Shown here: piece after piece, positions 1 to 64,000 of the stretch
Numbering within the stretch: position 1 is the stretch's first letter
Layout: each line of letters opens with the position of its first letter
Origin: Ohtaekwangia koreensis
GTDB lineage: Bacteria > Bacteroidota > Bacteroidia > Cytophagales > Cyclobacteriaceae
Assembly: GCF_900167975.1 (NCBI RefSeq)
Contig: NZ_FUZU01000001.1
Span: 1,088,580 to 1,152,579, forward strand
DNA length: 64,000 bases
Direction: 5' to 3'
Made by a program: the position numbers and the translations under genes
Notes under the pieces: model-generated
The model's database searches: none
What the model was told of the DNA's origin: nothing
Seen by the model: the letters and a program-made list of their open reading frames with translations, nothing else

Positions 1-594
1 ATCAAGACATCGCTTACATTTCATTACGATTACAAGTATATGATCGAACAGATCGTAGAAAATATCAAATGGATCTGTGATAAGAATAACGTTCCGGTTC
101 CGAATATCTTTACGGAGTTTGGAAGCTATACAGTAGGAGAGAGTGGCGCAGTGTTATATAATGTGATTGACCAGAAACTGCAGAACGATAAAGAGCTGTG
201 GTATATGATCGATGGATCATTCATTACACACCTTCCGGACGCATGGGGCTTAAATCAGAAGTACGTTTTACTGGCCATTAATAAATGGGATGATCCATAC
301 CATAAAGTAAATATGGGCGGATTGACCTGTGATAGTATGGATTACTATAACTCCGAAGCTCACACCGGAGAAGTTTTCTTGCCAATGATCAACGATGAAG
401 AGCCACTATATATAGGCTTCTTCCATACGGGTGCTTACCAGGAATCTCTTGGAGGATACGGAGGTATTCAACATTGCCTGGTGCCTGCACCACAACATGT
501 GCTCATCGATCGTAATGAAGACGGTGAGATCACAACAAAACTTTTCGCAGGTCAGCAGACCAGTGAAAGTATGTTAAAGGTGTTGGGATATTAA
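1..594 (+). CDS. speA: Biosynthetic arginine decarboxylase, C-terminal part (5' end outside window)
   Basis: The frame is open from base 1 through the TAA at 592-594, so at least 197 C-terminal residues are present and the true start lies upstream. Arginine decarboxylase makes agmatine from arginine with PLP as first step of polyamine synthesis in the cytoplasm. The visible part matches the C-terminal beta-domain of the SpeA family: G-L-T-C-D-S-M-D around visible residue 110, which carries the active-site Cys and Asp, followed by G-A-Y-Q-E and a Gly-rich G-G-Y-G-G-I-Q-H segment, and the ending expected for the family. A strong hairpin terminator follows directly. Family assignment is from motif recognition and the missing N-terminus cannot be judged. 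An ornithine/diaminopimelate decarboxylase-type paralogue is the main alternative. Confidence 0.85.
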   Translation: MKTSLTFHYDYKYMIEQIVENIKWICDKNNVPVPNIFTEFGSYTVGESGAVLYNVIDQKLQNDKELWYMIDGSFITHLPDAWGLNQKYVLLAINKWDDPYHKVNMGGLTCDSMDYYNSEAHTGEVFLPMINDEEPLYIGFFHTGAYQESLGGYGGIQHCLVPAPQHVLIDRNEDGEITTKLFAGQQTSESMLKVLGY

Positions 595-613
595 AATTCG
601 AATTTAAAAAGTG

Positions 614-644
614 AAAGGCCAGCAGATTCTGCTGGCCTTTTTTA
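614..644. terminator. Bidirectional hairpin terminator between speA and the DUF4412 gene
   Basis: A 12-bp perfect stem (614-625 with 629-640) with core GGCCAGCAG, a 3-nt ATT gap, and T-runs on both strands. It sits between two convergent genes and should end both transcripts. Confidence 0.85.
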
Positions 645-700
645 TTACAGTGTATTGGAAATTGCAGCAACCCCGATCTATATACTTGTGCAATGTTTTC

Positions 701-1540
701 TTACTGTTTTCCACCATACGGAAGTGCTACTTCCTTAAAGTCTGAAGGCACAACAAAATCTGAAGCAGCCAGGGATTGTTTTTTGATTTCGGTAGTTTCC
801 ATAATCATATTGCCTTGCTGCATGAACATTTCTATTCGTAAGGGTATACCATCAATTTTATCATAGTATATCTTCTGGGATTTGCTAACCTGCTGATGTG
901 CAAGCTTCTTCATGTCCAAGCCTGGTATATCGGTAGTAGCCCAAAGGATTTGTTGAGTTTTCTGGCCTTCGATTGTATAGTCTACAATATACTTTGTGCA
1001 AGTATATCCCAGTATCTTTTTTGTCTCAGACGTCTTGGTAACTTTCACATCCTTTTCGGCATCTTCTTTAACCTGATCTTCATTGTGACGAAAAACAGTG
1101 TATGTTTTACTCTTCCGGTCAAGCTGGTACGATTCGTTTTTATCCTTGAGCGACAACACTTCGTAATTAGACATAAAGCCGCCATCCATGGAGAAAAGTG
1201 TATTTCCGTTTTTAACTTTTGCTGTAGACCCTTTTGGCACCAGTGAAGAAAGGTCGCCACCCTTCATCATCTTCATCATCGTTTCCATCTGTGTTTTCAT
1301 TTGCGGATTGGATTCCATCAAGGCTTTGAATTGAGGATCTTCCATCTTGGCTTCCATCTCTTTGATCTTTGCCTGATTAGCCGGATCACTTAATTTTTTC
1401 TGAGCCTCTTCCATTTGAGCTTTTGTCTTGGGATCAGTAATGTTCATTGTAATGGTCCATTTGATGATCCCTTCAAATGACTGTGCGTGACTTTGCATGA
1501 CGAGGGCTATCAATGCAAGTGCGAGGAGTACTTTTTTCAT
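701..1540 (-). CDS. Secreted DUF4412-type protein
   Basis: 279 residues with a clear signal peptide (positive K2-K3, hydrophobic core, cleavage near S-H-A-Q at about residue 20). The mature part starts with S-F-E-G-I-I-K-W, the typical opening strand of DUF4412 proteins of Bacteroidota, and ends with D-F-x-V-P-x-D-F-K-E-V, the typical closing segment. In between is an unusual Met/Lys-rich insert at about residues 35-95 (repeats such as M-E-x-K-M, M-M-K-M-M-K) that is predicted helical. No enzyme motif is seen. Function of the family is unknown; it is probably a periplasmic or outer-membrane-associated beta-sheet protein. It is divergent from the EF-G-like gene and convergent with speA. Confidence 0.7.
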   Translation of the reverse strand: MKKVLLALALIALVMQSHAQSFEGIIKWTITMNITDPKTKAQMEEAQKKLSDPANQAKIKEMEAKMEDPQFKALMESNPQMKTQMETMMKMMKGGDLSSLVPKGSTAKVKNGNTLFSMDGGFMSNYEVLSLKDKNESYQLDRKSKTYTVFRHNEDQVKEDAEKDVKVTKTSETKKILGYTCTKYIVDYTIEGQKTQQILWATTDIPGLDMKKLAHQQVSKSQKIYYDKIDGIPLRIEMFMQQGNMIMETTEIKKQSLAASDFVVPSDFKEVALPYGGKQ

Positions 1541-1851
1541 GAAGTTGTTTGTTATTTAAGCGCTACAAGGTAAGTGTTATACTGTATCTGTTACAACTTT
1601 ATCGTTATCTGTTGCCGATGATCGGTTAACTGTTATCAGCAGCGTTCACAGATAACCCTGTGACTTGTGCCGGATTAAAAGTTCAACCACTTTCATCATT
1701 CCGCTTTTTACAGTAACTTCATTTCACGTTCCTTCCTTTTGTTTCAAGTTAAATCGCCCGCCTATGAAAGACTTCATGGGAGTTGCATTCACAACGCGTA
1801 CACAAACGCATCAATATTCCTGCGCGATCTTCCACCTAAAATCATACAGCC
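1541..1851. other. Divergent intergenic region with repeated TATCTGTT-like motifs
   Basis: 311 bases between two divergent genes, without a convincing coding frame. It holds a promoter-like TTG/TACCTTG pair for the minus-strand gene (1594-1596 and 1566-1572, spacing 21) and the repeats described in the next entry. The only long open frame here (about 67 codons from 1665) lacks a recognisable product and runs into the EF-G-like gene, so I do not call it. Confidence 0.4.
1604..1656. repeat. Inverted repeat in divergent promoter region
   Basis: GTTATCTGT at 1604-1612 is matched by its exact complement ACAGATAAC at 1648-1656. A further direct copy of TATCTGTT lies at about 1584-1592, and a small palindrome CCGATGATCGG lies inside at 1615-1625. 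The arrangement resembles operator half-sites but no regulator is identifiable. Confidence 0.4.
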
Positions 1852-3981
1852 ATGATAAAAGTTTATGACGAGAAGCACCTCAAGAACATAGTTCTGTTGG
1901 GGGCGCCCAAGGCCGGCAAAACCATGCTGGCCGAAGACATGATCTACGAAGCTGGTATTGTACACCGGAGGGGTTCTATTGAAGGCAGAAACACAGTTTC
2001 TGATTATCATGAAATTGAACAAGAGCGAGGTAACTCTGTATTTGCCACCACACTTCATACCGAGTGGCATGACTATAAAATCAATATTATCGATACACCC
2101 GGGTTCGATGATTTCATAGGAGAGATCGTATCTTCTGTGCGAGTAGCCGATACGTGTGTACTGGTAGTAAATGCGCAACATGGAGTGGAGGTAGGTACAG
2201 AACTAATCTGGAACTATATAGATCGCTTTCAGAAACCAACCATCTTTGCTGTTAACCAGACGGATCATCCCAAAGCAGATTTTGATGCAACACTGGCCAG
2301 CTTACGCGATCGGTTTGGCAATGCAGTAACACAAATGCAATATCCCGTAAATCAAGGCGAGAGCTTCAATGCTATCATTGATTTACTGAGGATGGTCATG
2401 TATAAATTTCCTCCGGAAGGAGGAAAGCCGCAGAAGTTACCTATACCGGATTCAGAAAAAGAAAAAGCTATAGCGCTGCATAATGCATTGGTGGAGAAAG
2501 CAGCAGAGAACGATGAGAAGCTGATGGAGAAATATTTTGAGAAAGGTACACTCGATGAAGATGAAATGCGTGAAGGCTTGAAGCTCGGCATGATTCATCA
2601 TGATATATTTCCTGTATTTGTTATGTCGGCTAAACGCAACATGGGCAGCGGAAGGATGATGGGCTTCATGGATAATGTAGCACCTTCACCGCGCGAAGCA
2701 AAACCGGAAGTAACAATAGAAGGAAAAGAAATACCTTTTGATCCTTCAAAGCCCACCGCGTTGTTTGTATTTAAATCACATATAGAACCTAATCTCGGTA
2801 AACTCACTTTCTTCAAAGTTATATCCGGAGAAGTGACCACAACATCCGAACTTATCAATAGTCAAACCGGTGCAACAGAACGCATTCATCAACTTTTTAT
2901 TATGGATGGAAAGATCAGGACACCAGTCGATAAATTTATAGCCGGAGATATAGGAGCCACCTTAAAATTGAAAGATACCTTCAGCAATCAGACACTGCAT
3001 GCAAAAGGTTTTGATGTAACGATAGAGCCCATTGAATTTCCGGAGCCACGTATTCGTACGGCTGTTATTGCCCTCAGTAAAAATGACGATGAGAAGATCG
3101 GTGAAGTATTACAAAAAATTCATCAGGAGGATCCTACTATTCAAGTTGAATACGCAAAGGAACTTCGGCAACTGATTATATACGCACAGGGAGAATTGCA
3201 CCTAGCAGTATGTAAATGGTTTTTAGAAAATGTATATAAGCTGCATATTAATTTTGAAAGTCCGCGTATATCCTATCGTGAGACGATTCGTAAAAGTGCA
3301 ACGGCCAGCTACCGTCATAAAAAACAATCCGGTGGTGCGGGCCAGTTTGGCGAAGTACATTTGAAGATAGAGCCCTATATAGAAGGAATGCCCGAGCCCA
3401 CTGAATATACTGTGCGAGGCAAAGAAGTAATAGACCTTGAGTGGGGTGGTAAACTCGTATTCTATAATTGTATTGTAGGAGGAGTGATTGATACGCGGTT
3501 TATACCTTCTATTCTGAAAGGTGTAATGCAGAAGATGGAAGAAGGACCGATCACTGGCTCGTACGTGCGAGATGTATGCGTGATGGTGTTCGATGGCAAA
3601 ATGCATCCGGTAGACTCAAATGATATATCTTTTAAGATCGCAGGCATGATGGCTTTTAAAGATGCATTTATGAAAGCAGAGCCCCAACTGCTCGAACCTA
3701 TATATGATGTGGACATCATGATACCCGAAGAAGTAATGGGCGAAGTGATGGGCGATCTGCAAACACGCAGAGCATTTATTATGGGAATGGATAATCGCGG
3801 AAATCACCAGGTGATCAAAGCAAAAGTGCCTTTAGCTGAACTCGATAAATACTCCACCACCTTGCGTTCGCTTTCTCAAGGACGCGCAAGTTTTATACAA
3901 CGCTTTTCTGATTTTGTTCCGGTGCCTTTCGAACTGCAACAAAAATTAGCGAAGGCGCTTCATGTGCTCGAGGAAGTTTAG
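1852..3981 (+). CDS. EF-G-like translation factor with non-canonical GTPase motifs (EF-G2 type)
   Basis: 709 residues, full EF-G length and order: G domain, domain II, III, IV and V. The P-loop is G-A-P-K-A-G-K-T (17-24) instead of G-H-V-D-A-G-K-T; switch I is recognisable (E-Q-E-R-G-N-S-V at about 56-63). Switch II reads D-T-P-G-F (81-85), so the His that activates water in EF-G/EF-Tu (DTPGH) is replaced by Phe, and the G4 box is N-Q-T-D (135-138) rather than N-K-x-D. Domain IV retains G-G-A-G-Q-F-G-E-V and the C-terminus is normal, so ribosome binding is plausible. A Bacteroides EF-G paralogue lacking GTPase activity is known, and this could be its orthologue, which is an inference. It is a single gene, not in a str operon, so it is not the housekeeping fusA. 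Confidence 0.85.
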   Translation: MIKVYDEKHLKNIVLLGAPKAGKTMLAEDMIYEAGIVHRRGSIEGRNTVSDYHEIEQERGNSVFATTLHTEWHDYKINIIDTPGFDDFIGEIVSSVRVADTCVLVVNAQHGVEVGTELIWNYIDRFQKPTIFAVNQTDHPKADFDATLASLRDRFGNAVTQMQYPVNQGESFNAIIDLLRMVMYKFPPEGGKPQKLPIPDSEKEKAIALHNALVEKAAENDEKLMEKYFEKGTLDEDEMREGLKLGMIHHDIFPVFVMSAKRNMGSGRMMGFMDNVAPSPREAKPEVTIEGKEIPFDPSKPTALFVFKSHIEPNLGKLTFFKVISGEVTTTSELINSQTGATERIHQLFIMDGKIRTPVDKFIAGDIGATLKLKDTFSNQTLHAKGFDVTIEPIEFPEPRIRTAVIALSKNDDEKIGEVLQKIHQEDPTIQVEYAKELRQLIIYAQGELHLAVCKWFLENVYKLHINFESPRISYRETIRKSATASYRHKKQSGGAGQFGEVHLKIEPYIEGMPEPTEYTVRGKEVIDLEWGGKLVFYNCIVGGVIDTRFIPSILKGVMQKMEEGPITGSYVRDVCVMVFDGKMHPVDSNDISFKIAGMMAFKDAFMKAEPQLLEPIYDVDIMIPEEVMGEVMGDLQTRRAFIMGMDNRGNHQVIKAKVPLAELDKYSTTLRSLSQGRASFIQRFSDFVPVPFELQQKLAKALHVLEEV

Positions 3982-4100
3982 CCATAGGATATAATCGGGT
4001 CAATGAACGTTCTAAGAGATTAATACAATCTGGGTAAAATGAAGATATATAGTATCTTTAGAAGCGAACGGGATACATTAGCTATAAACTAGAGTTATTT

Positions 4101-4598
4101 ATGGAATATGATTGGAGTAAATTCACAAAACGTGTAAGCATTAAAGCCGATGTTCAATCAATTTACAATAGCTGGACCACCCAGCAAGGTTTGGAGAGTT
4201 GGTTTCTGCGGTTGGCAGAGTTTACAAAACCTGATAAGACTTTGCGCGATCGGAGAAGTAATGTAGAAGCTGGCGATACCTATAAATGGCTTTGGTTTGG
4301 ATATGGAGATGAATCCGTTGAGTGCAGGGAAGTACTCGAAGCAAATGGAAAAGATTTGTTCCGGTTTACGTTTTCCGGTGGATGTATTGTAACCATTCAT
4401 ATCAAGACTGAAAAAGGCGAAACACTTTGCGAATTAACGCAGTCTGATATACCGCTTACTGAAAAAGGAAAAGTAGACTTTCATCTGGGCTGTATGCAGG
4501 GCTGGACATTCTATCTCGCCAGTCTTAAATCTTTTCTGGAAGGAGGGATTGATCTTCGGAATAAAAACGATCAGTTGCACGATGTAATTAATGCCTGA
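4101..4598 (+). CDS. SRPBCC/AHSA1-type ligand-binding domain protein
   Basis: 165 residues. The opening F-T-K-R-V-S-I-K-A-D-x-x-S-I-Y-N-S-W-T-T and W-F pattern is that of the AHSA1 (Aha1-like) branch of the START/SRPBCC superfamily; the C-terminal H-L-G-C-M-Q-G-W-T-F-Y-L-A-S-L-K-S-F-L-E helix also fits the family. No signal peptide, so cytoplasmic. These proteins bind hydrophobic ligands or act as chaperone co-factors, but the ligand cannot be predicted. It is monocistronic with its own terminator. Confidence 0.75.
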   Translation: MEYDWSKFTKRVSIKADVQSIYNSWTTQQGLESWFLRLAEFTKPDKTLRDRRSNVEAGDTYKWLWFGYGDESVECREVLEANGKDLFRFTFSGGCIVTIHIKTEKGETLCELTQSDIPLTEKGKVDFHLGCMQGWTFYLASLKSFLEGGIDLRNKNDQLHDVINA

Positions 4599-4625
4599 TC
4601 TATATTTCTTATAAAAGCTATAAAC

Positions 4626-4659
4626 AAAAAAGCCGCACTGAAAATCAGCGCGGCTTTTT
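4626..4659. terminator. Bidirectional hairpin terminator
   Basis: A-rich start, GCCGC/GCGGC stem extended by CTGA/TCAG, then a T-run, between the convergent SRPBCC and lipoprotein genes. Confidence 0.8.
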
Positions 4660-4680
4660 ACATTATATACCTTGAATTAA

Positions 4681-5193
4681 TTATTCACTTTTGCATACTC
4701 CGAAACTTAGTCTTCCTGAAGCATCCTTCGAAGCATTTACACCTATATTAGCACCTGCCAGAATTATATCTTTACTTTCTCCTGATGCAGCCAGATGTAT
4801 CTTCATACACGCATCCAGCGCAGTCAGTTGTTTATAGGTGATAGTGGATTCATCAGCGACTTTGGTCAAAACGGTTTCGCTTGTGCCTACATTTCCAATA
4901 ACCGGGTTAAGCGATGCATATACATCTGCACCCGGTGCTGAAATATTTCCAAGGTGAATATGTACCGGATGCTCGATAGTGCCTTCCGTCCCCGAAAGAG
5001 CAACCAACACAAGTGTGCTTCCGTCTGTCTTTTCTTTTAATGTCACCGTGCCATCTATATCATACTCTGACCCTGCGGCGAGTGCGTAAACAGTTTCGTT
5101 GCCAGTAAAATCTTTATCACCAGTACTGCTTTCATTGTCCTGGCAAGCCATCAAGCTCGCAGTCAACAGAATTCCGCCGATCACCTTTTTCAT
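4681..5193 (-). CDS. Lipoprotein with a CHRD/Cu-Zn SOD-like His cluster
   Basis: 170 residues; signal peptide with lipobox L-M-A-C, Cys17 lipidated, followed by Q-D-N. The mature domain is Gly/Ala/Thr-rich and carries H-P-V-H-I-H (75-80) in G-T-I-E-H-P-V-H-I-H-L-G, resembling the metal-site strand of Cu/Zn superoxide dismutase-like and CHRD proteins. Catalytic SOD residues elsewhere are not evident, so I do not claim SOD activity. Two cysteines (in D-A-C-M-K and the C-terminal G-V-C-K) could form a disulfide. Divergent from the LPP20 lipoprotein gene. Confidence 0.55.
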   Translation of the reverse strand: MKKVIGGILLTASLMACQDNESSTGDKDFTGNETVYALAAGSEYDIDGTVTLKEKTDGSTLVLVALSGTEGTIEHPVHIHLGNISAPGADVYASLNPVIGNVGTSETVLTKVADESTITYKQLTALDACMKIHLAASGESKDIILAGANIGVNASKDASGRLSFGVCKSE

Positions 5194-5243
5194 ATCATCT
5201 TTAAGATTTATATAAAATTAAAAAAAATAGCGTTCGCTCAACA

Positions 5244-5271
5244 TTTAGGTGCCCTTTCCCGTGTAGATTTG
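5244..5271 (+). promoter_or_regulatory. Candidate Bacteroidota promoter of the LPP20 gene
   Basis: TAGATTTG at 5264-5271 fits the -7 consensus TAnnTTTG exactly; a weak TTTA(G) lies 16 nt upstream at 5244-5247 as possible -33 element. The leader would be about 60 nt. Confidence 0.35.
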
Positions 5272-5335
5272 TCCGGACGAGAAATTGGCACGGATGTGGC
5301 AATAGCTCAAACGCTCAACTGCTTAAGGTTATTTT

Positions 5336-6700
5336 GTGAAACGACTTTTTACGCTACTCCTCTTTGTATCTGCCTGCAGCCCAAAGGTTCAGCCACCTGA
5401 CCCTGAGTCCTTGAAGCCTGCCTGGCTTCGAACTGCCTCTGCTCAGGAAGGCTACTATACGGGCATCGGTCAGAGTAAAAAAGATGGCACAAACAATTAT
5501 ATCCAGGCTGCCAAAAAAAGTGCGCTGGACGATCTTGTTTCAGATATCAAAGTCAATGTTTCCAGTACTTCCGTGTTAAGCCAGTTTGAAGCTGATAAAA
5601 AATTTACCGAACAATACGAGCAGATCATCAAGACCACCACGGCCGATGAGATTGAAGAATTTGAACTGGTAGATGCCTGGGAAGATGCCACGAATTATTG
5701 GGTATACTATCGCCTTTCGATCGCGCGCTATCGCCAGATAAAAGAAGAACAGAAAAGAAATGCTACGTTGCTTGCTACCGATTATCTTCAAAAAGCACGA
5801 CAAGCCGAGAAAGATAGAGAACGGCTTCAATCCGTTAGCTACTACTTTCAGGCGTTTCGCAGCATTGAAAAATATTTAGGTGAAGCCATCCGCGTAACGA
5901 TCGATGGCAAAGAAGTTTTGCTCGTCAATGAAATATATGCATCGATACAAAGTGTATTGGATAAAATAAACCTGCGCGTTGATCCTTCCACGATAGAATT
6001 GAATCGCAGGATCAATCAGAGTACACAAACCGTTATCGCGAAAGCTTCCTATAAAGATTTAAATAAGCCCGCTATAAATCTTCCCCTATATGCAGCCTTT
6101 GAAAAAGGCGCAGGCGATGTATACCCGAACTATAAAACAGATGAGAAGGGACAAATTAAAATCCTGATGAACAAAATCAGTTCAAAGGAACTTGAGCAAA
6201 CTGTAGGTATAAAGGTAGATATAGATGCCCTGAGTGGAACAAGCGGATCGCCTATCTATAAACTCATTGCGGCTACACTCAATGTGCCGCGTGCGCAGGT
6301 AACGTTAAAAGTGCAGCGTCCGGTTGTTTTCATGACTGCGGATGAAAAAAGTTTCGGACAGAATAAATCGAACTTCCAGATCAGCAATAAACTCAGAAAC
6401 CTGCTTGCCAACAACGGCTTTGAATTTACAGAAGACAAGCGGTTGGCCGATCTCTGGTTTGATGTAAAAGCAGATTCAGAAAAAGGATCGGTTTCCGGAA
6501 GCATTTATATTACCTACCTGACCAGTATTATTAAAGTAACTGCGGTGAAAGAAGGGAAGGAGATCTATGCCGGAACACTCGACAGGGTCAAAGGCTACGG
6601 CCTCGATTATGATAAATCGAGCATCGATGCCTATAACAAATCCATGGAAACCCTCGAAAAAGAAAGAATGAACGAGTTGTTGAATACGGTTCTTCAATAG
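5336..6700 (+). CDS. LPP20-family lipoprotein
   Basis: 454 residues from a GTG start. Lipobox V-S-A-C with Cys14. Residues about 27-130 have the LPP20 pattern: P-x-W-L-R-T ... Y-Y-T-G-I-G-Q-S-K-K-D-G ... Y-I-Q-A-A-K-K-S-A-L-D-D-L-V-S-D-I-K-V, followed by W-V-Y-Y-R-L-S and a long charged helix. The remainder (about 170-454) looks like beta-rich domains without a recognised name. It is followed 78 nt later by a smaller lipoprotein with a related N-terminal segment, so the two may work together in the cell envelope. Known LPP20 proteins are outer-membrane lipoproteins of unclear function. The GTG start is supported by the immediately following K-R and hydrophobic core. Confidence 0.7.
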   Translation: MKRLFTLLLFVSACSPKVQPPDPESLKPAWLRTASAQEGYYTGIGQSKKDGTNNYIQAAKKSALDDLVSDIKVNVSSTSVLSQFEADKKFTEQYEQIIKTTTADEIEEFELVDAWEDATNYWVYYRLSIARYRQIKEEQKRNATLLATDYLQKARQAEKDRERLQSVSYYFQAFRSIEKYLGEAIRVTIDGKEVLLVNEIYASIQSVLDKINLRVDPSTIELNRRINQSTQTVIAKASYKDLNKPAINLPLYAAFEKGAGDVYPNYKTDEKGQIKILMNKISSKELEQTVGIKVDIDALSGTSGSPIYKLIAATLNVPRAQVTLKVQRPVVFMTADEKSFGQNKSNFQISNKLRNLLANNGFEFTEDKRLADLWFDVKADSEKGSVSGSIYITYLTSIIKVTAVKEGKEIYAGTLDRVKGYGLDYDKSSIDAYNKSMETLEKERMNELLNTVLQ

Positions 6701-6729
6701 GGCACTTAATTATTAAGGCTCATTTACAA

Positions 6730-6759
6730 TTTGGTATTTGATTTGCGTACTATAACTTG
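6730..6759 (+). promoter_or_regulatory. Candidate promoter of the small LPP20-like lipoprotein
   Basis: TTTG at 6730-6733, then 19 nt, then TAACTTG at 6753-6759, one T short of TAnnTTTG. The same nonamer TATAACTTG occurs at 13627-13635 just ahead of the YitT gene. Confidence 0.35.
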
Positions 6760-6778
6760 TCACTAAATTTCAATTGAT

Positions 6779-7351
6779 ATGAAAAAAATTACTTATTCTG
6801 TCCTTATGCTGATCGCTCTAGGTGGAGCATTTATGGTTAGCTGTAAAGGTGGTAAAGACAAAAAAGCTCCCTCCGGTGAGAAAGAAGTTGTTGTTCCTTG
6901 TTCCGGTTCTGATTTCTTTACAACCAATAAATTTTTCCGCGCCAACTCCATAGGCGAAAGCATGGACCAGGTTACTTCTAAAAAGAAGGCACTTGCCAAC
7001 GCACGTGCTGAACTGGCCGCCAGCATTCAGACTACGGTAAAGGCTGTTACGGACAACTATACGAACTCACGTGAGATGAACAACAAGGAACAGGTTGAAG
7101 AACGTTTCGAACAATTGAACCGCGAGATCGTAGATCAGAAATTAACAGGTCTTAAAACCATCTGCGAAAAACTGATGAAGACCGAAGATGGTAACTATAA
7201 AACGTATATCGCTATAGAACTTTCTGCTGATGAATTGGTAGCAACATACAACGAACGTCTTTCAAAAGATGAACGTCTTAAAATCGACTATGATTACGAG
7301 AAGTTCAAAGAAACGTTTGATAAGGAAATGGAAAAACTCGGTAATAACTAA
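6779..7351 (+). CDS. Small LPP20-like lipoprotein
   Basis: 190 residues; lipobox M-V-S-C with Cys22, followed by a Lys-rich linker (about 23-37). The segment F-F-R-A-N-S-I-G-E-S-x-D-Q-V-T-S-K-K-K-A-L-A-N-A-R-A-E-L-A matches the LPP20 core found in the preceding 454-residue lipoprotein. The second half is strongly helical and charged and ends E-M-E-K-L-G-N-N. A clear terminator follows, so this gene ends the lipoprotein pair. The role is unknown; shared architecture and adjacency suggest the two lipoproteins act in the same envelope process. Confidence 0.6.
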   Translation: MKKITYSVLMLIALGGAFMVSCKGGKDKKAPSGEKEVVVPCSGSDFFTTNKFFRANSIGESMDQVTSKKKALANARAELAASIQTTVKAVTDNYTNSREMNNKEQVEERFEQLNREIVDQKLTGLKTICEKLMKTEDGNYKTYIAIELSADELVATYNERLSKDERLKIDYDYEKFKETFDKEMEKLGNN

Positions 7352-7370
7352 TATCGATCAGTCACTTGTA

Positions 7371-7396
7371 AAGGCCACCTTACCGGTGGCTTTTTT
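7371..7396 (+). terminator. Hairpin terminator after the lipoprotein pair
   Basis: GCCACC/GGTGGC stem (7374-7379, 7385-7390), 5-nt loop, preceded by AA and followed by a run of six T. Confidence 0.8.
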
Positions 7397-7446
7397 GTTT
7401 GTGTTTTTTTTGATCAATGATATACTTATATTTTCCTTAAGTATAT

Positions 7447-7851
7447 ATGGCAGGCTACTCAGGAACACCACTCATAAAGAAACTCGGCATCAAAGCCTGT
7501 TGTAGTATTTTTGTGGGCCACCCACCCGATGCATATATAGAATGGCTGGGCCCTCTTCCGGAGAATGTTACGTTTAAAGATAACCTCACAGGCGAACTCG
7601 ACTTCATTCATCTTTTTGTAAAAGAACGAAAGGTGTTCGAAAGGGAATTTACACGAAGTAAAAAACATTTGAAGAAGGATGGGATGCTTTGGATATCATG
7701 GCCTAAAAAATCTTCGAAAGTTGTTACTGATCTGGATGAAAATATAATTCGTGAGTATGGTTTAAAAGAAGGACTCGTAGATGTTAAGGTTTGTGCAGTA
7801 GACGACATTTGGTCGGGATTGAAATTTGTTTTTAGAGTAAAGGACCGATGA
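7447..7851 (+). CDS. DUF3052 family protein
   Basis: 134 residues. The opening [14 protein letters not shown] and the later [11 protein letters not shown] and [21 protein letters not shown] are signature segments of DUF3052. No catalytic motif is known for the family. Cytoplasmic. It overlaps the DnaJ-like gene by 4 bases (ATGA), so the two are translationally coupled, with the SUI1 gene 3 bases further on. Confidence 0.8.
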
Positions 7852-8639
7852 AAGATTATTACCAAATATTGGGTGTACAATATTCTGCGCATGCCGCAGA
7901 TATCAAGCGGGCGTATCGTATGCTGGCAGTACGGTATCATCCTGATAAGAATCCGGATCCGCAAGCAGAAGTACTCTTCAAAGAGATCAATGAAGCGTAT
8001 GATGTATTGAGCGATCCACAGAAAAAGATACAATACGATTTACGAAGACAAAATCCTTTTGTTGAGGTAGGTTACGAGCAACCATCTACACCGCCACCGC
8101 CACGTCATCGCGACCCTGCCTATAGAAGAAAACGTCCACCGGTATATCAGAAAAGTGAGCGGCAGCGCATGCGCGAACTCATGCAAAATTATCTGCCCTA
8201 TGTAAAGTGGCTTTGCTGGGCTGGGTTGGTGGTTACTATTCTTTTTGCACTAGACTATATTTTGCCCTATCAAACAAAACAGGAAAAGATTGTTAAGGGC
8301 TACAACGTGACGGGAAGACGGGGCGGTTATAGTCATACGGTATTAATTATGGAATCAGGTAAGAAGATAAAGCTATATGGTCTTGATGGCGGCTCCATAG
8401 AAGTAGGAAATGTGCTGGAGTATAAAGAAACATTGATATATAGAACTGTGATGTCTATCGTGAACGGTGATTACTCAAGGTCGCTCGGATATGTATATGG
8501 AGGGATCGCACTCTTTCCGGGAATTTTATTTGTGGTAGCCTTAACCGGAATTTTGAGGCGCAAAGATGTGGAATACCATTTTAACGCCTGTATAGTCTCG
8601 GGTATACTGTTGATCATAAATTTATATTTAATTTTGTGA
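7848..8639 (+). CDS. Membrane-anchored DnaJ-domain protein
   Basis: 263 residues. An N-terminal J domain (about 1-66) with intact H-P-D at 31-33 and [15 protein letters not shown] Pro/Arg-rich linker (about 80-110) follows, then three hydrophobic segments (about 118-135, 205-225, 240-262) that should place it in the inner membrane. It has no Gly/Phe region, zinc-finger or C-terminal substrate domain, so it is not DnaJ itself; it probably recruits DnaK to the membrane. It starts inside the DUF3052 gene and ends just before the SUI1 gene, suggesting one transcript. Confidence 0.8.
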
Positions 8640-8642
8640 GCT

Positions 8643-8990
8643 ATGAGTAAAAAGAACGATTGGAAAAAACGCGATGGCATTGTGTATTCAACCTCTTCCG
8701 AATATGAATATGCCTATCAGCAAAATGAAGAAGCGCAGACACTTCCTGCTCAACAGCAAAATCTCAAAGTACAGTTAGACAAAAGCGGCCGGGCTGGTAA
8801 ACAGGTTACACTGGTTACAGGTTTTGTTGGAAGTGCAGCTGATCTTGAATCACTCACCAAAGTAATTAAGACCAAATGTGGTGTAGGTGGTTCTTCGAAG
8901 GACGGTGAAATTCTCATCCAGGGCGATGCCCGCGACAAAGTAGTACTGATCCTCCAGAAGGAAGGCTATAAAGCAAAACGTGTAGGGTAA
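8643..8990 (+). CDS. SUI1/eIF1-like translation factor (YciH type)
   Basis: 115 residues. The C-terminal 70 residues have the SUI1 fold signature: G-K-Q-V-T-L-V-T-G-F, L-T-K-V-I-K-T-K-C-G-V-G-G-S-S-K-D-G-E-I-L-I-Q-G, and a terminal L-Q-K-E-G-Y-K-A-K-R-V-G. The N-terminus starts with W-K-K-R-D-G-I-V-Y-S-T, the usual opening of Bacteroidota members. Bacterial YciH affects fidelity of initiation and recycling on the 30S subunit. Three bases downstream of the DnaJ-like gene. Confidence 0.9.
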   Translation: MSKKNDWKKRDGIVYSTSSEYEYAYQQNEEAQTLPAQQQNLKVQLDKSGRAGKQVTLVTGFVGSAADLESLTKVIKTKCGVGGSSKDGEILIQGDARDKVVLILQKEGYKAKRVG

Positions 8991-9181
8991 AGTAAACTTC
9001 TATTTTAACGTTAACGATTGCTCCATCTTCGGACTCTTCAGATAAAAATTCCTTCATGCTAAATTTTCTACTTTAAAGCATCTGACTTTAAGCTGTTGCT
9101 GCGCACAATCCATTTTTCCTTGAGCGGTTTGATCTTGAGACGAAAACGTCTTTTCTTGCTACGTACCAAAATCTGAACTAA

Positions 9182-10861
9182 ATGAAGAATTGCTACTCTT
9201 CGGGCAGAGTATATCTGCTGTTAAGTTTGCTATTCGCGCCCTGGCTGCTTCATGCACAGGAGGAACGTGATCTTAGACCCGTTACGCGAACCTATGCACT
9301 TACTGATATTACAATTATCCAAGGCCCCGGCAGAAAAGTCGATAAGGGTGTTGTTGTGATCAAAGACGGATTGATTAAAGCCGTAGGCAAAGATATACCT
9401 ATACCTGCGGAAGCGATTGTCATCAAGTCTGATAGCATGTATGTATATGCCGGATTTATCGATGGACTCTCGCGTGTTGGTGTTACCAAGCCGCATGAAG
9501 AGAATAGAGATCGCGTTAAAGATCCTGGCAATCCTCCTCCCGACCGGGCTGGTATAACTCCTCAAGTCGATGTTCGTAATTTTCTGAGCACATCTGAAAA
9601 GTCAATTGAAGAACTTCGTGCTATAGGCTTTACTACAGCACACGTAGTCCCTTATGGCGGCATGCTTCCTGGAAGTGGCGCGATCGTTCAGCTCTCCGGT
9701 AAATCTGCCGATGATATGGTATTGATATCGCAATCAGCTTTCTATTCTGAGTTGACACCTGCAGAACGAATGTACCCGGCTACCACGATGGCCGTAATTG
9801 CAAAGTGGCGTGAGCTCTATAGACAGGCATCACTCGAAAAGAATTATAGTGCAGTATATGCAGCGAATCGTTCAGGTCTTGAGCGCCCTGCTACAAATCG
9901 TTTACTTGAGCCGTTCTATCCGGTAATTGATAAACGTGTCCCCGTTTTATTCAAAGCTGAAAAAGTATGGGATATACATCGTATTCTGAATCTTCAAAAA
10001 GACCTTGGATTCTCATTGGTAGTGGCAGAGGTGAAAGAAGGATGGGATGCTGCCGGCAAACTGAAAACATCGGGAGCAAAAGTTTTTCTGAGTCTGGATT
10101 TACCGGAGGAGAAAAAAGAAGAGAAGAAGGACGATAAAAAAGATGCTCCTAAAAGCATGACGGATGAAGAGAAACAAAGCCTTGATAAACGTAAAGCTGA
10201 ATTTATAGCAAAGTATATAGGGCAGGCACTTACGTTTCAGCAGGCAGGTATACCGTTTGGTTTTTCAACCTTGTCTGCAAAGACAAAAGATATACAAGGG
10301 AATATCAGAAGAATTATAAAAGCGGGATTAACAGAAGATCAGGCATTGGCAGCATTGACAACAACACCGGCTCAACTTCTGGGACTAAGCGATCGGCTGG
10401 GTTCTATCGATGCTGGTAAAATTGCAAACCTTGTGATCAGTAGGAAACCGTACTTCGACGAGAAATCGAAAGTGAAGTATGTATTTGTAGAAGGTATACT
10501 CTATAAATCTGAAACTCCGGAAGCGAAGACGGACGCCAAGGTTTCTATAGATGGAGAGTGGGACATTACCGCGGATACACCACAGGGAAAAAGCGAATCC
10601 GTTATCACGATTAAGAAAGAAGGCGATAAATATACCGGTAAGATTTCGGGCAGTCGTTTTCCGCAGGCTATCAACTTTGATGAAATCACACTGGTTGGTA
10701 ACAAGCTGAAGTTTACGTTTACCATGACCGAGAGTAACAACACGATAAAAATTACAGTAGATGCTGTAGTGGAAGGAACAACCTTCAAAGGCAACGCTAC
10801 TTTTGGTCAGAATGAAAGCCTTCCGGTGGAGGGAAAGAAAAAAACTCAGCCTAAACTTTAA
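9182..10861 (+). CDS. Secreted amidohydrolase paralogue lacking the metal-binding HxH
   Basis: 559 residues, signal peptide to about residue 25. The amidohydrolase frame is clear (I-K-D-G-L-I-K-A-V-G ... Y-A-G-F-I-D-G-L-S-R-V-G ... A-A-L-T-T-T-P-A-Q-L-L-G-L-S-D-R-L-G-S-I-D-A-G-K-I-A-N), but where active members have P-G-x-I-D-x-H-x-H this one has G-F-I-D-G-L-S-R. The later His and Asp ligands are also not seen. A Lys/Glu/Asp-rich insert lies at about 310-340, and the last 110 residues form an extra beta-rich domain after the barrel. First of three paralogues separated by 11-12 bases. Probably a non-catalytic or scaffold member. Confidence 0.7.
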   Translation: MKNCYSSGRVYLLLSLLFAPWLLHAQEERDLRPVTRTYALTDITIIQGPGRKVDKGVVVIKDGLIKAVGKDIPIPAEAIVIKSDSMYVYAGFIDGLSRVGVTKPHEENRDRVKDPGNPPPDRAGITPQVDVRNFLSTSEKSIEELRAIGFTTAHVVPYGGMLPGSGAIVQLSGKSADDMVLISQSAFYSELTPAERMYPATTMAVIAKWRELYRQASLEKNYSAVYAANRSGLERPATNRLLEPFYPVIDKRVPVLFKAEKVWDIHRILNLQKDLGFSLVVAEVKEGWDAAGKLKTSGAKVFLSLDLPEEKKEEKKDDKKDAPKSMTDEEKQSLDKRKAEFIAKYIGQALTFQQAGIPFGFSTLSAKTKDIQGNIRRIIKAGLTEDQALAALTTTPAQLLGLSDRLGSIDAGKIANLVISRKPYFDEKSKVKYVFVEGILYKSETPEAKTDAKVSIDGEWDITADTPQGKSESVITIKKEGDKYTGKISGSRFPQAINFDEITLVGNKLKFTFTMTESNNTIKITVDAVVEGTTFKGNATFGQNESLPVEGKKKTQPKL

Positions 10862-10873
10862 GATACAGCAAGT

Positions 10874-12238
10874 ATGAAGAAGATACTATTAATCATGGTG
10901 CTGGCTGTAAATGTTACGCTGGCACAAGAACGCGGAAATATACTGATCAAGAACGCAACGGTTCTCACGATAACAAAAGGTACACTGCAAAATACAGATG
11001 TGCTGGTAAAAGATGGCAAGATCACGCAGTTGGGTAAAAATATAGCAACACCGGCAGGGTATAAAGTAGTAGATGCCTCCGGATTATTCGTAATGCCTGG
11101 TATTATCGATGCGCACTCGCATCAGGGTATAGATGATATTAACGAAGCAACCAGTCCCGTTACGGCAGAAGTGTTTGTAGGCGATGTAATCAATCCATCG
11201 GAAATTTCCCTATACCGCGCGCTGGCTGGTGGTGTAACCACTATACATGCTATGCATGGTTCTGCCAATGCAATTGGTGGACAATGTGAAACCCTGAAAT
11301 TGCGCTACGGTGTAAAAGATCCGGAAGCATTGCGTATGGAAGGTGCACCACGTACTATCAAATTTGCTTTGGGGGAAAATCCAACACGGGTACATGGTGG
11401 AGGTAACAACATTGTTCCGCGCACGCGTATGGGCGTTGAGTTTGTAATGCGTGAAGCCTTCTCGAAGGCGAAAGAATATACAGCAAGTTGGGATGCCTAT
11501 ACCAAATCAAAATCACAGAAAGGATTTCGGGGTGCACCACCGGAATATAGCTACCGGCTTGAGACCTTGGGCGAGATTCTGAAAGGTAACATCATAATCC
11601 ATTGCCACAGCTATCGTGCAGACGAGATATATATGATGCTGAAAGTTTGCAAGGATTTTGGAATTAAGAAGATTGTTTTTCAACACGTGAACGAAGGTTT
11701 CAAAGTAGCGCCTGAGTTGGCAGCGCAGGGAGCCATGGCTTCGGTGTTCTCCGACTGGTGGTCCTATAAATTTGAAGTATATTACTCCACAGCATACAAC
11801 GCCGCTATACTTACCAAGAACGGTGTAACCACATCAATCAATTCAGATGATGGAGAGTTGATGCGCCATTTATACCACGAGGCTGCCAAAACTCAAAAGT
11901 ATGGAGCATTAACCGATGAAGAAGCACTCGCATTGATCACCATCAACCCGGCAAAACAATTGGGTATTGATAGCCGAGTAGGTTCAATCGAAGTTGGAAA
12001 GGAAGCAGATATAGCGATCTTTAAAAGTCATCCATTGTCCAGCTATACTATACCGGTGGTTACGATCGTAGATGGTATCGTACGTTTTGATCGCGAAAAA
12101 GATCCGGATGATGTTCGCCTCTATGTCGATCCAAAACAAGAGATCGAGCTAACAGCTTTTACCGACCGCAACCATGAACACGAGCATTGCATGGAAGGAG
12201 CGGAGTCTGATTTTGAAACTATATTCAACATTAACTAA
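10874..12238 (+). CDS. Secreted metal-dependent amidohydrolase (catalytic paralogue)
   Basis: 454 residues, signal peptide 1-17. All expected ligands are present: H81-S-H83 in M-P-G-I-I-D-A-H-S-H, H243/H245 in I-I-H-C-H-S-Y-R-A-D-E, H271 in V-F-Q-H-V-N-E-G, and Asp325 or 326 in S-I-N-S-D-D-G-E. This is the imidazolonepropionase/prolidase-like branch, with a periplasmic location. The substrate is not predictable. The final 20 residues hold an H-E-H-E-H-C cluster. It sits between two paralogues that lack these ligands, so it may be the active subunit of a hetero-oligomer. Confidence 0.8.
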   Translation: MKKILLIMVLAVNVTLAQERGNILIKNATVLTITKGTLQNTDVLVKDGKITQLGKNIATPAGYKVVDASGLFVMPGIIDAHSHQGIDDINEATSPVTAEVFVGDVINPSEISLYRALAGGVTTIHAMHGSANAIGGQCETLKLRYGVKDPEALRMEGAPRTIKFALGENPTRVHGGGNNIVPRTRMGVEFVMREAFSKAKEYTASWDAYTKSKSQKGFRGAPPEYSYRLETLGEILKGNIIIHCHSYRADEIYMMLKVCKDFGIKKIVFQHVNEGFKVAPELAAQGAMASVFSDWWSYKFEVYYSTAYNAAILTKNGVTTSINSDDGELMRHLYHEAAKTQKYGALTDEEALALITINPAKQLGIDSRVGSIEVGKEADIAIFKSHPLSSYTIPVVTIVDGIVRFDREKDPDDVRLYVDPKQEIELTAFTDRNHEHEHCMEGAESDFETIFNIN

Positions 12239-12249
12239 GCACAGCAGCC

Positions 12250-13563
12250 ATGAAACGAAAACTATATTTCAAAGTAAGTATACTCGTGATTCTTGCTTGT
12301 GCAGTCGCAGAATCATTGTATGCACAATCTCCGAAAGCTATATATGGAACTTTCGCGCTGACGAACGCCAGCATTGAAACCATAACGAAAGGTGTTATTC
12401 AAAACGGTACGGTGGTAATCAGCAATGGAAAAATTACGGCTGTTGGTACATCGGTAGCGATTCCGGCCGGAGCGCAGGTTATAGATTGCAAAGGTCAATG
12501 GATTTACCCGGGCATGATCGATAGCTTTACACAACTTGGTTTGAGTGAAGTAGCATCTGATCCGCGTACGCGTGATTTCGAAGAAGTGGGAGATATCATT
12601 CCACAGGTACGCGCAATCACGGCAGTAAATCCGAACTCTGCATTGATTCCCGTAACACGCATCAGTGGTGTAACAACTGTGCTGGCATCTCCTCAGGGAA
12701 GTCTCGTCTCCGGTACCGCTGCGTTAATCGATCTTCACGGATATACTCCGGATCAAATGTTTGCAGGTTTTGAAGGGGTGGTGCTATCATTTCCAGATGT
12801 TGGCAGAAGAGGATTCTTTGATCGCAGATCGGATGAAGATCTGAAAAAGGATTACGATAAAAAACTGAGCAAGCTGAATGAAGCGTGGGACCGTGCAATT
12901 GAATACCACAAGATTGATTCAGCATCAAAGTCAAAAGGTGTTACCTATTATCCGGAGATGCAAGCTTTGCTTCCGGTGATCCGTGGGGAGCGCGCATTGC
13001 TTATACAGGCGAACGCTGCTAAAGATATACTGAACGCATTACAGTGGGTGAAGGATAAGAAAGTAAAAAAAGCTATACTGGTAGGTGTACTGGAAGGCTG
13101 GCGTGTAGCCAGTGAGGTAGCAAAGGCAAATATACCGGTGATCGTTGGTCCGGTTCAGGATTTACCTTCACGCGATTATGATCGGTACGATAAAGCATAT
13201 GCTAATCCAGGGCTCTTGCGTAAGGCAGGTGTAAAGGTTGCTATCTGTACACAAGAGGCTCGCGGCAATGTTCGTAATCTTCCATACCATGCTGCGTTTG
13301 CTGCTGCATATGGCTTAGGTCGCGAAGAAGCTTTAAAGGCTGTTACCATTGCACCAGCGGAAATTTTCGGAGTAGCAGATCGTGTTGGTTCGATTGAAGT
13401 TGGTAAAGATGCTACACTCTTCATAAGTGATGGCGATCCGTTTGAGACAAAGACAACGATCAAACAGGTATTTATTGACGGATGGAAAATTCCGATGGTA
13501 AGCCGTCAGACAGAACTATATGATGAGTTCCTGAAACGTGAACCGGGTGTGAGTAAAAATTAA
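12250..13563 (+). CDS. Secreted amidohydrolase paralogue lacking the metal-binding HxH
   Basis: 437 residues, signal peptide to about residue 25 (S-L-Y-A-Q). The composite beta-domain and barrel of amidohydrolases are present, including A-P-A-E-I-F-G-V-A-D-R-V-G-S-I-E-V-G-K-D-A near the C-terminus, but the metal site is replaced: Y-P-G-M-I-D-S-F-T-Q-L-G instead of D-x-H-x-H. Later ligands are also absent. Third gene of the tandem set, 11 bases after the catalytic member, followed by a strong terminator. Likely a structural partner or substrate-binding protein rather than a hydrolase. Confidence 0.7.
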   Translation: MKRKLYFKVSILVILACAVAESLYAQSPKAIYGTFALTNASIETITKGVIQNGTVVISNGKITAVGTSVAIPAGAQVIDCKGQWIYPGMIDSFTQLGLSEVASDPRTRDFEEVGDIIPQVRAITAVNPNSALIPVTRISGVTTVLASPQGSLVSGTAALIDLHGYTPDQMFAGFEGVVLSFPDVGRRGFFDRRSDEDLKKDYDKKLSKLNEAWDRAIEYHKIDSASKSKGVTYYPEMQALLPVIRGERALLIQANAAKDILNALQWVKDKKVKKAILVGVLEGWRVASEVAKANIPVIVGPVQDLPSRDYDRYDKAYANPGLLRKAGVKVAICTQEARGNVRNLPYHAAFAAAYGLGREEALKAVTIAPAEIFGVADRVGSIEVGKDATLFISDGDPFETKTTIKQVFIDGWKIPMVSRQTELYDEFLKREPGVSKN

Positions 13564-13591
13564 TACTTCAGTAAAATAAAATCACTTTATG

Positions 13592-13627
13592 GAAGCCGTT
13601 CCTACTTTTAGGGACGGCTTCTTTTTT
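13592..13627 (+). terminator. Hairpin terminator after the amidohydrolase operon
   Basis: An 11-bp stem GAAGCCGTTCC (13592-13602) with GGGACGGCTTC (13611-13621, one G-U), 8-nt loop, then T-run. Confidence 0.85.
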
Positions 13628-13640
13628 ATAACTTGATGGA

Positions 13641-14549
13641 ATGTCATCGCAGCAACGACTCATCGAATTAAAAAAAATCAGGGTAAAGAAAATTACCATT
13701 ATTCGTGGCATCAAGGATACGGTCTTTATTTCGCTTGGTGTTCTCTCTGCTGCTTTCGGACTAAAAGGATTTCTGTTGCCAAATGACTTTCTGGATGGTG
13801 GCGTAATGGGGATTTCTCTTCTTACCAATGTACTCACAGATATAGACCTTGCTTATCTGGTGGTGATTATTAACATACCTTTTATTATAGTAGGGTATAA
13901 GCAGATCTCGAAGTTGTTTGCGTTGAAAACACTCATCGCGATTACAGCGCTCGCACTTTGTCTTTCTTTTTTTGAATTCCGGTCTATCACAGATGATAAG
14001 TTATTGATCGCAGTTTTTGGTGGTTTCTTTCTCGGGTGCGGTATAGGTTTATCGATAAGAGGGGGCAGTGTAATTGATGGAACAGAAGTGCTCGCCATTT
14101 ACGTAAGCCGGAATACGCCATTAACCGTTGGTGATATTATTCTTATTTTCAACATCGCTATATTTTCTGTAGCTGCATGGTTGATAAACATGGAGACAGC
14201 TCTATATGCTATACTTACTTACCTCATTGCTTCAAAGACTGTAGACTTTGTCGTGCACGGCATTGAAGAATATACCAGTGTGATGATCGTGTCAGAAAAA
14301 AGCGTAGAGATAAAGGATGCCATCACTGAAAAGATGGGCAGAGGTGTAACGATTCTGAAAGGCAAGAGCGGTTATGGCAAAACAGGACATCGCACGAAAG
14401 ATCAGGACGTGATCTTCTCCGTGATAACGCGTCTTGAACTTCAGAAATTGAAAATGGAAATTGCTAAAATAGATCCGGATGCATTTGTTGTGGAGAATAG
14501 CGTAAATGATATCAAGGGTGGGATGATCAAGAAGAGACCTTTAGAGTAA
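13641..14549 (+). CDS. YitT family membrane protein
   Basis: 302 residues with five or six hydrophobic segments between about 25 and 200, including L-G-V-L-S-A-A-F-G-L-K-G-F-L-L-P-N-x-F-L-D-G-G-V-M-G-I-S and G-G-F-F-L-G-C-G-I-G-L-S-I-R-G-G-S-V-I-D-G-T-E, the two signature loops of the YitT/DUF161 family. The last about 80 residues form the cytoplasmic DUF2179 domain (E-K-M-G-R-G-V-T-I-L-K-G-K-S-G-Y). Substrate unknown. It starts 14 bases after the amidohydrolase terminator and has its own terminator, so it is probably transcribed alone. Confidence 0.85.
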   Translation: MSSQQRLIELKKIRVKKITIIRGIKDTVFISLGVLSAAFGLKGFLLPNDFLDGGVMGISLLTNVLTDIDLAYLVVIINIPFIIVGYKQISKLFALKTLIAITALALCLSFFEFRSITDDKLLIAVFGGFFLGCGIGLSIRGGSVIDGTEVLAIYVSRNTPLTVGDIILIFNIAIFSVAAWLINMETALYAILTYLIASKTVDFVVHGIEEYTSVMIVSEKSVEIKDAITEKMGRGVTILKGKSGYGKTGHRTKDQDVIFSVITRLELQKLKMEIAKIDPDAFVVENSVNDIKGGMIKKRPLE

Positions 14550-14582
14550 GTCTATATGCATCCAGATATACATCCTAAAAAT

Positions 14583-14613
14583 AAAAGTGCCTGGTAAATT
14601 ACCAGGCACTTTT
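14583..14613. terminator. Bidirectional hairpin terminator
   Basis: AAAAGTGCCTGGT paired with ACCAGGCACTTTT around a short AAATT loop, between the convergent YitT and Deg protease genes. Confidence 0.85.
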
Positions 14614-14654
14614 AGTATATATACTTTGTAAGGCTTGTAAACGCAGTATGAACG

Positions 14655-16124
14655 TTACCGGATCACAAATGGAATCTCCACTTGTTGCTTGGAGCTGTTC
14701 ACACCATAGATATACCCCCGACCTTTAAACTTCGCGAAGAATTCACTGATCTCTTCAGGGTCTTTTACACGCTGGCGGTTAATCGCTACGATCGTAAAGT
14801 TTTCGGGTAAACCGATCTGCTTCAGTACACTGCTGTCTTTAATCTTGAATACTTTTACACCGTAGCGCGTTCCTTCCATTTGCGCACCGAGATTCGAGTC
14901 CGTCAGAATTTTACGTTTGATAATCTCGGTAGTACCATTCTGGTTGATCAGTGTTAACGACACTGTATTTGCTTTACCATCACGTGAATACGTGAATGTA
15001 ATTTTATCACCTGGATTATGATAGCTTAGCTCTTCTTCAAACTCACTTTGTGTATTGACAGAAACATCATTGATCTTCGTGATAACATCACCGAGTTTAA
15101 GACCAGCCTGAAACGCTGGGCCATCCCGATCCAGTTGTTCAAGAAGAACACCATTGTAATTTTTAACGTCTGTAGGCAGATCATACTTCTTGGCGTGTTC
15201 GTAATCATACTCAACAACGCTTCCTCCAAAGAAAGCTTTTTGAGACAAGCCATATTTCACAAGGTCATTGAAAACTTTTTTAGCAATGTCGGTCGGTATA
15301 GCAAATGCATACCCGGTATAGGAACCTGTTCTCGAAAGAATAGCAGAGTTTATACCTACCAGTTCACCCGCTTTATTTACCAACGCACCACCCGAGTTAC
15401 CCGGGTTGATAGCAGCATCAGTTTGAATAAATGATTCAATGGGAAATTTATCTTCCAGTATACCAATGCGTCTTCCTTTAGCACTTACAATCCCTGCTGT
15501 AACAGTCGATGAAAGTGAATATGGATTTCCCACGGCAATCACCCATTCACCAACCTGTACATTCTTGGAACTTCCCAAAGTTATAGCCGGAAGATTTGTT
15601 GCTTTGATTTTTATAACGGCCAGATCAGTAGAAGGATCTGTACCAACGAGTTCGGCAGGATATACCTGCTTGTTGTAATTTACCTCGATGCGTTCAGCGG
15701 TTTCCACCACGTGATTGTTCGTGACAATATAACCATCCGTTGTAAAGATCACACCGGAACCACTACTCACTTGTGTGCGGCCACTGCCACCACCGCCTTC
15801 ACCAAAGAACCAGTCCCAATACGAATAGGACACTCCTTGCGAGATGCTGTTGATATATACAACACTTTGCGTAGCCTTCGCGGCAGCGTCACTGAAATCA
15901 ACGGCAGCCAGTGTTGAAGAGGTGCCTTGTGTTACAGCGTTGTTGGGTGAAGCGTTAGGAACTGTGGAGTCGTAATGCACCGTTGTAAACTGCGTTTCAT
16001 TTTGACTGTCAGCAATTTCAGGCTTCACAACCAAACGATAAAAAGTATACGAGCCACCAAAGCCCGCCAAAAAGGCAAGAACGATTATCTTAATTGTATT
16101 CTTCATAAGCATTTTGAAAAGCAT
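14655..16124 (-). CDS. Deg/HtrA-type periplasmic serine protease
   Basis: 489 residues with an uncleaved or signal-anchor N-terminal helix (about 8-30). Trypsin-like domain with catalytic triad H138 (V-T-N-N-H-V-V-E), D167 (D-P-S-T-D-L-A-V) and S244 (N-P-G-N-S-G-G-A-L), followed by two PDZ regions (about 290-390 and 400-489). Role: envelope protein quality control. The insert G-E-G-G-G-G-S-G-R before the protease core is the LA-loop region. Alternative in-frame ATGs at 16112 and 16106 would remove 4 or 6 residues; the last gives M-K-N-T-I-K-I-I-V-L, a cleaner N-terminus. DegP, DegQ and DegS types cannot be separated on sequence alone. Confidence 0.9.
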   Translation of the reverse strand: MLFKMLMKNTIKIIVLAFLAGFGGSYTFYRLVVKPEIADSQNETQFTTVHYDSTVPNASPNNAVTQGTSSTLAAVDFSDAAAKATQSVVYINSISQGVSYSYWDWFFGEGGGGSGRTQVSSGSGVIFTTDGYIVTNNHVVETAERIEVNYNKQVYPAELVGTDPSTDLAVIKIKATNLPAITLGSSKNVQVGEWVIAVGNPYSLSSTVTAGIVSAKGRRIGILEDKFPIESFIQTDAAINPGNSGGALVNKAGELVGINSAILSRTGSYTGYAFAIPTDIAKKVFNDLVKYGLSQKAFFGGSVVEYDYEHAKKYDLPTDVKNYNGVLLEQLDRDGPAFQAGLKLGDVITKINDVSVNTQSEFEEELSYHNPGDKITFTYSRDGKANTVSLTLINQNGTTEIIKRKILTDSNLGAQMEGTRYGVKVFKIKDSSVLKQIGLPENFTIVAINRQRVKDPEEISEFFAKFKGRGYIYGVNSSKQQVEIPFVIR

Positions 16125-16334
16125 TAATCATTCCAGATAGACGAAAAGATCTACTGAAAAGTTGAAAATTGACTTGAATAACTTCAAAAGAATAAAAGAA
16201 GTTTAGTTTTTTAATACTTCCATCTTTTATCGCAAGGTTAAATTTTCAGGTTACGCTGACATTTTGTGCATGTAAAGAATCGGAAAACGTGCGCTTTGTC
16301 AGAAGCTATCCGATTCACGATTGACTGATTTTAT

Positions 16335-16342
16335 TAGTTTTG
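16335..16342 (+). promoter_or_regulatory. TAnnTTTG -7 element abutting the GH3-like start codon
   Basis: TAGTTTTG fits the Bacteroidota -7 consensus and ends 6 nt before ATG 16349, so transcription would begin at or next to the start codon. No good -33 element is seen. Confidence 0.35.
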
Positions 16343-16348
16343 TGGACT

Positions 16349-17848
16349 ATGGGAATCCGCTCTTTTTTGGCAAAACCTTTTGCCGCATATATTGACTCTC
16401 AAACCAGACAATGGTCTCTCCAACCGGGGAAGTACCAACTGCAGACATTGCTCGACCTGATAGCGCAGAGTAAATCTACAGCGTTTGGTAAGGATCATGA
16501 TTTTGCATCGATCCGCACGTACGAGGATTTTAAGAAGCGTGTTCCTGTTCGCGATTATGAATTATTAAAGCCGTATTTTGATCGGGTAGTGAAAGGTGAA
16601 GCAGATGTTTTGTGGAAAGACAAACCACTATACCTGGCAAAAACTTCCGGCACTACATCGGGCACGAAATATATTCCCATCACAAAGGAATCTGTATCCT
16701 ATCATTTTAATAGTTCGCGTAATGCTGTGTTGAGCTATGTACATGAAACTGGTAATGCATCTTTTTTAGATGGCGGTCTCATCTTTCTTTCGGGGAGTCC
16801 TGAACTGGAAGAGAAGGCCGGTATAAAAGTTGGCAGGCTTTCTGGTATCGCCAATCACCAGGTGCCCGCATACTTGCGCACCAATCAGAAGCCAAGCTAT
16901 AAAACCAACTGCATTGACGACTGGGAAGAGAAACTTGAGCGCATCGTTGATGAGACGTTAAAAGCAAACATGACGTTGATCTCGGGTATACCTCCGTGGG
17001 CGCAAATGTATTTTGATCGTTTACAGGCACGCACCGGCAAAAAGGTGAAAGATATATTTCCCAACTTTTCGTTGTTTGTATATGGTGGCGTGAACTTCGA
17101 GCCGTACCGCGCAAAGTTGTTCGATTCTATTGGTAAAAAAGTAGATTCGATTGAGACATACCCGGCATCGGAAGGATTTATAGCGTATCAGAATTCACAG
17201 ACTGAGCCAGGTTTATTATTGCTACTCAACAGCGGTATCTTCTACGAGTTTATTCCTGCCGATGAATACTTTAATGATAACCCACGCAGGCTTAGTATAG
17301 AAGAAGTAGAGTTGGGAAAAAATTATGCACTCATCATCAACAGCAATGCAGGGCTATGGGGATATTCAATTGGTGATACTGTAAAGTTTATTTCGAAAGA
17401 TCCCTATAAAATAATTGTCTCCGGCAGAATCAAGCATTTCATTTCCGCCTTTGGAGAACACGTGATTGGAGAAGAAGTAGAGAAGGCTATGAAGTTTACG
17501 ATGGAAAAATTTCCGGAGGTTGAACTGATTGAATTTACGGTGGCTCCAAACGTTGCCCCGAAGGAAGGAATGCCACACCATCAGTGGCTCATTGAATTCG
17601 CGAAAACTCCACACGACCTGCAGGCTTTTTCATTGGAGCTTGATAAACAAATGCGTCAACTCAATGTTTATTATGACGACTTAATTTCGGGAAATATTCT
17701 TCAAACGCTTATCATTAAAAGTCTGAAACGTAATGCTTTCATAGACTATATGAAATCGCAAGGCAAACTTGGAGGACAGAACAAAGTACCACGATTATCA
17801 AATGATCGAAAGATTGCGGATGTATTGCAGGAGTTTAATTCCCAGTAA
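16349..17848 (+). CDS. GH3-family acyl-adenylate/amide synthetase
   Basis: About 499 residues from ATG 16349; an upstream TTG at 16340 is possible but less likely. The family (GH3 auxin-responsive) belongs to the ANL adenylating enzymes and joins carboxylates to amino acids. Signature parts visible: Y-L-A-K-T-S-G-T-T-S-G-T-K-Y-I-P-I-T (ATP phosphate loop, about residue 100), Y-P-A-S-E-G-F (about 275), G-Y-S-I-G-D-T-V-K-F (about 345), and S-G-R-I-K-H-F-I-S-A-F-G-E-H-V. All adenylation motifs appear intact. Bacterial substrates are mostly unknown. It stands alone between the Deg protease (divergent) and dxr. Confidence 0.85.
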   Translation: MGIRSFLAKPFAAYIDSQTRQWSLQPGKYQLQTLLDLIAQSKSTAFGKDHDFASIRTYEDFKKRVPVRDYELLKPYFDRVVKGEADVLWKDKPLYLAKTSGTTSGTKYIPITKESVSYHFNSSRNAVLSYVHETGNASFLDGGLIFLSGSPELEEKAGIKVGRLSGIANHQVPAYLRTNQKPSYKTNCIDDWEEKLERIVDETLKANMTLISGIPPWAQMYFDRLQARTGKKVKDIFPNFSLFVYGGVNFEPYRAKLFDSIGKKVDSIETYPASEGFIAYQNSQTEPGLLLLLNSGIFYEFIPADEYFNDNPRRLSIEEVELGKNYALIINSNAGLWGYSIGDTVKFISKDPYKIIVSGRIKHFISAFGEHVIGEEVEKAMKFTMEKFPEVELIEFTVAPNVAPKEGMPHHQWLIEFAKTPHDLQAFSLELDKQMRQLNVYYDDLISGNILQTLIIKSLKRNAFIDYMKSQGKLGGQNKVPRLSNDRKIADVLQEFNSQ

Positions 17849-18026
17849 CGAAGGAGGGGGTATACCAAACTAATTTCTTATTTTTACCCAAACGTGCAGA
17901 TGCAAAAAATGATGTATTGCGACTTGAGTTTGTTCTTCAACTACGTATCATCATTCAAGGTATTTTAACGAAGAATTCAGCTTGATCCGGATCATAACAA
18001 ATCATATTCACTAATCGCCAATTACA

Positions 18027-19190
18027 TTGGGTAACAAAAAGAACATTGCTATACTTGGTTCCACGGGTTCTATCGGTACGCAGGCATTAGAAGTTATTTC
18101 AGCACACCCCGATGCGTTCGAAGTAGAAGTGTTAACAGCGCAGAATAATGCAGCGTTGCTGATTGAACAAGCCCGTAAATTCAAACCGAACGTTGTTGTT
18201 ATCGCCAATGATGAACACTACCTGCAGGTTAAAGAAGCTTTGGCGAATGAGGATATTAAAGTATATGCCGGAGAAAAAGCATTAGCCGATGTTGTGCAAA
18301 TGGATACCATCGATCTTGTCCTCACAGCATTGGTGGGTTATTCAGGTCTTCGTCCCACTATAAAAGCAATTGAAGCAGGCAAGACTATAGCGCTTGCAAA
18401 TAAAGAAACGCTGGTTGTAGCAGGTGATCTGATCACCAGGCTTGCACGCGAAAAAGGCGTAAATATATACCCCGTAGATTCTGAACACTCTGCCATATTT
18501 CAATGTATAGTGGGGGAGTTTCATAATAAAATCGAGAAGATTATTCTGACAGCCAGTGGCGGGCCCTTCCGGGGAAAACGGAAAGAAGAATTAATCCAAG
18601 TAACGAAAGCGCAGGCATTGAAACATCCCAATTGGACAATGGGTGCAAAAGTTACCATCGATTCGGCAACGCTCATGAACAAAGGATTGGAAGTGATCGA
18701 AGCGAAATGGTTATTCGGATTGAAAACAGAACAAGTTGAGGTTGTGGTCCATCCGCAATCCATCATACATTCCCTTGTCCAATTTGAAGATGGCTCATTG
18801 AAAGCTCAGTTAGGATTGCCCGATATGAAGTTGCCCATCCAATTTGCAATGAGTTTTCCGGAGAGATTAAAATCTGATTTTCCGCGTTTTGATTTCATGA
18901 ACTATCCGTCTTTGACGTTTGAAAAGCCTGATACAGAAACTTTTCGTAATCTTGCACTGGCATTTGAAGCGTTGGGAAAAGGAGGGAACATGCCATGTGT
19001 GCTGAATGCAGCGAACGAAGTGGCAGTGGCCGGGTTTTTGAAGGACTCCGTAGGCTTCCTTGAAATATCGGATATTGTTGAACGATGCCTCATGAAAATC
19101 GATTATGTGCTAAACCCTTCATACGAAGATTACGTGAACACTGACAAAGAGACACGGGCAAGAGCACAAGAAATGATAAAGTCCATTTAA
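18027..19190 (+). CDS. dxr: 1-deoxy-D-xylulose 5-phosphate reductoisomerase
   Basis: 387 residues from a TTG start, needed because the NADPH-binding G-S-T-G-S-I-G lies at residues 11-17. Catalyses the committed step of the non-mevalonate isoprenoid pathway, DXP to MEP, with NADPH and a divalent metal. Visible motifs: A-N-K-E-T-L-V-V-A-G, P-V-D-S-E-H-S-A-I-F-Q-C (metal-binding Asp and Glu), T-A-S-G-G-P-F-R, H-P-N-W-x-M-G-x-K-I/V-T-I-D-S-A-T-L-M-N-K-G-L-E. Full family length. It precedes rseP by 68 bases, an order common in bacteria. Confidence 0.97.
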   Translation: MGNKKNIAILGSTGSIGTQALEVISAHPDAFEVEVLTAQNNAALLIEQARKFKPNVVVIANDEHYLQVKEALANEDIKVYAGEKALADVVQMDTIDLVLTALVGYSGLRPTIKAIEAGKTIALANKETLVVAGDLITRLAREKGVNIYPVDSEHSAIFQCIVGEFHNKIEKIILTASGGPFRGKRKEELIQVTKAQALKHPNWTMGAKVTIDSATLMNKGLEVIEAKWLFGLKTEQVEVVVHPQSIIHSLVQFEDGSLKAQLGLPDMKLPIQFAMSFPERLKSDFPRFDFMNYPSLTFEKPDTETFRNLALAFEALGKGGNMPCVLNAANEVAVAGFLKDSVGFLEISDIVERCLMKIDYVLNPSYEDYVNTDKETRARAQEMIKSI

Positions 19191-19258
19191 CACAAGGTTT
19201 TATCATAACACACGCACACGTGATTATTACGTAAATGATAACAATTAACGGATAACGA

Positions 19259-20596
19259 ATGGATTGGATGATTATGTTAGCTCAGCTTCTGTTGAGCTTG
19301 TCTTTCTTGGTGGCGGTGCACGAAATGGGGCACTTGTTAGCGGCAAAATATTTCGGAATGCGGGTTGAGCAATTTTCAATTGGCTTCCCTCCGAAACTTT
19401 GGTCTTTTAGAAAAGGTGATACTGAATATGCAATTAGTGCAATACCATTGGGAGGCTACGTGAAGATCTCTGGTATGATCGATGAATCGCTTGATAGCGA
19501 AGCGATGAAAATGCCTCCTCAACCCTGGGAGTTTCGTTCTAAGCCAGCATGGCAACGCCTCATCGTAATGCTCGGTGGTATATTTGTAAACGTCATTGTT
19601 GGGATTATCATTTTTATAGGTATCACATTTGCATTTGGTGATACGTATCTTTTAAACAGCGAGATCAACAAACTTGGTGGTATCGAAGCACGGCCGATTG
19701 GTAAACGCCTCGGTCTGAAAACCGGTGATAAGATCGTGAAGATCAACGGAAAGGAATTTAAGTATTTCGATGATATCATGAGACCACAAACCCTGCTGAC
19801 GGATAACGCATACTATACCGTTGAGCGTGATGGTCAGTTAGTGGATATTAGTATACCTGCAGACTTCATTCAGAAATTCAATAAAAAGGATAGTGCCCGT
19901 AATTTTATAGGCTATCGCATTCCTCCCGTAATTGGCGAAGTAGCAAAAGACTCTATAGCAGGTAAAGTAGGCTTGCAAAAAGGAGATGTTATTACAGAGA
20001 TAAATGGTATACACTTTACCTATATGGACCAGGTATATGAGTATATCAAATATGAAGCTGTTAAACGTGATACCATTACATTCAAAGTAATGCGTGCAGG
20101 AACATTACTTTCCTTTAAAGAAAACTTCAAGGGAAGAGCAGCCATTGGTTTCATTCCTATGGAGCCTGAAAGTTACCTGAAGAGCGCTGAAGTAAACATT
20201 GAGTATGGATTTATTGAATCTATACCATTGGGAACAGACCGCGCATTTCAAACGCTGAAAACGCAAGTAAGAGCTTTTGGTAAAGTGATCACCGGAGTTC
20301 TTTCTCCCAAAGAATCTTTATCAGGTCCTATCGGGATTATGCAGGCATATGGTGCAGAGTGGAACTGGCAACGCTTCTGGTCACTCACCGGTGTACTTTC
20401 ATTGGTACTTGCGTTTATGAATTTACTCCCGATTCCGGCATTGGATGGAGGACACGTAATGTTCCTGTCATACGAAATAATATCACGCAGAAAACCTTCT
20501 GATAAATTCCTTGAAGCTGCTCAAAAAGTAGGGATGGTATTTCTGTTAGCACTGATGGTATTCATCTTTGCAAATGATATTATCAAGCTCTTCTAA
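19259..20596 (+). CDS. rseP: RIP site-2 metalloprotease
   Basis: 445 residues. Zinc motif H-E-M-G-H at 21-25 inside the first membrane helix, two PDZ regions between about 125 and 290, and the second metal-site motif N-L-L-P-I-P-A-L-D-G-G-H in a later helix near residue 395. Acts in the inner membrane, cutting transmembrane anti-sigma factors or signal peptide remnants. Downstream of dxr and ends in a strong terminator. No anti-sigma factor gene is adjacent. Confidence 0.95.
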   Translation: MDWMIMLAQLLLSLSFLVAVHEMGHLLAAKYFGMRVEQFSIGFPPKLWSFRKGDTEYAISAIPLGGYVKISGMIDESLDSEAMKMPPQPWEFRSKPAWQRLIVMLGGIFVNVIVGIIIFIGITFAFGDTYLLNSEINKLGGIEARPIGKRLGLKTGDKIVKINGKEFKYFDDIMRPQTLLTDNAYYTVERDGQLVDISIPADFIQKFNKKDSARNFIGYRIPPVIGEVAKDSIAGKVGLQKGDVITEINGIHFTYMDQVYEYIKYEAVKRDTITFKVMRAGTLLSFKENFKGRAAIGFIPMEPESYLKSAEVNIEYGFIESIPLGTDRAFQTLKTQVRAFGKVITGVLSPKESLSGPIGIMQAYGAEWNWQRFWSLTGVLSLVLAFMNLLPIPALDGGHVMFLSYEIISRRKPSDKFLEAAQKVGMVFLLALMVFIFANDIIKLF

Positions 20597-20630
20597 GAAG
20601 ATATAGGTATACATCTTAATCGATGCCAAT

Positions 20631-20662
20631 AGAAAAGGTCGCTTCACGAAGCGACCTTTTCT
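20631..20662. terminator. Bidirectional hairpin terminator
   Basis: AGAAAAGGTCGCTTC paired perfectly with GAAGCGACCTTTTCT around a minimal loop, between the convergent rseP and OmpA-type genes. Confidence 0.9.
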
Positions 20663-20737
20663 ATTATACTGTATATCTTGGGATGAATGTGAGCGTTGAA
20701 TCAGTTTGTAATGCTGATGGTGCGAATTATTGTTTCG

Positions 20738-22741
20738 TTATTCAAACTTCCTGATCTCGAACTCTACTCTTCGGTTTAAACCACGATCTTCATCGGTCTT
20801 CTCTTCTACAATCGGTTTTGAACTTCCGAAGCCATGGGCTTCAATTCGTTTGGTATCTATTTTATACTGATATATAAGATATGCCTTGATTGCATCGGCG
20901 CGTGCCTGTGAAAGCTTCAGGTTCGACATTTCATTTCCTTGCGAATCGGTATGACCAGATATACTTAATGCTAACTGGGGATGATCGATCAGAAAGTTTG
21001 CAATCTTGTTCAAGTCATCATGCATCGTGGTAAGAATATCCGCTTTACCGTTTTCAAATTCCAGTGACTTGAATGCCATCTTGCTTTCGATCGGCTCTGT
21101 CTCCAGGTTCATCTCGCGGTCTCCTTCCATATAGAAGATCTGTTCGATGCGGAAGAAATCATCACCCTGTATAATAAGCAGGTAATTTCGTTTGTTGATC
21201 AATCTAAAATCGAACGAGCCATCTTCTCTTAAAAACTTGGGAGCAACTTCAACACCTTTATCAAGGTCGATAACAGATACTATACCTCTGAATGGTTTCT
21301 TCGTTTCGGAGTTGATGAGCTTTCCTTTCAGGTTTACAATCGCTTCAGGTTGAGCTTCCATAGGAACCGGAAAGGAATATAGATCGAGGTTCTTCAGGTC
21401 GTCTTCTGCGGAGTGTGCATAGTAAAGACGATTGGATTGTGAATCGATCGTAAAGTAGTATTCACTTCCCACGCTGTTAACCAACGGTCCGATGTTCTTT
21501 GGTTCGCCCCATGTATTGCCCTGGCTATAGGATTTATAGATATCAAAATCTCCAAAGTTGAGCGGTTGTCCGTTTGAACTGAAATATAGCACCTTGAATT
21601 TATGATGATAAAACGGACTCACTTCAAAGGCACGCGTGTTAATAATCGGCCCTATATTTTGCGCTTTGCGCCAATTGCCCTTCGGGTCCTTTACGGAAAA
21701 GTATATATCAGAGTATCCAAAGCCACCGATGCGATCAGAGGAGAAATATAGTGTATCACCGGAATGTGAAAGTGAAGGTTGTGAGTCCCACGATGTTGTA
21801 TTGATGTTGGCCCCTAAGTTACGAGGTGTTCCCCAGGTGCTGTCGCTGCGCAAATCCGATACAAAGATATCACAATTGCCATACGAGTCAGGAGAGTTGC
21901 AACGTGCAAAGTAAAGATGCTTTCCATCTTTACTCAGACTGGCTGAACCTTCGTTGTAACGTGTGTTGATGGTTTTAAAGTCTTCTGCAAATCCCCATAC
22001 AGTATCCTGTTCCTGCTTTATAGTATAAAACAGATCTTCATTGTAGGTCTTGTTAAGCGGATCAATTTTAGAATTCCGTTTCGATGTAAACAGTAAAACA
22101 TTATCAACGTTACCGATGGTTGGACCGTAATCTTCTTTCTCTGAATTTACACCATAGCCCATGTTCAGCAACACACCTTGCGGAGGACGAAGCGTATCGA
22201 TTTCTTTTCGAAATGCAACGAGCTCATAATATTGTTTCAACGGAACATATAGATCTTTTTGATTTTTTGTAAGCGTATCGAATTCACGCTTTACTTGCTG
22301 CTCATCTATACTCTGCTTGTAATGTTTCAACACCAGCTTATATAGCAGCACAGCTTCACCGGGAGGTCCAAGTTTTTCAGAGAGTTTCGCGAAATCCCAG
22401 AGCAATTGAATGTCATGTGAAAAATTATCAACACCGAAATTTTTTACATACACTTTTAACTCGCTATACTGTTGTTCGTAGTCACCAGTAGCAGCAAGTG
22501 CTTTTATTCTTCCCAACTTCGCTGCATCTTTATAGTAAAGTACCTTATTGAGGTTTGGAAAGTCAAAGATGTCAGATTGACTGTAGCTTGTCAGGCTATC
22601 ATTCAATTCCACGATTCCGCCCTTTTTGAATTTCTGTTTGGGCTTTTGGGCCAGGAGCGGAACGTGAAGCAACAGCCAAAAGGCTGTAATAAAGATCAAA
22701 AAGTAGGTTTTCACAGAACCTTTGTTTGGTAAAAAATTCAC
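20738..22741 (-). CDS. OmpA-family envelope protein with PD40 repeats
   Basis: 667 residues. Signal peptide to about 31. Domain order: helical TPR-like region (about 55-175), PD40/WD40-like beta-propeller repeats (about 190-450; Y-F-A-R-C-N, L-Y-F-S-S-D-R-I-G-G-F-G-Y-S-D-I-Y, L-Y-F-S-S-N-G), a carboxypeptidase-regulatory-like beta domain (about 470-545), and a C-terminal OmpA peptidoglycan-binding domain (about 560-667; S-I-S-G-H-T-D-S-Q-G, L-S-Q-A-R-A-D-A-I-K-A-Y-L). This combination is frequent in Bacteroidota and resembles the type IX-associated PorE layout, but I cannot assign it to that role with certainty. It anchors to peptidoglycan from the periplasm. Single gene, divergent from lon. 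Confidence 0.85.
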   Translation of the reverse strand: MNFLPNKGSVKTYFLIFITAFWLLLHVPLLAQKPKQKFKKGGIVELNDSLTSYSQSDIFDFPNLNKVLYYKDAAKLGRIKALAATGDYEQQYSELKVYVKNFGVDNFSHDIQLLWDFAKLSEKLGPPGEAVLLYKLVLKHYKQSIDEQQVKREFDTLTKNQKDLYVPLKQYYELVAFRKEIDTLRPPQGVLLNMGYGVNSEKEDYGPTIGNVDNVLLFTSKRNSKIDPLNKTYNEDLFYTIKQEQDTVWGFAEDFKTINTRYNEGSASLSKDGKHLYFARCNSPDSYGNCDIFVSDLRSDSTWGTPRNLGANINTTSWDSQPSLSHSGDTLYFSSDRIGGFGYSDIYFSVKDPKGNWRKAQNIGPIINTRAFEVSPFYHHKFKVLYFSSNGQPLNFGDFDIYKSYSQGNTWGEPKNIGPLVNSVGSEYYFTIDSQSNRLYYAHSAEDDLKNLDLYSFPVPMEAQPEAIVNLKGKLINSETKKPFRGIVSVIDLDKGVEVAPKFLREDGSFDFRLINKRNYLLIIQGDDFFRIEQIFYMEGDREMNLETEPIESKMAFKSLEFENGKADILTTMHDDLNKIANFLIDHPQLALSISGHTDSQGNEMSNLKLSQARADAIKAYLIYQYKIDTKRIEAHGFGSSKPIVEEKTDEDRGLNRRVEFEIRKFE

Positions 22742-22761
22742 GCCAACCGTTAAAGTTGATA

Positions 22762-22769
22762 CAAATTTA
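22762..22769 (-). promoter_or_regulatory. Candidate -7 element of the OmpA-family gene
   Basis: On the minus strand the sequence reads TAAATTTG, an exact TAnnTTTG match, 20 nt before the start codon. No clear -33 partner. Confidence 0.3.
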
Positions 22770-22876
22770 CTTCTTTTACAACTCTCTTGGCATTACTATT
22801 GTCCTTTAGGCGAACCTGATATACAACCATCGCTGATACGAAGTGCGTGTCAGTTTGGCATTTTTATAAACGAAGC

Positions 22877-25339
22877 ATGTTCAAAGCATTACCGATACAA
22901 CTCGTTCAGGAAGATTCAGACGATCTTATTCAACTGATAAATCCCGAACAAGACACAGACCTCAAGCCCGAAGATTTGCCGGAAGAACTTTCTATTCTTC
23001 CTATCAAAAACACGGTGCTATTTCCAGGCGTTGTTATACCTATAACTGTAGGCAGACAAAAGTCCATCAAGCTTGTTAAAAAAGCTTACCAGGGAAATAG
23101 AATTATAGGTGTAGTGGCTCAGAAGAATTCACAAGCTGAAGAGCCTACCATTGAAGAACTATATAGAACCGGTACAGTAGCCAAGATCATCAAGATGCTG
23201 GTGCTTCCCGATGGTAACACTACCATTATTATACAGGGGAAGAATCGCTTTACTATAAAAGATTTCGTACAGGAAGAACCGTTCCTCACAGCAAAGATTG
23301 AATTACAACCTGAGCCTGTGTTGAATGTAAATGGTAAGGAAGCGAAAGCACTCGTGCAATCTTTGAAAGATGCTGCATCTAAAATATTAAAGCTCAATCC
23401 TGAATTACCACAAGAAGCACAGGTAGCACTGGATAATATTTCCAGCATGTCGTTCCTGGTACATTTTCTTTCTTCCAACCTCAACGCTGAGGTGAGTGAC
23501 AAACAGAAAATACTCGAGACTCAAAACATTACGGAGCGCGGTACATTGTTGCTTCAGTATATGTTGAAAGATATACAGATGCTGGAGATCAAACATGAGA
23601 TCCAGAAGAAAGTACATACAGATATAGATCAACAGCAGCGTGATTACTTTTTACGCCAGCAGATAAAAGTATTGCAGGATGAATTAGGATATGATGGTCC
23701 TGATAAAGAAGTAGAAAAATTCCGCAAGCGTGCTGAAACTAAAAAGTGGTCGAAGCAAGCTGCAGAACATTTTAATAAAGAGCTGGATAAACTTCTGCGC
23801 ATCAACCCGATGGCAGCCGAATATCCGGTAGCGATGAACTATGTGGAGTTCATGCTTGATCTTCCCTGGGAAGATTATACTACCGATGATTTCGATTTGA
23901 AGCGCGCCAAGAAAATACTCGATCAGGATCACTTTGGTCTTGAGAAAGTAAAGACACGTATCCTGGAATATCTTGCTGTACTGAAATTGAAGAAGGACAT
24001 GAAAGGTCCTATACTTTGCCTGTACGGACCTCCCGGTGTTGGTAAAACATCACTCGGTCGTTCTATAGCAAAAGCATTGCAGCGCAAGTATGTTCGTATG
24101 TCTTTAGGCGGTGTGCACGATGAAGCTGAGATTCGCGGACACCGTAAGACGTATGTGGGCGCTATGCCAGGTAAGATCTTGCAGAATATAAAAAAATCAC
24201 AATCGTCCAATCCTGTATTTATACTCGATGAGATTGATAAAGTGAAATCTGATTTCCGTGGCGATCCTTCTTCTGCATTGCTGGAAGTATTGGATCCTGA
24301 GCAGAACAATACATTTGGTGATAACTATCTGGAAGTAGATTACGATCTGTCCAAGGTGCTCTTCATTGCTACCGCCAACTCGCTTGATACTATACATCCA
24401 GCGTTGCGCGATCGTATGGAGATCATTGAAGTAACAGGCTATACATTGGAAGAAAAGGTAGAGATAGCGATCAAGCATCTTATTCCAAAACAGTTGAAGG
24501 AGCATGGTCTGAAAAACTCAGATGTGAAATTCTCCAAAGACGCTGTGATCAAAACGGTGAACTCGTATACACGCGAATCCGGTGTTCGAAGTCTTGAACG
24601 CAAAATCGGAACGCTCGTGCGAAACATTGCCAAGTCCGTGGCGATGGAGGAGGAGTTTGATAAAGTAATTACGGAAGAAACAGTTCGTAAAGTACTGGGC
24701 GCAGAGATCTTCGATGAAGAGCTATACCAGGGAAATGATATAGCAGGTGTAGTAACCGGGTTGGCGTGGACACAGGTAGGAGGAGAAATCCTGTTCGTTG
24801 AATCAAGCCTGAGCAGAGGTAAAGGTATACTTACCATCTCCGGACAATTGGGAGATGTTATGAAAGAGTCAGCGATGGCTGCGCTATCATACCTGAAATC
24901 AAATGCAGAGTCTATGGAGATCGACCACCGATTGTTCCAGCAGTACGATCTGCATATACATGTACCGGCAGGTGCAGTTCCAAAAGATGGACCCTCCGCA
25001 GGCATCACGATGTTTACATCCCTGGCGTCTATTTATACTCAACGTAAAGTAAAAGCAAAGCTGGCGATGACCGGTGAGATTACGTTGCGTGGTAAAGTAT
25101 TGCCGGTAGGTGGTATAAAAGAAAAAATACTTGCTGCCAAGCGCAGTGGTATAAAGGAGCTTATACTGAGCGCTAAGAATAAACGTGACATTGATGAAAT
25201 TGAAAAGCACTATATCAAAGGCTTGACATTTCATTATGTGAGTACAGTAGATGAAGTGTTGAAAGTCGCGTTGATGAAAGAGAAGGTGAAAGATCCTATG
25301 AAATTTGTTTTCTCTGATCAAAAAGCTGTGAACGCGTAA
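22877..25339 (+). CDS. lon: ATP-dependent protease Lon
   Basis: 820 residues from ATG 22877; a GTG 30 bases upstream would add ten unconserved residues. Domain order: LON substrate-binding domain (about 40-240), coiled helical region, AAA+ module with Walker A G-P-P-G-V-G-K-T near 384-391 and Walker B F-I-L-D-E-I-D-K, then the protease domain with catalytic Ser707 in K-D-G-P-S-A-G and Lys748 in G-G-I-K-E-K. All key residues are intact. Degrades misfolded and regulatory proteins in the cytoplasm. The stop is followed one base later by def. Confidence 0.98.
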
Positions 25340-25340
25340 C

Positions 25341-25922
25341 GTGATACTTTCGATTGTTTCATACGGTCATGATGTGCTGCGGCAGAAATGTATAGAGGTC
25401 GAACAACACGATCCTGAACTTGAAGCGCTGATTACAAACATGTGGGAGACACTATATGGTGCCGATGGCTGTGGACTCGCAGCTCCACAGGTTAACGTTC
25501 CGGTGCGGGTGTTTCTGGTCGACAGCAAGCTTACATACGAATCCATGGCTGAAGAAGATCGTGAATACTTCTACGATGGAGACACCGGTATACATGAAAC
25601 ATTTATCAACGCCCGCATAGCTGAATATTCGGAAGATACCTGGATAGATGAAGAAGGTTGTTTAAGTATACCGGCAATAGCACGCGATGTTGAACGGCCG
25701 TGGAGCATCACGATAGAATATGTAGACCGGCAGTTTCAGCCGCAGCGTAAAACATTCAGTGGTATTACAGCACGAATGATCCAACACGAGTACGATCACA
25801 TCGAAGGCATCCTATACCTCGATTACCTTACACCCCGGCAAAAGTCTTTACTGAAAGACAAGCTGCGAAAAATTTCAGAAGGCGAGATCACAGCCGAATA
25901 CCCGATGAAGTTTACCAAGTAA
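25341..25922 (+). CDS. def: Peptide deformylase
   Basis: 193 residues from a GTG start one base after the lon stop. Removes the formyl group from nascent N-terminal Met. The three metal-site motifs are complete: G-C-G-L-A-A-P-Q (43-50), E-G-C-L-S (Cys107) and Q-H-E-Y-D-H (148-153; His149, Glu150, His153). Length is normal. The tight coupling to lon suggests co-translation. fmt, which adds the formyl group to initiator tRNA, lies 6 kb away. Confidence 0.97.
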   Translation: MILSIVSYGHDVLRQKCIEVEQHDPELEALITNMWETLYGADGCGLAAPQVNVPVRVFLVDSKLTYESMAEEDREYFYDGDTGIHETFINARIAEYSEDTWIDEEGCLSIPAIARDVERPWSITIEYVDRQFQPQRKTFSGITARMIQHEYDHIEGILYLDYLTPRQKSLLKDKLRKISEGEITAEYPMKFTK

Positions 25923-25979
25923 AGTGAAGGGTTTAAAAATGCCGGCATGTTTTACGATATTGCAGATTAAACGCTTTTC

Positions 25980-26984
25980 GTGTTGAAGCAATTACTCCCG
26001 GTAATATTCATTTTCTCATGCATAGCATCGTTTGCTCAAACGGGTGGACAAAAATCTTTTGAATTTCTAAATGTCGCCAACAACGCCAGGCTTGCCGCAC
26101 TGGGTGGTATAAATACATCGCTCAGCGACCGCGATATAAATTTCTTCTACTCGAATCCTGCATTGGTGTCCGATACATTGGCAGGCTTTGCATCAGCAAC
26201 GTATCAGTTTTATGTAGCAGATGTAGGGCAGTCAACCTTGTCCTATGCACACCGGTTTAACAAAGTAGGTACGCTTGCATTTGGTATTCAGCATTTGAGT
26301 TATGGAACCATGCAAGGGTACGATGCTTCAGGCGCAGAACTCGGAACCTATAAATCAGGCGAGACGGCACTGGTCATTGGTAAAAGTCATCAGGTAAGAA
26401 ATTTCAGATTCGGGGCAAATGTTAAGATGGTCTTTTCCAATATTGCCGGTTATCGCGCCAGTGCAGCGATGATTGATCTTGGCGGAATATTTGTTCATCC
26501 AAATCAAGATTTGCGTATAGGACTGGTTGTGAAAAATATGGGAATAGTTTTTTCGGAATATTCCGAAACCAGTAACTCCGAACTTCCATTTGATGTTCAG
26601 TTGGGAGCGACCTTTAAGCCCGAGCACATGCCTTTACGTTTTTCACTTACAGCATATAACCTGGCAAAAAAAAATGTTACCTATTATGATGCTGCCAGCG
26701 GGCAGGACGAACCCGGAGGATTGGATAAAGTACTGAGGCGCATTAACTTTGGTGCAGAGGTATTGATTCATCGGAATGTAAATATACTGGTGGGCTATAA
26801 TTACCTTGCGCATCAGGAATTGAAACTTGAAAATGGTGGAGGCGGAGCTGGAATATCCGTAGGTTTTTCGGCACGTATTAAATCATTTGAATTTGTTTTT
26901 AGCAGAAGTGGATATGTAGCCGGTAAAGCAGGCTATGGATTAACACTATCATCGAATATAAATCGAATGTTGAGGAGAGGATAA
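25980..26984 (+). CDS. porQ: Type IX secretion system protein PorQ
   Basis: 334 residues from GTG 25980 (TTG 25983 is an alternative). Signal peptide to about residue 20 (S-F-A-Q). The PorQ/PorV-type barrel opening F-E-F-L-N-V-A-N-N-A-R-L-A-A-L-G-G-I-N-T-S-L-S-D-R-D-I-N-F-F-Y-S-N-P-A-L and the closing glycine-rich strands fit the family. PorQ is an outer-membrane barrel of the type IX secretion system and part of the attachment complex with PorU, PorV and PorZ. Its presence implies T9SS and supports Bacteroidota. It lies 57 bases after def and 4 bases before hslU. Confidence 0.88.
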   Translation: MLKQLLPVIFIFSCIASFAQTGGQKSFEFLNVANNARLAALGGINTSLSDRDINFFYSNPALVSDTLAGFASATYQFYVADVGQSTLSYAHRFNKVGTLAFGIQHLSYGTMQGYDASGAELGTYKSGETALVIGKSHQVRNFRFGANVKMVFSNIAGYRASAAMIDLGGIFVHPNQDLRIGLVVKNMGIVFSEYSETSNSELPFDVQLGATFKPEHMPLRFSLTAYNLAKKNVTYYDAASGQDEPGGLDKVLRRINFGAEVLIHRNVNILVGYNYLAHQELKLENGGGGAGISVGFSARIKSFEFVFSRSGYVAGKAGYGLTLSSNINRMLRRG

Positions 26985-26988
26985 AATT

Positions 26989-28392
26989 ATGATGGACGAA
27001 AAATATTTAACACCCAGGCAGATCGTAGAAGAACTTGATAAATATATTATCGGGCAGAAAGAGGCGAAACGAAATGTAGCGATTGCCTTGCGTAACCGTT
27101 GGAGAAGGATGAGTACGCGTGCAGAGATACAGGCGGAGATTGTTCCCAACAATATACTTATGATCGGAGCAACGGGTGTAGGTAAAACAGAGATTGCCAG
27201 AAGACTTGCAAAACTTGCTGATGCTCCGTTTGTAAAAGTAGAAGCTTCCAAATTTACAGAGGTAGGATATGTAGGACGCGATGTAGAAAGCATGGTGCGT
27301 GACCTTGTAGAGCAATCTGTAAACATGGTGAAAGCTCGTAAGAAAGAAGAAGTAAAAGAGAAAGCTGCACAAGCAGTAGAAGATGTTATACTCGATGCGC
27401 TGATACCACCGTTGCGTCAGCAGAGCTCTACGCGTTCAACAGGATTTTCACAAACTGAAAATCAATCGGAGGTTCCAACCAGTGATGTAGAACTGAATGA
27501 ACGTACACGCAATCACTTCCGTGAAAAAATACGCAATGGTGAAATGGAAGATCGTAAGATCGACATCAACATCAAAGGCGGTGGTGGTTCAAATGTAGGC
27601 ATGGTAGGAGCAGGCATGATGGACGAAGTATCCATGATGAATTTGCAGGAGATGCTGAACGGAATGATGCCGAAGAAGAGCAAGAAACGCAAAGTAACGG
27701 TAGCCGAAGCACGTAGAATATTATTGGATGAAGAAGCCGCTAAGCTCATCGATATGGATGAAGTGAAAGAGGAGGCTATACATCGTGCAGAGAATGCAGG
27801 CATTATATTCATCGATGAGATCGATAAGATTGCTTCTGGTTCCCGCAAAGGCGGAAGTGGTCCTGATGTGAGTCGCGAAGGTGTACAGCGTGATCTTCTT
27901 CCGATCGTGGAAGGAAGCACCGTGAATACAAAGCATGGTGTTATAAAAACAGATCACGTACTTTTCATCGCAGCAGGAGCATTCCATATTTCAAAACCTT
28001 CTGATCTGATACCTGAATTACAAGGACGTTTCCCGATTCGTGTTGAGTTGAGCAATCTTACAAAAGATGATTTCATTCAGATATTGAAAGCACCGAAGAA
28101 TGCACTCACCAAACAATACCAGGCATTATTCGAAGCTGAAAATGTAGAGATATCTTTTGCAGACGATGCTATCGATGAAATCGCCAACACAGCCTTTACG
28201 ATTAATGCAGATGTTGAAAATATAGGGGCCCGCAGATTGCACACAGTAATGAGTAAACTGCTGAATGAATTTTTATTCGATGTACCAGACAAGATCGGAC
28301 CGAATGCACGGATTATTATAACGGCTGATATGGTGCGCGAAAAAATGGCCGACTTAATAAAGAACAAGGACCTGAGCGAATATATTCTCTGA
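26989..28392 (+). CDS. hslU: HslUV protease ATPase subunit HslU
   Basis: 467 residues; an ATG-ATG doublet marks the start. Opening Y-L-T-P-R-Q-I-V-E-E-L-D-K-Y-I-I-G-Q and Walker A G-A-T-G-V-G-K-T (60-67) are typical; Walker B is I-I-F-I-D-E-I-D-K-I. The I domain (about 115-250) is somewhat Met/Gly rich. The C-terminus L-S-E-Y-I-L resembles the tail that docks into HslV, so an HslV partner is expected, but hslV is not in this window. Unfolds substrates for the HslV peptidase. Confidence 0.95.
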   Translation: MMDEKYLTPRQIVEELDKYIIGQKEAKRNVAIALRNRWRRMSTRAEIQAEIVPNNILMIGATGVGKTEIARRLAKLADAPFVKVEASKFTEVGYVGRDVESMVRDLVEQSVNMVKARKKEEVKEKAAQAVEDVILDALIPPLRQQSSTRSTGFSQTENQSEVPTSDVELNERTRNHFREKIRNGEMEDRKIDINIKGGGGSNVGMVGAGMMDEVSMMNLQEMLNGMMPKKSKKRKVTVAEARRILLDEEAAKLIDMDEVKEEAIHRAENAGIIFIDEIDKIASGSRKGGSGPDVSREGVQRDLLPIVEGSTVNTKHGVIKTDHVLFIAAGAFHISKPSDLIPELQGRFPIRVELSNLTKDDFIQILKAPKNALTKQYQALFEAENVEISFADDAIDEIANTAFTINADVENIGARRLHTVMSKLLNEFLFDVPDKIGPNARIIITADMVREKMADLIKNKDLSEYIL

Positions 28393-29459
28393 TGAAATAC
28401 GGGTTGGTCGCGCTTTTATTTTTTACTATAGCATCGACTATACCTGCGTTTGCGCAGGATGAAATTTCAGTTACCGCTGCAAATGAGCCGGGGTATGATT
28501 CCGTTCGGTCGAAGTATATAAAGACATTTCCGAATCATTTTTTTCTGTGGCCGGTGTTAAAGCAGCGCAGGCTTGGATTTGAGATACAACGCGAGAAAGA
28601 TTCAAAAACTTCCGTGACGTACCGTTCCAACAAGCCCTATAGCTTTGGCCTCGGCATGTATTTGTTCGAGCTGGCGATTGAAGTAACGTTCGCGCTCCCT
28701 CAGGACGAAACCAACAGGCGCATTTATGGTGAATCGGATGCCAGCGATCTTCAACTCAATATCATTGGAAGAAAGTGGGGCATCGATGCTTACTTTCAAA
28801 ACTATGATGGCTTTTACGCGGATGATCCTTCTGTAAAGATTGCGGCTAATCAACCCTACCCGCATCGCCGCGATATAGAGACTCATAACAATGGCGTGAG
28901 TGTAAACTATACATTCAACAACAAAAAGTTTTCGTTCCGGTCAACCTATAATTTTATCGATCAGCAATTACGAAGTGCAGGTTCATTCCTCATCTTTGGT
29001 TCATTGAGTAGTTTTAAGGCCGCTGGCGATTCTGCCATTCTGGGTGAAGACTATAGCGGCAGGTTCGGAACAGCATCCCAAATAAAATCTTTCAAAGTAA
29101 CAACACTCGGTATAGCACCCGGCTATACCTATAGCTTGATCTATAAGGGATTTTTTCTCAATGGTACACTCGCGGTTGGCCCAGCACATAACTGGCTGGA
29201 GTCGCTTCGTGAAGATGGTGTAGAAAAAAATGATATAAAGTTCAACGCGTATGCCGCTGCCCGTATAGGACTCGGGTATAACGGGGACCGTGTCTTCGGT
29301 GGATTTAGTTTTATAGCACAGGGACGCTCTGCAAGATTTGAAGACACACAACTTCTCAGCTCCAATACAACTTTTAAAATGTTGATAGGTTATCGTTTCG
29401 GAGAGATCGGATTCTTGAAGAAACGCATCTGGGATTTGCCCAAAGCCCTGATAAACTAG
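28392..29459 (+). CDS. DUF4421 family outer-membrane protein
   Basis: 355 residues; the ATG overlaps the hslU TGA by one base, so translation is coupled. Signal peptide to about 22 (A-F-A-Q). The rest is made of amphipathic beta strands with aromatic girdles and the DUF4421 pattern (Y-I-K-T-F-P-N-H-F-F-L-W-P-V-L, Y-R-S-N-K-P-Y-S-F-G-L-G, N-I-I-G-R-K-W-G-I-D-A-Y-F-Q-N-Y-D-G-F-Y). Likely an outer-membrane barrel. Function unknown. Last gene of the lon-def-porQ-hslU run. Confidence 0.75.
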   Translation: MKYGLVALLFFTIASTIPAFAQDEISVTAANEPGYDSVRSKYIKTFPNHFFLWPVLKQRRLGFEIQREKDSKTSVTYRSNKPYSFGLGMYLFELAIEVTFALPQDETNRRIYGESDASDLQLNIIGRKWGIDAYFQNYDGFYADDPSVKIAANQPYPHRRDIETHNNGVSVNYTFNNKKFSFRSTYNFIDQQLRSAGSFLIFGSLSSFKAAGDSAILGEDYSGRFGTASQIKSFKVTTLGIAPGYTYSLIYKGFFLNGTLAVGPAHNWLESLREDGVEKNDIKFNAYAAARIGLGYNGDRVFGGFSFIAQGRSARFEDTQLLSSNTTFKMLIGYRFGEIGFLKKRIWDLPKALIN

Positions 29460-29472
29460 CCCCTATATATAC

Positions 29473-29976
29473 TTAGTCTTTTTGATTTTTCGGATAATCG
29501 AAAAACAACATCTTGCCCTTTCCCCAGGACGCATCCTTCCAGGAGTCAATGTTCAGCTGAAATGCGATGACACCACAGGTAGGTATATTATCAATGTCAA
29601 GCTCTATATTTTGAAATGAATTCACAAACTCGGTAAGGCCGGGGTTGTGACCAAAAAGCATCACCACGTTATGTTTGTCTTTGATATCCTGTATCACAGC
29701 AAGCATACTTTCTTCATCCGCATGGTATAATGATTTTAAGGCCTTGATTTTATCTTTGGGATAGTTCAATACCTTGGCAATTCGCTTGGCGGTAGAATAA
29801 GCACGCTTGGCAGAACTGCTTACAATCAAGTCTGGGTGTACTTCTTTTTCCTTGAGTCGTTTGCCCATGCGAGGCGCATCATTCTTACCACGATCGTTTA
29901 ACGGGCGCTCAAAATCATCCTGCGATGGGTTAGCCCAACTCGATTTCGCATGCCGTACTATGTATAAGGTTTTCAT
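29473..29976 (-). CDS. SixA-type histidine phosphatase
   Basis: 167 residues, cytoplasmic. Catalytic R8-H9 in Y-I-V-R-H-A-K-S-S, a second His at 110 in L-F-G-H-N-P-G-L, and L-I-V-S-S-S-A-K-R-A for the middle Arg. This is the short SixA branch of the histidine phosphatase superfamily, which in E. coli dephosphorylates phosphohistidine on signalling proteins. Target here unknown. Convergent with the DUF4421 gene with only 13 bases between and no hairpin visible. Confidence 0.88.
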   Translation of the reverse strand: MKTLYIVRHAKSSWANPSQDDFERPLNDRGKNDAPRMGKRLKEKEVHPDLIVSSSAKRAYSTAKRIAKVLNYPKDKIKALKSLYHADEESMLAVIQDIKDKHNVVMLFGHNPGLTEFVNSFQNIELDIDNIPTCGVIAFQLNIDSWKDASWGKGKMLFFDYPKNQKD

Positions 29977-30041
29977 ATCCTGGAATGATGCTTTTTTGTG
30001 GAGTTTACAAATAAACTTATTAACGCTTATCTTCGCGCCAC

Positions 30042-30968
30042 ATGCATGGAGCCAAGAAAATACGCAGAAAGATACGGTATACGATCGTTTACCGGTTTGT
30101 TCAGTTCCTGATTTTTATTTCCAACCGCATGCCACGCGTTGCCTGGTTGAAGTTTTGTGGCTTCCTTGGTAAAGTGGCGTATGTTTTTGCTTCCCATACC
30201 CGCAAGCTCACACACCGACATTTAACGTTGGCCTTTAAAAAAGAGAAGAGTGCTGAAGAGATAAAAAGGCTATCGCGTAAAACTTTTGAATACCTGGGCA
30301 AAAACGCTGGCGATATTTTGCGTGCCTCAGGTTCTGTAAACACCTGGGAAGATCTGCAAAAGTTTTTGGTAGTATATGGATTTGAAAATTATGAAGCAGC
30401 CCGCCAGAAGGGAAAAGGTATAATTTTTCTCACCTGTCATTTGGGAGCGTTCGACCTCCAGGTAACAACGATGGCACTACGCGGATTGAACCCGAATATT
30501 ATCGGAACACCGTTGAAGGATGAACGCTTGAATAATTTGTTGTGGGAATACAGGAACAAGCATGGAGCGATTCCTATTGAACGTGGCCGGGAAACATTCA
30601 GAATGCTCAAAATTCTTAAGTCGGGTGGCTCTGTAGCCTTGCTGATCGATCAGGATACAAAAGTTAAAAGTCGTTTTGTGAATTTCTTTGGCAAGCCTGC
30701 AGCAACACCTGTGGGAGCGACTGTACTGGCGATGAAGACCGGTGCTATAGTAGTACCAACCTATATATATCTTGGTAAAGACTGGAAGCAACACATGTAT
30801 ATACTTCCTGAAATACCCATTACCGTTACCGGAGACGATGAAGCCGACATGGTCTACAATACACAGATCCTTACGGGATTTATAGAGCAGCAGATCCGCG
30901 AGCATCCCGAGCAGTGGGTGTGGATGCACGAGCGTTGGAAAACCAAGCCAGGCGAAGAAGTAGCCTGA
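30042..30968 (+). CDS. Lipid A biosynthesis-type (LpxL/HtrB) acyltransferase
   Basis: 308 residues. H-x4-D acyltransferase motif at 133-138 (H-L-G-A-F-D), preceded by G-K-G-I-I-F-L-T-C, and later I-P-I-E-R-G and L-L-I-D-Q-D, and the C-terminal H-P-E-Q-W-V-W-M-H-E-R-W, all standard for LpxL/LpxM. It adds a secondary acyl chain to lipid A at the inner membrane. The N-terminus is basic with a hydrophobic stretch (about 15-28). In this phylum some members act on other lipids, so substrate remains open. A TATCTTCG element ends 6 nt before the ATG. Confidence 0.88.
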   Translation: MHGAKKIRRKIRYTIVYRFVQFLIFISNRMPRVAWLKFCGFLGKVAYVFASHTRKLTHRHLTLAFKKEKSAEEIKRLSRKTFEYLGKNAGDILRASGSVNTWEDLQKFLVVYGFENYEAARQKGKGIIFLTCHLGAFDLQVTTMALRGLNPNIIGTPLKDERLNNLLWEYRNKHGAIPIERGRETFRMLKILKSGGSVALLIDQDTKVKSRFVNFFGKPAATPVGATVLAMKTGAIVVPTYIYLGKDWKQHMYILPEIPITVTGDDEADMVYNTQILTGFIEQQIREHPEQWVWMHERWKTKPGEEVA

Positions 30969-30989
30969 TATCAGGAAGTATATCTTTCG

Positions 30990-31490
30990 TTAGCGTCTTT
31001 CGTAAACCACGAAATCAAAAGCATATATATGCCGCTGATCAGCAGGATGATGTTGACGGGAGACCTCTTTCCATTCTTCTTTTTTGAATTCAGGGAAGTA
31101 TACATCACCATCAATGACAGCTTGTATTTCCGTAAGGTATAGCCGGTCTGCTGAAGATAGTGAAGTTTTATAGATCTCGGCTCCTCCAATGATAAAAACT
31201 TCTGTCTCTTCATTCTTCCGCGCAAGCGCTAATCCATCTTCTATAGCATTTACAACAATGCAGCCAGGTGCCTGGAAATCTTGTTGGCGTGTTACTACAA
31301 TGTTGGTTCGCTTGGGCAGAGGTTTGAATTTCGCAGGAATAGAATCGTAATTTTTTCGGCCCATGATGCAGTAATGACCTTGTGTAGTGGTCATGAAAAA
31401 TTTCATATCATCTGGAAGATGCCACGGCAAATCGTTGTTCTTTCCTATAACTCTATTTTGAGCGTGTGCAGCAATGAGTGATATTTTCAT
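30990..31490 (-). CDS. folA: Dihydrofolate reductase
   Basis: 166 residues from ATG 31490; an upstream in-frame start at 31508 would add six residues (M-T-F-I-R-T) not typical for the family. Reduces dihydrofolate with NADPH. Motifs: [21 protein letters not shown] (substrate Asp in P-D-D), [11 protein letters not shown] (NADPH), I-I-G-G-A-E-I-Y. Length normal. It follows fmt by about 19 bases in the same direction, linking folate and formyl metabolism. Confidence 0.95.
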
Positions 31491-31509
31491 AGTCCGAATG
31501 AAAGTCAAT

Positions 31510-32430
31510 TTATAGTTTGTTCCCTCTGAAAAAATCCTGAATGTTCATTCTTCTTTTTCCTTCCGGTTGAAGTTCATCAATAGCAATCCAACCATCCGAA
31601 GTCCGTATGTAAAGATAATTTTTATTGTCAGTGTCAATAGTACCGGCTGCACTTTCGTGATTCTTTTTATCCGTGAGCGATACTTTGAAGATCTTAAACG
31701 TTTTTTGGTTAATCACTCCCCAGGCGCTTGGGTATGGACTTAATCCTCTTACAAAATTCCGGATCTCTTCACTTGTCTTTCGCCAATCGATCTGACACGT
31801 TTCCTTAAATATTTTGGGAGCATGTTTAATTTCTACATCGGCAGGTTGAGGTATAGATGGGAAATCATTCGCTTCTATACTCTGTACAGTTTTTAACACG
31901 AGCCTTGCACCTTTGGCCATCATCCGCTCATACAATGTACCAACGGTATCGTCATCGTGAATAGGTTCCTTCTCCTGGTGAATTATACTTCCGGTATCAA
32001 TCTCATGTTTCAGAAAAAACGTTGTTACGCCTGTTTCTTTTTCACCATTGATAATCGCCCAATTTATAGGGGCCGCTCCACGGTATTGGGGAAGAAGCGA
32101 AGCGTGCAAATTAAAAGTTCCGAATGAAGGCATAGCCCATACCACCTCAGGTAACATTCTGAAGGCAACTACGATTTGAAGATTTGCCTGATAACTTTTC
32201 AGCTCTTCTAAAAACTCTGGCGACTTTAAATTTGTTGGTTGTAATACGGGAATGTTGTACTTCATCGCGCATTCCTTCACAGGCGAGTATACAATTTTTT
32301 GTCCTCTGCCTTGAGGTTTGTCGGGTGCGGTAACGACTGCTACAACGGTAGCCCTATTCTCAATCAAAATTTCAAGACTGGGCACCGCAAACTCGGGTGT
32401 GCCCATAAAAATAATACGCAGGTGATTCAT
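31510..32430 (-). CDS. fmt: Methionyl-tRNA formyltransferase
   Basis: 306 residues. Formylates initiator Met-tRNA using 10-formyl-THF. N-terminal M-G-T-P-E-F-A-V-P, catalytic [16 protein letters not shown] with Asn and His, and D-T-G-S-I-I for the catalytic Asp; the C-terminal tRNA-binding domain is present (L-S-P-Y-P-S-A-W). Full length. Likely transcribed from a TATATTTG element just upstream and co-transcribed with folA. Confidence 0.97.
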
Positions 32431-32439
32431 AGCTAGTCA

Positions 32440-32447
32440 CAAATATA
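32440..32447 (-). promoter_or_regulatory. Candidate -7 element of fmt-folA
   Basis: On the minus strand TATATTTG, an exact TAnnTTTG match, ends 9 nt before the fmt ATG. No convincing -33 motif. Confidence 0.3.
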
Positions 32448-32591
32448 AGCGTAATGGCTCGTGATTTTAAAGGTGTGAAAATAACACCGCACCGTAGTTA
32501 TATACAGTGATTCGTTCGATTAGAATGAATAGGACGCGGTTCTTAAGGTTGGCCTTAAACTTGCAATATCAACAGTATAAAACTTAAAGTT

Positions 32592-32999
32592 ATGAAACGT
32601 TTATTGGTTGCGGTTTCATTGTTGGTTGCCCTTGCCTCATGTCAGGTTAATATTATAGAACCTCGCTATGATGAGCGCGACAAAGTAGTAGGTTACTATA
32701 GCATGGAAGAGTTCAGCGAAACATTCAATGACTATACATACTATACTCTACACGTTACTAAATATGGTACGACTGGAAATGTGCTATATCTTGATAATTT
32801 CTACGGAGCAGACATCCAGGTACACGCTTATATGTCAGGAGACAAGGTAACGATACCCTTTCAGGTGGTTGACGACTATGAGATTGAAGGCGTAGGTACC
32901 ATGCACGGAATGGATTTAAGCCTGAACTATACCGTTCGCGATTTATATAACAATACCCGCACAAACTTCTGCGAAACCTGGGGTGAGCGTAAAGACTAG
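32592..32999 (+). CDS. Small lipoprotein of unknown function
   Basis: 135 residues. Lipobox A-L-A-S-C with Cys17. The mature part is rich in Tyr and Thr with alternating strands (Y-Y-S-M-E-E-F-S-E-T-F-N-D-Y-T-Y-Y-T-L-H-V), suggesting a small beta-sandwich. Product not recognised. Probably inner leaflet of the outer membrane. Convergent with the DUF3817 gene; an inverted repeat overlaps its stop codon. Confidence 0.6.
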   Translation: MKRLLVAVSLLVALASCQVNIIEPRYDERDKVVGYYSMEEFSETFNDYTYYTLHVTKYGTTGNVLYLDNFYGADIQVHAYMSGDKVTIPFQVVDDYEIEGVGTMHGMDLSLNYTVRDLYNNTRTNFCETWGERKD

Positions 33000-33016
33000 A
33001 CCTGCCTGGTCTTTAC
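32989..33016. repeat. Inverted repeat across convergent gene ends
   Basis: GTAAAGAC (32989-32996) and GTCTTTAC (33009-33016), with AGACC/GGTCT nested inside. It overlaps the stop of the lipoprotein gene and may act as a terminator, but there is no T-tract. Confidence 0.4.
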
Positions 33017-33017
33017 A

Positions 33018-33317
33018 CTAATCTTCTCTGAATAACTTCTTGTCAGCATAGAATGTTCCGAACGGAACAAGCGATGCGATAAAGGCAAGGAAAGATCGCC
33101 AGTAAGTCCAGTTATAGGTGAACTTGGTTTGCACAAGCAACACTATATACGCAATAAAGAGTACACCATGGGCCATGCCTACAATGCGTACAGGTTCCGG
33201 GTTGGAGGCCATATATTTCAGCGGCATGGCAATGCCCAGTAATACGAGAAATGATATTCCTTCCAGAAAGGCTACAATGCGAAGTCGGCCTAAAACAGTT
33301 GCAATTAGTTGTGTCAT
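33018..33317 (-). CDS. DUF3817 family membrane protein
   Basis: 99 residues with three hydrophobic segments (about 14-32, 45-62, 72-90). The pattern L-R-I-V-A-F-L-E-G-I-S-F-L-V-L-L ... M-P-L-K-Y ... R-I-V-G-M-A-H-G-V-L-F-I-A-Y is characteristic of DUF3817. Inner membrane; function unknown. Divergent from the APC permease. Confidence 0.8.
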   Translation of the reverse strand: MTQLIATVLGRLRIVAFLEGISFLVLLGIAMPLKYMASNPEPVRIVGMAHGVLFIAYIVLLVQTKFTYNWTYWRSFLAFIASLVPFGTFYADKKLFRED

Positions 33318-33402
33318 GAATTCACGCTATAGGATTACGCCAAAGGTATTTCGTTTTTGTTTGAAATACTTATCTTCCCAAAATATTTAGAGGAAGATAC
33401 AC

Positions 33403-34809
33403 ATGAGTGAAACAAAGTTTAAGCCGGTGCTGGGCTTATGGGATGCCACGATGATCGTAGCGGGCTCCATGATCGGTTCAGGGATTTTTATTGTAGGAGC
33501 AGACATCCTGCGAAACGTTGGTGGTTCAGGATGGTTGATCGCTGTATGGTTGATCACTGGCTTCATGACCATTACTGCTGCTGTAAGTTATGGCGAGCTC
33601 AGTGGTATGTTTCCAAAAGCCGGTGGCCAATATGTGTATCTGAAAGAAGCGTATAACCCACTCGTTGCTTTCTTGTACGGCTGGAGTTTTTTTGCTGTTA
33701 TACAAACCGGTACCATTGCAGCGGTAGGTGTGGCCTTTTCGAAGTTTACCGCCTATCTAATTCCTGCTGTAAGCGAAGATATAGTATTGCTTGATTTGGG
33801 GTTCACACATATCTCACCGGCCCAGATCCTTTCCATTGTCATTATTATATTACTTACCTATATAAATACCAAAGGGGTAGAAGGTGGAAAGGCAATTCAA
33901 ACCACATTCACAGTAGCCAAACTATTGAGCTTGTTTGGTCTTATTGCTTTTGGATTGATCATGATGAAGGGAGATGTATGGACAGCCAACTGGACGAACG
34001 CCTGGGATCTTCATAAGTTAAATACGGATGGCAGTATAGAAACCTATACTACTATTGCCGCCGTTGGAGCTATAGCAGCAGCGATGGTGGGGTCTATCTT
34101 TAGCAGCGATGCGTGGAATAACGTGACGTTCATTGCCGGAGAGATCAAGAATCCGCAGCGCAATATAGGGCTGAGTTTATTTCTGGGGACGTTGATTGTA
34201 ACGATCATTTATGTGACTGCGAACATCATGTATACTGCAGTGCTTCCGCTACATGAAATAGCATACGCTGAAAAAGATCGTGTTGCCGTTGCAGCGTCTC
34301 ATGCCATCTTCGGAAATATAGGTACAGTTATCATTGCGTTGATGATCATGGTATCAACGTTTGGTTGCAACAACGGATTGATCCTGGCAGGCGCGCGTGT
34401 TTACTATACGATGGCAAAAGATGGTTTGTTTTTTAAACAGGCAGGTCAACTGAATAAATTTGCCGTACCGCAGCAATCATTATGGGTGCAATGTATACTG
34501 GCGAGCCTCTGGTGCTTGAGCGGTAAATATGGTGACTTACTGGATATGGTGTCGTTTGTAGTAGTGTTGTTCTACATGCTTACCATCGTTGGTATATTTA
34601 TTCTCAGAAAGAAACGCCCGGATTTGCCAAGACCTTACAAAGCGTTTGGATACCCTATATTGCCATTGATATATATCGTTATGGGTGTTACGTTCTGTTC
34701 ATTGCTGATTTACTATAAACCAGCATTTACATGGCCGGGATTAATCATCACGCTGATCGGGATTCCTATATATTACTTTGCTGTGCATCAAAAGAAACAA
34801 ACACAGTAA
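33403..34809 (+). CDS. APC-family amino acid permease
   Basis: 468 residues with about 12 predicted helices. Helix 1 holds the substrate-binding G-S-M-I-G-S-G-I-F, and the Y-G-E-L-S-G-M-F-P-K-A-G-G-Q-Y-V-Y-L-K-E-A-Y loop follows, both standard for APC/LAT transporters. The LAT-like branch (C-N-N-G-L-I-L-A-G-A-R-V-Y-Y-T-M-A-K-D-G) suggests exchange of neutral amino acids, though specificity is uncertain. A purine-rich G-A-G-G-A-A-G occurs 9 bases before the ATG, one of few Shine-Dalgarno-like sites here. Strong terminator follows. Confidence 0.9.
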   Translation: MSETKFKPVLGLWDATMIVAGSMIGSGIFIVGADILRNVGGSGWLIAVWLITGFMTITAAVSYGELSGMFPKAGGQYVYLKEAYNPLVAFLYGWSFFAVIQTGTIAAVGVAFSKFTAYLIPAVSEDIVLLDLGFTHISPAQILSIVIIILLTYINTKGVEGGKAIQTTFTVAKLLSLFGLIAFGLIMMKGDVWTANWTNAWDLHKLNTDGSIETYTTIAAVGAIAAAMVGSIFSSDAWNNVTFIAGEIKNPQRNIGLSLFLGTLIVTIIYVTANIMYTAVLPLHEIAYAEKDRVAVAASHAIFGNIGTVIIALMIMVSTFGCNNGLILAGARVYYTMAKDGLFFKQAGQLNKFAVPQQSLWVQCILASLWCLSGKYGDLLDMVSFVVVLFYMLTIVGIFILRKKRPDLPRPYKAFGYPILPLIYIVMGVTFCSLLIYYKPAFTWPGLIITLIGIPIYYFAVHQKKQTQ

Positions 34810-34825
34810 GCTCCACAAGATCTTC

Positions 34826-34866
34826 AAATGAAAAAAGCCATGAGTTGTTCATGGCTTTTTTCATTT
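34826..34866. terminator. Bidirectional hairpin terminator
   Basis: GCCATGA/TCATGGC stem with flanking AAATGAAAAAA and TTTTTTCATTT that extend the pairing to about 18 bp; lies between the convergent APC permease and RmlD-like genes. Confidence 0.9.
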
Positions 34867-34868
34867 GT

Positions 34869-35759
34869 TTACAGCTGCGATTCTAAAACAGCAAGTCCCT
34901 CAGCAAAAGAACGTGGCTCGTAGCCGAGATCAGTTCTCGCTTTATCGATGATAAACCCGGTTCTCGGAGGACGTTTAGCCGGCTGCGTAAATTTTGTTGA
35001 ATCCGTAAGGCTGATCAGCGATTTGTCAAGCTTGAAATAATCAGCGGTAGCGATGGCGATATCATACGGTGTAAGAAAATCTTTACCAGATATATTATAT
35101 ACTCCTTTGGCCTTCTTCCTGGCTGCGAGGAAACAACCTGCTGCCAGGTCTTCTGCCAGTGTTGGTGTACGCCACTGGTCGTTTACAACCTGGATCTTTT
35201 TACCTTGCTCCAGACTATTTTTTACCCACAGCACTATATTTGACCGGCTCATGTCATTCGTAATACCATATACCAGTACGGTGCGAAGTATAGACCATCC
35301 AATTTTACTTTTCAGCACTACTTCTTCCGCTGCCAGTTTACTTTCTCCGTAGTAATTTACCGGGTTGGGTTTTTCATTCTCATCAAGCGGGCCTCGTGTC
35401 CCATCAAATATGAAGTCCGTTGATACATGCACTAAATGCGTATTGTTCTTTGCGCACGCGTTCACAAGATTCTCAACGGAAGTAACATTGGCAGTCCAGC
35501 AGGCCTCACGCTCGGTTTCACATTGATCGACCTGTGTCATTGCAGCCGTGTTGATCACTACGTCTGGCTTTGTTGATGCGAACACCTGGTCAACGGCGTT
35601 GGCATCCGTTATATCCAGGCTGTGGTATTCACCTTTTGTAATGGGAAGAACAGATTTACCCCGTGCCGTGGCAATGAGTGTAACCGATGGATCGTTCTCT
35701 AAAAGTTCAGTAAGCTTTTGGCCCAGCAGTCCGTTTGAGCCTGTAACAAGAATCTTCAT
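34869..35759 (-). CDS. RmlD-like sugar-nucleotide reductase (SDR family)
   Basis: 296 residues. N-terminal Rossmann G-S-N-G-L-L-G-Q-K-L, D-V-V-I-N-T-A-A-M-T-Q-V-D, S-T-D-F-I-F-D-G and catalytic Y-Y-G-E-S-K (Tyr/Lys). Belongs to the dTDP-4-dehydrorhamnose reductase family. No rmlA/B/C genes are nearby, so it may act on another sugar nucleotide, or be an atypical SDR. Third in the minus-strand run hemC - cyclophilin - this gene. Confidence 0.82.
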   Translation of the reverse strand: MKILVTGSNGLLGQKLTELLENDPSVTLIATARGKSVLPITKGEYHSLDITDANAVDQVFASTKPDVVINTAAMTQVDQCETEREACWTANVTSVENLVNACAKNNTHLVHVSTDFIFDGTRGPLDENEKPNPVNYYGESKLAAEEVVLKSKIGWSILRTVLVYGITNDMSRSNIVLWVKNSLEQGKKIQVVNDQWRTPTLAEDLAAGCFLAARKKAKGVYNISGKDFLTPYDIAIATADYFKLDKSLISLTDSTKFTQPAKRPPRTGFIIDKARTDLGYEPRSFAEGLAVLESQL

Positions 35760-35792
35760 ATATAGTATAGAAAGGGTTTATGACGAGAGAAA

Positions 35793-36665
35793 CTATTTTT
35801 TGGTCTTTGGTTTCAGTGGATATTGATATCCGTACAGTTTAGTGATTTTCTTTTTTGACACTTCCTCAACGGTAACCGTCATGCGTATATCTTCTACAGG
35901 ACGATCAAACTGATCTTTTTGTCGCGTAGCAATCGTGTCGATTACCTCAAGCCCTTTAATTACTTTTCCGAAAACCGTATACTCACCATCGAGTTGAGGT
36001 GTTCCTCCAACGGTAGAGTATGCCTTTAATTTTTCAGGCGATACTTCTTTTTCTGTTTTTATACCAGTTTGCTTTTCTACCCGTGGTTTTAGTTTCATGA
36101 TGAAGGCTTGAGCACCTTTCATATCACCGCTCTGGTAGAATTTTGCAATTGAATCATAAGCAGGCTGGTTCGCTGGATTTTGAAAGAACTGCTGCATGGC
36201 CTGATTGTATTTTTCCGGATCAATCTTGATTTCATCTTCTGAGGATTTTGATCCTTGTACTATATAAAACTGACTTCCGCTGGAAGCTTTCGCTGGATTT
36301 TGTTCATTGCCAAGGCGTGCTGCGGATAGCGATCCCTTTTCATGGAAATATTTCGGGTTGATCTCGGCATCTATAGTATATCCCGGACCACCGCGACCCA
36401 GCATTTGTTGTGATCCTGCTTTCTTTGATTCAGGATCACCACCTTGAATCATGAATCCTTCGATGATACGGTGAAAAAGAAGACTATCAAAATAATGCTG
36501 TTGTGCAAGCTTGATGAAGTTTTGCTTGTGCTTGGGTGTCTCATCATAGAGTATCGCTACCATGTCACCATATTTGGTTTTAATCGTAACGACATAATCT
36601 TTTTCCTGTGCACAACTGGAAATAACAATGCAGATCAATGCGATAATAGAGATCGACTTATTCAT
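35793..36665 (-). CDS. Cyclophilin-type peptidyl-prolyl isomerase lipoprotein with insertion
   Basis: 290 residues; lipobox I-S-S-C with Cys18, so exported and lipid-anchored. The cyclophilin domain is recognisable: F-H-R-I-I-E-G-F-M-I-Q-G-G-D-P (65-79), S-G-S-Q-F-Y-I-V (129-136), and Y-T-V-F-G-K-V-I-K-G-L-E-V-I-D-T-I. Between them lies a helical, charged insert at about 139-216 that splits the domain. PPIase activity is expected as catalytic Arg66 and the Q-F-Y strand are present. Assists folding of exported proteins. Confidence 0.85.
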   Translation of the reverse strand: MNKSISIIALICIVISSCAQEKDYVVTIKTKYGDMVAILYDETPKHKQNFIKLAQQHYFDSLLFHRIIEGFMIQGGDPESKKAGSQQMLGRGGPGYTIDAEINPKYFHEKGSLSAARLGNEQNPAKASSGSQFYIVQGSKSSEDEIKIDPEKYNQAMQQFFQNPANQPAYDSIAKFYQSGDMKGAQAFIMKLKPRVEKQTGIKTEKEVSPEKLKAYSTVGGTPQLDGEYTVFGKVIKGLEVIDTIATRQKDQFDRPVEDIRMTVTVEEVSKKKITKLYGYQYPLKPKTKK

Positions 36666-36692
36666 AGCTATTCATTCGGTATATCTATATAC

Positions 36693-37625
36693 TTATAGTT
36701 GTTGTCTGATTTCTTTCAAAATCTGTTCACCGCCAATGTTCAATACTTCATTGGCAACGGTTTCTCCCAGTTCCTTTACTTCTTCAAATGAGGAAGTGCG
36801 TTTTACTTTGATCACGCGCTGGCCATCCAGCGATATAATTCCGGCCTTCAATGAAATGGAATTACCTTCTATATGAGCATAGCCAAAAGAAGGAATGCTG
36901 CAACCACCATGCAATGTTTTCAGGAATGCACGCTCTGCATGAAGACATACTTCTGTAGCGGGGTGATTTACCCAACGTGAAAGAATTTCCTTCTTGTCGA
37001 ATGGTAATTTCTTATGACATTCTATAGCAATGGTTCCCTGGCCAACGGCCGGCACAAAATAACTGGTGGCGATCTTATCCACGATCATATCATCGTATCC
37101 CATGCGATGAACACCCGCGTACGCAAGCAGCAAAGCATCACATTCTCCGGCCTGCATTTTAGAGATGCGAGTCTGAAGATTTCCGCGGATGGAGACGGCC
37201 TCAACGTTGGGATAAAAATGTTTCAGGAACGCAACCCTACGGGTAGACGAAGTACCAATCTTCAACGTGTCAGCGGTAATGTTGATGTTTTTGTTGGTGC
37301 TGACAACGACATCATTAACAAGTTCGCGCTCGGTGAACGCGATGATTTCCAGTTCATCGGGAATATCTGAAGAAAGATCTTTTGCGCTGTGTACAGCTAT
37401 ATCAATAGAACCGTCCAGCAATTTTGCTTCTATCTCTTCTGTGAATACACCTTTGCTGCCAATCTTTGCGATCGATACATCCAGGATTTTATCACCACGT
37501 GTATCAATCGGTATGATCTCGGTCGAATACCCGGAAGGTTTTATCAGACTGGCAATATATTCTGCTTGCCAAAGAGCCAGCTTGCTTCCGCGGGTACCGA
37601 TGCGAATGAGTTTGGAATGAGGCAT
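36693..37625 (-). CDS. hemC: Porphobilinogen deaminase (hydroxymethylbilane synthase)
   Basis: 310 residues. Opening I-R-I-G-T-R-G-S-K-L-A-L-W-Q-A, then V-H-S-A-K-D-L, S-S-T-R-R, R-G-N-L-Q-T-R, and the dipyrromethane cofactor Cys in G-G-C-S-I-P. Polymerises four porphobilinogens in tetrapyrrole synthesis. Full length. No other hem gene is adjacent. It appears to lead a three-gene minus-strand run with the cyclophilin and the RmlD-like gene. Confidence 0.97.
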   Translation of the reverse strand: MPHSKLIRIGTRGSKLALWQAEYIASLIKPSGYSTEIIPIDTRGDKILDVSIAKIGSKGVFTEEIEAKLLDGSIDIAVHSAKDLSSDIPDELEIIAFTERELVNDVVVSTNKNINITADTLKIGTSSTRRVAFLKHFYPNVEAVSIRGNLQTRISKMQAGECDALLLAYAGVHRMGYDDMIVDKIATSYFVPAVGQGTIAIECHKKLPFDKKEILSRWVNHPATEVCLHAERAFLKTLHGGCSIPSFGYAHIEGNSISLKAGIISLDGQRVIKVKRTSSFEEVKELGETVANEVLNIGGEQILKEIRQQL

Positions 37626-37702
37626 TGGTGTTGATGTTAGTGTGAAAATATACGTTCGAAATCAGCTCGCTATACATGTATATATACAGCATTGCAGACT
37701 GT

Positions 37703-38824
37703 TTAAGGGTTAAGCGTCTTCGATAATTTTAACGAGAGATCAAGGAAAATCATCTTGGCGCTGCCATTCCGTTCCAGGTGATAAATGGCATCGTTCAATA
37801 ACTTAAATGATTTTTCAACTTTATCCAGCGTTAATACTTTACTGAAATCCTGTACGAATTTCAATTCATCGCCACGTGTGCGATTCATGTCCTTCGCTCC
37901 TGAAAAATTCAACAACGACTCGCGCATCATATTTATACTATAGCTGATCAGGTTTCGCTGGTTGAGCTTATCCAGTGAATGATATTCATCGGCCATCGTT
38001 ACGAGTGTGCCGTAACTTTTCTTAAAGCATGCACGCATCCACTCTATAAAACGTTGGGTGTTATCGTCTTCTTCGCTATCGATAAGTTTAATCGCCTGGT
38101 TGAGGTTTCCTTCCGAAAGCTGTGCTATTTTTTCTGCTTTGCGCGCATCAACTTTATTCTTTTCGATGAGTTGTGCTTGTACTTCTTCGTCATGTAATAA
38201 CGGAACCGTTACGATCTGCGTACGCGAAATAATCGTAGACAAAAGTCTGTCGGCAGCATTTGTTACCAGTATAAAATATGTCTTTGGTGGTGGTTCTTCC
38301 AGTATCTTTAGTATACCGTTCGCTGCTGCGGAATGCATCAGCTCGGGTTGCCAGATGATCATCACTTTATGTGGACTTTCAAATGGCTTCAGCGAAAGCG
38401 TTTTAATGATCTCACGACTTTCTTCCCGCGATATAAGTGCTAGCTTATCTTCACCACCGTAATAGTTCGTCCAGTCGTCCAGCGTTCCATACGGTTGCTC
38501 CAATAAAAATGCTCGCCAGTTTTTTAGAATCTCAGCTTTAAAGCGATCCTCATCTTTATCATTTTTAACATTGCTAAGCGGAAATACAAAGTGCGTATCG
38601 GGGTGAATGAACTTTGCATTTTTAGAACAGGCAGCACACGTTCCGCAAGAATCGTCTCCTTTATTTTCACAATGCAGATAGGTAGCATACGCCAATGCCA
38701 GCGGTAAGTTCAATGCACCTTCGGCACCTACAAAAAGTTGAGCGTGCGCTGTATGATTCGCTTTTACAGCATCAATGAGTAATTTTTTTACGTCAGATAA
38801 TCCTGGAATGTCAGCAAACTTCAT
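37703..38824 (-). CDS. holB: DNA polymerase III clamp loader subunit delta'
   Basis: 373 residues from ATG 38824. A longer frame reaches 38911 but that part overlaps the upstream gene. Opening F-A-D-I-P-G-L-S-D-V-K-K-L-L, zinc-binding cysteines in C-E-N-K-G-D-D-S-C-G-T-C-A-A-C, H-P-D-T-H, I-L-K-I-L-E-E-P-P-P-K-T-Y-F-I-L and S-R-T-Q. The P-loop lacks the canonical GxxGxGKT, as usual for delta'. Part of the replisome clamp loader. It starts one base after the GlmU-like gene stops. Confidence 0.93.
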   Translation of the reverse strand: MKFADIPGLSDVKKLLIDAVKANHTAHAQLFVGAEGALNLPLALAYATYLHCENKGDDSCGTCAACSKNAKFIHPDTHFVFPLSNVKNDKDEDRFKAEILKNWRAFLLEQPYGTLDDWTNYYGGEDKLALISREESREIIKTLSLKPFESPHKVMIIWQPELMHSAAANGILKILEEPPPKTYFILVTNAADRLLSTIISRTQIVTVPLLHDEEVQAQLIEKNKVDARKAEKIAQLSEGNLNQAIKLIDSEEDDNTQRFIEWMRACFKKSYGTLVTMADEYHSLDKLNQRNLISYSINMMRESLLNFSGAKDMNRTRGDELKFVQDFSKVLTLDKVEKSFKLLNDAIYHLERNGSAKMIFLDLSLKLSKTLNP

Positions 38825-38825
38825 G

Positions 38826-40007
38826 TTAATTCTTTTCCCACTCGCGGCTTTGCGCGGAGGTCTCAAAGATATGCGAGAGAATCTCTTTATCCATATCTGA
38901 AAAGATAACATTTCTTCTTCCCATTACACGTTCTGCGGTTTCAATCGCCTTTTGAAGTTTATACGTTTCAAAACCCGAAGCTCCACCCCATGCAAACGAT
39001 GGTATATAGTTAGGAGGGAAGCCATGCCCAAAAACATTGGAAGCAACGTCCACTACCGTTCCCGTGTTAAACATGGTGTTGATGCTGCATTTGCTATGAT
39101 CGCCCATCATCAATCCACAAAATTGTAGCCCCGTATTCTGAAAGCTTTGTGAGGAATGATCCCAAAGCTTTACATGGTCGTAGTTGTTTTTGAGATTCGA
39201 TGTGTTTGTATCGGCCCCGAGGTTGCACCATTCTCCAAGAACAGAGCAGCCCAGAAAACCATCGTGCGCCTTATTGCTGTAACCGAAAATCACGGAAGTG
39301 CTTACTTCTCCGCCTACCTTCGAGTACGGACCAACCGTTACATCGCCACGAATTTTTGCGCCCATGTTAATATGAGCACCTTCACATAAGGCAAATGATC
39401 CGCGGATGATTGCTCCCTCCTGAACGATACTGTTCTTGCCCAGGTATATCGGTCCTGATTCAGCATTCAGTATAGCCGATCGTATATATACTCCTTCTTC
39501 AATAAATATATCTTCAGGGGCGCCATATACTATTGTGTGCTTATCGTCAATGACCGCGGATTTTCTTTCGGACGTAATCAATTTAAAATCGATTTTTAAC
39601 TGCGCTGCGTTCTCTTTGAAGATCTTCCACGACTTGTCGATGATCGTGAGCGGATGAGTATATTCAATGGTATTGGAAGCACTCATCTCACCCTTTGGTT
39701 GTGATGCTGCAATCAACAATGAATCTTTTGTAAGAAAGTAATGAGGCGGCAATGCCCTTACCGTGGCTGCTAAATTTTCATCGGGACAAATTGCTCCGTT
39801 GATCAGCAGATTATCTTTTGTAGAGTGTACCTGAAATTTCTTTTGCAGATATCCATCCGTCTTGAAAGAGGCTTTGGTGTTTAGCCACCGTTCCCATTTC
39901 TCGCGGATTGTTAAGATTCCTACGCGGATATCCGCTACTGGCCGGGTGTACGTGAAAGGAAAAAGTGCTGTGCGAATAACAGGATCATCAAACAAAATAA
40001 CATTCAT
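38826..40007 (-). CDS. GlmU-family left-handed beta-helix nucleotidyltransferase-like protein
   Basis: 393 residues. Opening N-V-I-L-F-D-D-P-V-I-R-T-A-L-F-P-F-T-Y-T-R-P-V-A-D-I-R-V-G and a C-terminal hexapeptide-repeat region (about 195-340: I-V-Q-E-G-A-I-I-R-G, G-A-K-I-R-G-D-V, L-G-A-D-T-N-T-S) match the Bacteroidota GlmU family protein. The classic pyrophosphorylase signature G-x-G-T-R-M is not present, so activity as in GlmU is doubtful. Cytoplasmic. Pairs tightly with holB in one transcript. Confidence 0.75.
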   Translation of the reverse strand: MNVILFDDPVIRTALFPFTYTRPVADIRVGILTIREKWERWLNTKASFKTDGYLQKKFQVHSTKDNLLINGAICPDENLAATVRALPPHYFLTKDSLLIAASQPKGEMSASNTIEYTHPLTIIDKSWKIFKENAAQLKIDFKLITSERKSAVIDDKHTIVYGAPEDIFIEEGVYIRSAILNAESGPIYLGKNSIVQEGAIIRGSFALCEGAHINMGAKIRGDVTVGPYSKVGGEVSTSVIFGYSNKAHDGFLGCSVLGEWCNLGADTNTSNLKNNYDHVKLWDHSSQSFQNTGLQFCGLMMGDHSKCSINTMFNTGTVVDVASNVFGHGFPPNYIPSFAWGGASGFETYKLQKAIETAERVMGRRNVIFSDMDKEILSHIFETSAQSREWEKN

Positions 40008-40011
40008 CTCT

Positions 40012-40041
40012 CAAAAATAGGATTCGAAACCTATGCTGCAA
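40012..40041 (-). promoter_or_regulatory. Candidate promoter of GlmU-like-holB operon
   Basis: Minus strand: TTG (40041-40039), 19 nt spacing, TATTTTTG (40019-40012), exact TAnnTTTG. It ends 4 nt before the ATG, so the mRNA would be leaderless or nearly so. Confidence 0.45.
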
Positions 40042-40187
40042 TGAATGAAAAATGTGCGTTTCGCTGTGCGCGGGCACATTTTCGAATATTTTTTATAAAT
40101 GTATCGGTAAGGCTTTACTTAAAAGCTGAACAAGAAAAAAGAGAAGTAGATTGACTACCCCCTTTAGGTTTTAAAAATATCGGACAA

Positions 40188-40217
40188 TAAAAAAAGCCCT
40201 TGTCTCCAAGGGCTTTT
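40188..40217 (-). terminator. Hairpin terminator of rpmE2
   Basis: GCCCTTG/CAAGGGC stem (40196-40202, 40207-40213), A-rich on one side and T-rich on the other. It follows rpmE2 on the minus strand. Confidence 0.8.
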
Positions 40218-40246
40218 CTTCTCTCTCCATTAAAAAGAAGAAGTTA

Positions 40247-40495
40247 TTATGCTTTCTTCTGATACTTGTTTTTGAATTTCTCCACGCGTCCGGCTGTATC
40301 CATGAACAGCTTTTTGCCAGTGAAGAAAGGATGCGAAGCAGAGCTTACTTCGACTTTGATTACGGGGTATTCTTTACCGTCTTCCCACTTAATGGTCTCC
40401 TTAGGAGCCTGAGTAGATCTGGTAAGAAACTTATGATCGCTGGATGTATCCCAGAAAACCACGTCTTTGTACTCTGGATGAATGCCTTTTTTCAT
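40247..40495 (-). CDS. rpmE2: 50S ribosomal protein L31, type B
   Basis: 82 residues. [16 protein letters not shown] and S-H-P-F-F-T-G-K are type B L31 signatures. The C-x-x-C zinc motif of type A is absent. Part of the central protuberance of the large subunit. Single gene with own terminator; upstream of it is a 239-base gap to the GlmU-like gene start. Confidence 0.97.
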
Positions 40496-40773
40496 ATAAA
40501 TTCTTGCGTTATTCCTCTAAAAGGACTGCAAAGATAAGCACTGCTTTTTTATTTACAAGCGGTGCTTATAAAATTCGTTTCATCGCCTGGCAGAATGGAT
40601 TTACGGATGCGATTTTATGCATTTTCTTCGTCATGAATACGGGTTCGGACGAAACTCGGATCTTTAAAATTTCAGCAAAGAAATGCATTTTAAATAGAGC
40701 CAAAGCATTTTAATGAATCCCAAACCGTTGCTATCAAATCAGAAGATTTATCTTGCGCAATTATAATTGCCCT

Positions 40774-42501
40774 ATGCGAATAATTTTACTGCTGCTTTTA
40801 TTTTCTGTCTTCACAATTTCCTCGCAGGCCCAGAGTTCCTATGCTCCGCTGAATGAAGATTATTATTACTGGATCGATCGGTACGAAGTAAAGGCCGGTA
40901 AAATACTTCCTCAGTTCTTTACGTCTGTAAAACCGTATAAACGTTCAGCGATTATTGACTTTGTGGATACTGTAAATGCTTTAGAGGGATTTCAATCAAG
41001 GGCTGATAAATTCAATTATGATTATCTGAGAAATGATAGCTGGGAGTGGTCGCGTGCCGAGACCAGTGATAGCAAGCGTCCTTTTCTAAAGAGATTTTAT
41101 CGGAAGAAATCAGATTTCTTTCATGTGGATGCTCCCGATTTTGATTTGCATGTAAACCCGGTGCTATACCTTGGGTTAGGGAAAGATTCGCGAAGAGATG
41201 ATCGTCTCTTCATTAACACACGTGGCGTTGAAGTGCGTGGTATGATTGATCGCAAGGTTGGATTTTATACTTACCTCACGGATAATCAAATGATACTTCC
41301 TTCGTATGTATGGGAACAGATGGCATTGAATCCCGTGATACCGCATGAAGGTTTCTGGAAAGAATATAAAACAGGTAAAGGCGTTGACTTTCTTCAGGCG
41401 CGCGGCTATATAACTGTGGATGCTACCAAGAGTATAAGTCTTCAGATGGGATACGATCGCTTCTTTATTGGTAACGGTATGCGCTCGCTTATCTTTTCCG
41501 ATAACGCTGCGCCCGCTTCATTCTTCAAGGCTAACATAAAGGTATGGAAACTCAACTATACATATTCAATCAGTGAAATGACTGCCGATGTAAATGCATC
41601 GTTAGGAGGTAGTCGCTCGATGAATAAAGGTTATCCTGATAAGTTTGTAACGTTCCACCACCTCAGTCTTAATATAGGGAAGAAGCTAAATATAGGCCTC
41701 TTCGAGTCCGTAATTTTTAGTCCGGATGATACAACAGGTGCAGGTAAATTTGAATGGGCATATCTGAATCCGATCATTTTCTTCCGCGCTATAGAACAAC
41801 AAAACGGAAGTAGTGATAATGTTATTCTGGGTATGGATTTCAAATGGAATGCTGTTAAGAAATTATCGTTCTATGGTCAGTTTGTATTGGACGAATTTGT
41901 GCTGGATAATATTAAAGCAGGCAATGGTTGGTGGGCAAACAAATTTGCCGTGCAGGCAGGTGGTAAATATATAGATGCTTTTGGCGTGCCTAACCTGGAT
42001 TTGCAAGGAGAGATAAATCTCGCCCGGCCGTTTACGTATTCCCATAACACACAGTATGCTAACTATACTCATTACCAGCAACCCATAGCCCACCCGCTGG
42101 GAGCGAATTTCAACGAAGCGATTGGTATGATTCGGTATCAGCCAGTACCGCGTTTAAATATCACAGCCAAGCTTTTTGTTATGAGTGTCGGCCGTGACTC
42201 TACCGATTATGATTGGGGATCATCAACAGCACAGTCACCGAAGTACGATTGGGGGAGTGATCTGTTAAAACCTAATACACAACGTGAACAGAATTTTGGT
42301 AACAAAATCGGTCAAGGTTTTAAAAATGATATCGTCTACGGAAGTTTTTCAGCCTCATGGCATTTCAAACACAATGTATTTATTGATTTTAATGTCGTTG
42401 TAAGAAAGAGTGATAGTGTGCTTAAATTTTACAACAATAACACATCAATAACTTCCGTAGCTTTGCGATGGAATATTCCGCAACGGCTTTACGAATTTTA
42501 A
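40774..42501 (+). CDS. Wzi-like outer-membrane beta-barrel protein
   Basis: About 575 residues from ATG 40774; a TTG at 40753 would add seven. Signal peptide to about 19 (S-S-Q-A-Q). The rest consists of alternating aromatic beta strands: V-N-P-V-L-Y-L-G-L-G, N-T-R-G-V-E-V-R-G-M-I-D-R-K-V-G-F-Y-T-Y-L-T-D-N-Q, I-S-L-Q-M-G-Y-D-R-F-F-I-G-N-G. This is the pattern of capsule assembly Wzi-like proteins of Bacteroidota. No other capsule gene flanks it, so a role in surface polysaccharide attachment is only inferred. Confidence 0.65.
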   Translation: MRIILLLLLFSVFTISSQAQSSYAPLNEDYYYWIDRYEVKAGKILPQFFTSVKPYKRSAIIDFVDTVNALEGFQSRADKFNYDYLRNDSWEWSRAETSDSKRPFLKRFYRKKSDFFHVDAPDFDLHVNPVLYLGLGKDSRRDDRLFINTRGVEVRGMIDRKVGFYTYLTDNQMILPSYVWEQMALNPVIPHEGFWKEYKTGKGVDFLQARGYITVDATKSISLQMGYDRFFIGNGMRSLIFSDNAAPASFFKANIKVWKLNYTYSISEMTADVNASLGGSRSMNKGYPDKFVTFHHLSLNIGKKLNIGLFESVIFSPDDTTGAGKFEWAYLNPIIFFRAIEQQNGSSDNVILGMDFKWNAVKKLSFYGQFVLDEFVLDNIKAGNGWWANKFAVQAGGKYIDAFGVPNLDLQGEINLARPFTYSHNTQYANYTHYQQPIAHPLGANFNEAIGMIRYQPVPRLNITAKLFVMSVGRDSTDYDWGSSTAQSPKYDWGSDLLKPNTQREQNFGNKIGQGFKNDIVYGSFSASWHFKHNVFIDFNVVVRKSDSVLKFYNNNTSITSVALRWNIPQRLYEF

Positions 42502-42581
42502 AAACATGAAGTGTGCAATGGATAATGATATCAGATGCAGGCTTGTATAAGCACACTTCAATACTTACTTATAATTAAAAA

Positions 42582-44402
42582 ATGAAAATATTCTTTCGCA
42601 TTCTTCGATATGCACCCGGTATACGTTCGCAGCTTGCTAAATTTCTGATATACTCTACACTGGCTTCCGTCTTCAGCGCAGTATATCTCGGATTGCTTCA
42701 ACCTATGCTGGATATATTATTTATTCAGAAGGTAAATGTTGCCGTAAAGCAATTGCCGGAATTTTCCCTTTCCATTGACTACGGCAGGCAAGCGATCATG
42801 TATTATTTCTCCGATGTCATTAAGGAACAAGGTCCACAAACTACATTGATGTACGTCTGTCTTTTTATTGTGGGATTTGTTTTCCTGTCAAACCTTTTCA
42901 GGTATATGGAGCGCATGGTAGCGTCTCGTGTAAAGGCAGATGTTGTTCGAAATATACGCGTACATATTTTCGAAAAAGTATCACTTCTTCATATTGGTTT
43001 CTTCAACGATCAACGCAAAGGAGATCTTATCTCAAGATTCACCAACGATGTTGGTGAAATGGAGAACACCGTTGTAAATGCTTTTAAGGCAATTAAAGAA
43101 CCCATTACGCTAATCATTTATATAGGTGTTCTCTTTAGTATATCTTTTAAGTTAACACTCTTTACACTGGTTGTTTTGCCATTGACCGGTGGTGTTATCT
43201 CTACTATTATTAAGCAGTTAAAGAAAAGAGCCGTACAGAGTCAGGAGACGATGGGACGTATTGTTAATATACTGGATGAAACATTCAGTGGTATGCGCGT
43301 TATCAACGCCTTTAACGCACGCAACTTCTTGTTAAATAAAATTAAAGATGAAACCTCTTTTCACCGTAAGGTAAACTTATCTATATCACGGAAGAACGAA
43401 CTTGCTTCACCGCTCTCAGAGTTTTTGGGTGTAGTCGTAGTAGCATTTATACTTTACTATGGCGGGCAATGGGTGTTATCAGGCAGTGATGAGCTAACCC
43501 CTTCTGCGTTTATTCTGTTTCTTACTTTTTATGCTTCGATGATACAGCCTGCGAAGAACTTCTCCAATGGAATAACTTCACTCCAGAAAGGTATTGTTTC
43601 AGCGCAACGTATATTCACAACGGTTGATACACCATCTGCTATTCAGAATAAACCGGATGCCATTCACATTGAGACTTTTACTACGAAGATCGAATTCAAA
43701 AATGTCAGCTTCGCGTATGATACGGAACGAGTTCTTAAAAATGTTAATCTCACCATTGAGAAAGGAAAAACAATAGCATTGGTTGGACCTTCGGGAGGAG
43801 GGAAATCTACATTAGCCGATCTTGTTCCGAGATTTTATGATCCTACTGAAGGAGAGGTATTGCTGGATGGAATTTCATTGAAAGATTATGAACTTGAATC
43901 GCTGCGAAAACAAATGGGCGTAGTGACACAGGAATCTATACTCTTTAATGATACTATCTTTAATAACATTGCCTTTGGTATGGAGAACATGCTAGAGGAA
44001 GATGTTATCAATGCAGCGAAAATTGCGAATGCACATGAGTTCATCATGCAAACCGAGAATGGGTATCAGACATTGATTGGTGAACGTGGCTCTAAGTTAT
44101 CGGGAGGGCAACGTCAGCGGTTAAGTATTGCGCGAGCAGTATTAAAGAATCCTCCGATATTGATTTTAGATGAGGCCACGTCTGCACTTGATTCTGAATC
44201 AGAACGTCTCGTACAGGATGCCTTGAATAAGTTGATGCAGAACCGTACGTCTATAGTCATAGCGCATCGTCTCAGTACAATACAACACGCAGACGAGATC
44301 ATCGTCATTCAAAACGGTCAGATACTGGAACGCGGGCGTCATGATGAACTGATTCAGCGCGATGGTCTTTACAGAAAGTTGAAAGATATACAGCGCGTAT
44401 AA
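42582..44402 (+). CDS. MsbA-like ABC transporter (fused permease and ATPase)
   Basis: 606 residues: six membrane helices (about 20-330) and an ATPase domain with Walker A G-P-S-G-G-G-K-S-T near 403, signature L-S-G-G-Q-R-Q-R near 505 and Walker B I-L-I-L-D-E-A-T-S near 526. Homodimeric type IV exporter of the lipid A/drug class. Whether it flips lipid A cannot be decided from sequence. It is followed by a small membrane protein gene and the comM-like gene on the same strand. Confidence 0.9.
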   Translation: MKIFFRILRYAPGIRSQLAKFLIYSTLASVFSAVYLGLLQPMLDILFIQKVNVAVKQLPEFSLSIDYGRQAIMYYFSDVIKEQGPQTTLMYVCLFIVGFVFLSNLFRYMERMVASRVKADVVRNIRVHIFEKVSLLHIGFFNDQRKGDLISRFTNDVGEMENTVVNAFKAIKEPITLIIYIGVLFSISFKLTLFTLVVLPLTGGVISTIIKQLKKRAVQSQETMGRIVNILDETFSGMRVINAFNARNFLLNKIKDETSFHRKVNLSISRKNELASPLSEFLGVVVVAFILYYGGQWVLSGSDELTPSAFILFLTFYASMIQPAKNFSNGITSLQKGIVSAQRIFTTVDTPSAIQNKPDAIHIETFTTKIEFKNVSFAYDTERVLKNVNLTIEKGKTIALVGPSGGGKSTLADLVPRFYDPTEGEVLLDGISLKDYELESLRKQMGVVTQESILFNDTIFNNIAFGMENMLEEDVINAAKIANAHEFIMQTENGYQTLIGERGSKLSGGQRQRLSIARAVLKNPPILILDEATSALDSESERLVQDALNKLMQNRTSIVIAHRLSTIQHADEIIVIQNGQILERGRHDELIQRDGLYRKLKDIQRV

Positions 44403-44476
44403 CGAATTTCAGAAAAATCATTTACCTTTAGTAGGACAACAGTATAACAGTACGTTACGACTTAACGGTGACTCAC

Positions 44477-44788
44477 ATGAGTAAGAACAGAATTATCTTT
44501 TACATTGTATTTGCAGCCTTTCATTTAGGAGCCTTCATTTTCACTGTTGCCTTGGATAATAACACAAACCTTCTTTTCAGCATGGTAAGCTGGGTCCCTT
44601 CGTTTAAGTGGATTACGTTGTTTGGATTAATTCTTTTATTAGCAGACGTTACTTGGTCATGGATTATCAATCGCGATTCAAAAAAAGAAAAAGAAGCCCT
44701 CACACACGAGCTCAACATGCTCAAAGCAAAACTTTTCGATCTTCAGGAAGCAGCACGGCAAACTCCGCAGACACCTTCTCAGCACTAA
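44477..44788 (+). CDS. Small two-helix membrane protein of unknown function
   Basis: 103 residues from ATG 44477 (a GTG at 44468 adds three). Two hydrophobic segments (about 5-25 and 40-62) followed by a charged coiled-coil-like tail (E-K-E-A-L-T-H-E-L-N-M-L-K-A-K-L-F-D-L-Q-E-A). Both termini are probably cytoplasmic. No family recognised. It lies 21 bases before the comM-like gene and may be co-transcribed. Confidence 0.6.
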   Translation: MSKNRIIFYIVFAAFHLGAFIFTVALDNNTNLLFSMVSWVPSFKWITLFGLILLLADVTWSWIINRDSKKEKEALTHELNMLKAKLFDLQEAARQTPQTPSQH

Positions 44789-44809
44789 TCTTACTTAATT
44801 CTCTTCGCC

Positions 44810-46348
44810 ATGGTTGCTAAAACATTTGGCGGAGCAGTACACGGTGTGGATGCACGCACCATTATGGTTGAAGTAAGTGTTGGACAAGGAGTACGTTTCT
44901 TTATGAGCGGACTTCCGGATAATGCTATAAAAGAAAGTCAGCATCGTATAGAATCTGCTCTGAAAAGCGCATCGTATTTTATGCCGCGTAATAAAACCGT
45001 TGTCAATCTTGCACCGGCTGATATTCGGAAAGAAGGCTCTGCGTACGATCTCTCTATAGCAGTATGTATACTCAAAGCTTCTGCGCAGATTACAACGGAA
45101 AAGCTCGGTGAGTATATAATTATGGGCGAGCTTGCGCTGGATGGAAAACTTCGTCCGATTAAAGGTGTATTACCCATTGCCATTCAGGCACGCAAAGAAA
45201 AATTCAAAGGATTTATACTCCCAGCGGACAATGCACGTGAAGCCGCCATTGTAAATGACCTGGAAATTCTTCCCGTAAATACATTAAAAGAAGCTGTTGA
45301 TTTTCTGGAAGGTAAAATTTCCATCGAACCGGTATATGTCGATACACGCGAAGTGTTTGCATCAAAGGTCAATCATTACGATACTGATTTTAAAGATGTA
45401 CAGGGACAAGAAAATATTAAGCGTGCTCTTGAGATTGCTGCTGCCGGTGGGCACAACGTGATCATGATCGGACCACCCGGTGCGGGTAAAACAATGTTAG
45501 CAAAGCGTTTGCCTACTATACTTCCTCCGTTGACATTGAATGAAGCACTTGAAACAACGAAGATACATTCAGTTGCCGGTAAGCTTGGTCGCGATGCTGC
45601 GCTGATAACCGCGCGTCCGTTTCGAAGTCCACATCATACAATTTCAGATGTAGCATTGGTTGGTGGCGGAGGAAATCCGCAGCCGGGAGAGATATCACTC
45701 TCCAACAATGGTGTTTTATTTCTCGATGAACTTCCTGAATTCAAACGTACCGTTCTTGAAGTTATGCGCCAGCCGATGGAGGAGAGAAGAGTGACTATAT
45801 CACGTGCGAAAGTATCTATAGATTACCCTGCCAACTTTATGCTAGTCGCGAGCATGAACCCTTGTCCGTGTGGCTACTTCAATCACCCCGAAAAAGAATG
45901 CGTGTGTGGCCCCGGCATTGTACACCGTTACTTAAGTAAGATCAGCGGCCCGTTGTTAGATCGCATCGATTTGCATGTAGAAGTAGTGCCTGTAAGTTTT
46001 GACGAAATGACAGCAAACCGAAAAACTGAAACGAGTGATGAGATACGTGAACGCGTAGTGCAGGCAAGAAATATACAGGCAAACCGTTTCAAGCAACAGG
46101 AGTATATATACTGCAATGCGATGATGCCATCCAACATGGTAAAAGAAGTATGTGCTGTGAACGAAGCCGGTAAAGCATTATTGAAAACTGCGATGGAACG
46201 TCTCGGGCTTTCTGCACGTGCATACGACAGAATTCTAAAAGTATCACGCACAGTGGCTGATCTTGCTGCCTCCGAAGAAATCAAGGTTGAGCATTTAGCC
46301 GAAGCGATTCAGTATCGAAGCCTTGATCGGGATGGATGGGCAGGATAG
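44810..46348 (+). CDS. comM: YifB/ComM-family Mg-chelatase-like AAA ATPase
   Basis: 512 residues. N-terminal Lon-protease-like S5 fold (A-K-T-F-G-G-A-V-H-G-V-D-A, L-P-D-N-A-I-K-E-S), AAA+ module with Walker A G-P-P-G-A-G-K-T-M near 221 and Walker B L-F-L-D-E-L-P-E, and a C-terminal region with four Cys in C-P-C-G-Y ... C-V-C-G-P. ComM is a hexameric helicase for branch migration during natural transformation; YifB homologues are widespread in non-competent bacteria too. Confidence 0.93.
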   Translation: MVAKTFGGAVHGVDARTIMVEVSVGQGVRFFMSGLPDNAIKESQHRIESALKSASYFMPRNKTVVNLAPADIRKEGSAYDLSIAVCILKASAQITTEKLGEYIIMGELALDGKLRPIKGVLPIAIQARKEKFKGFILPADNAREAAIVNDLEILPVNTLKEAVDFLEGKISIEPVYVDTREVFASKVNHYDTDFKDVQGQENIKRALEIAAAGGHNVIMIGPPGAGKTMLAKRLPTILPPLTLNEALETTKIHSVAGKLGRDAALITARPFRSPHHTISDVALVGGGGNPQPGEISLSNNGVLFLDELPEFKRTVLEVMRQPMEERRVTISRAKVSIDYPANFMLVASMNPCPCGYFNHPEKECVCGPGIVHRYLSKISGPLLDRIDLHVEVVPVSFDEMTANRKTETSDEIRERVVQARNIQANRFKQQEYIYCNAMMPSNMVKEVCAVNEAGKALLKTAMERLGLSARAYDRILKVSRTVADLAASEEIKVEHLAEAIQYRSLDRDGWAG

Positions 46349-46456
46349 CCTGCAGGTTGTGAATAGTGGTAATATATAGTTGTGAGCGATGGCGGTATTG
46401 TGAAGTATCCTTCCAAGCACCGATCCGATTTTCTTCCCAGCAACATTTGTCAATCC

Positions 46457-46924
46457 ATGCAATTCAGTATTTTAGCAAACGTGAAAAGGATTATCATCTG
46501 GTATGGGTTGGCGTTGGCAATCCTGGTATTTCTGTTGAAGTTTTTAGAGTACCGTTACATTGTTCGCGACTTGTCGCTTGAGTTTTATTTAGGGGTAATC
46601 GCTATACTCTTCACAACGGTAGGCATCTGGCTGGGATTGAAACTCACACGCAAAAAAGTAATCACCATATCAGTGCCAGCATCTTCTCCCAATACTATTT
46701 TTCAATTGGATGAACAAATCCTGCAGCAAAAGGGAATCAGTAAGCGCGAGTACGAGGTGTTAGAACTGATGGCAAAAGGCCACTCGAACCAGGAGATTGC
46801 AGATAAACTTTTTGTGTCGCTCAATACGATTAAGACTCATACTTCCAATCTCTTTATAAAACTGGAAGCTAAAAGACGGACGCAAGCTATAGAACGCGCG
46901 AAGCAATTGAGGTTGCTTCCGTAA
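46457..46924 (+). CDS. Membrane-anchored LuxR-type transcriptional regulator
   Basis: 155 residues from ATG 46457; a longer GTG frame from 46382 has no conserved extension. Two hydrophobic helices at about 12-30 and 42-62, then a GerE/LuxR DNA-binding domain at about 90-150: K-R-E-Y-E-V-L-E-L-M-A-K-G-H-S-N-Q-E-I-A-D-K-L-F-V-S-L-N-T-I-K-T-H. No receiver or sensor domain. It would bind DNA while tethered to the membrane. It is followed by a DUF4199 and a VOC gene. Confidence 0.75.
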   Translation: MQFSILANVKRIIIWYGLALAILVFLLKFLEYRYIVRDLSLEFYLGVIAILFTTVGIWLGLKLTRKKVITISVPASSPNTIFQLDEQILQQKGISKREYEVLELMAKGHSNQEIADKLFVSLNTIKTHTSNLFIKLEAKRRTQAIERAKQLRLLP

Positions 46925-47059
46925 TCATCCTATCTGAGGCCGCTGATAATTAAAAAAGCTGGTACTTTCAGGTGAAACAAAGGATATAGATGCAAATCAT
47001 ACTTTCGGGTGAAGGGTTTTTCGCTGCTTAGGTATTGATTTGATGAAAATTAAACGCTT

Positions 47060-47599
47060 ATGAAAAGAATAGTTATTATCAACGGACTCATTGCTGGAGT
47101 GATTGTTTCAGCCATGCTAGTCATTACGCAGCCTTTGTTAGAGAAAGGAATTTTAAATTATGAGAACGGTACAGTCGTTGGGTACACCTCAATGGTGGTG
47201 GCACTGTCGTTGGTGTTTGTCGGAATAAAGTCCTACCGGGATCAGTATTTAAAAGGCTCTATAAGTTTTGGACAGGCATTTAAAGTGGGCATATTGATAG
47301 CACTGATTGCGTCTGTGGTCTATGCACTTTCGTGGGAGGTCTATTATAATATAGCGGCATCCGACTTCATGGATAAGTATACCCAACACTACCTGGCAAA
47401 AATGAAAGAAGAAGGTGCGAGCGAAGCAGAAATTATAGAGATGCGAACGGAAATGGAAAAATTTAACGAACAGTATAAGAATCCAATCGTACGGTTTGGT
47501 GTCACGCTTGTTGAAATTTTACCAGTAGGTCTCCTCATTACTCTTATAAGCGCAGCACTGCTGCGCAATAAGAAGTTTCTGTCAGCTAATCCATCTTAA
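47060..47599 (+). CDS. DUF4199 membrane protein
   Basis: 179 residues with four hydrophobic segments (about 5-24, 38-56, 70-92, 150-172). The pattern G-x-L-I-A-L-I-A-S-V-V-Y-A-L-S-W-E-V-Y-Y and the charged loop H-Y-L-A-K-M-K-E-E-G-A-S-E-A-E-I fit DUF4199, common in Bacteroidota. Inner membrane, unknown role. Adjacent on one strand to a LuxR-type regulator and a VOC protein, which suggests shared regulation. Confidence 0.75.
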   Translation: MKRIVIINGLIAGVIVSAMLVITQPLLEKGILNYENGTVVGYTSMVVALSLVFVGIKSYRDQYLKGSISFGQAFKVGILIALIASVVYALSWEVYYNIAASDFMDKYTQHYLAKMKEEGASEAEIIEMRTEMEKFNEQYKNPIVRFGVTLVEILPVGLLITLISAALLRNKKFLSANPS

Positions 47600-47616
47600 C
47601 CATTTAAACTATACAT

Positions 47617-47985
47617 ATGAAAAGAGTAACAGGAATTGGGGGAATCTTTTTTAAGTCGGAAGATCCAAAGAAGATGAAAGAGTGGTATGCCGCACATTTG
47701 GGTATACAAGAGGTGTTTAAGTGGACAGACATTGAAAAGCCGGAGGCAAAAGAACCGGCACAAACTATCTGGAGCCCATTTAAAAATGATACTACTTATT
47801 TTTCACCAAGCGATAAACCCTATATGTTCAACTATCGTGTTGAAAATCTAGCCGAGCTTTTAAGGGTTTTAAAAGAAGAAGGTGTAACAGTTATAGGTGA
47901 AATGCAAGAATTCCCCTATGGGAAGTTTGGATGGATCCTGGATCCTGAAGGCAATAAAATCGAATTGTGGGAGCCTGTTGATTGA
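47617..47985 (+). CDS. VOC (glyoxalase/dioxygenase) superfamily protein
   Basis: 122 residues. One VOC module of about 120 residues: G-I-G-G-I-F-F-K-S-E-D-P-K-K-M-K-E-W-Y-A-A-H-L-G at the start and F-P-Y-G-K-F-G-W-I-L-D-P-E-G-N-K-I-E-L-W-E-P at the end, with the last Glu as a typical metal ligand. The first-strand metal ligand His is not evident. Substrate unknown. 17 bases after DUF4199, followed by a terminator. Confidence 0.8.
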   Translation: MKRVTGIGGIFFKSEDPKKMKEWYAAHLGIQEVFKWTDIEKPEAKEPAQTIWSPFKNDTTYFSPSDKPYMFNYRVENLAELLRVLKEEGVTVIGEMQEFPYGKFGWILDPEGNKIELWEPVD

Positions 47986-48068
47986 ATGAATTTACAAATG
48001 GTGGTAGGCTCAAGATAATGTCACCAATTTGTATACATCAGTTTAGAATGCCCTGTGTATTTGTCATT

Positions 48069-48097
48069 AAGCCGCTTATCCATAGTGGCTTTTTTTG
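48069..48097 (+). terminator. Hairpin terminator after the VOC gene
   Basis: AAGCCGCT (48069-48076) with AGTGGCTT (48084-48091, one G-U) and a following T-run. Confidence 0.65.
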
Positions 48098-48225
48098 TTT
48101 TTATAGGATATGTCATTGTTAGATGCAGCGCTCCAGGTGATATTATACTTTCTTAAGAAGTATAACGTTTATGAGATTTGATCAAATGAAAATTTTGATT
48201 TTATTACCTTTTGCAATTTGAAAAA

Positions 48226-48597
48226 ATGACGTACTCAGAGAAACTCGAAGGCACCAAAATAAATTATCCGTTCGATGAATGGTATGAAGCCTATAACAGC
48301 GGACTCGATCAATATACCGATGAAAATTGTGATCGTGCAAAGATTATTCTGGATAATCTGATTGAGAAGTTAATAAGCCTCGAAGAAACAGCCCCGGAAG
48401 AAGAGAAGATAGGATTATTTGAAGAGGCGGTCGAATTACTGAATATTCTCAACGAGGAAAATGATGGTAGTTTAATTGAGACCAGCGAAAGTAAACATCT
48501 CTATGCACTCTTCGATCAGATCGCGATAGCCGCTGGGTTAAATCCTGAGAAATATGGCGAAGGTAAAGGGATTGCTTCGGAGTGGAGCGAATGGTAG
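48226..48597 (+). CDS. Small acidic protein of unknown function
   Basis: 123 residues from ATG 48226; the upstream TTG at 48211 is less likely. The sequence is strongly acidic and helical (E-N-C-D-R-A-K-I-I-L-D-N-L-I-E-K-L, E-E-E-K-I-G-L-F-E-E-A-V-E-L-L-N). No signal peptide and no membrane segment. I do not recognise a family. Its size and charge resemble immunity or antitoxin-like proteins but no toxin gene is adjacent, so no function is assigned. Confidence 0.55.
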   Translation: MTYSEKLEGTKINYPFDEWYEAYNSGLDQYTDENCDRAKIILDNLIEKLISLEETAPEEEKIGLFEEAVELLNILNEENDGSLIETSESKHLYALFDQIAIAAGLNPEKYGEGKGIASEWSEW

Positions 48598-48727
48598 TTT
48601 ACATGCCTGGAAATTTCAGGCGTGGTAACAAGACAACATTCAAACAATACTAACATTCGGCCTGGTATTCCGTTAGAACTTTTCAGGAGTACATATCATC
48701 GGAGTAGTATATATTTATCTCAAGCCT

Positions 48728-51124
48728 ATGCTGAAAAACCTGTTTACCATTGCCCTGCGTAATATCCGAAAGGATAAATCGTATAGCGCCATTAATATCC
48801 TCGGCCTCACCATCGGTATAACCTGCAGCATGTTCTTACTGCTGTATATTCTGGACGAGTTGAGTTATGATCGCTACCACACCAACGCTCCAAATATTTA
48901 TAGGGTTATATCCAATATCAAAGAACCCGATAACGCATTTACGTGGGCCGTAGCACAGATACCGCTAGCAGATGAATTGCGCGATAATTATCCGGAAGTA
49001 AAAAATGCTGTTCGCTTTTTTGGTACAGGGCGAAATCTTTATAAAAATGGTGATAAGGAATTTTATGAAGAGCGCTTTTTTCTAGCAGACTCCACAACCT
49101 TTGATATGTTCAGTTACAAGGTTTTGTCAGGCGATGCCAATACAGCATTGGATGAGCCGTTCTCTATTGTACTGACGAAGAAAATTGCTCAAAAATATTT
49201 CGCGACTGATAATGCCGTGGGACAGTCATTTCAGAACCAACAGGGCGAAACATTTAAGGTGACGGCCGTACTGGAAGATGTTCCCTTAAACTCTCATTTT
49301 ATTTTCGATGCGCTGATTTCCAAGAGTACACGACCGCAGCAAAACCCCAGCTGGGGAAATTTTGGAGTATATACCTATATACAACTCCCTGAAGGTTATA
49401 ATCTCGATAAGATGTATGCCAGTCTGAATAAGATTATTAAAGAAAAGGTAGATCCAATATTTGCGCAGTATAGCATCACCATCAAATACGAACTTCAACG
49501 TATCACGGATATTCATTTATACTCGAAAATTCAGGATGAAGCCGAAGAAGGCGGGGATATATCCTATATCTATATCTTCGGTGCAGTCGCTGTGCTCATG
49601 CTCGTTATTGCATCGATCAACTATATGAATCTCGCAACGGCTCGTTCTACAAATCGTGCAAAAGAAGTAGGCATTCGTAAAGTAATGGGCTCCCAACGAA
49701 CACAGTTGATCGCACAGTTTATTACAGAGTCCGTGGTAATCGCATTGATTGCCCTTGTGACGAGTCTTATTCTGATCTATGCTTTGCTGCCGGCCTTCAA
49801 TGAACTGTCCAATAAGCAACTTCCGTTTGGATATGTGTTGCAGGCTCCGGTTATATTGACTTTACTGGGCATTGTAATTTTTGTAGGTGTGATCGGTGGA
49901 AGCTACCCGGCTTTTTACTTATCAGGTTTTAATCCGGTTAATGTTCTGAAAGGAAAGCTCTCAGCAAAAGGCGGTAACGCTTTCTTCCGGAAATCATTGG
50001 TAGTGGTGCAGTTCTCAATTTCGATTTTTATGTTGATTAGTACACTGGTCGTGTTTGATCAGTTACAGTATATGCGGAATAAAGATCTTGGTTTTAGTAA
50101 AGAACGTGTAGTGCGCGTTGCACTTTCAAGTGAAGAGCAGGAAAGGAAAGCCCCCGTGTTGGCGGAACGTATGCGACAAGCCAATGGTGTTGCTTGGGCC
50201 GGAACTGCTAATTCTTCTCCCGGACAAGGTATAGGAAAGTTATTACTGCAGGTAGAGGATAATGAGGGCAAGCTCTCCGAGCGTGGTGTGGATCTATATG
50301 GTGCTGATTTTGATTATGTAAAAACGTTGGGCATGACGATTGTTCAGGGACGTGATTTTTCCAGAGATATAGTTTCGGATACAACGTATGCGGTATTGGT
50401 AAACGAAGCGATGGTAAGACGCATGGCATGGAAAGATCCGATTGGTAAGAAATTTGTTTTCAAAGGCAATGGACCCAACAATACCGATATTGAAAAAAGA
50501 GTTGTAGGCGTTGTGAAAGACTATAACCAGAATTCATTGTATGATGCGATTGAACCCCTGATGATTTTATTAAGCACACGCAATGGCTACCTGTTTGTAA
50601 AAACAAAAGAAGGCGATGTGAAGGAATCATTGGCCTCCATTGAGAGTATATGGCGCGAAGTAAATCCTGGTCTTCCGTTTGAATATCAGTTCCTGGATCA
50701 AGATTTTAACTCACAGTATAAATCAGACGAAAAGAGAAGTCAGATCTTTACTGCTTTCTCAGCGCTGACAATTACCATTGCTTGTCTTGGGCTGTTAGGA
50801 CTTGCTGCCTTTACAACGCAACAACGTTATAAAGAAATTGGTGTACGGAAAGTTATAGGCGCCAGTGTAAATAGTTTAGTCGTGTTGGTGTCGAAGGAGT
50901 TTTTCCTGCTTGTCGGCATCGGTATGATCATCGCTTTCCCAATGGCGTGGTACTTTACCAACAGCTGGCTTCAGAAATTTGCTTACCGGATAGAGCTGGC
51001 AGGTGAGTGGCTCACATTTATGGCATCCGCTTTATTAGCCTTTGCTATCACACTCATCACGGTTGGGTATCACGTTCTTCGTGCAGCGTCTGCAAATCCA
51101 GTAAAAGCATTACGAGACGAATAA
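48728..51124 (+). CDS. FtsX/MacB-type ABC transporter permease
   Basis: 798 residues with the MacB layout: an N-terminal helix after M-L-K-N-L-F-T-I-A-L-R-N-I-R-K-D-K, an extracytoplasmic MacB_PCD domain (about 45-250), a block of three helices (about 280-400), a second extracytoplasmic domain, and a final three-helix block ending in R-A-A-S-A-N-P-V-K-A-L-R. No ATPase subunit is encoded next to it, which is common for this family in Cytophagales. Likely couples ATP hydrolysis to envelope export. Confidence 0.85.
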   Translation: MLKNLFTIALRNIRKDKSYSAINILGLTIGITCSMFLLLYILDELSYDRYHTNAPNIYRVISNIKEPDNAFTWAVAQIPLADELRDNYPEVKNAVRFFGTGRNLYKNGDKEFYEERFFLADSTTFDMFSYKVLSGDANTALDEPFSIVLTKKIAQKYFATDNAVGQSFQNQQGETFKVTAVLEDVPLNSHFIFDALISKSTRPQQNPSWGNFGVYTYIQLPEGYNLDKMYASLNKIIKEKVDPIFAQYSITIKYELQRITDIHLYSKIQDEAEEGGDISYIYIFGAVAVLMLVIASINYMNLATARSTNRAKEVGIRKVMGSQRTQLIAQFITESVVIALIALVTSLILIYALLPAFNELSNKQLPFGYVLQAPVILTLLGIVIFVGVIGGSYPAFYLSGFNPVNVLKGKLSAKGGNAFFRKSLVVVQFSISIFMLISTLVVFDQLQYMRNKDLGFSKERVVRVALSSEEQERKAPVLAERMRQANGVAWAGTANSSPGQGIGKLLLQVEDNEGKLSERGVDLYGADFDYVKTLGMTIVQGRDFSRDIVSDTTYAVLVNEAMVRRMAWKDPIGKKFVFKGNGPNNTDIEKRVVGVVKDYNQNSLYDAIEPLMILLSTRNGYLFVKTKEGDVKESLASIESIWREVNPGLPFEYQFLDQDFNSQYKSDEKRSQIFTAFSALTITIACLGLLGLAAFTTQQRYKEIGVRKVIGASVNSLVVLVSKEFFLLVGIGMIIAFPMAWYFTNSWLQKFAYRIELAGEWLTFMASALLAFAITLITVGYHVLRAASANPVKALRDE

Positions 51125-51139
51125 AGAATAGCATTGAGT

Positions 51140-51204
51140 AATGCGCTACGGTTTGTAATATATAGCAGGATAATTACTATATATTTTTCAAATCGTAGCG
51201 CATT
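51140..51204. terminator. Very long two-tier hairpin between convergent genes
   Basis: Outer stem 51140-51155 with 51189-51204 (16 bp, one G-U; core AATGCGCTACG). Inner stem AATATATAG (51157-51165) with CTATATATT (51177-51185). A T-tract follows, overlapping the stop of the minus-strand gene. Confidence 0.75.
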
Positions 51205-51206
51205 TT

Positions 51207-52856
51207 TTATTCTACAATCGCGTCAAAGGCACTATTCAATATTTTACCGTTGCGTTTCATTTGTATCCAAATACGATAATTACCGGCCGATGGAAACGCG
51301 TATGGAAATTTTACTGTGGTATGCTCCATGTGCGTAGTGTCTTCCGCGGCATGATACATTGTTCCCATCAGCGTTTTATTTCTTTCCTCTTCACTCATAC
51401 CATCAAGTGCTGCTATTACCTGATCTATACTATCCATAAATACTTCCGGTCTGGATATCTTTTCCCATTGTACCGGGCCTGTCTCTTTTTCAAAACGTGT
51501 TACTATAGTTTGTTGAGACGCCATGGAGTAATTTCCTACTGGATGCAAGTGAATATAGGTGCTGCCATCATCTTTCATAACAACCGCGTGGCCTTGCATT
51601 CCTAAATACGGCTCCAGTATAGCGGGTTTCCCGTGCTCATCCTGAATGGTAAACGTTAACTCATATAGTTTGCCTGCGGAAAATGAAGTGTTTGGCTGAT
51701 GTTCCCAGATCGCGGTTGACCCATCGGGTAAAGTTGTTTTTATACCGGGCTTTCCACATACAACTATATTGTCGGTTAGTGATGGATTATCCGATTCTTT
51801 CATAACCGGATTCGTGCTGAAGTAAGTATCATCGCGGTTCAAGACGGAGGTATCAAGAGAAGTCAAAACCATTGGTGATGGCGATTCGATCTCGATTGTA
51901 TCGGGTATAGTTTCTGAGAAGCCTGTGAGACGCGTGATGTCTGCAAATACCAGGTATTTCCCTTGTGGAAGAGGAGGCAGTTCCGTTATATAGGTAGCAG
52001 AGTCTTTTCGCTGTGGATGGAGATGCGCGAATACATCCATACTTCCGGCACGCACCAGGAACATGTGCATCAATTTACCATGGTCAGGCATAACATACGA
52101 TAATCTGCGCGTATAGTATAGCGTAGGAAGCTTCGTGGTGTCAATCTTGAATTCAAGCGTAGTTTTTTGTGGCGTATAGTTTATCAGCGAAGTTGCCCGA
52201 AGTGGTTTATAGGTAAATCGTTTATAGCGGTTAGACCAGCTGTCCCACCAGTTCTTTCCGCCCCATAGAATCAGGATCAACAGAACAGTACTTATACCCA
52301 CACCAACCCAGCGCTTCCGTACAACTTTTTGAGATATACTTTCCGCAGGCTTAACCAGTCCATCACTGACACTCGCGCCAATGATTGTGATCATCAGTAT
52401 AACCAATAGTGTACATAAGCCCAGCAAGAGCCATCCCAGTGAAGCGGGCATTTCTTTTTGAGCTGTTGACACTGCCATTACGGGTACGATCACTTTTCCA
52501 TTTCCCGTATTGCCATTGATTTCTATTTCGATGCCAGATGTACCGGCACTCATGAGCCAGACGATCCCACGAAAGTGGCCAGGCTCACCTTCTACCGGAA
52601 GAATTTCATCTGCTGTTGGAGTGCCTTCATCTCCTGCAAACCAATAGACCGGTTTACCACCAATAAATTGTATACCGGTAGTCTGGGTATATATATCAAT
52701 AGTAGCCGTGCCCGGAATTACATCTGGAGGAGTGATGAGTATCATTACCGGATAAGCACCTGCTTTTCCTTCGAAGGTTACCCCCGGACTGCCTATATGA
52801 GCATCGATAAGAGAGGGCAGACAACTTAATAGTATAACAAAGAGAATTTTTTTCAT
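51207..52856 (-). CDS. Exported two-domain membrane protein with predicted N-terminal His and HxHP motifs
   Basis: 549 residues. Signal peptide 1-19 ending L-I-D-A; cleavage there would leave His20 as the new N-terminus. N-domain (20-135) opens H-I-G-S-P-G-V-T-F-E-G and has H94. Two hydrophobic helices (about 139-162, 183-199). The C-terminal part has D258-H-G-K and M263-H264, then F-A-H278-L-H280-P; a second copy is G-M-Q-G-H423 ... I-H436-L-H438-P. A His/Met-rich patch lies at 499-512. Such Met/His motifs are seen in periplasmic copper-handling YtkA/FixH-like proteins, but I assign no enzyme activity. Starts 15 bases after the polytopic partner stops, so the two are likely one operon. Confidence 0.65.
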   Translation of the reverse strand: MKKILFVILLSCLPSLIDAHIGSPGVTFEGKAGAYPVMILITPPDVIPGTATIDIYTQTTGIQFIGGKPVYWFAGDEGTPTADEILPVEGEPGHFRGIVWLMSAGTSGIEIEINGNTGNGKVIVPVMAVSTAQKEMPASLGWLLLGLCTLLVILMITIIGASVSDGLVKPAESISQKVVRKRWVGVGISTVLLILILWGGKNWWDSWSNRYKRFTYKPLRATSLINYTPQKTTLEFKIDTTKLPTLYYTRRLSYVMPDHGKLMHMFLVRAGSMDVFAHLHPQRKDSATYITELPPLPQGKYLVFADITRLTGFSETIPDTIEIESPSPMVLTSLDTSVLNRDDTYFSTNPVMKESDNPSLTDNIVVCGKPGIKTTLPDGSTAIWEHQPNTSFSAGKLYELTFTIQDEHGKPAILEPYLGMQGHAVVMKDDGSTYIHLHPVGNYSMASQQTIVTRFEKETGPVQWEKISRPEVFMDSIDQVIAALDGMSEEERNKTLMGTMYHAAEDTTHMEHTTVKFPYAFPSAGNYRIWIQMKRNGKILNSAFDAIVE

Positions 52857-52871
52857 GACCGGGTATAGATG

Positions 52872-54074
52872 TTAACGCATAATTTTTTTCATCCAGTTTC
52901 CCCACGATAAACCTATATGGGAAGAGAGTATAGCAATGAGCAACGCAATGGCTAAGCCTTTTACAAGGTCGAGTCCTGTAGAGACCATCCAGTCACCAAA
53001 AGCATAACGGTATACCCAGGTAGGGTCTGTACCGAAATACCATTTCGATGTGCCAAAGAACCAGTGGCCTTCCGATGCCATCAGAACGTTGGCGAATGGC
53101 CATTGCGCAGCAGCGAAAATAACAAGGAAGCTAACGCCATAGAGCAGCACGCGAAGCCACCGGTTTAGGTGTTGCATTCGGTGCGTGATCAGGTCGATTA
53201 CGATTGCTGGTATTAAAATGAGAAGTGGAAATTCGAAGGGTTGAAAAGAAGTGATCGGATTCAGAACAGGCCCTAGCCGTGGCGTTGCAGGGAACAAAGG
53301 GAGAATCCAGTTCATCACCATTAGCAATATAGTATATACCACGGCCGATTGTGTAGCGCCCCATTTCGATTTGGCTGCAACTGAGAAAGCCACCAGGAAC
53401 AACGGGAAGAGTATAGATGCTACCTTGTAGAAAAGTACGCCATGCATATCGTGGCGCGAAAGATATTCGGACCCAATGGTAAAGATCATCGTGAGTACAA
53501 AACCGCCCGATAATGCAAAGAGTATCGTAAAGCCTTTGTGCGTAATGTTATCTTGTTGGACATGTTCGGTATTCAGATTCTGATAGGCAAGCACGCTGAT
53601 GATCGCTCCGAATTGTATCGTAATCATACCGAGCAAGAGCACCGTGTGAGGAGGCGATAGGATCGTTACATCCAGTCCATAGGTGTTGTGCCACCAGTCA
53701 TCGAAAGGAGCGGAGGTAAGCATTGCTATAGCGCCCCAGATGCAAAACAGGTTGCCCAGCGATCCATAAAATATACCCCAGAACTTTATAGCCTTGCCGC
53801 GTTCAAAGGGCGATCCTGCGAATGTGATTTTCAATACGCGGTATCCTGAAAATATACCGGCTGTAACACCGCCCAGATATATAGCGAGGTGAGGCGCAGA
53901 GAACAAGCCGTCACGGCCAATGCTCATGTGCCAGGATATATCCCAGATTAAACCTATAATAATGCTCAGGGACGAAAGCACCGTAGCATATAGATAGAAT
54001 GGGACAGAGCTTTTGGCGACTGATGCTGAAGAAGCATCGTTCGCTGCCGGAGATTCAAGTGTAATGGTACTCAT
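52872..54074 (-). CDS. Polytopic membrane protein with duplicated D-x3-H-x12/13-H motif
   Basis: 400 residues, nine or ten hydrophobic helices. Motif 1: D45-I-S-W-H49 ... D55 ... P61-H62. Motif 2: D125-D-W-W-H129 ... D135 ... P-P-H143. In both, D and H are at the periplasm-facing end of a helix and the second His begins the next helix. The first copy has the D-x3-H-x12-H spacing of the PmoC Cu(C) ligands (Asp156, His160, His173 in Methylococcus). Further polar residues sit in helices (E203, H208, H211, H298, H302). No characterised family name is known to me. It begins 87 bases after the histidine kinase stop and precedes the HxHP protein. Confidence 0.65.
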   Translation of the reverse strand: MSTITLESPAANDASSASVAKSSVPFYLYATVLSSLSIIIGLIWDISWHMSIGRDGLFSAPHLAIYLGGVTAGIFSGYRVLKITFAGSPFERGKAIKFWGIFYGSLGNLFCIWGAIAMLTSAPFDDWWHNTYGLDVTILSPPHTVLLLGMITIQFGAIISVLAYQNLNTEHVQQDNITHKGFTILFALSGGFVLTMIFTIGSEYLSRHDMHGVLFYKVASILFPLFLVAFSVAAKSKWGATQSAVVYTILLMVMNWILPLFPATPRLGPVLNPITSFQPFEFPLLILIPAIVIDLITHRMQHLNRWLRVLLYGVSFLVIFAAAQWPFANVLMASEGHWFFGTSKWYFGTDPTWVYRYAFGDWMVSTGLDLVKGLAIALLIAILSSHIGLSWGNWMKKIMR

Positions 54075-54161
54075 AATAACGTGGTGAAAAAACGAATATA
54101 CTGTAAATATCGATTGAATAAATCAACGTATAAACATGCAAAAGGAAACGATCTGGTTACT

Positions 54162-56471
54162 TCAGAAAGTGATCGTAAATGTAGTTCCTTTATCAACTTC
54201 ACTTTCAACGGTAATGGAACCACCCATCGCTTCAACCTGTGTCTTTGTTAAAAACAGACCAACACCACGCGCTTCTTTATTATCATGAAATGTTTTATGG
54301 AGTCCAAAGAGTTTTTCTCCGAACCTTTCCAGGTCAATGCCCAGTCCATTGTCGCTCACGCGTAGTTCTGTTTTTTCATTGACGATAGCGGAGGATATAT
54401 GGAGGCGCAGGTGCCGGTTTGTAGCGCGGTACTTCACTGCGTTTGATAACAAATTTTGAAGTATACTTTCAAGATATGTTTTCGGATAATATATTCTTGG
54501 CGCATGGTTGAAGTCATACGTGATGTCTGCCGTGCATTGAATCAACTCACCTTCGAGCGACTGTATAATTTTGTCGAGTATATCTTTAAAACGAATTTCT
54601 GTTTTTTCTATTTCCCTGTCATTCTTCACCTTCAGTGTCTCCATGAGTTCATTCATGGTTTCACCGAGATTGCTGGCGACATTTTTTATTTTGTCGAAAA
54701 TGATCTTATAGTCGTCAATCGTACTTTTTTCGTTTACGAAATTTATAAGCGCTTTTATATTCCCTACCGGAGAACGCAGGTTATGAGAGATGATGTGCGC
54801 GAATTCATCCAACTGTCGATTTTGTTCCTGCAAGTGAAGCGCTATGGTTTCCAGGTTTTGTTTTGAGAGTAATAATTCCTCTTCGGATTTTTTACGCTCA
54901 GTAATATCAATCGCGGATGCATATATAAATTTATTCTTGGAATCACTGCCCGATCCCCAGAGCAACCAACGGTATGAACCATCCTTGCATCGGTAACGAT
55001 TTTCGAACGTTGAAAGATTATTGCCAGTAGTTATATACTTTACCGCGTGTTCTGTACTGGCCAGATCATCGGGATGAATGAATTCAGAAAAGGGCGTTGA
55101 CTTTAATTCTTCCTCAGACCATCCCAGCAGGTGTGTCCATGCCGGATTTACTTTCTTGAAATATCCATCGAACGTTGCTATAGCACTCAAGTTTACAGCG
55201 TTGTTGAACAGCCTGTAATTTTCTTCTGCTACTTTTTGAAGTTCTATCTCTGCTTTCTTTTGAATTGTAATATCGGTAATAACACCTTCGATCATTACCA
55301 GTTTTTGATCTTCAAAAATTCCGGCTCCAACTTCTTTGATCCACCGGACTTCTCCCGAACGATGAATAATTCTGTATTCGAGCTCGAAGCTTTTTTGATC
55401 TGCTAACGATTCGTTGATCGTTTTGAAGATATAGTGTACATCGTCTGGATGGTATAGATTTATGAAACTAACTTTTTCGGCTATAAAGTCCTCAGCCGCA
55501 AAGCCTGTGATATCCTTTACCTTTTCATTCAGGTAAACCATCGGATAGTTTTCGTCATTACGGCACAGGTAAATTGCACCCGGCATATTCTCCGCCACCA
55601 ACCTGAATTTTTTTTCACTCTCGCGAAGTAAAAATTCAGTTTGTTTCTGATGCGTAATGTCGCGTACGAGTATAATTACCTGCTCATGATCTATAAACGA
55701 AATCTTTGCAGCACTCCACCGCTCTGATGATGGCAATGCATACTCTATATATTGAGAAGTCTTCGTTTTAAAAACCGTTGCGATCGTCTCCTGGTATAGA
55801 AGCGCCAATGATTCAGGCAAGACTTCTGTCAATGTGAGCCCTATATAATTTTCACGTCTCTCCATCAACAGCAGATCATCACGCCTGGTCCAAAGGTTTG
55901 TGAAAATTCCATGACGGTTAACTTCAAATACGATATCGTCAATTGAATTGAGAAGCGCTTGTAAATGCATCTCAGATGAACGGATTTTCGCTTCTATCTT
56001 TTTTTGCTCTGTTATATCTGTGGCGATACCCGCATATCCGATAAGCACATCTTTATCATCGCGTAAACAAGATATAGAAAGCAACACTGGAAAACGGTTG
56101 CCGTTTTTGTTAATATAGGTCCACTCCTGGTAGTCGGTTGTTTTTCGCATGCGGGCCTTTGTAGCAAAAACTTCAAAGCCCGGCATTATATTTTCGTTGA
56201 GTTCTTCCGATAATTTTTTGGCTCTCAGTACAATCTCATCGGGATCATGAAACAACACGGGAGTTTGTTTACCGATCATTTCTTCGGAAGCAAATCCCAA
56301 TAATTTTTCAGCGGCCTGATTGAAGCTTGTAATGACACCTTCGGGATTTGTAGAGATGATAGCCAGATCCGTTGCATTGATGATAGCTTCCTGCAAGCGA
56401 TAAGCACCTGCCAGGGCATTTAGAAATTTTTCATCATGAATGTAATTATGAGGAAGCGGTAAATTCTCCAT
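54162..56471 (-). CDS. Multi-PAS sensor histidine kinase
   Basis: About 769 residues from ATG 56471 (a TTG 18 bases upstream is possible). No membrane segment. Four or more PAS domains with PAC segments (I-T-E-Q-K-K, I-T-H-Q-K-Q, I-T-I-Q-K-K, I-T-E-R-K-K), a HisKA-like dimerisation region with phospho-acceptor His in F-A-H-I-I-S-H-N-L-R-S-P, and an HATPase domain (L-Q-N-L-L-S-N-A-V-K-Y, V-S-D-N-G-L-G-I-D). Cytoplasmic sensor of unknown ligand. No response regulator is adjacent. It is in line with the two membrane-protein genes downstream. Confidence 0.9.
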   Translation of the reverse strand: MENLPLPHNYIHDEKFLNALAGAYRLQEAIINATDLAIISTNPEGVITSFNQAAEKLLGFASEEMIGKQTPVLFHDPDEIVLRAKKLSEELNENIMPGFEVFATKARMRKTTDYQEWTYINKNGNRFPVLLSISCLRDDKDVLIGYAGIATDITEQKKIEAKIRSSEMHLQALLNSIDDIVFEVNRHGIFTNLWTRRDDLLLMERRENYIGLTLTEVLPESLALLYQETIATVFKTKTSQYIEYALPSSERWSAAKISFIDHEQVIILVRDITHQKQTEFLLRESEKKFRLVAENMPGAIYLCRNDENYPMVYLNEKVKDITGFAAEDFIAEKVSFINLYHPDDVHYIFKTINESLADQKSFELEYRIIHRSGEVRWIKEVGAGIFEDQKLVMIEGVITDITIQKKAEIELQKVAEENYRLFNNAVNLSAIATFDGYFKKVNPAWTHLLGWSEEELKSTPFSEFIHPDDLASTEHAVKYITTGNNLSTFENRYRCKDGSYRWLLWGSGSDSKNKFIYASAIDITERKKSEEELLLSKQNLETIALHLQEQNRQLDEFAHIISHNLRSPVGNIKALINFVNEKSTIDDYKIIFDKIKNVASNLGETMNELMETLKVKNDREIEKTEIRFKDILDKIIQSLEGELIQCTADITYDFNHAPRIYYPKTYLESILQNLLSNAVKYRATNRHLRLHISSAIVNEKTELRVSDNGLGIDLERFGEKLFGLHKTFHDNKEARGVGLFLTKTQVEAMGGSITVESEVDKGTTFTITF

Positions 56472-56541
56472 CAATGGGTATCGACTCAACTACGAATTTA
56501 CTGCATTTTGGGTAGCTATCAGTATAAACACGCAAAAATAC

Positions 56542-57333
56542 TTACGAGAACCCGCGTTGCCTTTTAGCCTCAAAAATGACCACAGCAGCAGCTGTGGACA
56601 CGTTCATGGAGTCGATTTTTCCCTGCATAGGGATGATAATATTGGCATCAGCATTTCGTACCCAGGTATCGGAGAGACCGGTTGCTTCTGTGCCCATCAC
56701 GATAGCACTTGGTTTTGTAAAGTCTGTGAGGTGATAGGGCTTGGAAGCCTGGAGGTATGTGCAGTATATAGATACATTATTCTTCTTGAGCCACCCGATC
56801 GTTTCGTCCGAAGTTGCCGAGGCAAGTTGGGTTGTAAAGACGCAGCCTACGCTGGATCGAATCACATTGGGATTATAAAAATCTGTCTGCGGGTCGCATA
56901 TAATTACAGCATCCACACCGGCTGCATCAGCAGTTCGTAAGAGAGCTCCGAGGTTACCGGGTTTTTCCACGGCTTCAACAATGAGGAGTAATGGATTTTT
57001 TTTTAGTGTGAGTTGATCCAGCCGATGAGTCTTTTGTTCTGCTACCGCGATAAGACCACCCGTGCCTTCGCGCACGGCAATTTTCTCAAATACTTCTTTC
57101 GATACCGGTATAAGCAGCTGATCTGCTTGCGCGAAAGACTTCACTTCCTGCATACTGATAATGTCTTCGCAGAAAAAGAGATTCCCGATTTTATACCCGG
57201 CCTCCAGTGCCAGCCCGATTTCTTTTTTTCCTTCAATGATAAAGAGACATTGCTTTCTTCGCTCACGTGGTTTTTCAAGAGCAATCAGATTTTTGATCTT
57301 CGGGTTTTGCGTACTGGTAATCAGAAAGTGCAT
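56542..57333 (-). CDS. SpoU/TrmH-family RNA 2'-O-methyltransferase
   Basis: 263 residues. SPOUT motifs are present: N-P-N-V-I-R-S-S-V-G (motif 1), V-M-G-T-E-A-T-G-L-S (motif 2), I-P-M-Q-G-K-I-D-S-M-N-V-S-T-A-A-A-V-V-I-F-E (motif 3). An N-terminal substrate-binding L30e-like domain covers about 1-95. Methylates a ribose in rRNA or tRNA. The exact target (RlmB-like) is not clear. Its promoter is visible next to the start codon, and it leads a minus-strand run that includes the kinase. Confidence 0.88.
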   Translation of the reverse strand: MHFLITSTQNPKIKNLIALEKPRERRKQCLFIIEGKKEIGLALEAGYKIGNLFFCEDIISMQEVKSFAQADQLLIPVSKEVFEKIAVREGTGGLIAVAEQKTHRLDQLTLKKNPLLLIVEAVEKPGNLGALLRTADAAGVDAVIICDPQTDFYNPNVIRSSVGCVFTTQLASATSDETIGWLKKNNVSIYCTYLQASKPYHLTDFTKPSAIVMGTEATGLSDTWVRNADANIIIPMQGKIDSMNVSTAAAVVIFEAKRQRGFS

Positions 57334-57337
57334 GCAA

Positions 57338-57366
57338 CAAAACTAGCAATGGAATGCTAAAGCAAA
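57338..57366 (-). promoter_or_regulatory. Candidate promoter of the SpoU methyltransferase gene
   Basis: Minus strand: TTTG (57366-57363), 17 nt spacing, TAGTTTTG (57345-57338), the full Bacteroidota consensus. It ends 4 nt before the ATG, pointing to a leaderless message. Confidence 0.5.
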
Positions 57367-57383
57367 AAGCATTTAACCTCACG

Positions 57384-57432
57384 GCTTAAAGCTTTACGTA
57401 TGAAGCGCAGCTTTCTACTTTCAGCTTTAAGC
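57384..57432. repeat. Inverted repeat in divergent intergenic region
   Basis: GCTTAAAGCT (57384-57393) is matched by AGCTTTAAGC (57423-57432), followed by further TTAAGCC complementary to 57383-57389. It lies between the divergent methyltransferase genes. A weakly similar stretch lies near 9063-9100. Confidence 0.4.
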
Positions 57433-57448
57433 ATTAAGCCTTAGTTTT

Positions 57449-58351
57449 ATGCCCTTTATGAAACTATTACATCCTTCTTCCTGGAAAGACTACGAGTTGA
57501 TCGATTCAGGAGATTTTGAAAAACTCGAGCGCTTCGGTAAGTATACATTGATTCGCCCTGAGCCTCAGGCTATCTGGAGCAGGTCACTTGGCGAGCAGGA
57601 ATGGAAAAAATTGGCTGATGCTAAATTTGTACGTGAGCAAAAAGATAATTACCGTTTTTCAGAAGATGTAAAAGGTGGATGGTCGCGACCACAAGGTATG
57701 CCCGAGAGTTGGAATGTGCTGTATAAATACAATGACCTCAACCTCACACTTCGGCTTGCGCTTACTAATTTTGGACACGTTGGTATTTTTCCGGAGCAAG
57801 GGAATAACTGGAATTTTATTTATGATACGATAACCGGGTGGAATATAGCCAAGCCTCGTGTGCTGAATTTATTTGCCTATACGGGGGCTGCTTCCGTGGT
57901 AGCCCGCACAGCAGGAGCAGAAGTGATTCACTGCGATGCAAGTCGCCCGGGTATAAACTGGGCCAACCAAAATATGCAGCTTAATAATTTGAATGATATC
58001 CGGTGGGTATATGAAGATGCATTCAAATTTGTAAGGCGCGAAGTAAAGCGAGGTAATACATACAATGGTATAATTATGGATCCACCGCCCTATGGTCGCG
58101 GACCAGAAGGAGAGAAGTGGACACTGCAGGAGCAGTTGAATGAACTCATTGAGATGAGCAGCAAACTACTTGAGAAGAAAAACTTCTTCTTTATACTAAG
58201 CATGTATGCCGTTGGTTTGTCGCCTATTGTAGGACTAAATGTAGCCAAAACACATTTTGATACTACCGATGCTGAATACGGAGAATTCTTTCTGAAGTCA
58301 AAGCAAGGTAAAGATCTCCCGATGGGAACATTTTTAAGGTTTAGGAAGTGA
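57449..58351 (+). CDS. Class I SAM-dependent RNA methyltransferase (RlmI/RlmK-like)
   Basis: 300 residues. SAM-binding motif I V-L-N-L-F-A-Y-T-G-A-A-S-V-V-A-R near 137-152 and catalytic D-P-P-P-Y-G-R-G near 210-217, with H-C-D-A-S in motif II. This is the RlmI/K-type Rossmann MTase. There is no N-terminal PUA domain of RlmI, so substrate could differ. Its start codon is in a TTAGTTTTATG context. Two methyltransferase genes lie head to head here. Confidence 0.85.
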   Translation: MPFMKLLHPSSWKDYELIDSGDFEKLERFGKYTLIRPEPQAIWSRSLGEQEWKKLADAKFVREQKDNYRFSEDVKGGWSRPQGMPESWNVLYKYNDLNLTLRLALTNFGHVGIFPEQGNNWNFIYDTITGWNIAKPRVLNLFAYTGAASVVARTAGAEVIHCDASRPGINWANQNMQLNNLNDIRWVYEDAFKFVRREVKRGNTYNGIIMDPPPYGRGPEGEKWTLQEQLNELIEMSSKLLEKKNFFFILSMYAVGLSPIVGLNVAKTHFDTTDAEYGEFFLKSKQGKDLPMGTFLRFRK

Positions 58352-58450
58352 ATTAGTATATATTCCTCTCCTGATAGAACATAGAATAGACTATATATCT
58401 ATATTCAACGACTGTATTAGCTGTCGTAATCTGTGAGTTTATAGAAAATG

Positions 58451-58487
58451 AAAGAGCCCTGTAAATGAGATACACAGGGCTCTTTTT
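58451..58487. terminator. Bidirectional hairpin terminator
   Basis: AAGAGCCCTGT (58452-58462) with ACAGGGCTCTT (58474-58484), then T-tract. Shared by the convergent methyltransferase and CHAT genes. Confidence 0.85.
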
Positions 58488-58514
58488 ATAGTGTTTCGCG
58501 ATATTATATATAGG

Positions 58515-61500
58515 TCAATCCAAGCCGATCATCATAAACGCTCCCCAATAGATCGGTTCGGGATAATCGGTGCGAAGTTCTTTTTTAGCGTCAATAAAAC
58601 TCTGGCGCAAGTTTCCGGAATTAAGCCACTTCTGATAAAATTTTAGCATGAGCTGCTGTGTAGCTTCATCATCAACTTTAAACATACTCATAATTAAAAC
58701 TTTGGCACCTGCTACCAGGAACGCACGTTGTAAACCATAAACACCTTCGCCCGCTTCCAGATCACCAAGTCCTGTCTCACAAGCGCTCAACACAACAAGG
58801 TCAGTCTTGTCCAGGTTTAAGCTCATCGCTTCATAAGCAGTAAGTATACCATTCTCCATGTTAAAGTTATAGCTTGTCTTGTCCATCAGGTCGCCTGCGC
58901 CCTTTAATAAAAGTCCAGTACGCATCAATGGATTCTGCGCCATCATCGCTTCGTTACCTTCTATTTGTTGTTCCGCGGAAGCTTGAATCGTAGGGCGGTA
59001 AAAACCATGTGTGGCAATGTGAAAAATCTTCGGACTGCTCATCTCTTTAATCTTCTCTTCCGAAGCAAGTTTTTCCACATACTCTGCCGTGAGCCAGCCT
59101 TTTTGTTTTAACATGAATTGTACTTGCGTTACTTCCTTCTCTGTACCCGGCAGCGGAGCTATATTCTGATCCGAAGATGCCGTCATGTAAAACGTTGGGT
59201 TACCAAACATAGTCGCTGTATTCTCAGATGTAGACGCGCGTGTTTTTATATTGCGCAGGTATAGATCTTTTGTGTTGCTTACCAACACAATGTTCGAGTT
59301 GTCTATGATATACCTTCCATCCGGTGTAGGTATAGATTCCAGGTTGATTTGGTTGTAAACACCGTCTGCTGAAAGATATACAGTAGCCACTTGCCCGATT
59401 TCTTTAACGATAGGTTCCCAGAATACATTGTATGAATATGTGTCCGGTATTTTCCCGGTGATGGCGTTGCGGTAGAATTTGAAGAAACGAGTCTCCATTT
59501 TCTTTCCATCCTTCAGCATGATCACTTTCGGTCTCGAAAAATCTTTCTTGATGTATAGCGCTGCATAGATCACAGAATCGGTAAGCGTATGATTGAAATA
59601 CCGATAACGTACCATCTCGATAGCAACATCGTTCGGCTTCAAAACTTTTTTCACATCCTCGAATGAAATGCGCTTGTTATCGAATGATTGTCCGAATAGT
59701 TCCGACTTCTGACTCAGATCTTTTTCAAGGCGCTCAACTTCCTGCTGTAAAGCAGATGGATCAATTTGATTTTCCAGTAATTGCGCAGGACTTAACGATA
59801 ACGCGAGTGTAAGTTGTTCTTTCTTTTGAAGCCACGTGCTATACTGTGATTTCAATTGCTCATCGGTACTGTTTAAAATCCGTTCACGGATTTTGATAGA
59901 TGAACTCAATAGTAACGCTTTGGTGAGAAGCTGGTAGTTATATACTTTCCCCGACAAATCTCTGAAGTCCTCAAGATTGCTGAAAGCAAGTGTGTTGTAG
60001 AATTCAAAATCGCCTTTGATCGTGTTCCAGTACTTGGCTTTTTCACGTTCACTCAAAGCGGGGAAGAAATCCTTGATGAATAGTTCATAGTCCGTTAACG
60101 CTTCTTCGATAAGCTTCTTGGAACGCTTATAATCCTTCTGCATATAGTATACCTTGCTGAGCTTCGAAAGTACTTTTACATATTCCGGATGCGAGGAACT
60201 GAAAAACTGTTCGTACAGATCTTTCGATTTGGTATAGAACTCTTCCGCCTTTTTATAGTTCTTTTGTTGATAGTATACATCACCCGTAAGGGTATAGATG
60301 CTGGCGGTGTTGATGTTGTTCTTCTTTCCCGTCTTCATTCGCCAGATATTTTCGGCTACCGTAAGGGAGTTGAAGGCTATATCAAACTTTTTCTCGGAGA
60401 TATAGAGCACTGCTACATTTTTAAGAATTTCGGCGTATTGTGGGTTTTCCTTGCCAAGCTTACTCGCCATGATGTCACGCGACTCGATCATCAGTTTCTC
60501 CACTTCTTTACGATTATCGCCTTTGTAAAATTTGATCAACGCAAGCTGTGAAATTGATTTTGCTACTTCAATGTGGTTACGGCCAAACTGTTTCTCCTGG
60601 CTGTTGATGGCTTTCACAACATTATCCTGTGCTTTATCATAATCACCAAGCGTATAGTATATATCGCTGAGTAATTTTTGAGTAGGAGCGGTTTTAGTAG
60701 ACATCTCACCATACGTCTTTACTGCGATCTGGTTGGCGCGTTGAGCCGTTCGTTCGGCTTCGGTATAGTCTCCTTTCGCCAGAAGGATTCTTCCCTTGTT
60801 CACCAGCGGCTCAATGAGGCGCAATGAATTTTTGCCGTATAGTTTTTCGTATTCCGGAATTTGTATTTTAAGAAGATTATCAGCCTCAAAGAAACCACCG
60901 AGTTGAATGAAGAGGGCTGTAAGTTCTTCGCCTGTTGACAATTCACTCGCCACTTCACCTTTGGCTTTGGCGATAAGTCGGCTGGAGCGATCGAGGTTTG
61001 CCTCGGCTTCATCAAACATCCCTTTTATACCATAGAGCTTCGCCTGTGTATCTATAGCATGAACATAATCTTCCGTGCGGGTTTCATCTTTGCGATACTC
61101 TTCCAGAATTTTTAAAGCCTTGGTGATATCGGCTTCCGCCTTTTCATATTTACCAATTTTTAAGGCGAGGCCAGCAATGCGATCAAGTTCTTTTCCGTAC
61201 TCGGGATCTTCATTACTATATTTCAGAATCGCTTTATCAGAGGCATCGTTCAATGTTTTCAGGGCGAGGTCATACTGATCGGTAAGTTCATACCAGGTTG
61301 CAATGTGGTTGAGGATGTTGAGTAAATTCTTGTGCTGCTCACCAATCTGTTTCTCTACGATGCCGAAGTAACTTTCCTTATATATTTTACCGGCTTCATC
61401 AATTTTGTTGGTATAGTCCAGGTAAAAATCGGCTAGGTATATTTTGGCGAGATGATACTCCGGAGAATTTTCTCCATATAGTTCTTTCTTGATTTCGGTT

Positions 61501-62750
61501 AGCTGGTTGAGGTAGCTTTCAGCAGCGGTATAACGCTTTTCGCGAAGTGATACGTCATACAGGAATTCAACTGTACGGGCAGACGTTATATAGTTCTTTG
61601 GTAATTTCTTTAATACATCCAGGGCCTGTGCTTCCAGGTTCTTCGTTTTGTCACGGCTCATTTTCGAAGTGAACTCAACCGCCTGTTCATTTTCACGATG
61701 AATGCTGGTCTTGGGAAAAGATTTATCAAGAACCTTTTCGTATTCCAGTTTTGTATTCAGATACCGTGCGCGGTTATCTCTTTTTAAAAGTACTTCGAGG
61801 TAATCCAGGTATATATCATGCGCAATGGAATTAGTAGGGTTGACCTTCTTCTTCAGGTCGCTGAGTATATTATCGAAATCAAGATCATTTTCGTGACGTG
61901 TACCATTTTCCTCCAAGGCCTTAGCGAAAATATAGCGTGCTTCTACTTCTGCCAGACTGGTCTCTCCGAGGAATCTTGATTTACCTTTCAGCCACGAGCG
62001 AACCGCAGAGTAAGCATTGTCTGCTGTTTCAGTATCACCACCAATAATAGAGATCCTTCCCTTTTTAGTATAGGCTTTCAGGCGCAGGTTCAGGAGTCGT
62101 GCGTAATCATTGTAGCGTTGTGGAATTTCTTCAATGGGCACACGTTGCGTCTTAATAGATGTGCCATCGGAGATAGACTCTTTTTCAATTGCACGTGAAA
62201 TAAAATATTTGTCAACACTTTCCAGGATGCTGAGTGCATCGTTACAGAATCCTTGTCCGATCATGGCTTCCGCTTCTGCCAGCGCAATTTTTCCGTTCAG
62301 TGCATCGGTCATCTGGTTTGTTTTGGAAAGAAGATCTTTCGCTTTTGCCAGATACTCACGACTGATGCGATAGTTGCCGTAGTCGTTATAAATCTCGGCA
62401 ACGTCAATCAATGTATTTGCATAACTGGTGCTGTTATCGCCGTACATCGCCTGACTGCTAGTCAGTGCGTTGGTGAGTGCGTTATCGAATCCCGCTAATA
62501 CACCCAGGGCCAGACTGATACGCGCTTCGCGCAAGTATAGTCCAGGCATATAAGCGTTCTGCTGGCCCATTTTCGTGGTAACAGATTTTTTTAACTTTTG
62601 CAGGGAACTGTTTGCTTTTGAAAGGCTTCCGCTGGCAAAGTAGGAGTCGATTTTCTGGAGAGACTTATCGAATTTTTTATTTTGACTGAATACAGGCTTG
62701 AATGTGATGGCTAAAATCAACGCCAGCACTAAGATCCCGGTTTTCTTCAT
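58515..62750 (-). CDS. Secreted TPR-CHAT protein (caspase-like fold)
   Basis: About 1411 residues from ATG 62750 (an ATG 12 bases upstream precedes it). Signal peptide to about 22. Residues about 30-950 are many TPR repeats (A-x-x-Y-x-x-A-x-x-x-L-x-x-A-L-x-x-x-E type), then a C-terminal CHAT domain with catalytic His1248 in H-I-A-T-H-G-F-Y and Cys1324 in L-S-A-C-E-T-G-L-G-D. Both catalytic residues are intact, as in clan CD proteases. The final residues G-A-F-M-M-I-G-L-D carry no type IX C-terminal signal, so it probably stays in the periplasm. Substrate unknown. Confidence 0.85.
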   Translation of the reverse strand: MKKTGILVLALILAITFKPVFSQNKKFDKSLQKIDSYFASGSLSKANSSLQKLKKSVTTKMGQQNAYMPGLYLREARISLALGVLAGFDNALTNALTSSQAMYGDNSTSYANTLIDVAEIYNDYGNYRISREYLAKAKDLLSKTNQMTDALNGKIALAEAEAMIGQGFCNDALSILESVDKYFISRAIEKESISDGTSIKTQRVPIEEIPQRYNDYARLLNLRLKAYTKKGRISIIGGDTETADNAYSAVRSWLKGKSRFLGETSLAEVEARYIFAKALEENGTRHENDLDFDNILSDLKKKVNPTNSIAHDIYLDYLEVLLKRDNRARYLNTKLEYEKVLDKSFPKTSIHRENEQAVEFTSKMSRDKTKNLEAQALDVLKKLPKNYITSARTVEFLYDVSLREKRYTAAESYLNQLTEIKKELYGENSPEYHLAKIYLADFYLDYTNKIDEAGKIYKESYFGIVEKQIGEQHKNLLNILNHIATWYELTDQYDLALKTLNDASDKAILKYSNEDPEYGKELDRIAGLALKIGKYEKAEADITKALKILEEYRKDETRTEDYVHAIDTQAKLYGIKGMFDEAEANLDRSSRLIAKAKGEVASELSTGEELTALFIQLGGFFEADNLLKIQIPEYEKLYGKNSLRLIEPLVNKGRILLAKGDYTEAERTAQRANQIAVKTYGEMSTKTAPTQKLLSDIYYTLGDYDKAQDNVVKAINSQEKQFGRNHIEVAKSISQLALIKFYKGDNRKEVEKLMIESRDIMASKLGKENPQYAEILKNVAVLYISEKKFDIAFNSLTVAENIWRMKTGKKNNINTASIYTLTGDVYYQQKNYKKAEEFYTKSKDLYEQFFSSSHPEYVKVLSKLSKVYYMQKDYKRSKKLIEEALTDYELFIKDFFPALSEREKAKYWNTIKGDFEFYNTLAFSNLEDFRDLSGKVYNYQLLTKALLLSSSIKIRERILNSTDEQLKSQYSTWLQKKEQLTLALSLSPAQLLENQIDPSALQQEVERLEKDLSQKSELFGQSFDNKRISFEDVKKVLKPNDVAIEMVRYRYFNHTLTDSVIYAALYIKKDFSRPKVIMLKDGKKMETRFFKFYRNAITGKIPDTYSYNVFWEPIVKEIGQVATVYLSADGVYNQINLESIPTPDGRYIIDNSNIVLVSNTKDLYLRNIKTRASTSENTATMFGNPTFYMTASSDQNIAPLPGTEKEVTQVQFMLKQKGWLTAEYVEKLASEEKIKEMSSPKIFHIATHGFYRPTIQASAEQQIEGNEAMMAQNPLMRTGLLLKGAGDLMDKTSYNFNMENGILTAYEAMSLNLDKTDLVVLSACETGLGDLEAGEGVYGLQRAFLVAGAKVLIMSMFKVDDEATQQLMLKFYQKWLNSGNLRQSFIDAKKELRTDYPEPIYWGAFMMIGLD

Positions 62751-62924
62751 AACTACAGACATTTATACAATTGGACATCTAAGCTACTAAAATCAGTTGG
62801 ATTTTCAGGCTCACATAAGTATGGGAGAAAAAAACGCATCGCTTCATTGAAAAAATAATGTTTATGCACTCCTGTTGCAGGCCCTTTGTGCAGAAATTGA
62901 AGCGTTTTTAAACAGATCAGAAAC

Positions 62925-63839
62925 ATGCACGATCATCACGATCACGATCATAATCACCATCACGGGCACGGTCATCACCATCATCACGGTGGAAATATAC
63001 GGGTCGCATTTTGGCTGAATACAGGTTTTGCTATACTTGAATTAATCGGAGGCTTCTACACCAACTCGGTGGCCATTCTTTCCGATGCATTGCATGATCT
63101 GGGCGATAGTCTTTCACTAGGCACAGCGTGGTATTTCGAGCGCAAGTCAAAGCAAAAGCGTGATGCTATATATACCTACGGCTATCAACGATTTTCGCTT
63201 GTAGGGGCTTTTATTAATTCCATTATACTCATCGTTGGTTCGGTACTGATTCTGAAAGAAGCTTTCGGAAGGTTGTTTGCTCCCGAGCAACCCGACACCA
63301 CCGGCATGATGATCTTTGCTGTATTTGGTATTCTTGTAAATGGTGCCGCGATGCTGCGCCTGAAAAAAGGCGAATCCATAAATGAAAAAGTTATATCGCT
63401 TCATTTTCTCGAAGATGTGTTGGGCTGGGCAGCGGTATTGATCGGTAGTATTGTTATGAAATATTTCGATGCTCCTATTATAGATCCATTACTCTCTGTT
63501 TTGATCGCGATTATCATCCTGGTAAATGTATACCGGAACATGCGCGGAGCATTTCAAATTATACTGCAGGGAGTTCCGCATGCTGTATCCGAAGAGAAAG
63601 TAAAGGACGCTTTTAAAAACTTCACGGAGATTGATAGTACACACGATCTTCACATCTGGACGATGGATGGTCAGTATAATATACTTACAACCCACGCTGT
63701 ACTGAAACAGCCCATGGAACCACAGGCGCTGGAGATGGTGAAATCGAAAATAAAAGATGAATTGAAGAAGATAAACATTCATCATGTAACCATCGAGTTT
63801 GAAAACAAAGGACTAGCCTGCGAACATGAATCTCACTAG
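62925..63839 (+). CDS. CDF-family zinc exporter
   Basis: 304 residues. His-rich N-terminal tail (residues 2-22; H-D-H-H-D-H-D-H-N-H-H-H) that likely binds metal. Six membrane helices. Both transport-site motifs are H-x3-D: H-D-L-G-D in helix 2 and H-F-L-E-D in helix 5, a combination found in zinc-selective members such as ZitB. A C-terminal cytoplasmic domain (about 205-304) follows. Exports Zn2+ to the periplasm by proton exchange. Single gene. Confidence 0.92.
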   Translation: MHDHHDHDHNHHHGHGHHHHHGGNIRVAFWLNTGFAILELIGGFYTNSVAILSDALHDLGDSLSLGTAWYFERKSKQKRDAIYTYGYQRFSLVGAFINSIILIVGSVLILKEAFGRLFAPEQPDTTGMMIFAVFGILVNGAAMLRLKKGESINEKVISLHFLEDVLGWAAVLIGSIVMKYFDAPIIDPLLSVLIAIIILVNVYRNMRGAFQIILQGVPHAVSEEKVKDAFKNFTEIDSTHDLHIWTMDGQYNILTTHAVLKQPMEPQALEMVKSKIKDELKKINIHHVTIEFENKGLACEHESH

Positions 63840-63943
63840 CAAAGTACCGGTACGGTTATAAGGAATGTCGCTGAGCGGACAAAACGAATTAAACCAAATC
63901 CGTTTGATTCCTGTTTAGCGTATATATACAGAAAAATTGAACT

Positions 63944-64000
63944 ATGCATAAAGTCATTTTAGTCGTCCTGGTTGCCTTTCAGCTTTATTCCTGTACTGGA
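63944..64000 (+). CDS. N-terminal fragment of a lipoprotein (cut by window end)
   Basis: 19 codons from ATG 63944 to the last base. They encode M-H-K-V-I-L-V-V-L-V-A-F-Q-L-Y-S-C, a signal peptide with a lipobox Cys17. The rest is outside the window and no product can be named. Confidence 0.55.
   Translation, partial: MHKVILVVLVAFQLYSCTG

Follow-up and report, generated by a model that had tools for sequence, protein, structure and literature searches.

A two-gene membrane module of Ohtaekwangia koreensis that is probably related to the chassis of copper membrane monooxygenases

The copper membrane monooxygenases pMMO and AMO oxidise methane and ammonia and, like HMO, are encoded by three separate genes, C, A and B. 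In pMMO, the CuC site is formed by D156/H160/H173 and the CuD site, about 6 A away, by N227/H231/H245 of PmoC; PMC12576850 argues that CuD is the active one. Which copper site is active has been disputed (PMC12576850, PMC6572826); the latter also describes verrucomicrobial PmoB as devoid of the CuB ligands, and reports that no copper was seen in the PmoB C-terminal domain.

In a window of 64,000 nucleotides from Ohtaekwangia koreensis (the whole stretch of DNA that was analysed), we find two genes instead of three, the first of which is apparently a fusion of C and A (Table 1). An earlier note on this DNA had described the two genes, here called C and B, as adjoining on one strand with 15 bases between them, and the ORFs confirm this. 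The neighbourhood is conserved as well, a point that the note had put forward for checking: of 405 pattern matches in a one-genome-per-species collection, 374 encode a relative, and among the best 80 of these matches, kept as 79 loci for the linkage and conservation counts, B lies beside C in 78 (the exception is L048); B also accompanies C in 12 of 12 contexts from relatives. In three of the 79 loci (L096, L101, L105) the usual order is inverted, with B upstream of C. One genome has two C genes flanking a single B (L024:5933-10045, the same genome as L093) and another has the order C-C-B (L029:9060-13520), arrangements which suggest that C is free to diversify and that B remains a single copy.

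Table 1. Positions of the C and B genes and of their features within the window.
Feature	Positions	Strand	Description	Basis
Gene C	52872..54074	(-)	400 aa; N-terminal half like PmoC, apparently fused with a PmoA-like C-terminal half	ORF, family profile, predicted fold
C residues 26-167	53574..53999	(-)	PmoC-like; two repeated hairpins made up of four long helices	Predicted model, internal repeat, PmoC alignment
Motif 1, D45-x3-H49-x12-H62	53889..53942	(-)	CuC counterpart	81/81 C; 0/200 shuffles vs PmoC CuC segment
Motif 2, D125-x3-H129-x13-H143	53646..53702	(-)	Positional CuD counterpart	81/81 C; in register with PmoC N227/H231/H245
PmoA-like predicted fold, C residues 170-400	52875..53567	(-)		Limits from 6 of 14 fold-match rows starting at 170-182
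Gene B	51207..52856	(-)	549 aa; exported two-helix partner	ORF, adjacency to C
B signal peptide, residues 1-19	52800..52856	(-)		By inspection; hydrophobic stretch, A/S/G at -1 in 79/79
B H20, predicted mature N-terminal His	52797..52799	(-)		79/79 B
B N-terminal beta domain, residues 20-130	52467..52799	(-)		Predicted model
B helix 1 (140-164)	52365..52439	(-)		Predicted model
B helix 2 (176-214)	52215..52331	(-)		Predicted model
B HLHP domain, about 255-445	51522..52094	(-)	Common to proteins encoded beside heavy-metal P-type ATPases

C was found in 12 of 59 near relatives, in 5 of 396 genomes of the class and in 3 of 296 across the phylum (own genome included), so its distribution is patchy. 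Record titles among the 79 loci name groups such as Chryseolinea, Mucilaginibacter, Dyadobacter and Runella, all Bacteroidota, and some MAGs. No C was found on viral contigs, and the viral fold library gave no match.

The D-x3-H-x12-H motif that the earlier note had seen in C is present as motif 1, while the second motif, which follows it, had been overlooked. D45, H49, H62, D125, H129 and H143 are invariant in all 81 C sequences, the window copy included (set A1 excludes four C frames, from L025, L027 and L028, that are broken or partial); the residues are thus conserved in homologues, and a lack of such conservation had been named as grounds for abandoning the comparison. W48, R54 and D55 of C are also invariant, as are the corresponding W, R and D in eight PmoC/AmoC sequences. 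By itself, D-x3-H-x12-H occurs in 26 of 1316 non-family ORFs from the same loci; followed 30-120 residues on by [DN]-x3-H-x13-H, it occurs in none of the 1316, compared to 81/81 C, 5/5 actinobacterial relatives (see below) and 78/86 PmoC, the eight PmoC rows without it being short frames of 208-214 aa. The double motif is therefore not a product of chance.

Profile comparison places both sites in register with PmoC. A PmoC fragment was verified against PDB chains. With hhalign, the C family aligned with the eight PmoC/AmoC sequences unaided (P 1.6e-4, probability 50%), and the actinobacterial set alone gave the same register (P 5e-4, 31%). Enlarged profiles with 86 sequences per side (78 of the 86 rows on the PmoC side being viral) scored 42.2 (P 6e-5, 64%), while the controls reached at most 28.0 in 300 global column shuffles, 30.0 in 300 block-wise shuffles and 12.7 with a reversed profile. 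When a PmoC HMM was run on 1425 ORFs of the same loci, the top 28 were C-family members (best E 0.0018), and the window's own C ranked 130 of 457 listed; in view of this rank and the P value of the enlarged profile, single C sequences are near noise whereas the family profile is not. The signal comes from one hairpin: in a segment-wise comparison with the Bacteroidota set without actinobacterial rows, hairpin 1 of C scored against the PmoC CuC segment at a level reached by 0/200 shuffles, whereas hairpin 2 was no better than shuffles against the CuD segment (59/200) and fitted the CuC segment better (3/200). These comparisons support homology of the C family to PmoC at the profile level, and it is the CuC hairpin that supplies the signal.

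The two hairpins of C also align with each other (E 2.3e-10, reached by 0/300 shuffles), and a one-residue gap in this alignment accounts for the x12 and x13 spacings. The corresponding alignment in five actinobacterial sequences gave E 5.8e-11 (0/300 shuffles); the last comparison of this repeat analysis used the actinobacterial repeats only. The duplication is thus clear in C, whereas the same comparison detected no repeat within PmoC. If C is homologous to PmoC, CuC and CuD may both derive from a single ancestral site.

For the second half of C, the fold search with the predicted model returned PmoA/AmoA as best matches, in the first 14 rows, and a PmoA fold is present in this model. The earlier statement that there is no PmoA-like gene is correct as to a separate gene; it missed the predicted PmoA-like fold inside C. 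By sequence, the comparison with PmoA (82 rows labelled Bacteroidota, one of them actinobacterial) gave P 0.014-0.041; with 20 of 300 shuffles scoring as high, this is not significant.

Searches of family databases identified no known family for either protein. Pfam gave none for the window's C or B at E up to 1, CopC/CopD domains included; NCBIfam gave nothing for B and, for C, one match far below its cut-off; and a PDB sequence search gave none for C and matches of E 0.24 or worse for B. The window's C stays below the Pfam AmoC gathering score, and its genome has no AmoC match at E up to 10. Placement of both proteins in an unrelated family, which the earlier note had said would speak against it, did not occur, as no family scores above its curated cut-off for either. 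Among the 25 other rows of family alignment A7, sub-cut-off AmoC matches occur on L198 and L199. Other sub-cut-off matches, to Acyl_transf_3 on L197 (E 1.2e-5), to DUF7473 on L103 (0.0017) and L026 (0.025), and more weakly to further families, were rejected as kin, if still possible ones, as none of them extends beyond one or two family members.

In protein B, the features read earlier from the sequence are borne out: the predicted mature N-terminal His; the HxHP motifs, H278-L-H280-P and H436-L-H438-P; the two-helix layout; and the lack of an HxH in the N-domain. The His, H20, has A/S/G before it and a hydrophobic stretch upstream in 79/79 B sequences, and the signal-like N-terminus was recognised by inspection. 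The predicted model is modest (pLDDT 65, pTM 0.64), with a beta domain, two helices and a beta region, and a fold search with it returned generic Ig-type matches, PmoB not among them.

Part of the C-terminal region of B matches 140 plasmid records (E up to 0.1), 93 of them from Staphylococcus; in the 20 records examined (6 Staphylococcus), the match lies within residues 214-544 of B, mostly 255-445. The four HLHP gene contexts examined all place the gene beside a P-type ATPase, a CopZ or heavy-metal-associated-domain gene and a metal-responsive regulator, the ATPase being labelled copper in the Staphylococcus record and heavy metal in the other three. Seven His and PYLG are invariant in a six-row HLHP alignment in which two rows are B. 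These residues are shared by stand-alone HLHP proteins, annotated as hypothetical, on plasmids of Staphylococcus, Mycolicibacterium, Streptomyces and Gloeocapsa, which unlike B are separate, shorter (218-321 aa by annotation) and without the N-domain. One of them, L281:4375-5031, annotated hypothetical on a Staphylococcus plasmid, follows a copper ATPase and copZ; this type of protein is a candidate for a new copper-binding family.

Plasmid searches also found C-like proteins on plasmids of Streptomyces, Mycolicibacterium, Leifsonia and Rubrobacter (profile against C, P 1.3e-13). All five complete sequences share both D/H/H motifs with C, but differ in an extra C-terminal domain and a final hydrophobic stretch, both fused on. 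AxAHDPGQG, with which the extra domain starts, follows the C-like part in all five (L189, L197, L198, L199, L200), and the junction between AxA and HDPGQG resembles a signal-peptidase site, at which cleavage would leave a His at the new amino terminus. The N-domain of B matches this domain weakly (P 0.021, probability 2%). Among the annotated neighbours of the actinobacterial genes, none is by annotation evidently a B. Metal genes lie near four of six of these relatives: a multicopper oxidase and a cupredoxin in Streptomyces F2; a cupredoxin, a heavy-metal domain and a P-type ATPase in S. mirabilis; two P-type ATPases and a four-helix copper protein in Leifsonia; and a P-type ATPase operon 7-9 kb from the C-like gene in M. 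chubuense. The M. aubagnense context has a YHS protein and a BlaI/MecI/CopY regulator, and in that of Rubrobacter no metal genes were seen. The Rubrobacter copy (L190:5886-7004) has motif 1 without an annotated gene, in another frame than the annotated rest. Three elements occur together on the M. chubuense plasmid NC_018022.1 (L194, L200, L282): genes for methane/ammonia monooxygenase C, A and B, by annotation an operon; the distant C-like protein; and, next to P-type ATPases, an HLHP gene.

We think it likely that C and B form a two-gene, copper-binding membrane complex related to the copper membrane monooxygenase (pMMO/AMO) chassis; the earlier term, a distant copper membrane system, suits C well, given that its profile aligns with PmoC and that its predicted fold is nearest to PmoA/AmoA. 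C would consist of a PmoC-like part with two helix-loop-helix repeats, each with a D/H/H copper-site motif, and a PmoA-like part; B, PmoB-like in layout and exported, would expose an amino-terminal His and carry the seven-His HLHP domain. The metal is presumably copper, and this metal link is strengthened by the HLHP domain and by the metal genes near the actinobacterial relatives. We suggest that the HLHP domain would capture periplasmic copper and hand it to C, whose two intramembrane sites would bind the metal and probably cycle it from Cu(I) to Cu(II) and back. As to purpose, copper handling (capture, buffering or oxidation at the membrane) seems to us a little short of an even bet, an O2-activating oxygenase of unspecified substrate is conceivable with less confidence, and some other purpose is unlikely.

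The neighbours bear on the second of these. Among 785 ORFs within 5 kb of C-B, examined as their 28 largest clusters, the largest (25-31 loci) look Dyadobacter-bound among the loci listed. Three clusters recur across genera, and presumably resemble penicillin acylase (13 loci), Dps ferritin (13 loci) and short-chain dehydrogenase (7 loci); L093:2017-4191 and L087:12988-13458 are examples of the neighbours resembling penicillin acylase and Dps. A count of neighbour ORFs, made without family annotation, gave 168. C-B might be a true O2-activating copper monooxygenase, in which quinol would drive the oxidation of a small hydrophobic substrate, with the CuC/CuD-like sites as the place of reaction and B as periplasmic copper loader; we hold this to be a tentative possibility. 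The invariant metal ligands and W48, R54 and D55, with their invariant PmoC/AmoC counterparts, argue for it, as do the PmoA-like half that seems retained in the predicted fold and the named hosts, which are aerobes. It is weakened by the absence of a catabolic neighbour that stands out among clusters lacking family annotation, by the Asp that replaces the CuD Asn, and by the Mycolicibacterium plasmid, where an annotated monooxygenase operon and the C-like protein occur together and metal ATPases lie 7-9 kb off. With CuD argued to be where pMMO is active (PMC12576850) and verrucomicrobial PmoB likewise described without CuB ligands (PMC6572826), the missing CuB HxH leaves room for an oxygenase. 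The earlier caution against claiming oxygenase activity still stands.

An improbable alternative is that C-B serves copper import, export or resistance and has nothing more in common with PmoC than an ancient copper-binding hairpin, its PmoA-like fold being accidental: taken alone, no hairpin but that of CuC is significant, PmoA lacks significant sequence support, and metal genes lie near the actinobacterial relatives and the HLHP proteins, but the first 14 fold matches would then have to be coincidence. Convergence, whereby the D/H/H hairpins and the helical bundle came to resemble PmoC and PmoA without descent, is more improbable still, for while neither the PmoA sequence comparison nor that of repeat 2 with CuD is significant, 0/600 shuffles reach the PmoC profile match, and the two halves of C point to two subunits of one enzyme, in operon order.

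C-B thus appears to be a remote, partly fused cousin of the methane/ammonia-oxidising copper enzyme in soil and water bacteria. Such a relative, with its evident two-hairpin duplication and its occurrence in culturable aerobes (Dyadobacter, Mucilaginibacter and relatives of Chitinophaga), would serve as an outgroup and as a tractable system in which to test CuC and CuD; it would link the origins of the monooxygenases to copper homeostasis, and could show how the copper sites arose. We found no published description of Bacteroidota or C-A fused members in a search that left preprints and most subscription papers outside, and the main texts of PMC9038741, PMC12533140 and PMC6215863 mention neither a fusion nor Bacteroidota. 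We speculate, with some reserve, that heterotrophic Bacteroidota harbour an undescribed O2-activating branch with PmoC and PmoA fused, in which the repeat would show that CuC and CuD arose by duplication of one copper-binding hairpin that originally served copper handling.

Compared to the known enzymes, C has in common with PmoC/AmoC (Pfam PF04896) the D-x2-W-H-x4-R-D-x6-H of CuC and the [DN]-x3-H-x11-P-x-H of CuD, with the same x12/x13 spacing and order, but it scores below the Pfam cut-off, is joined to a PmoA-like half, and has Asp for the CuD Asn (DDWWH in C rows, NE[WF]GH in the eight PmoC/AmoC). Its PmoA-like part, unlike PmoA/AmoA, shares a chain with the PmoC-like part and has no significant sequence similarity to them. 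B resembles PmoB/AmoB in its succession of signal peptide, beta domain, two helices and beta domain and in its predicted mature N-terminal His, but it lacks the CuB HxH in the N-domain, has seven conserved His in the C-terminal domain and gives no match with a PmoB profile (P 0.19); the analogy with PmoB drawn earlier is the weaker one: the N-terminal His and the layout agree, the HxH is absent, and neither the profile nor the fold search shows PmoB. Since the Pfam cut-off is not reached, the genes are two and not three, and the CuB HxH is absent, C-B is best described not as pMMO or AMO but as a deep side-branch, or sister branch, of the chassis of copper membrane monooxygenases.
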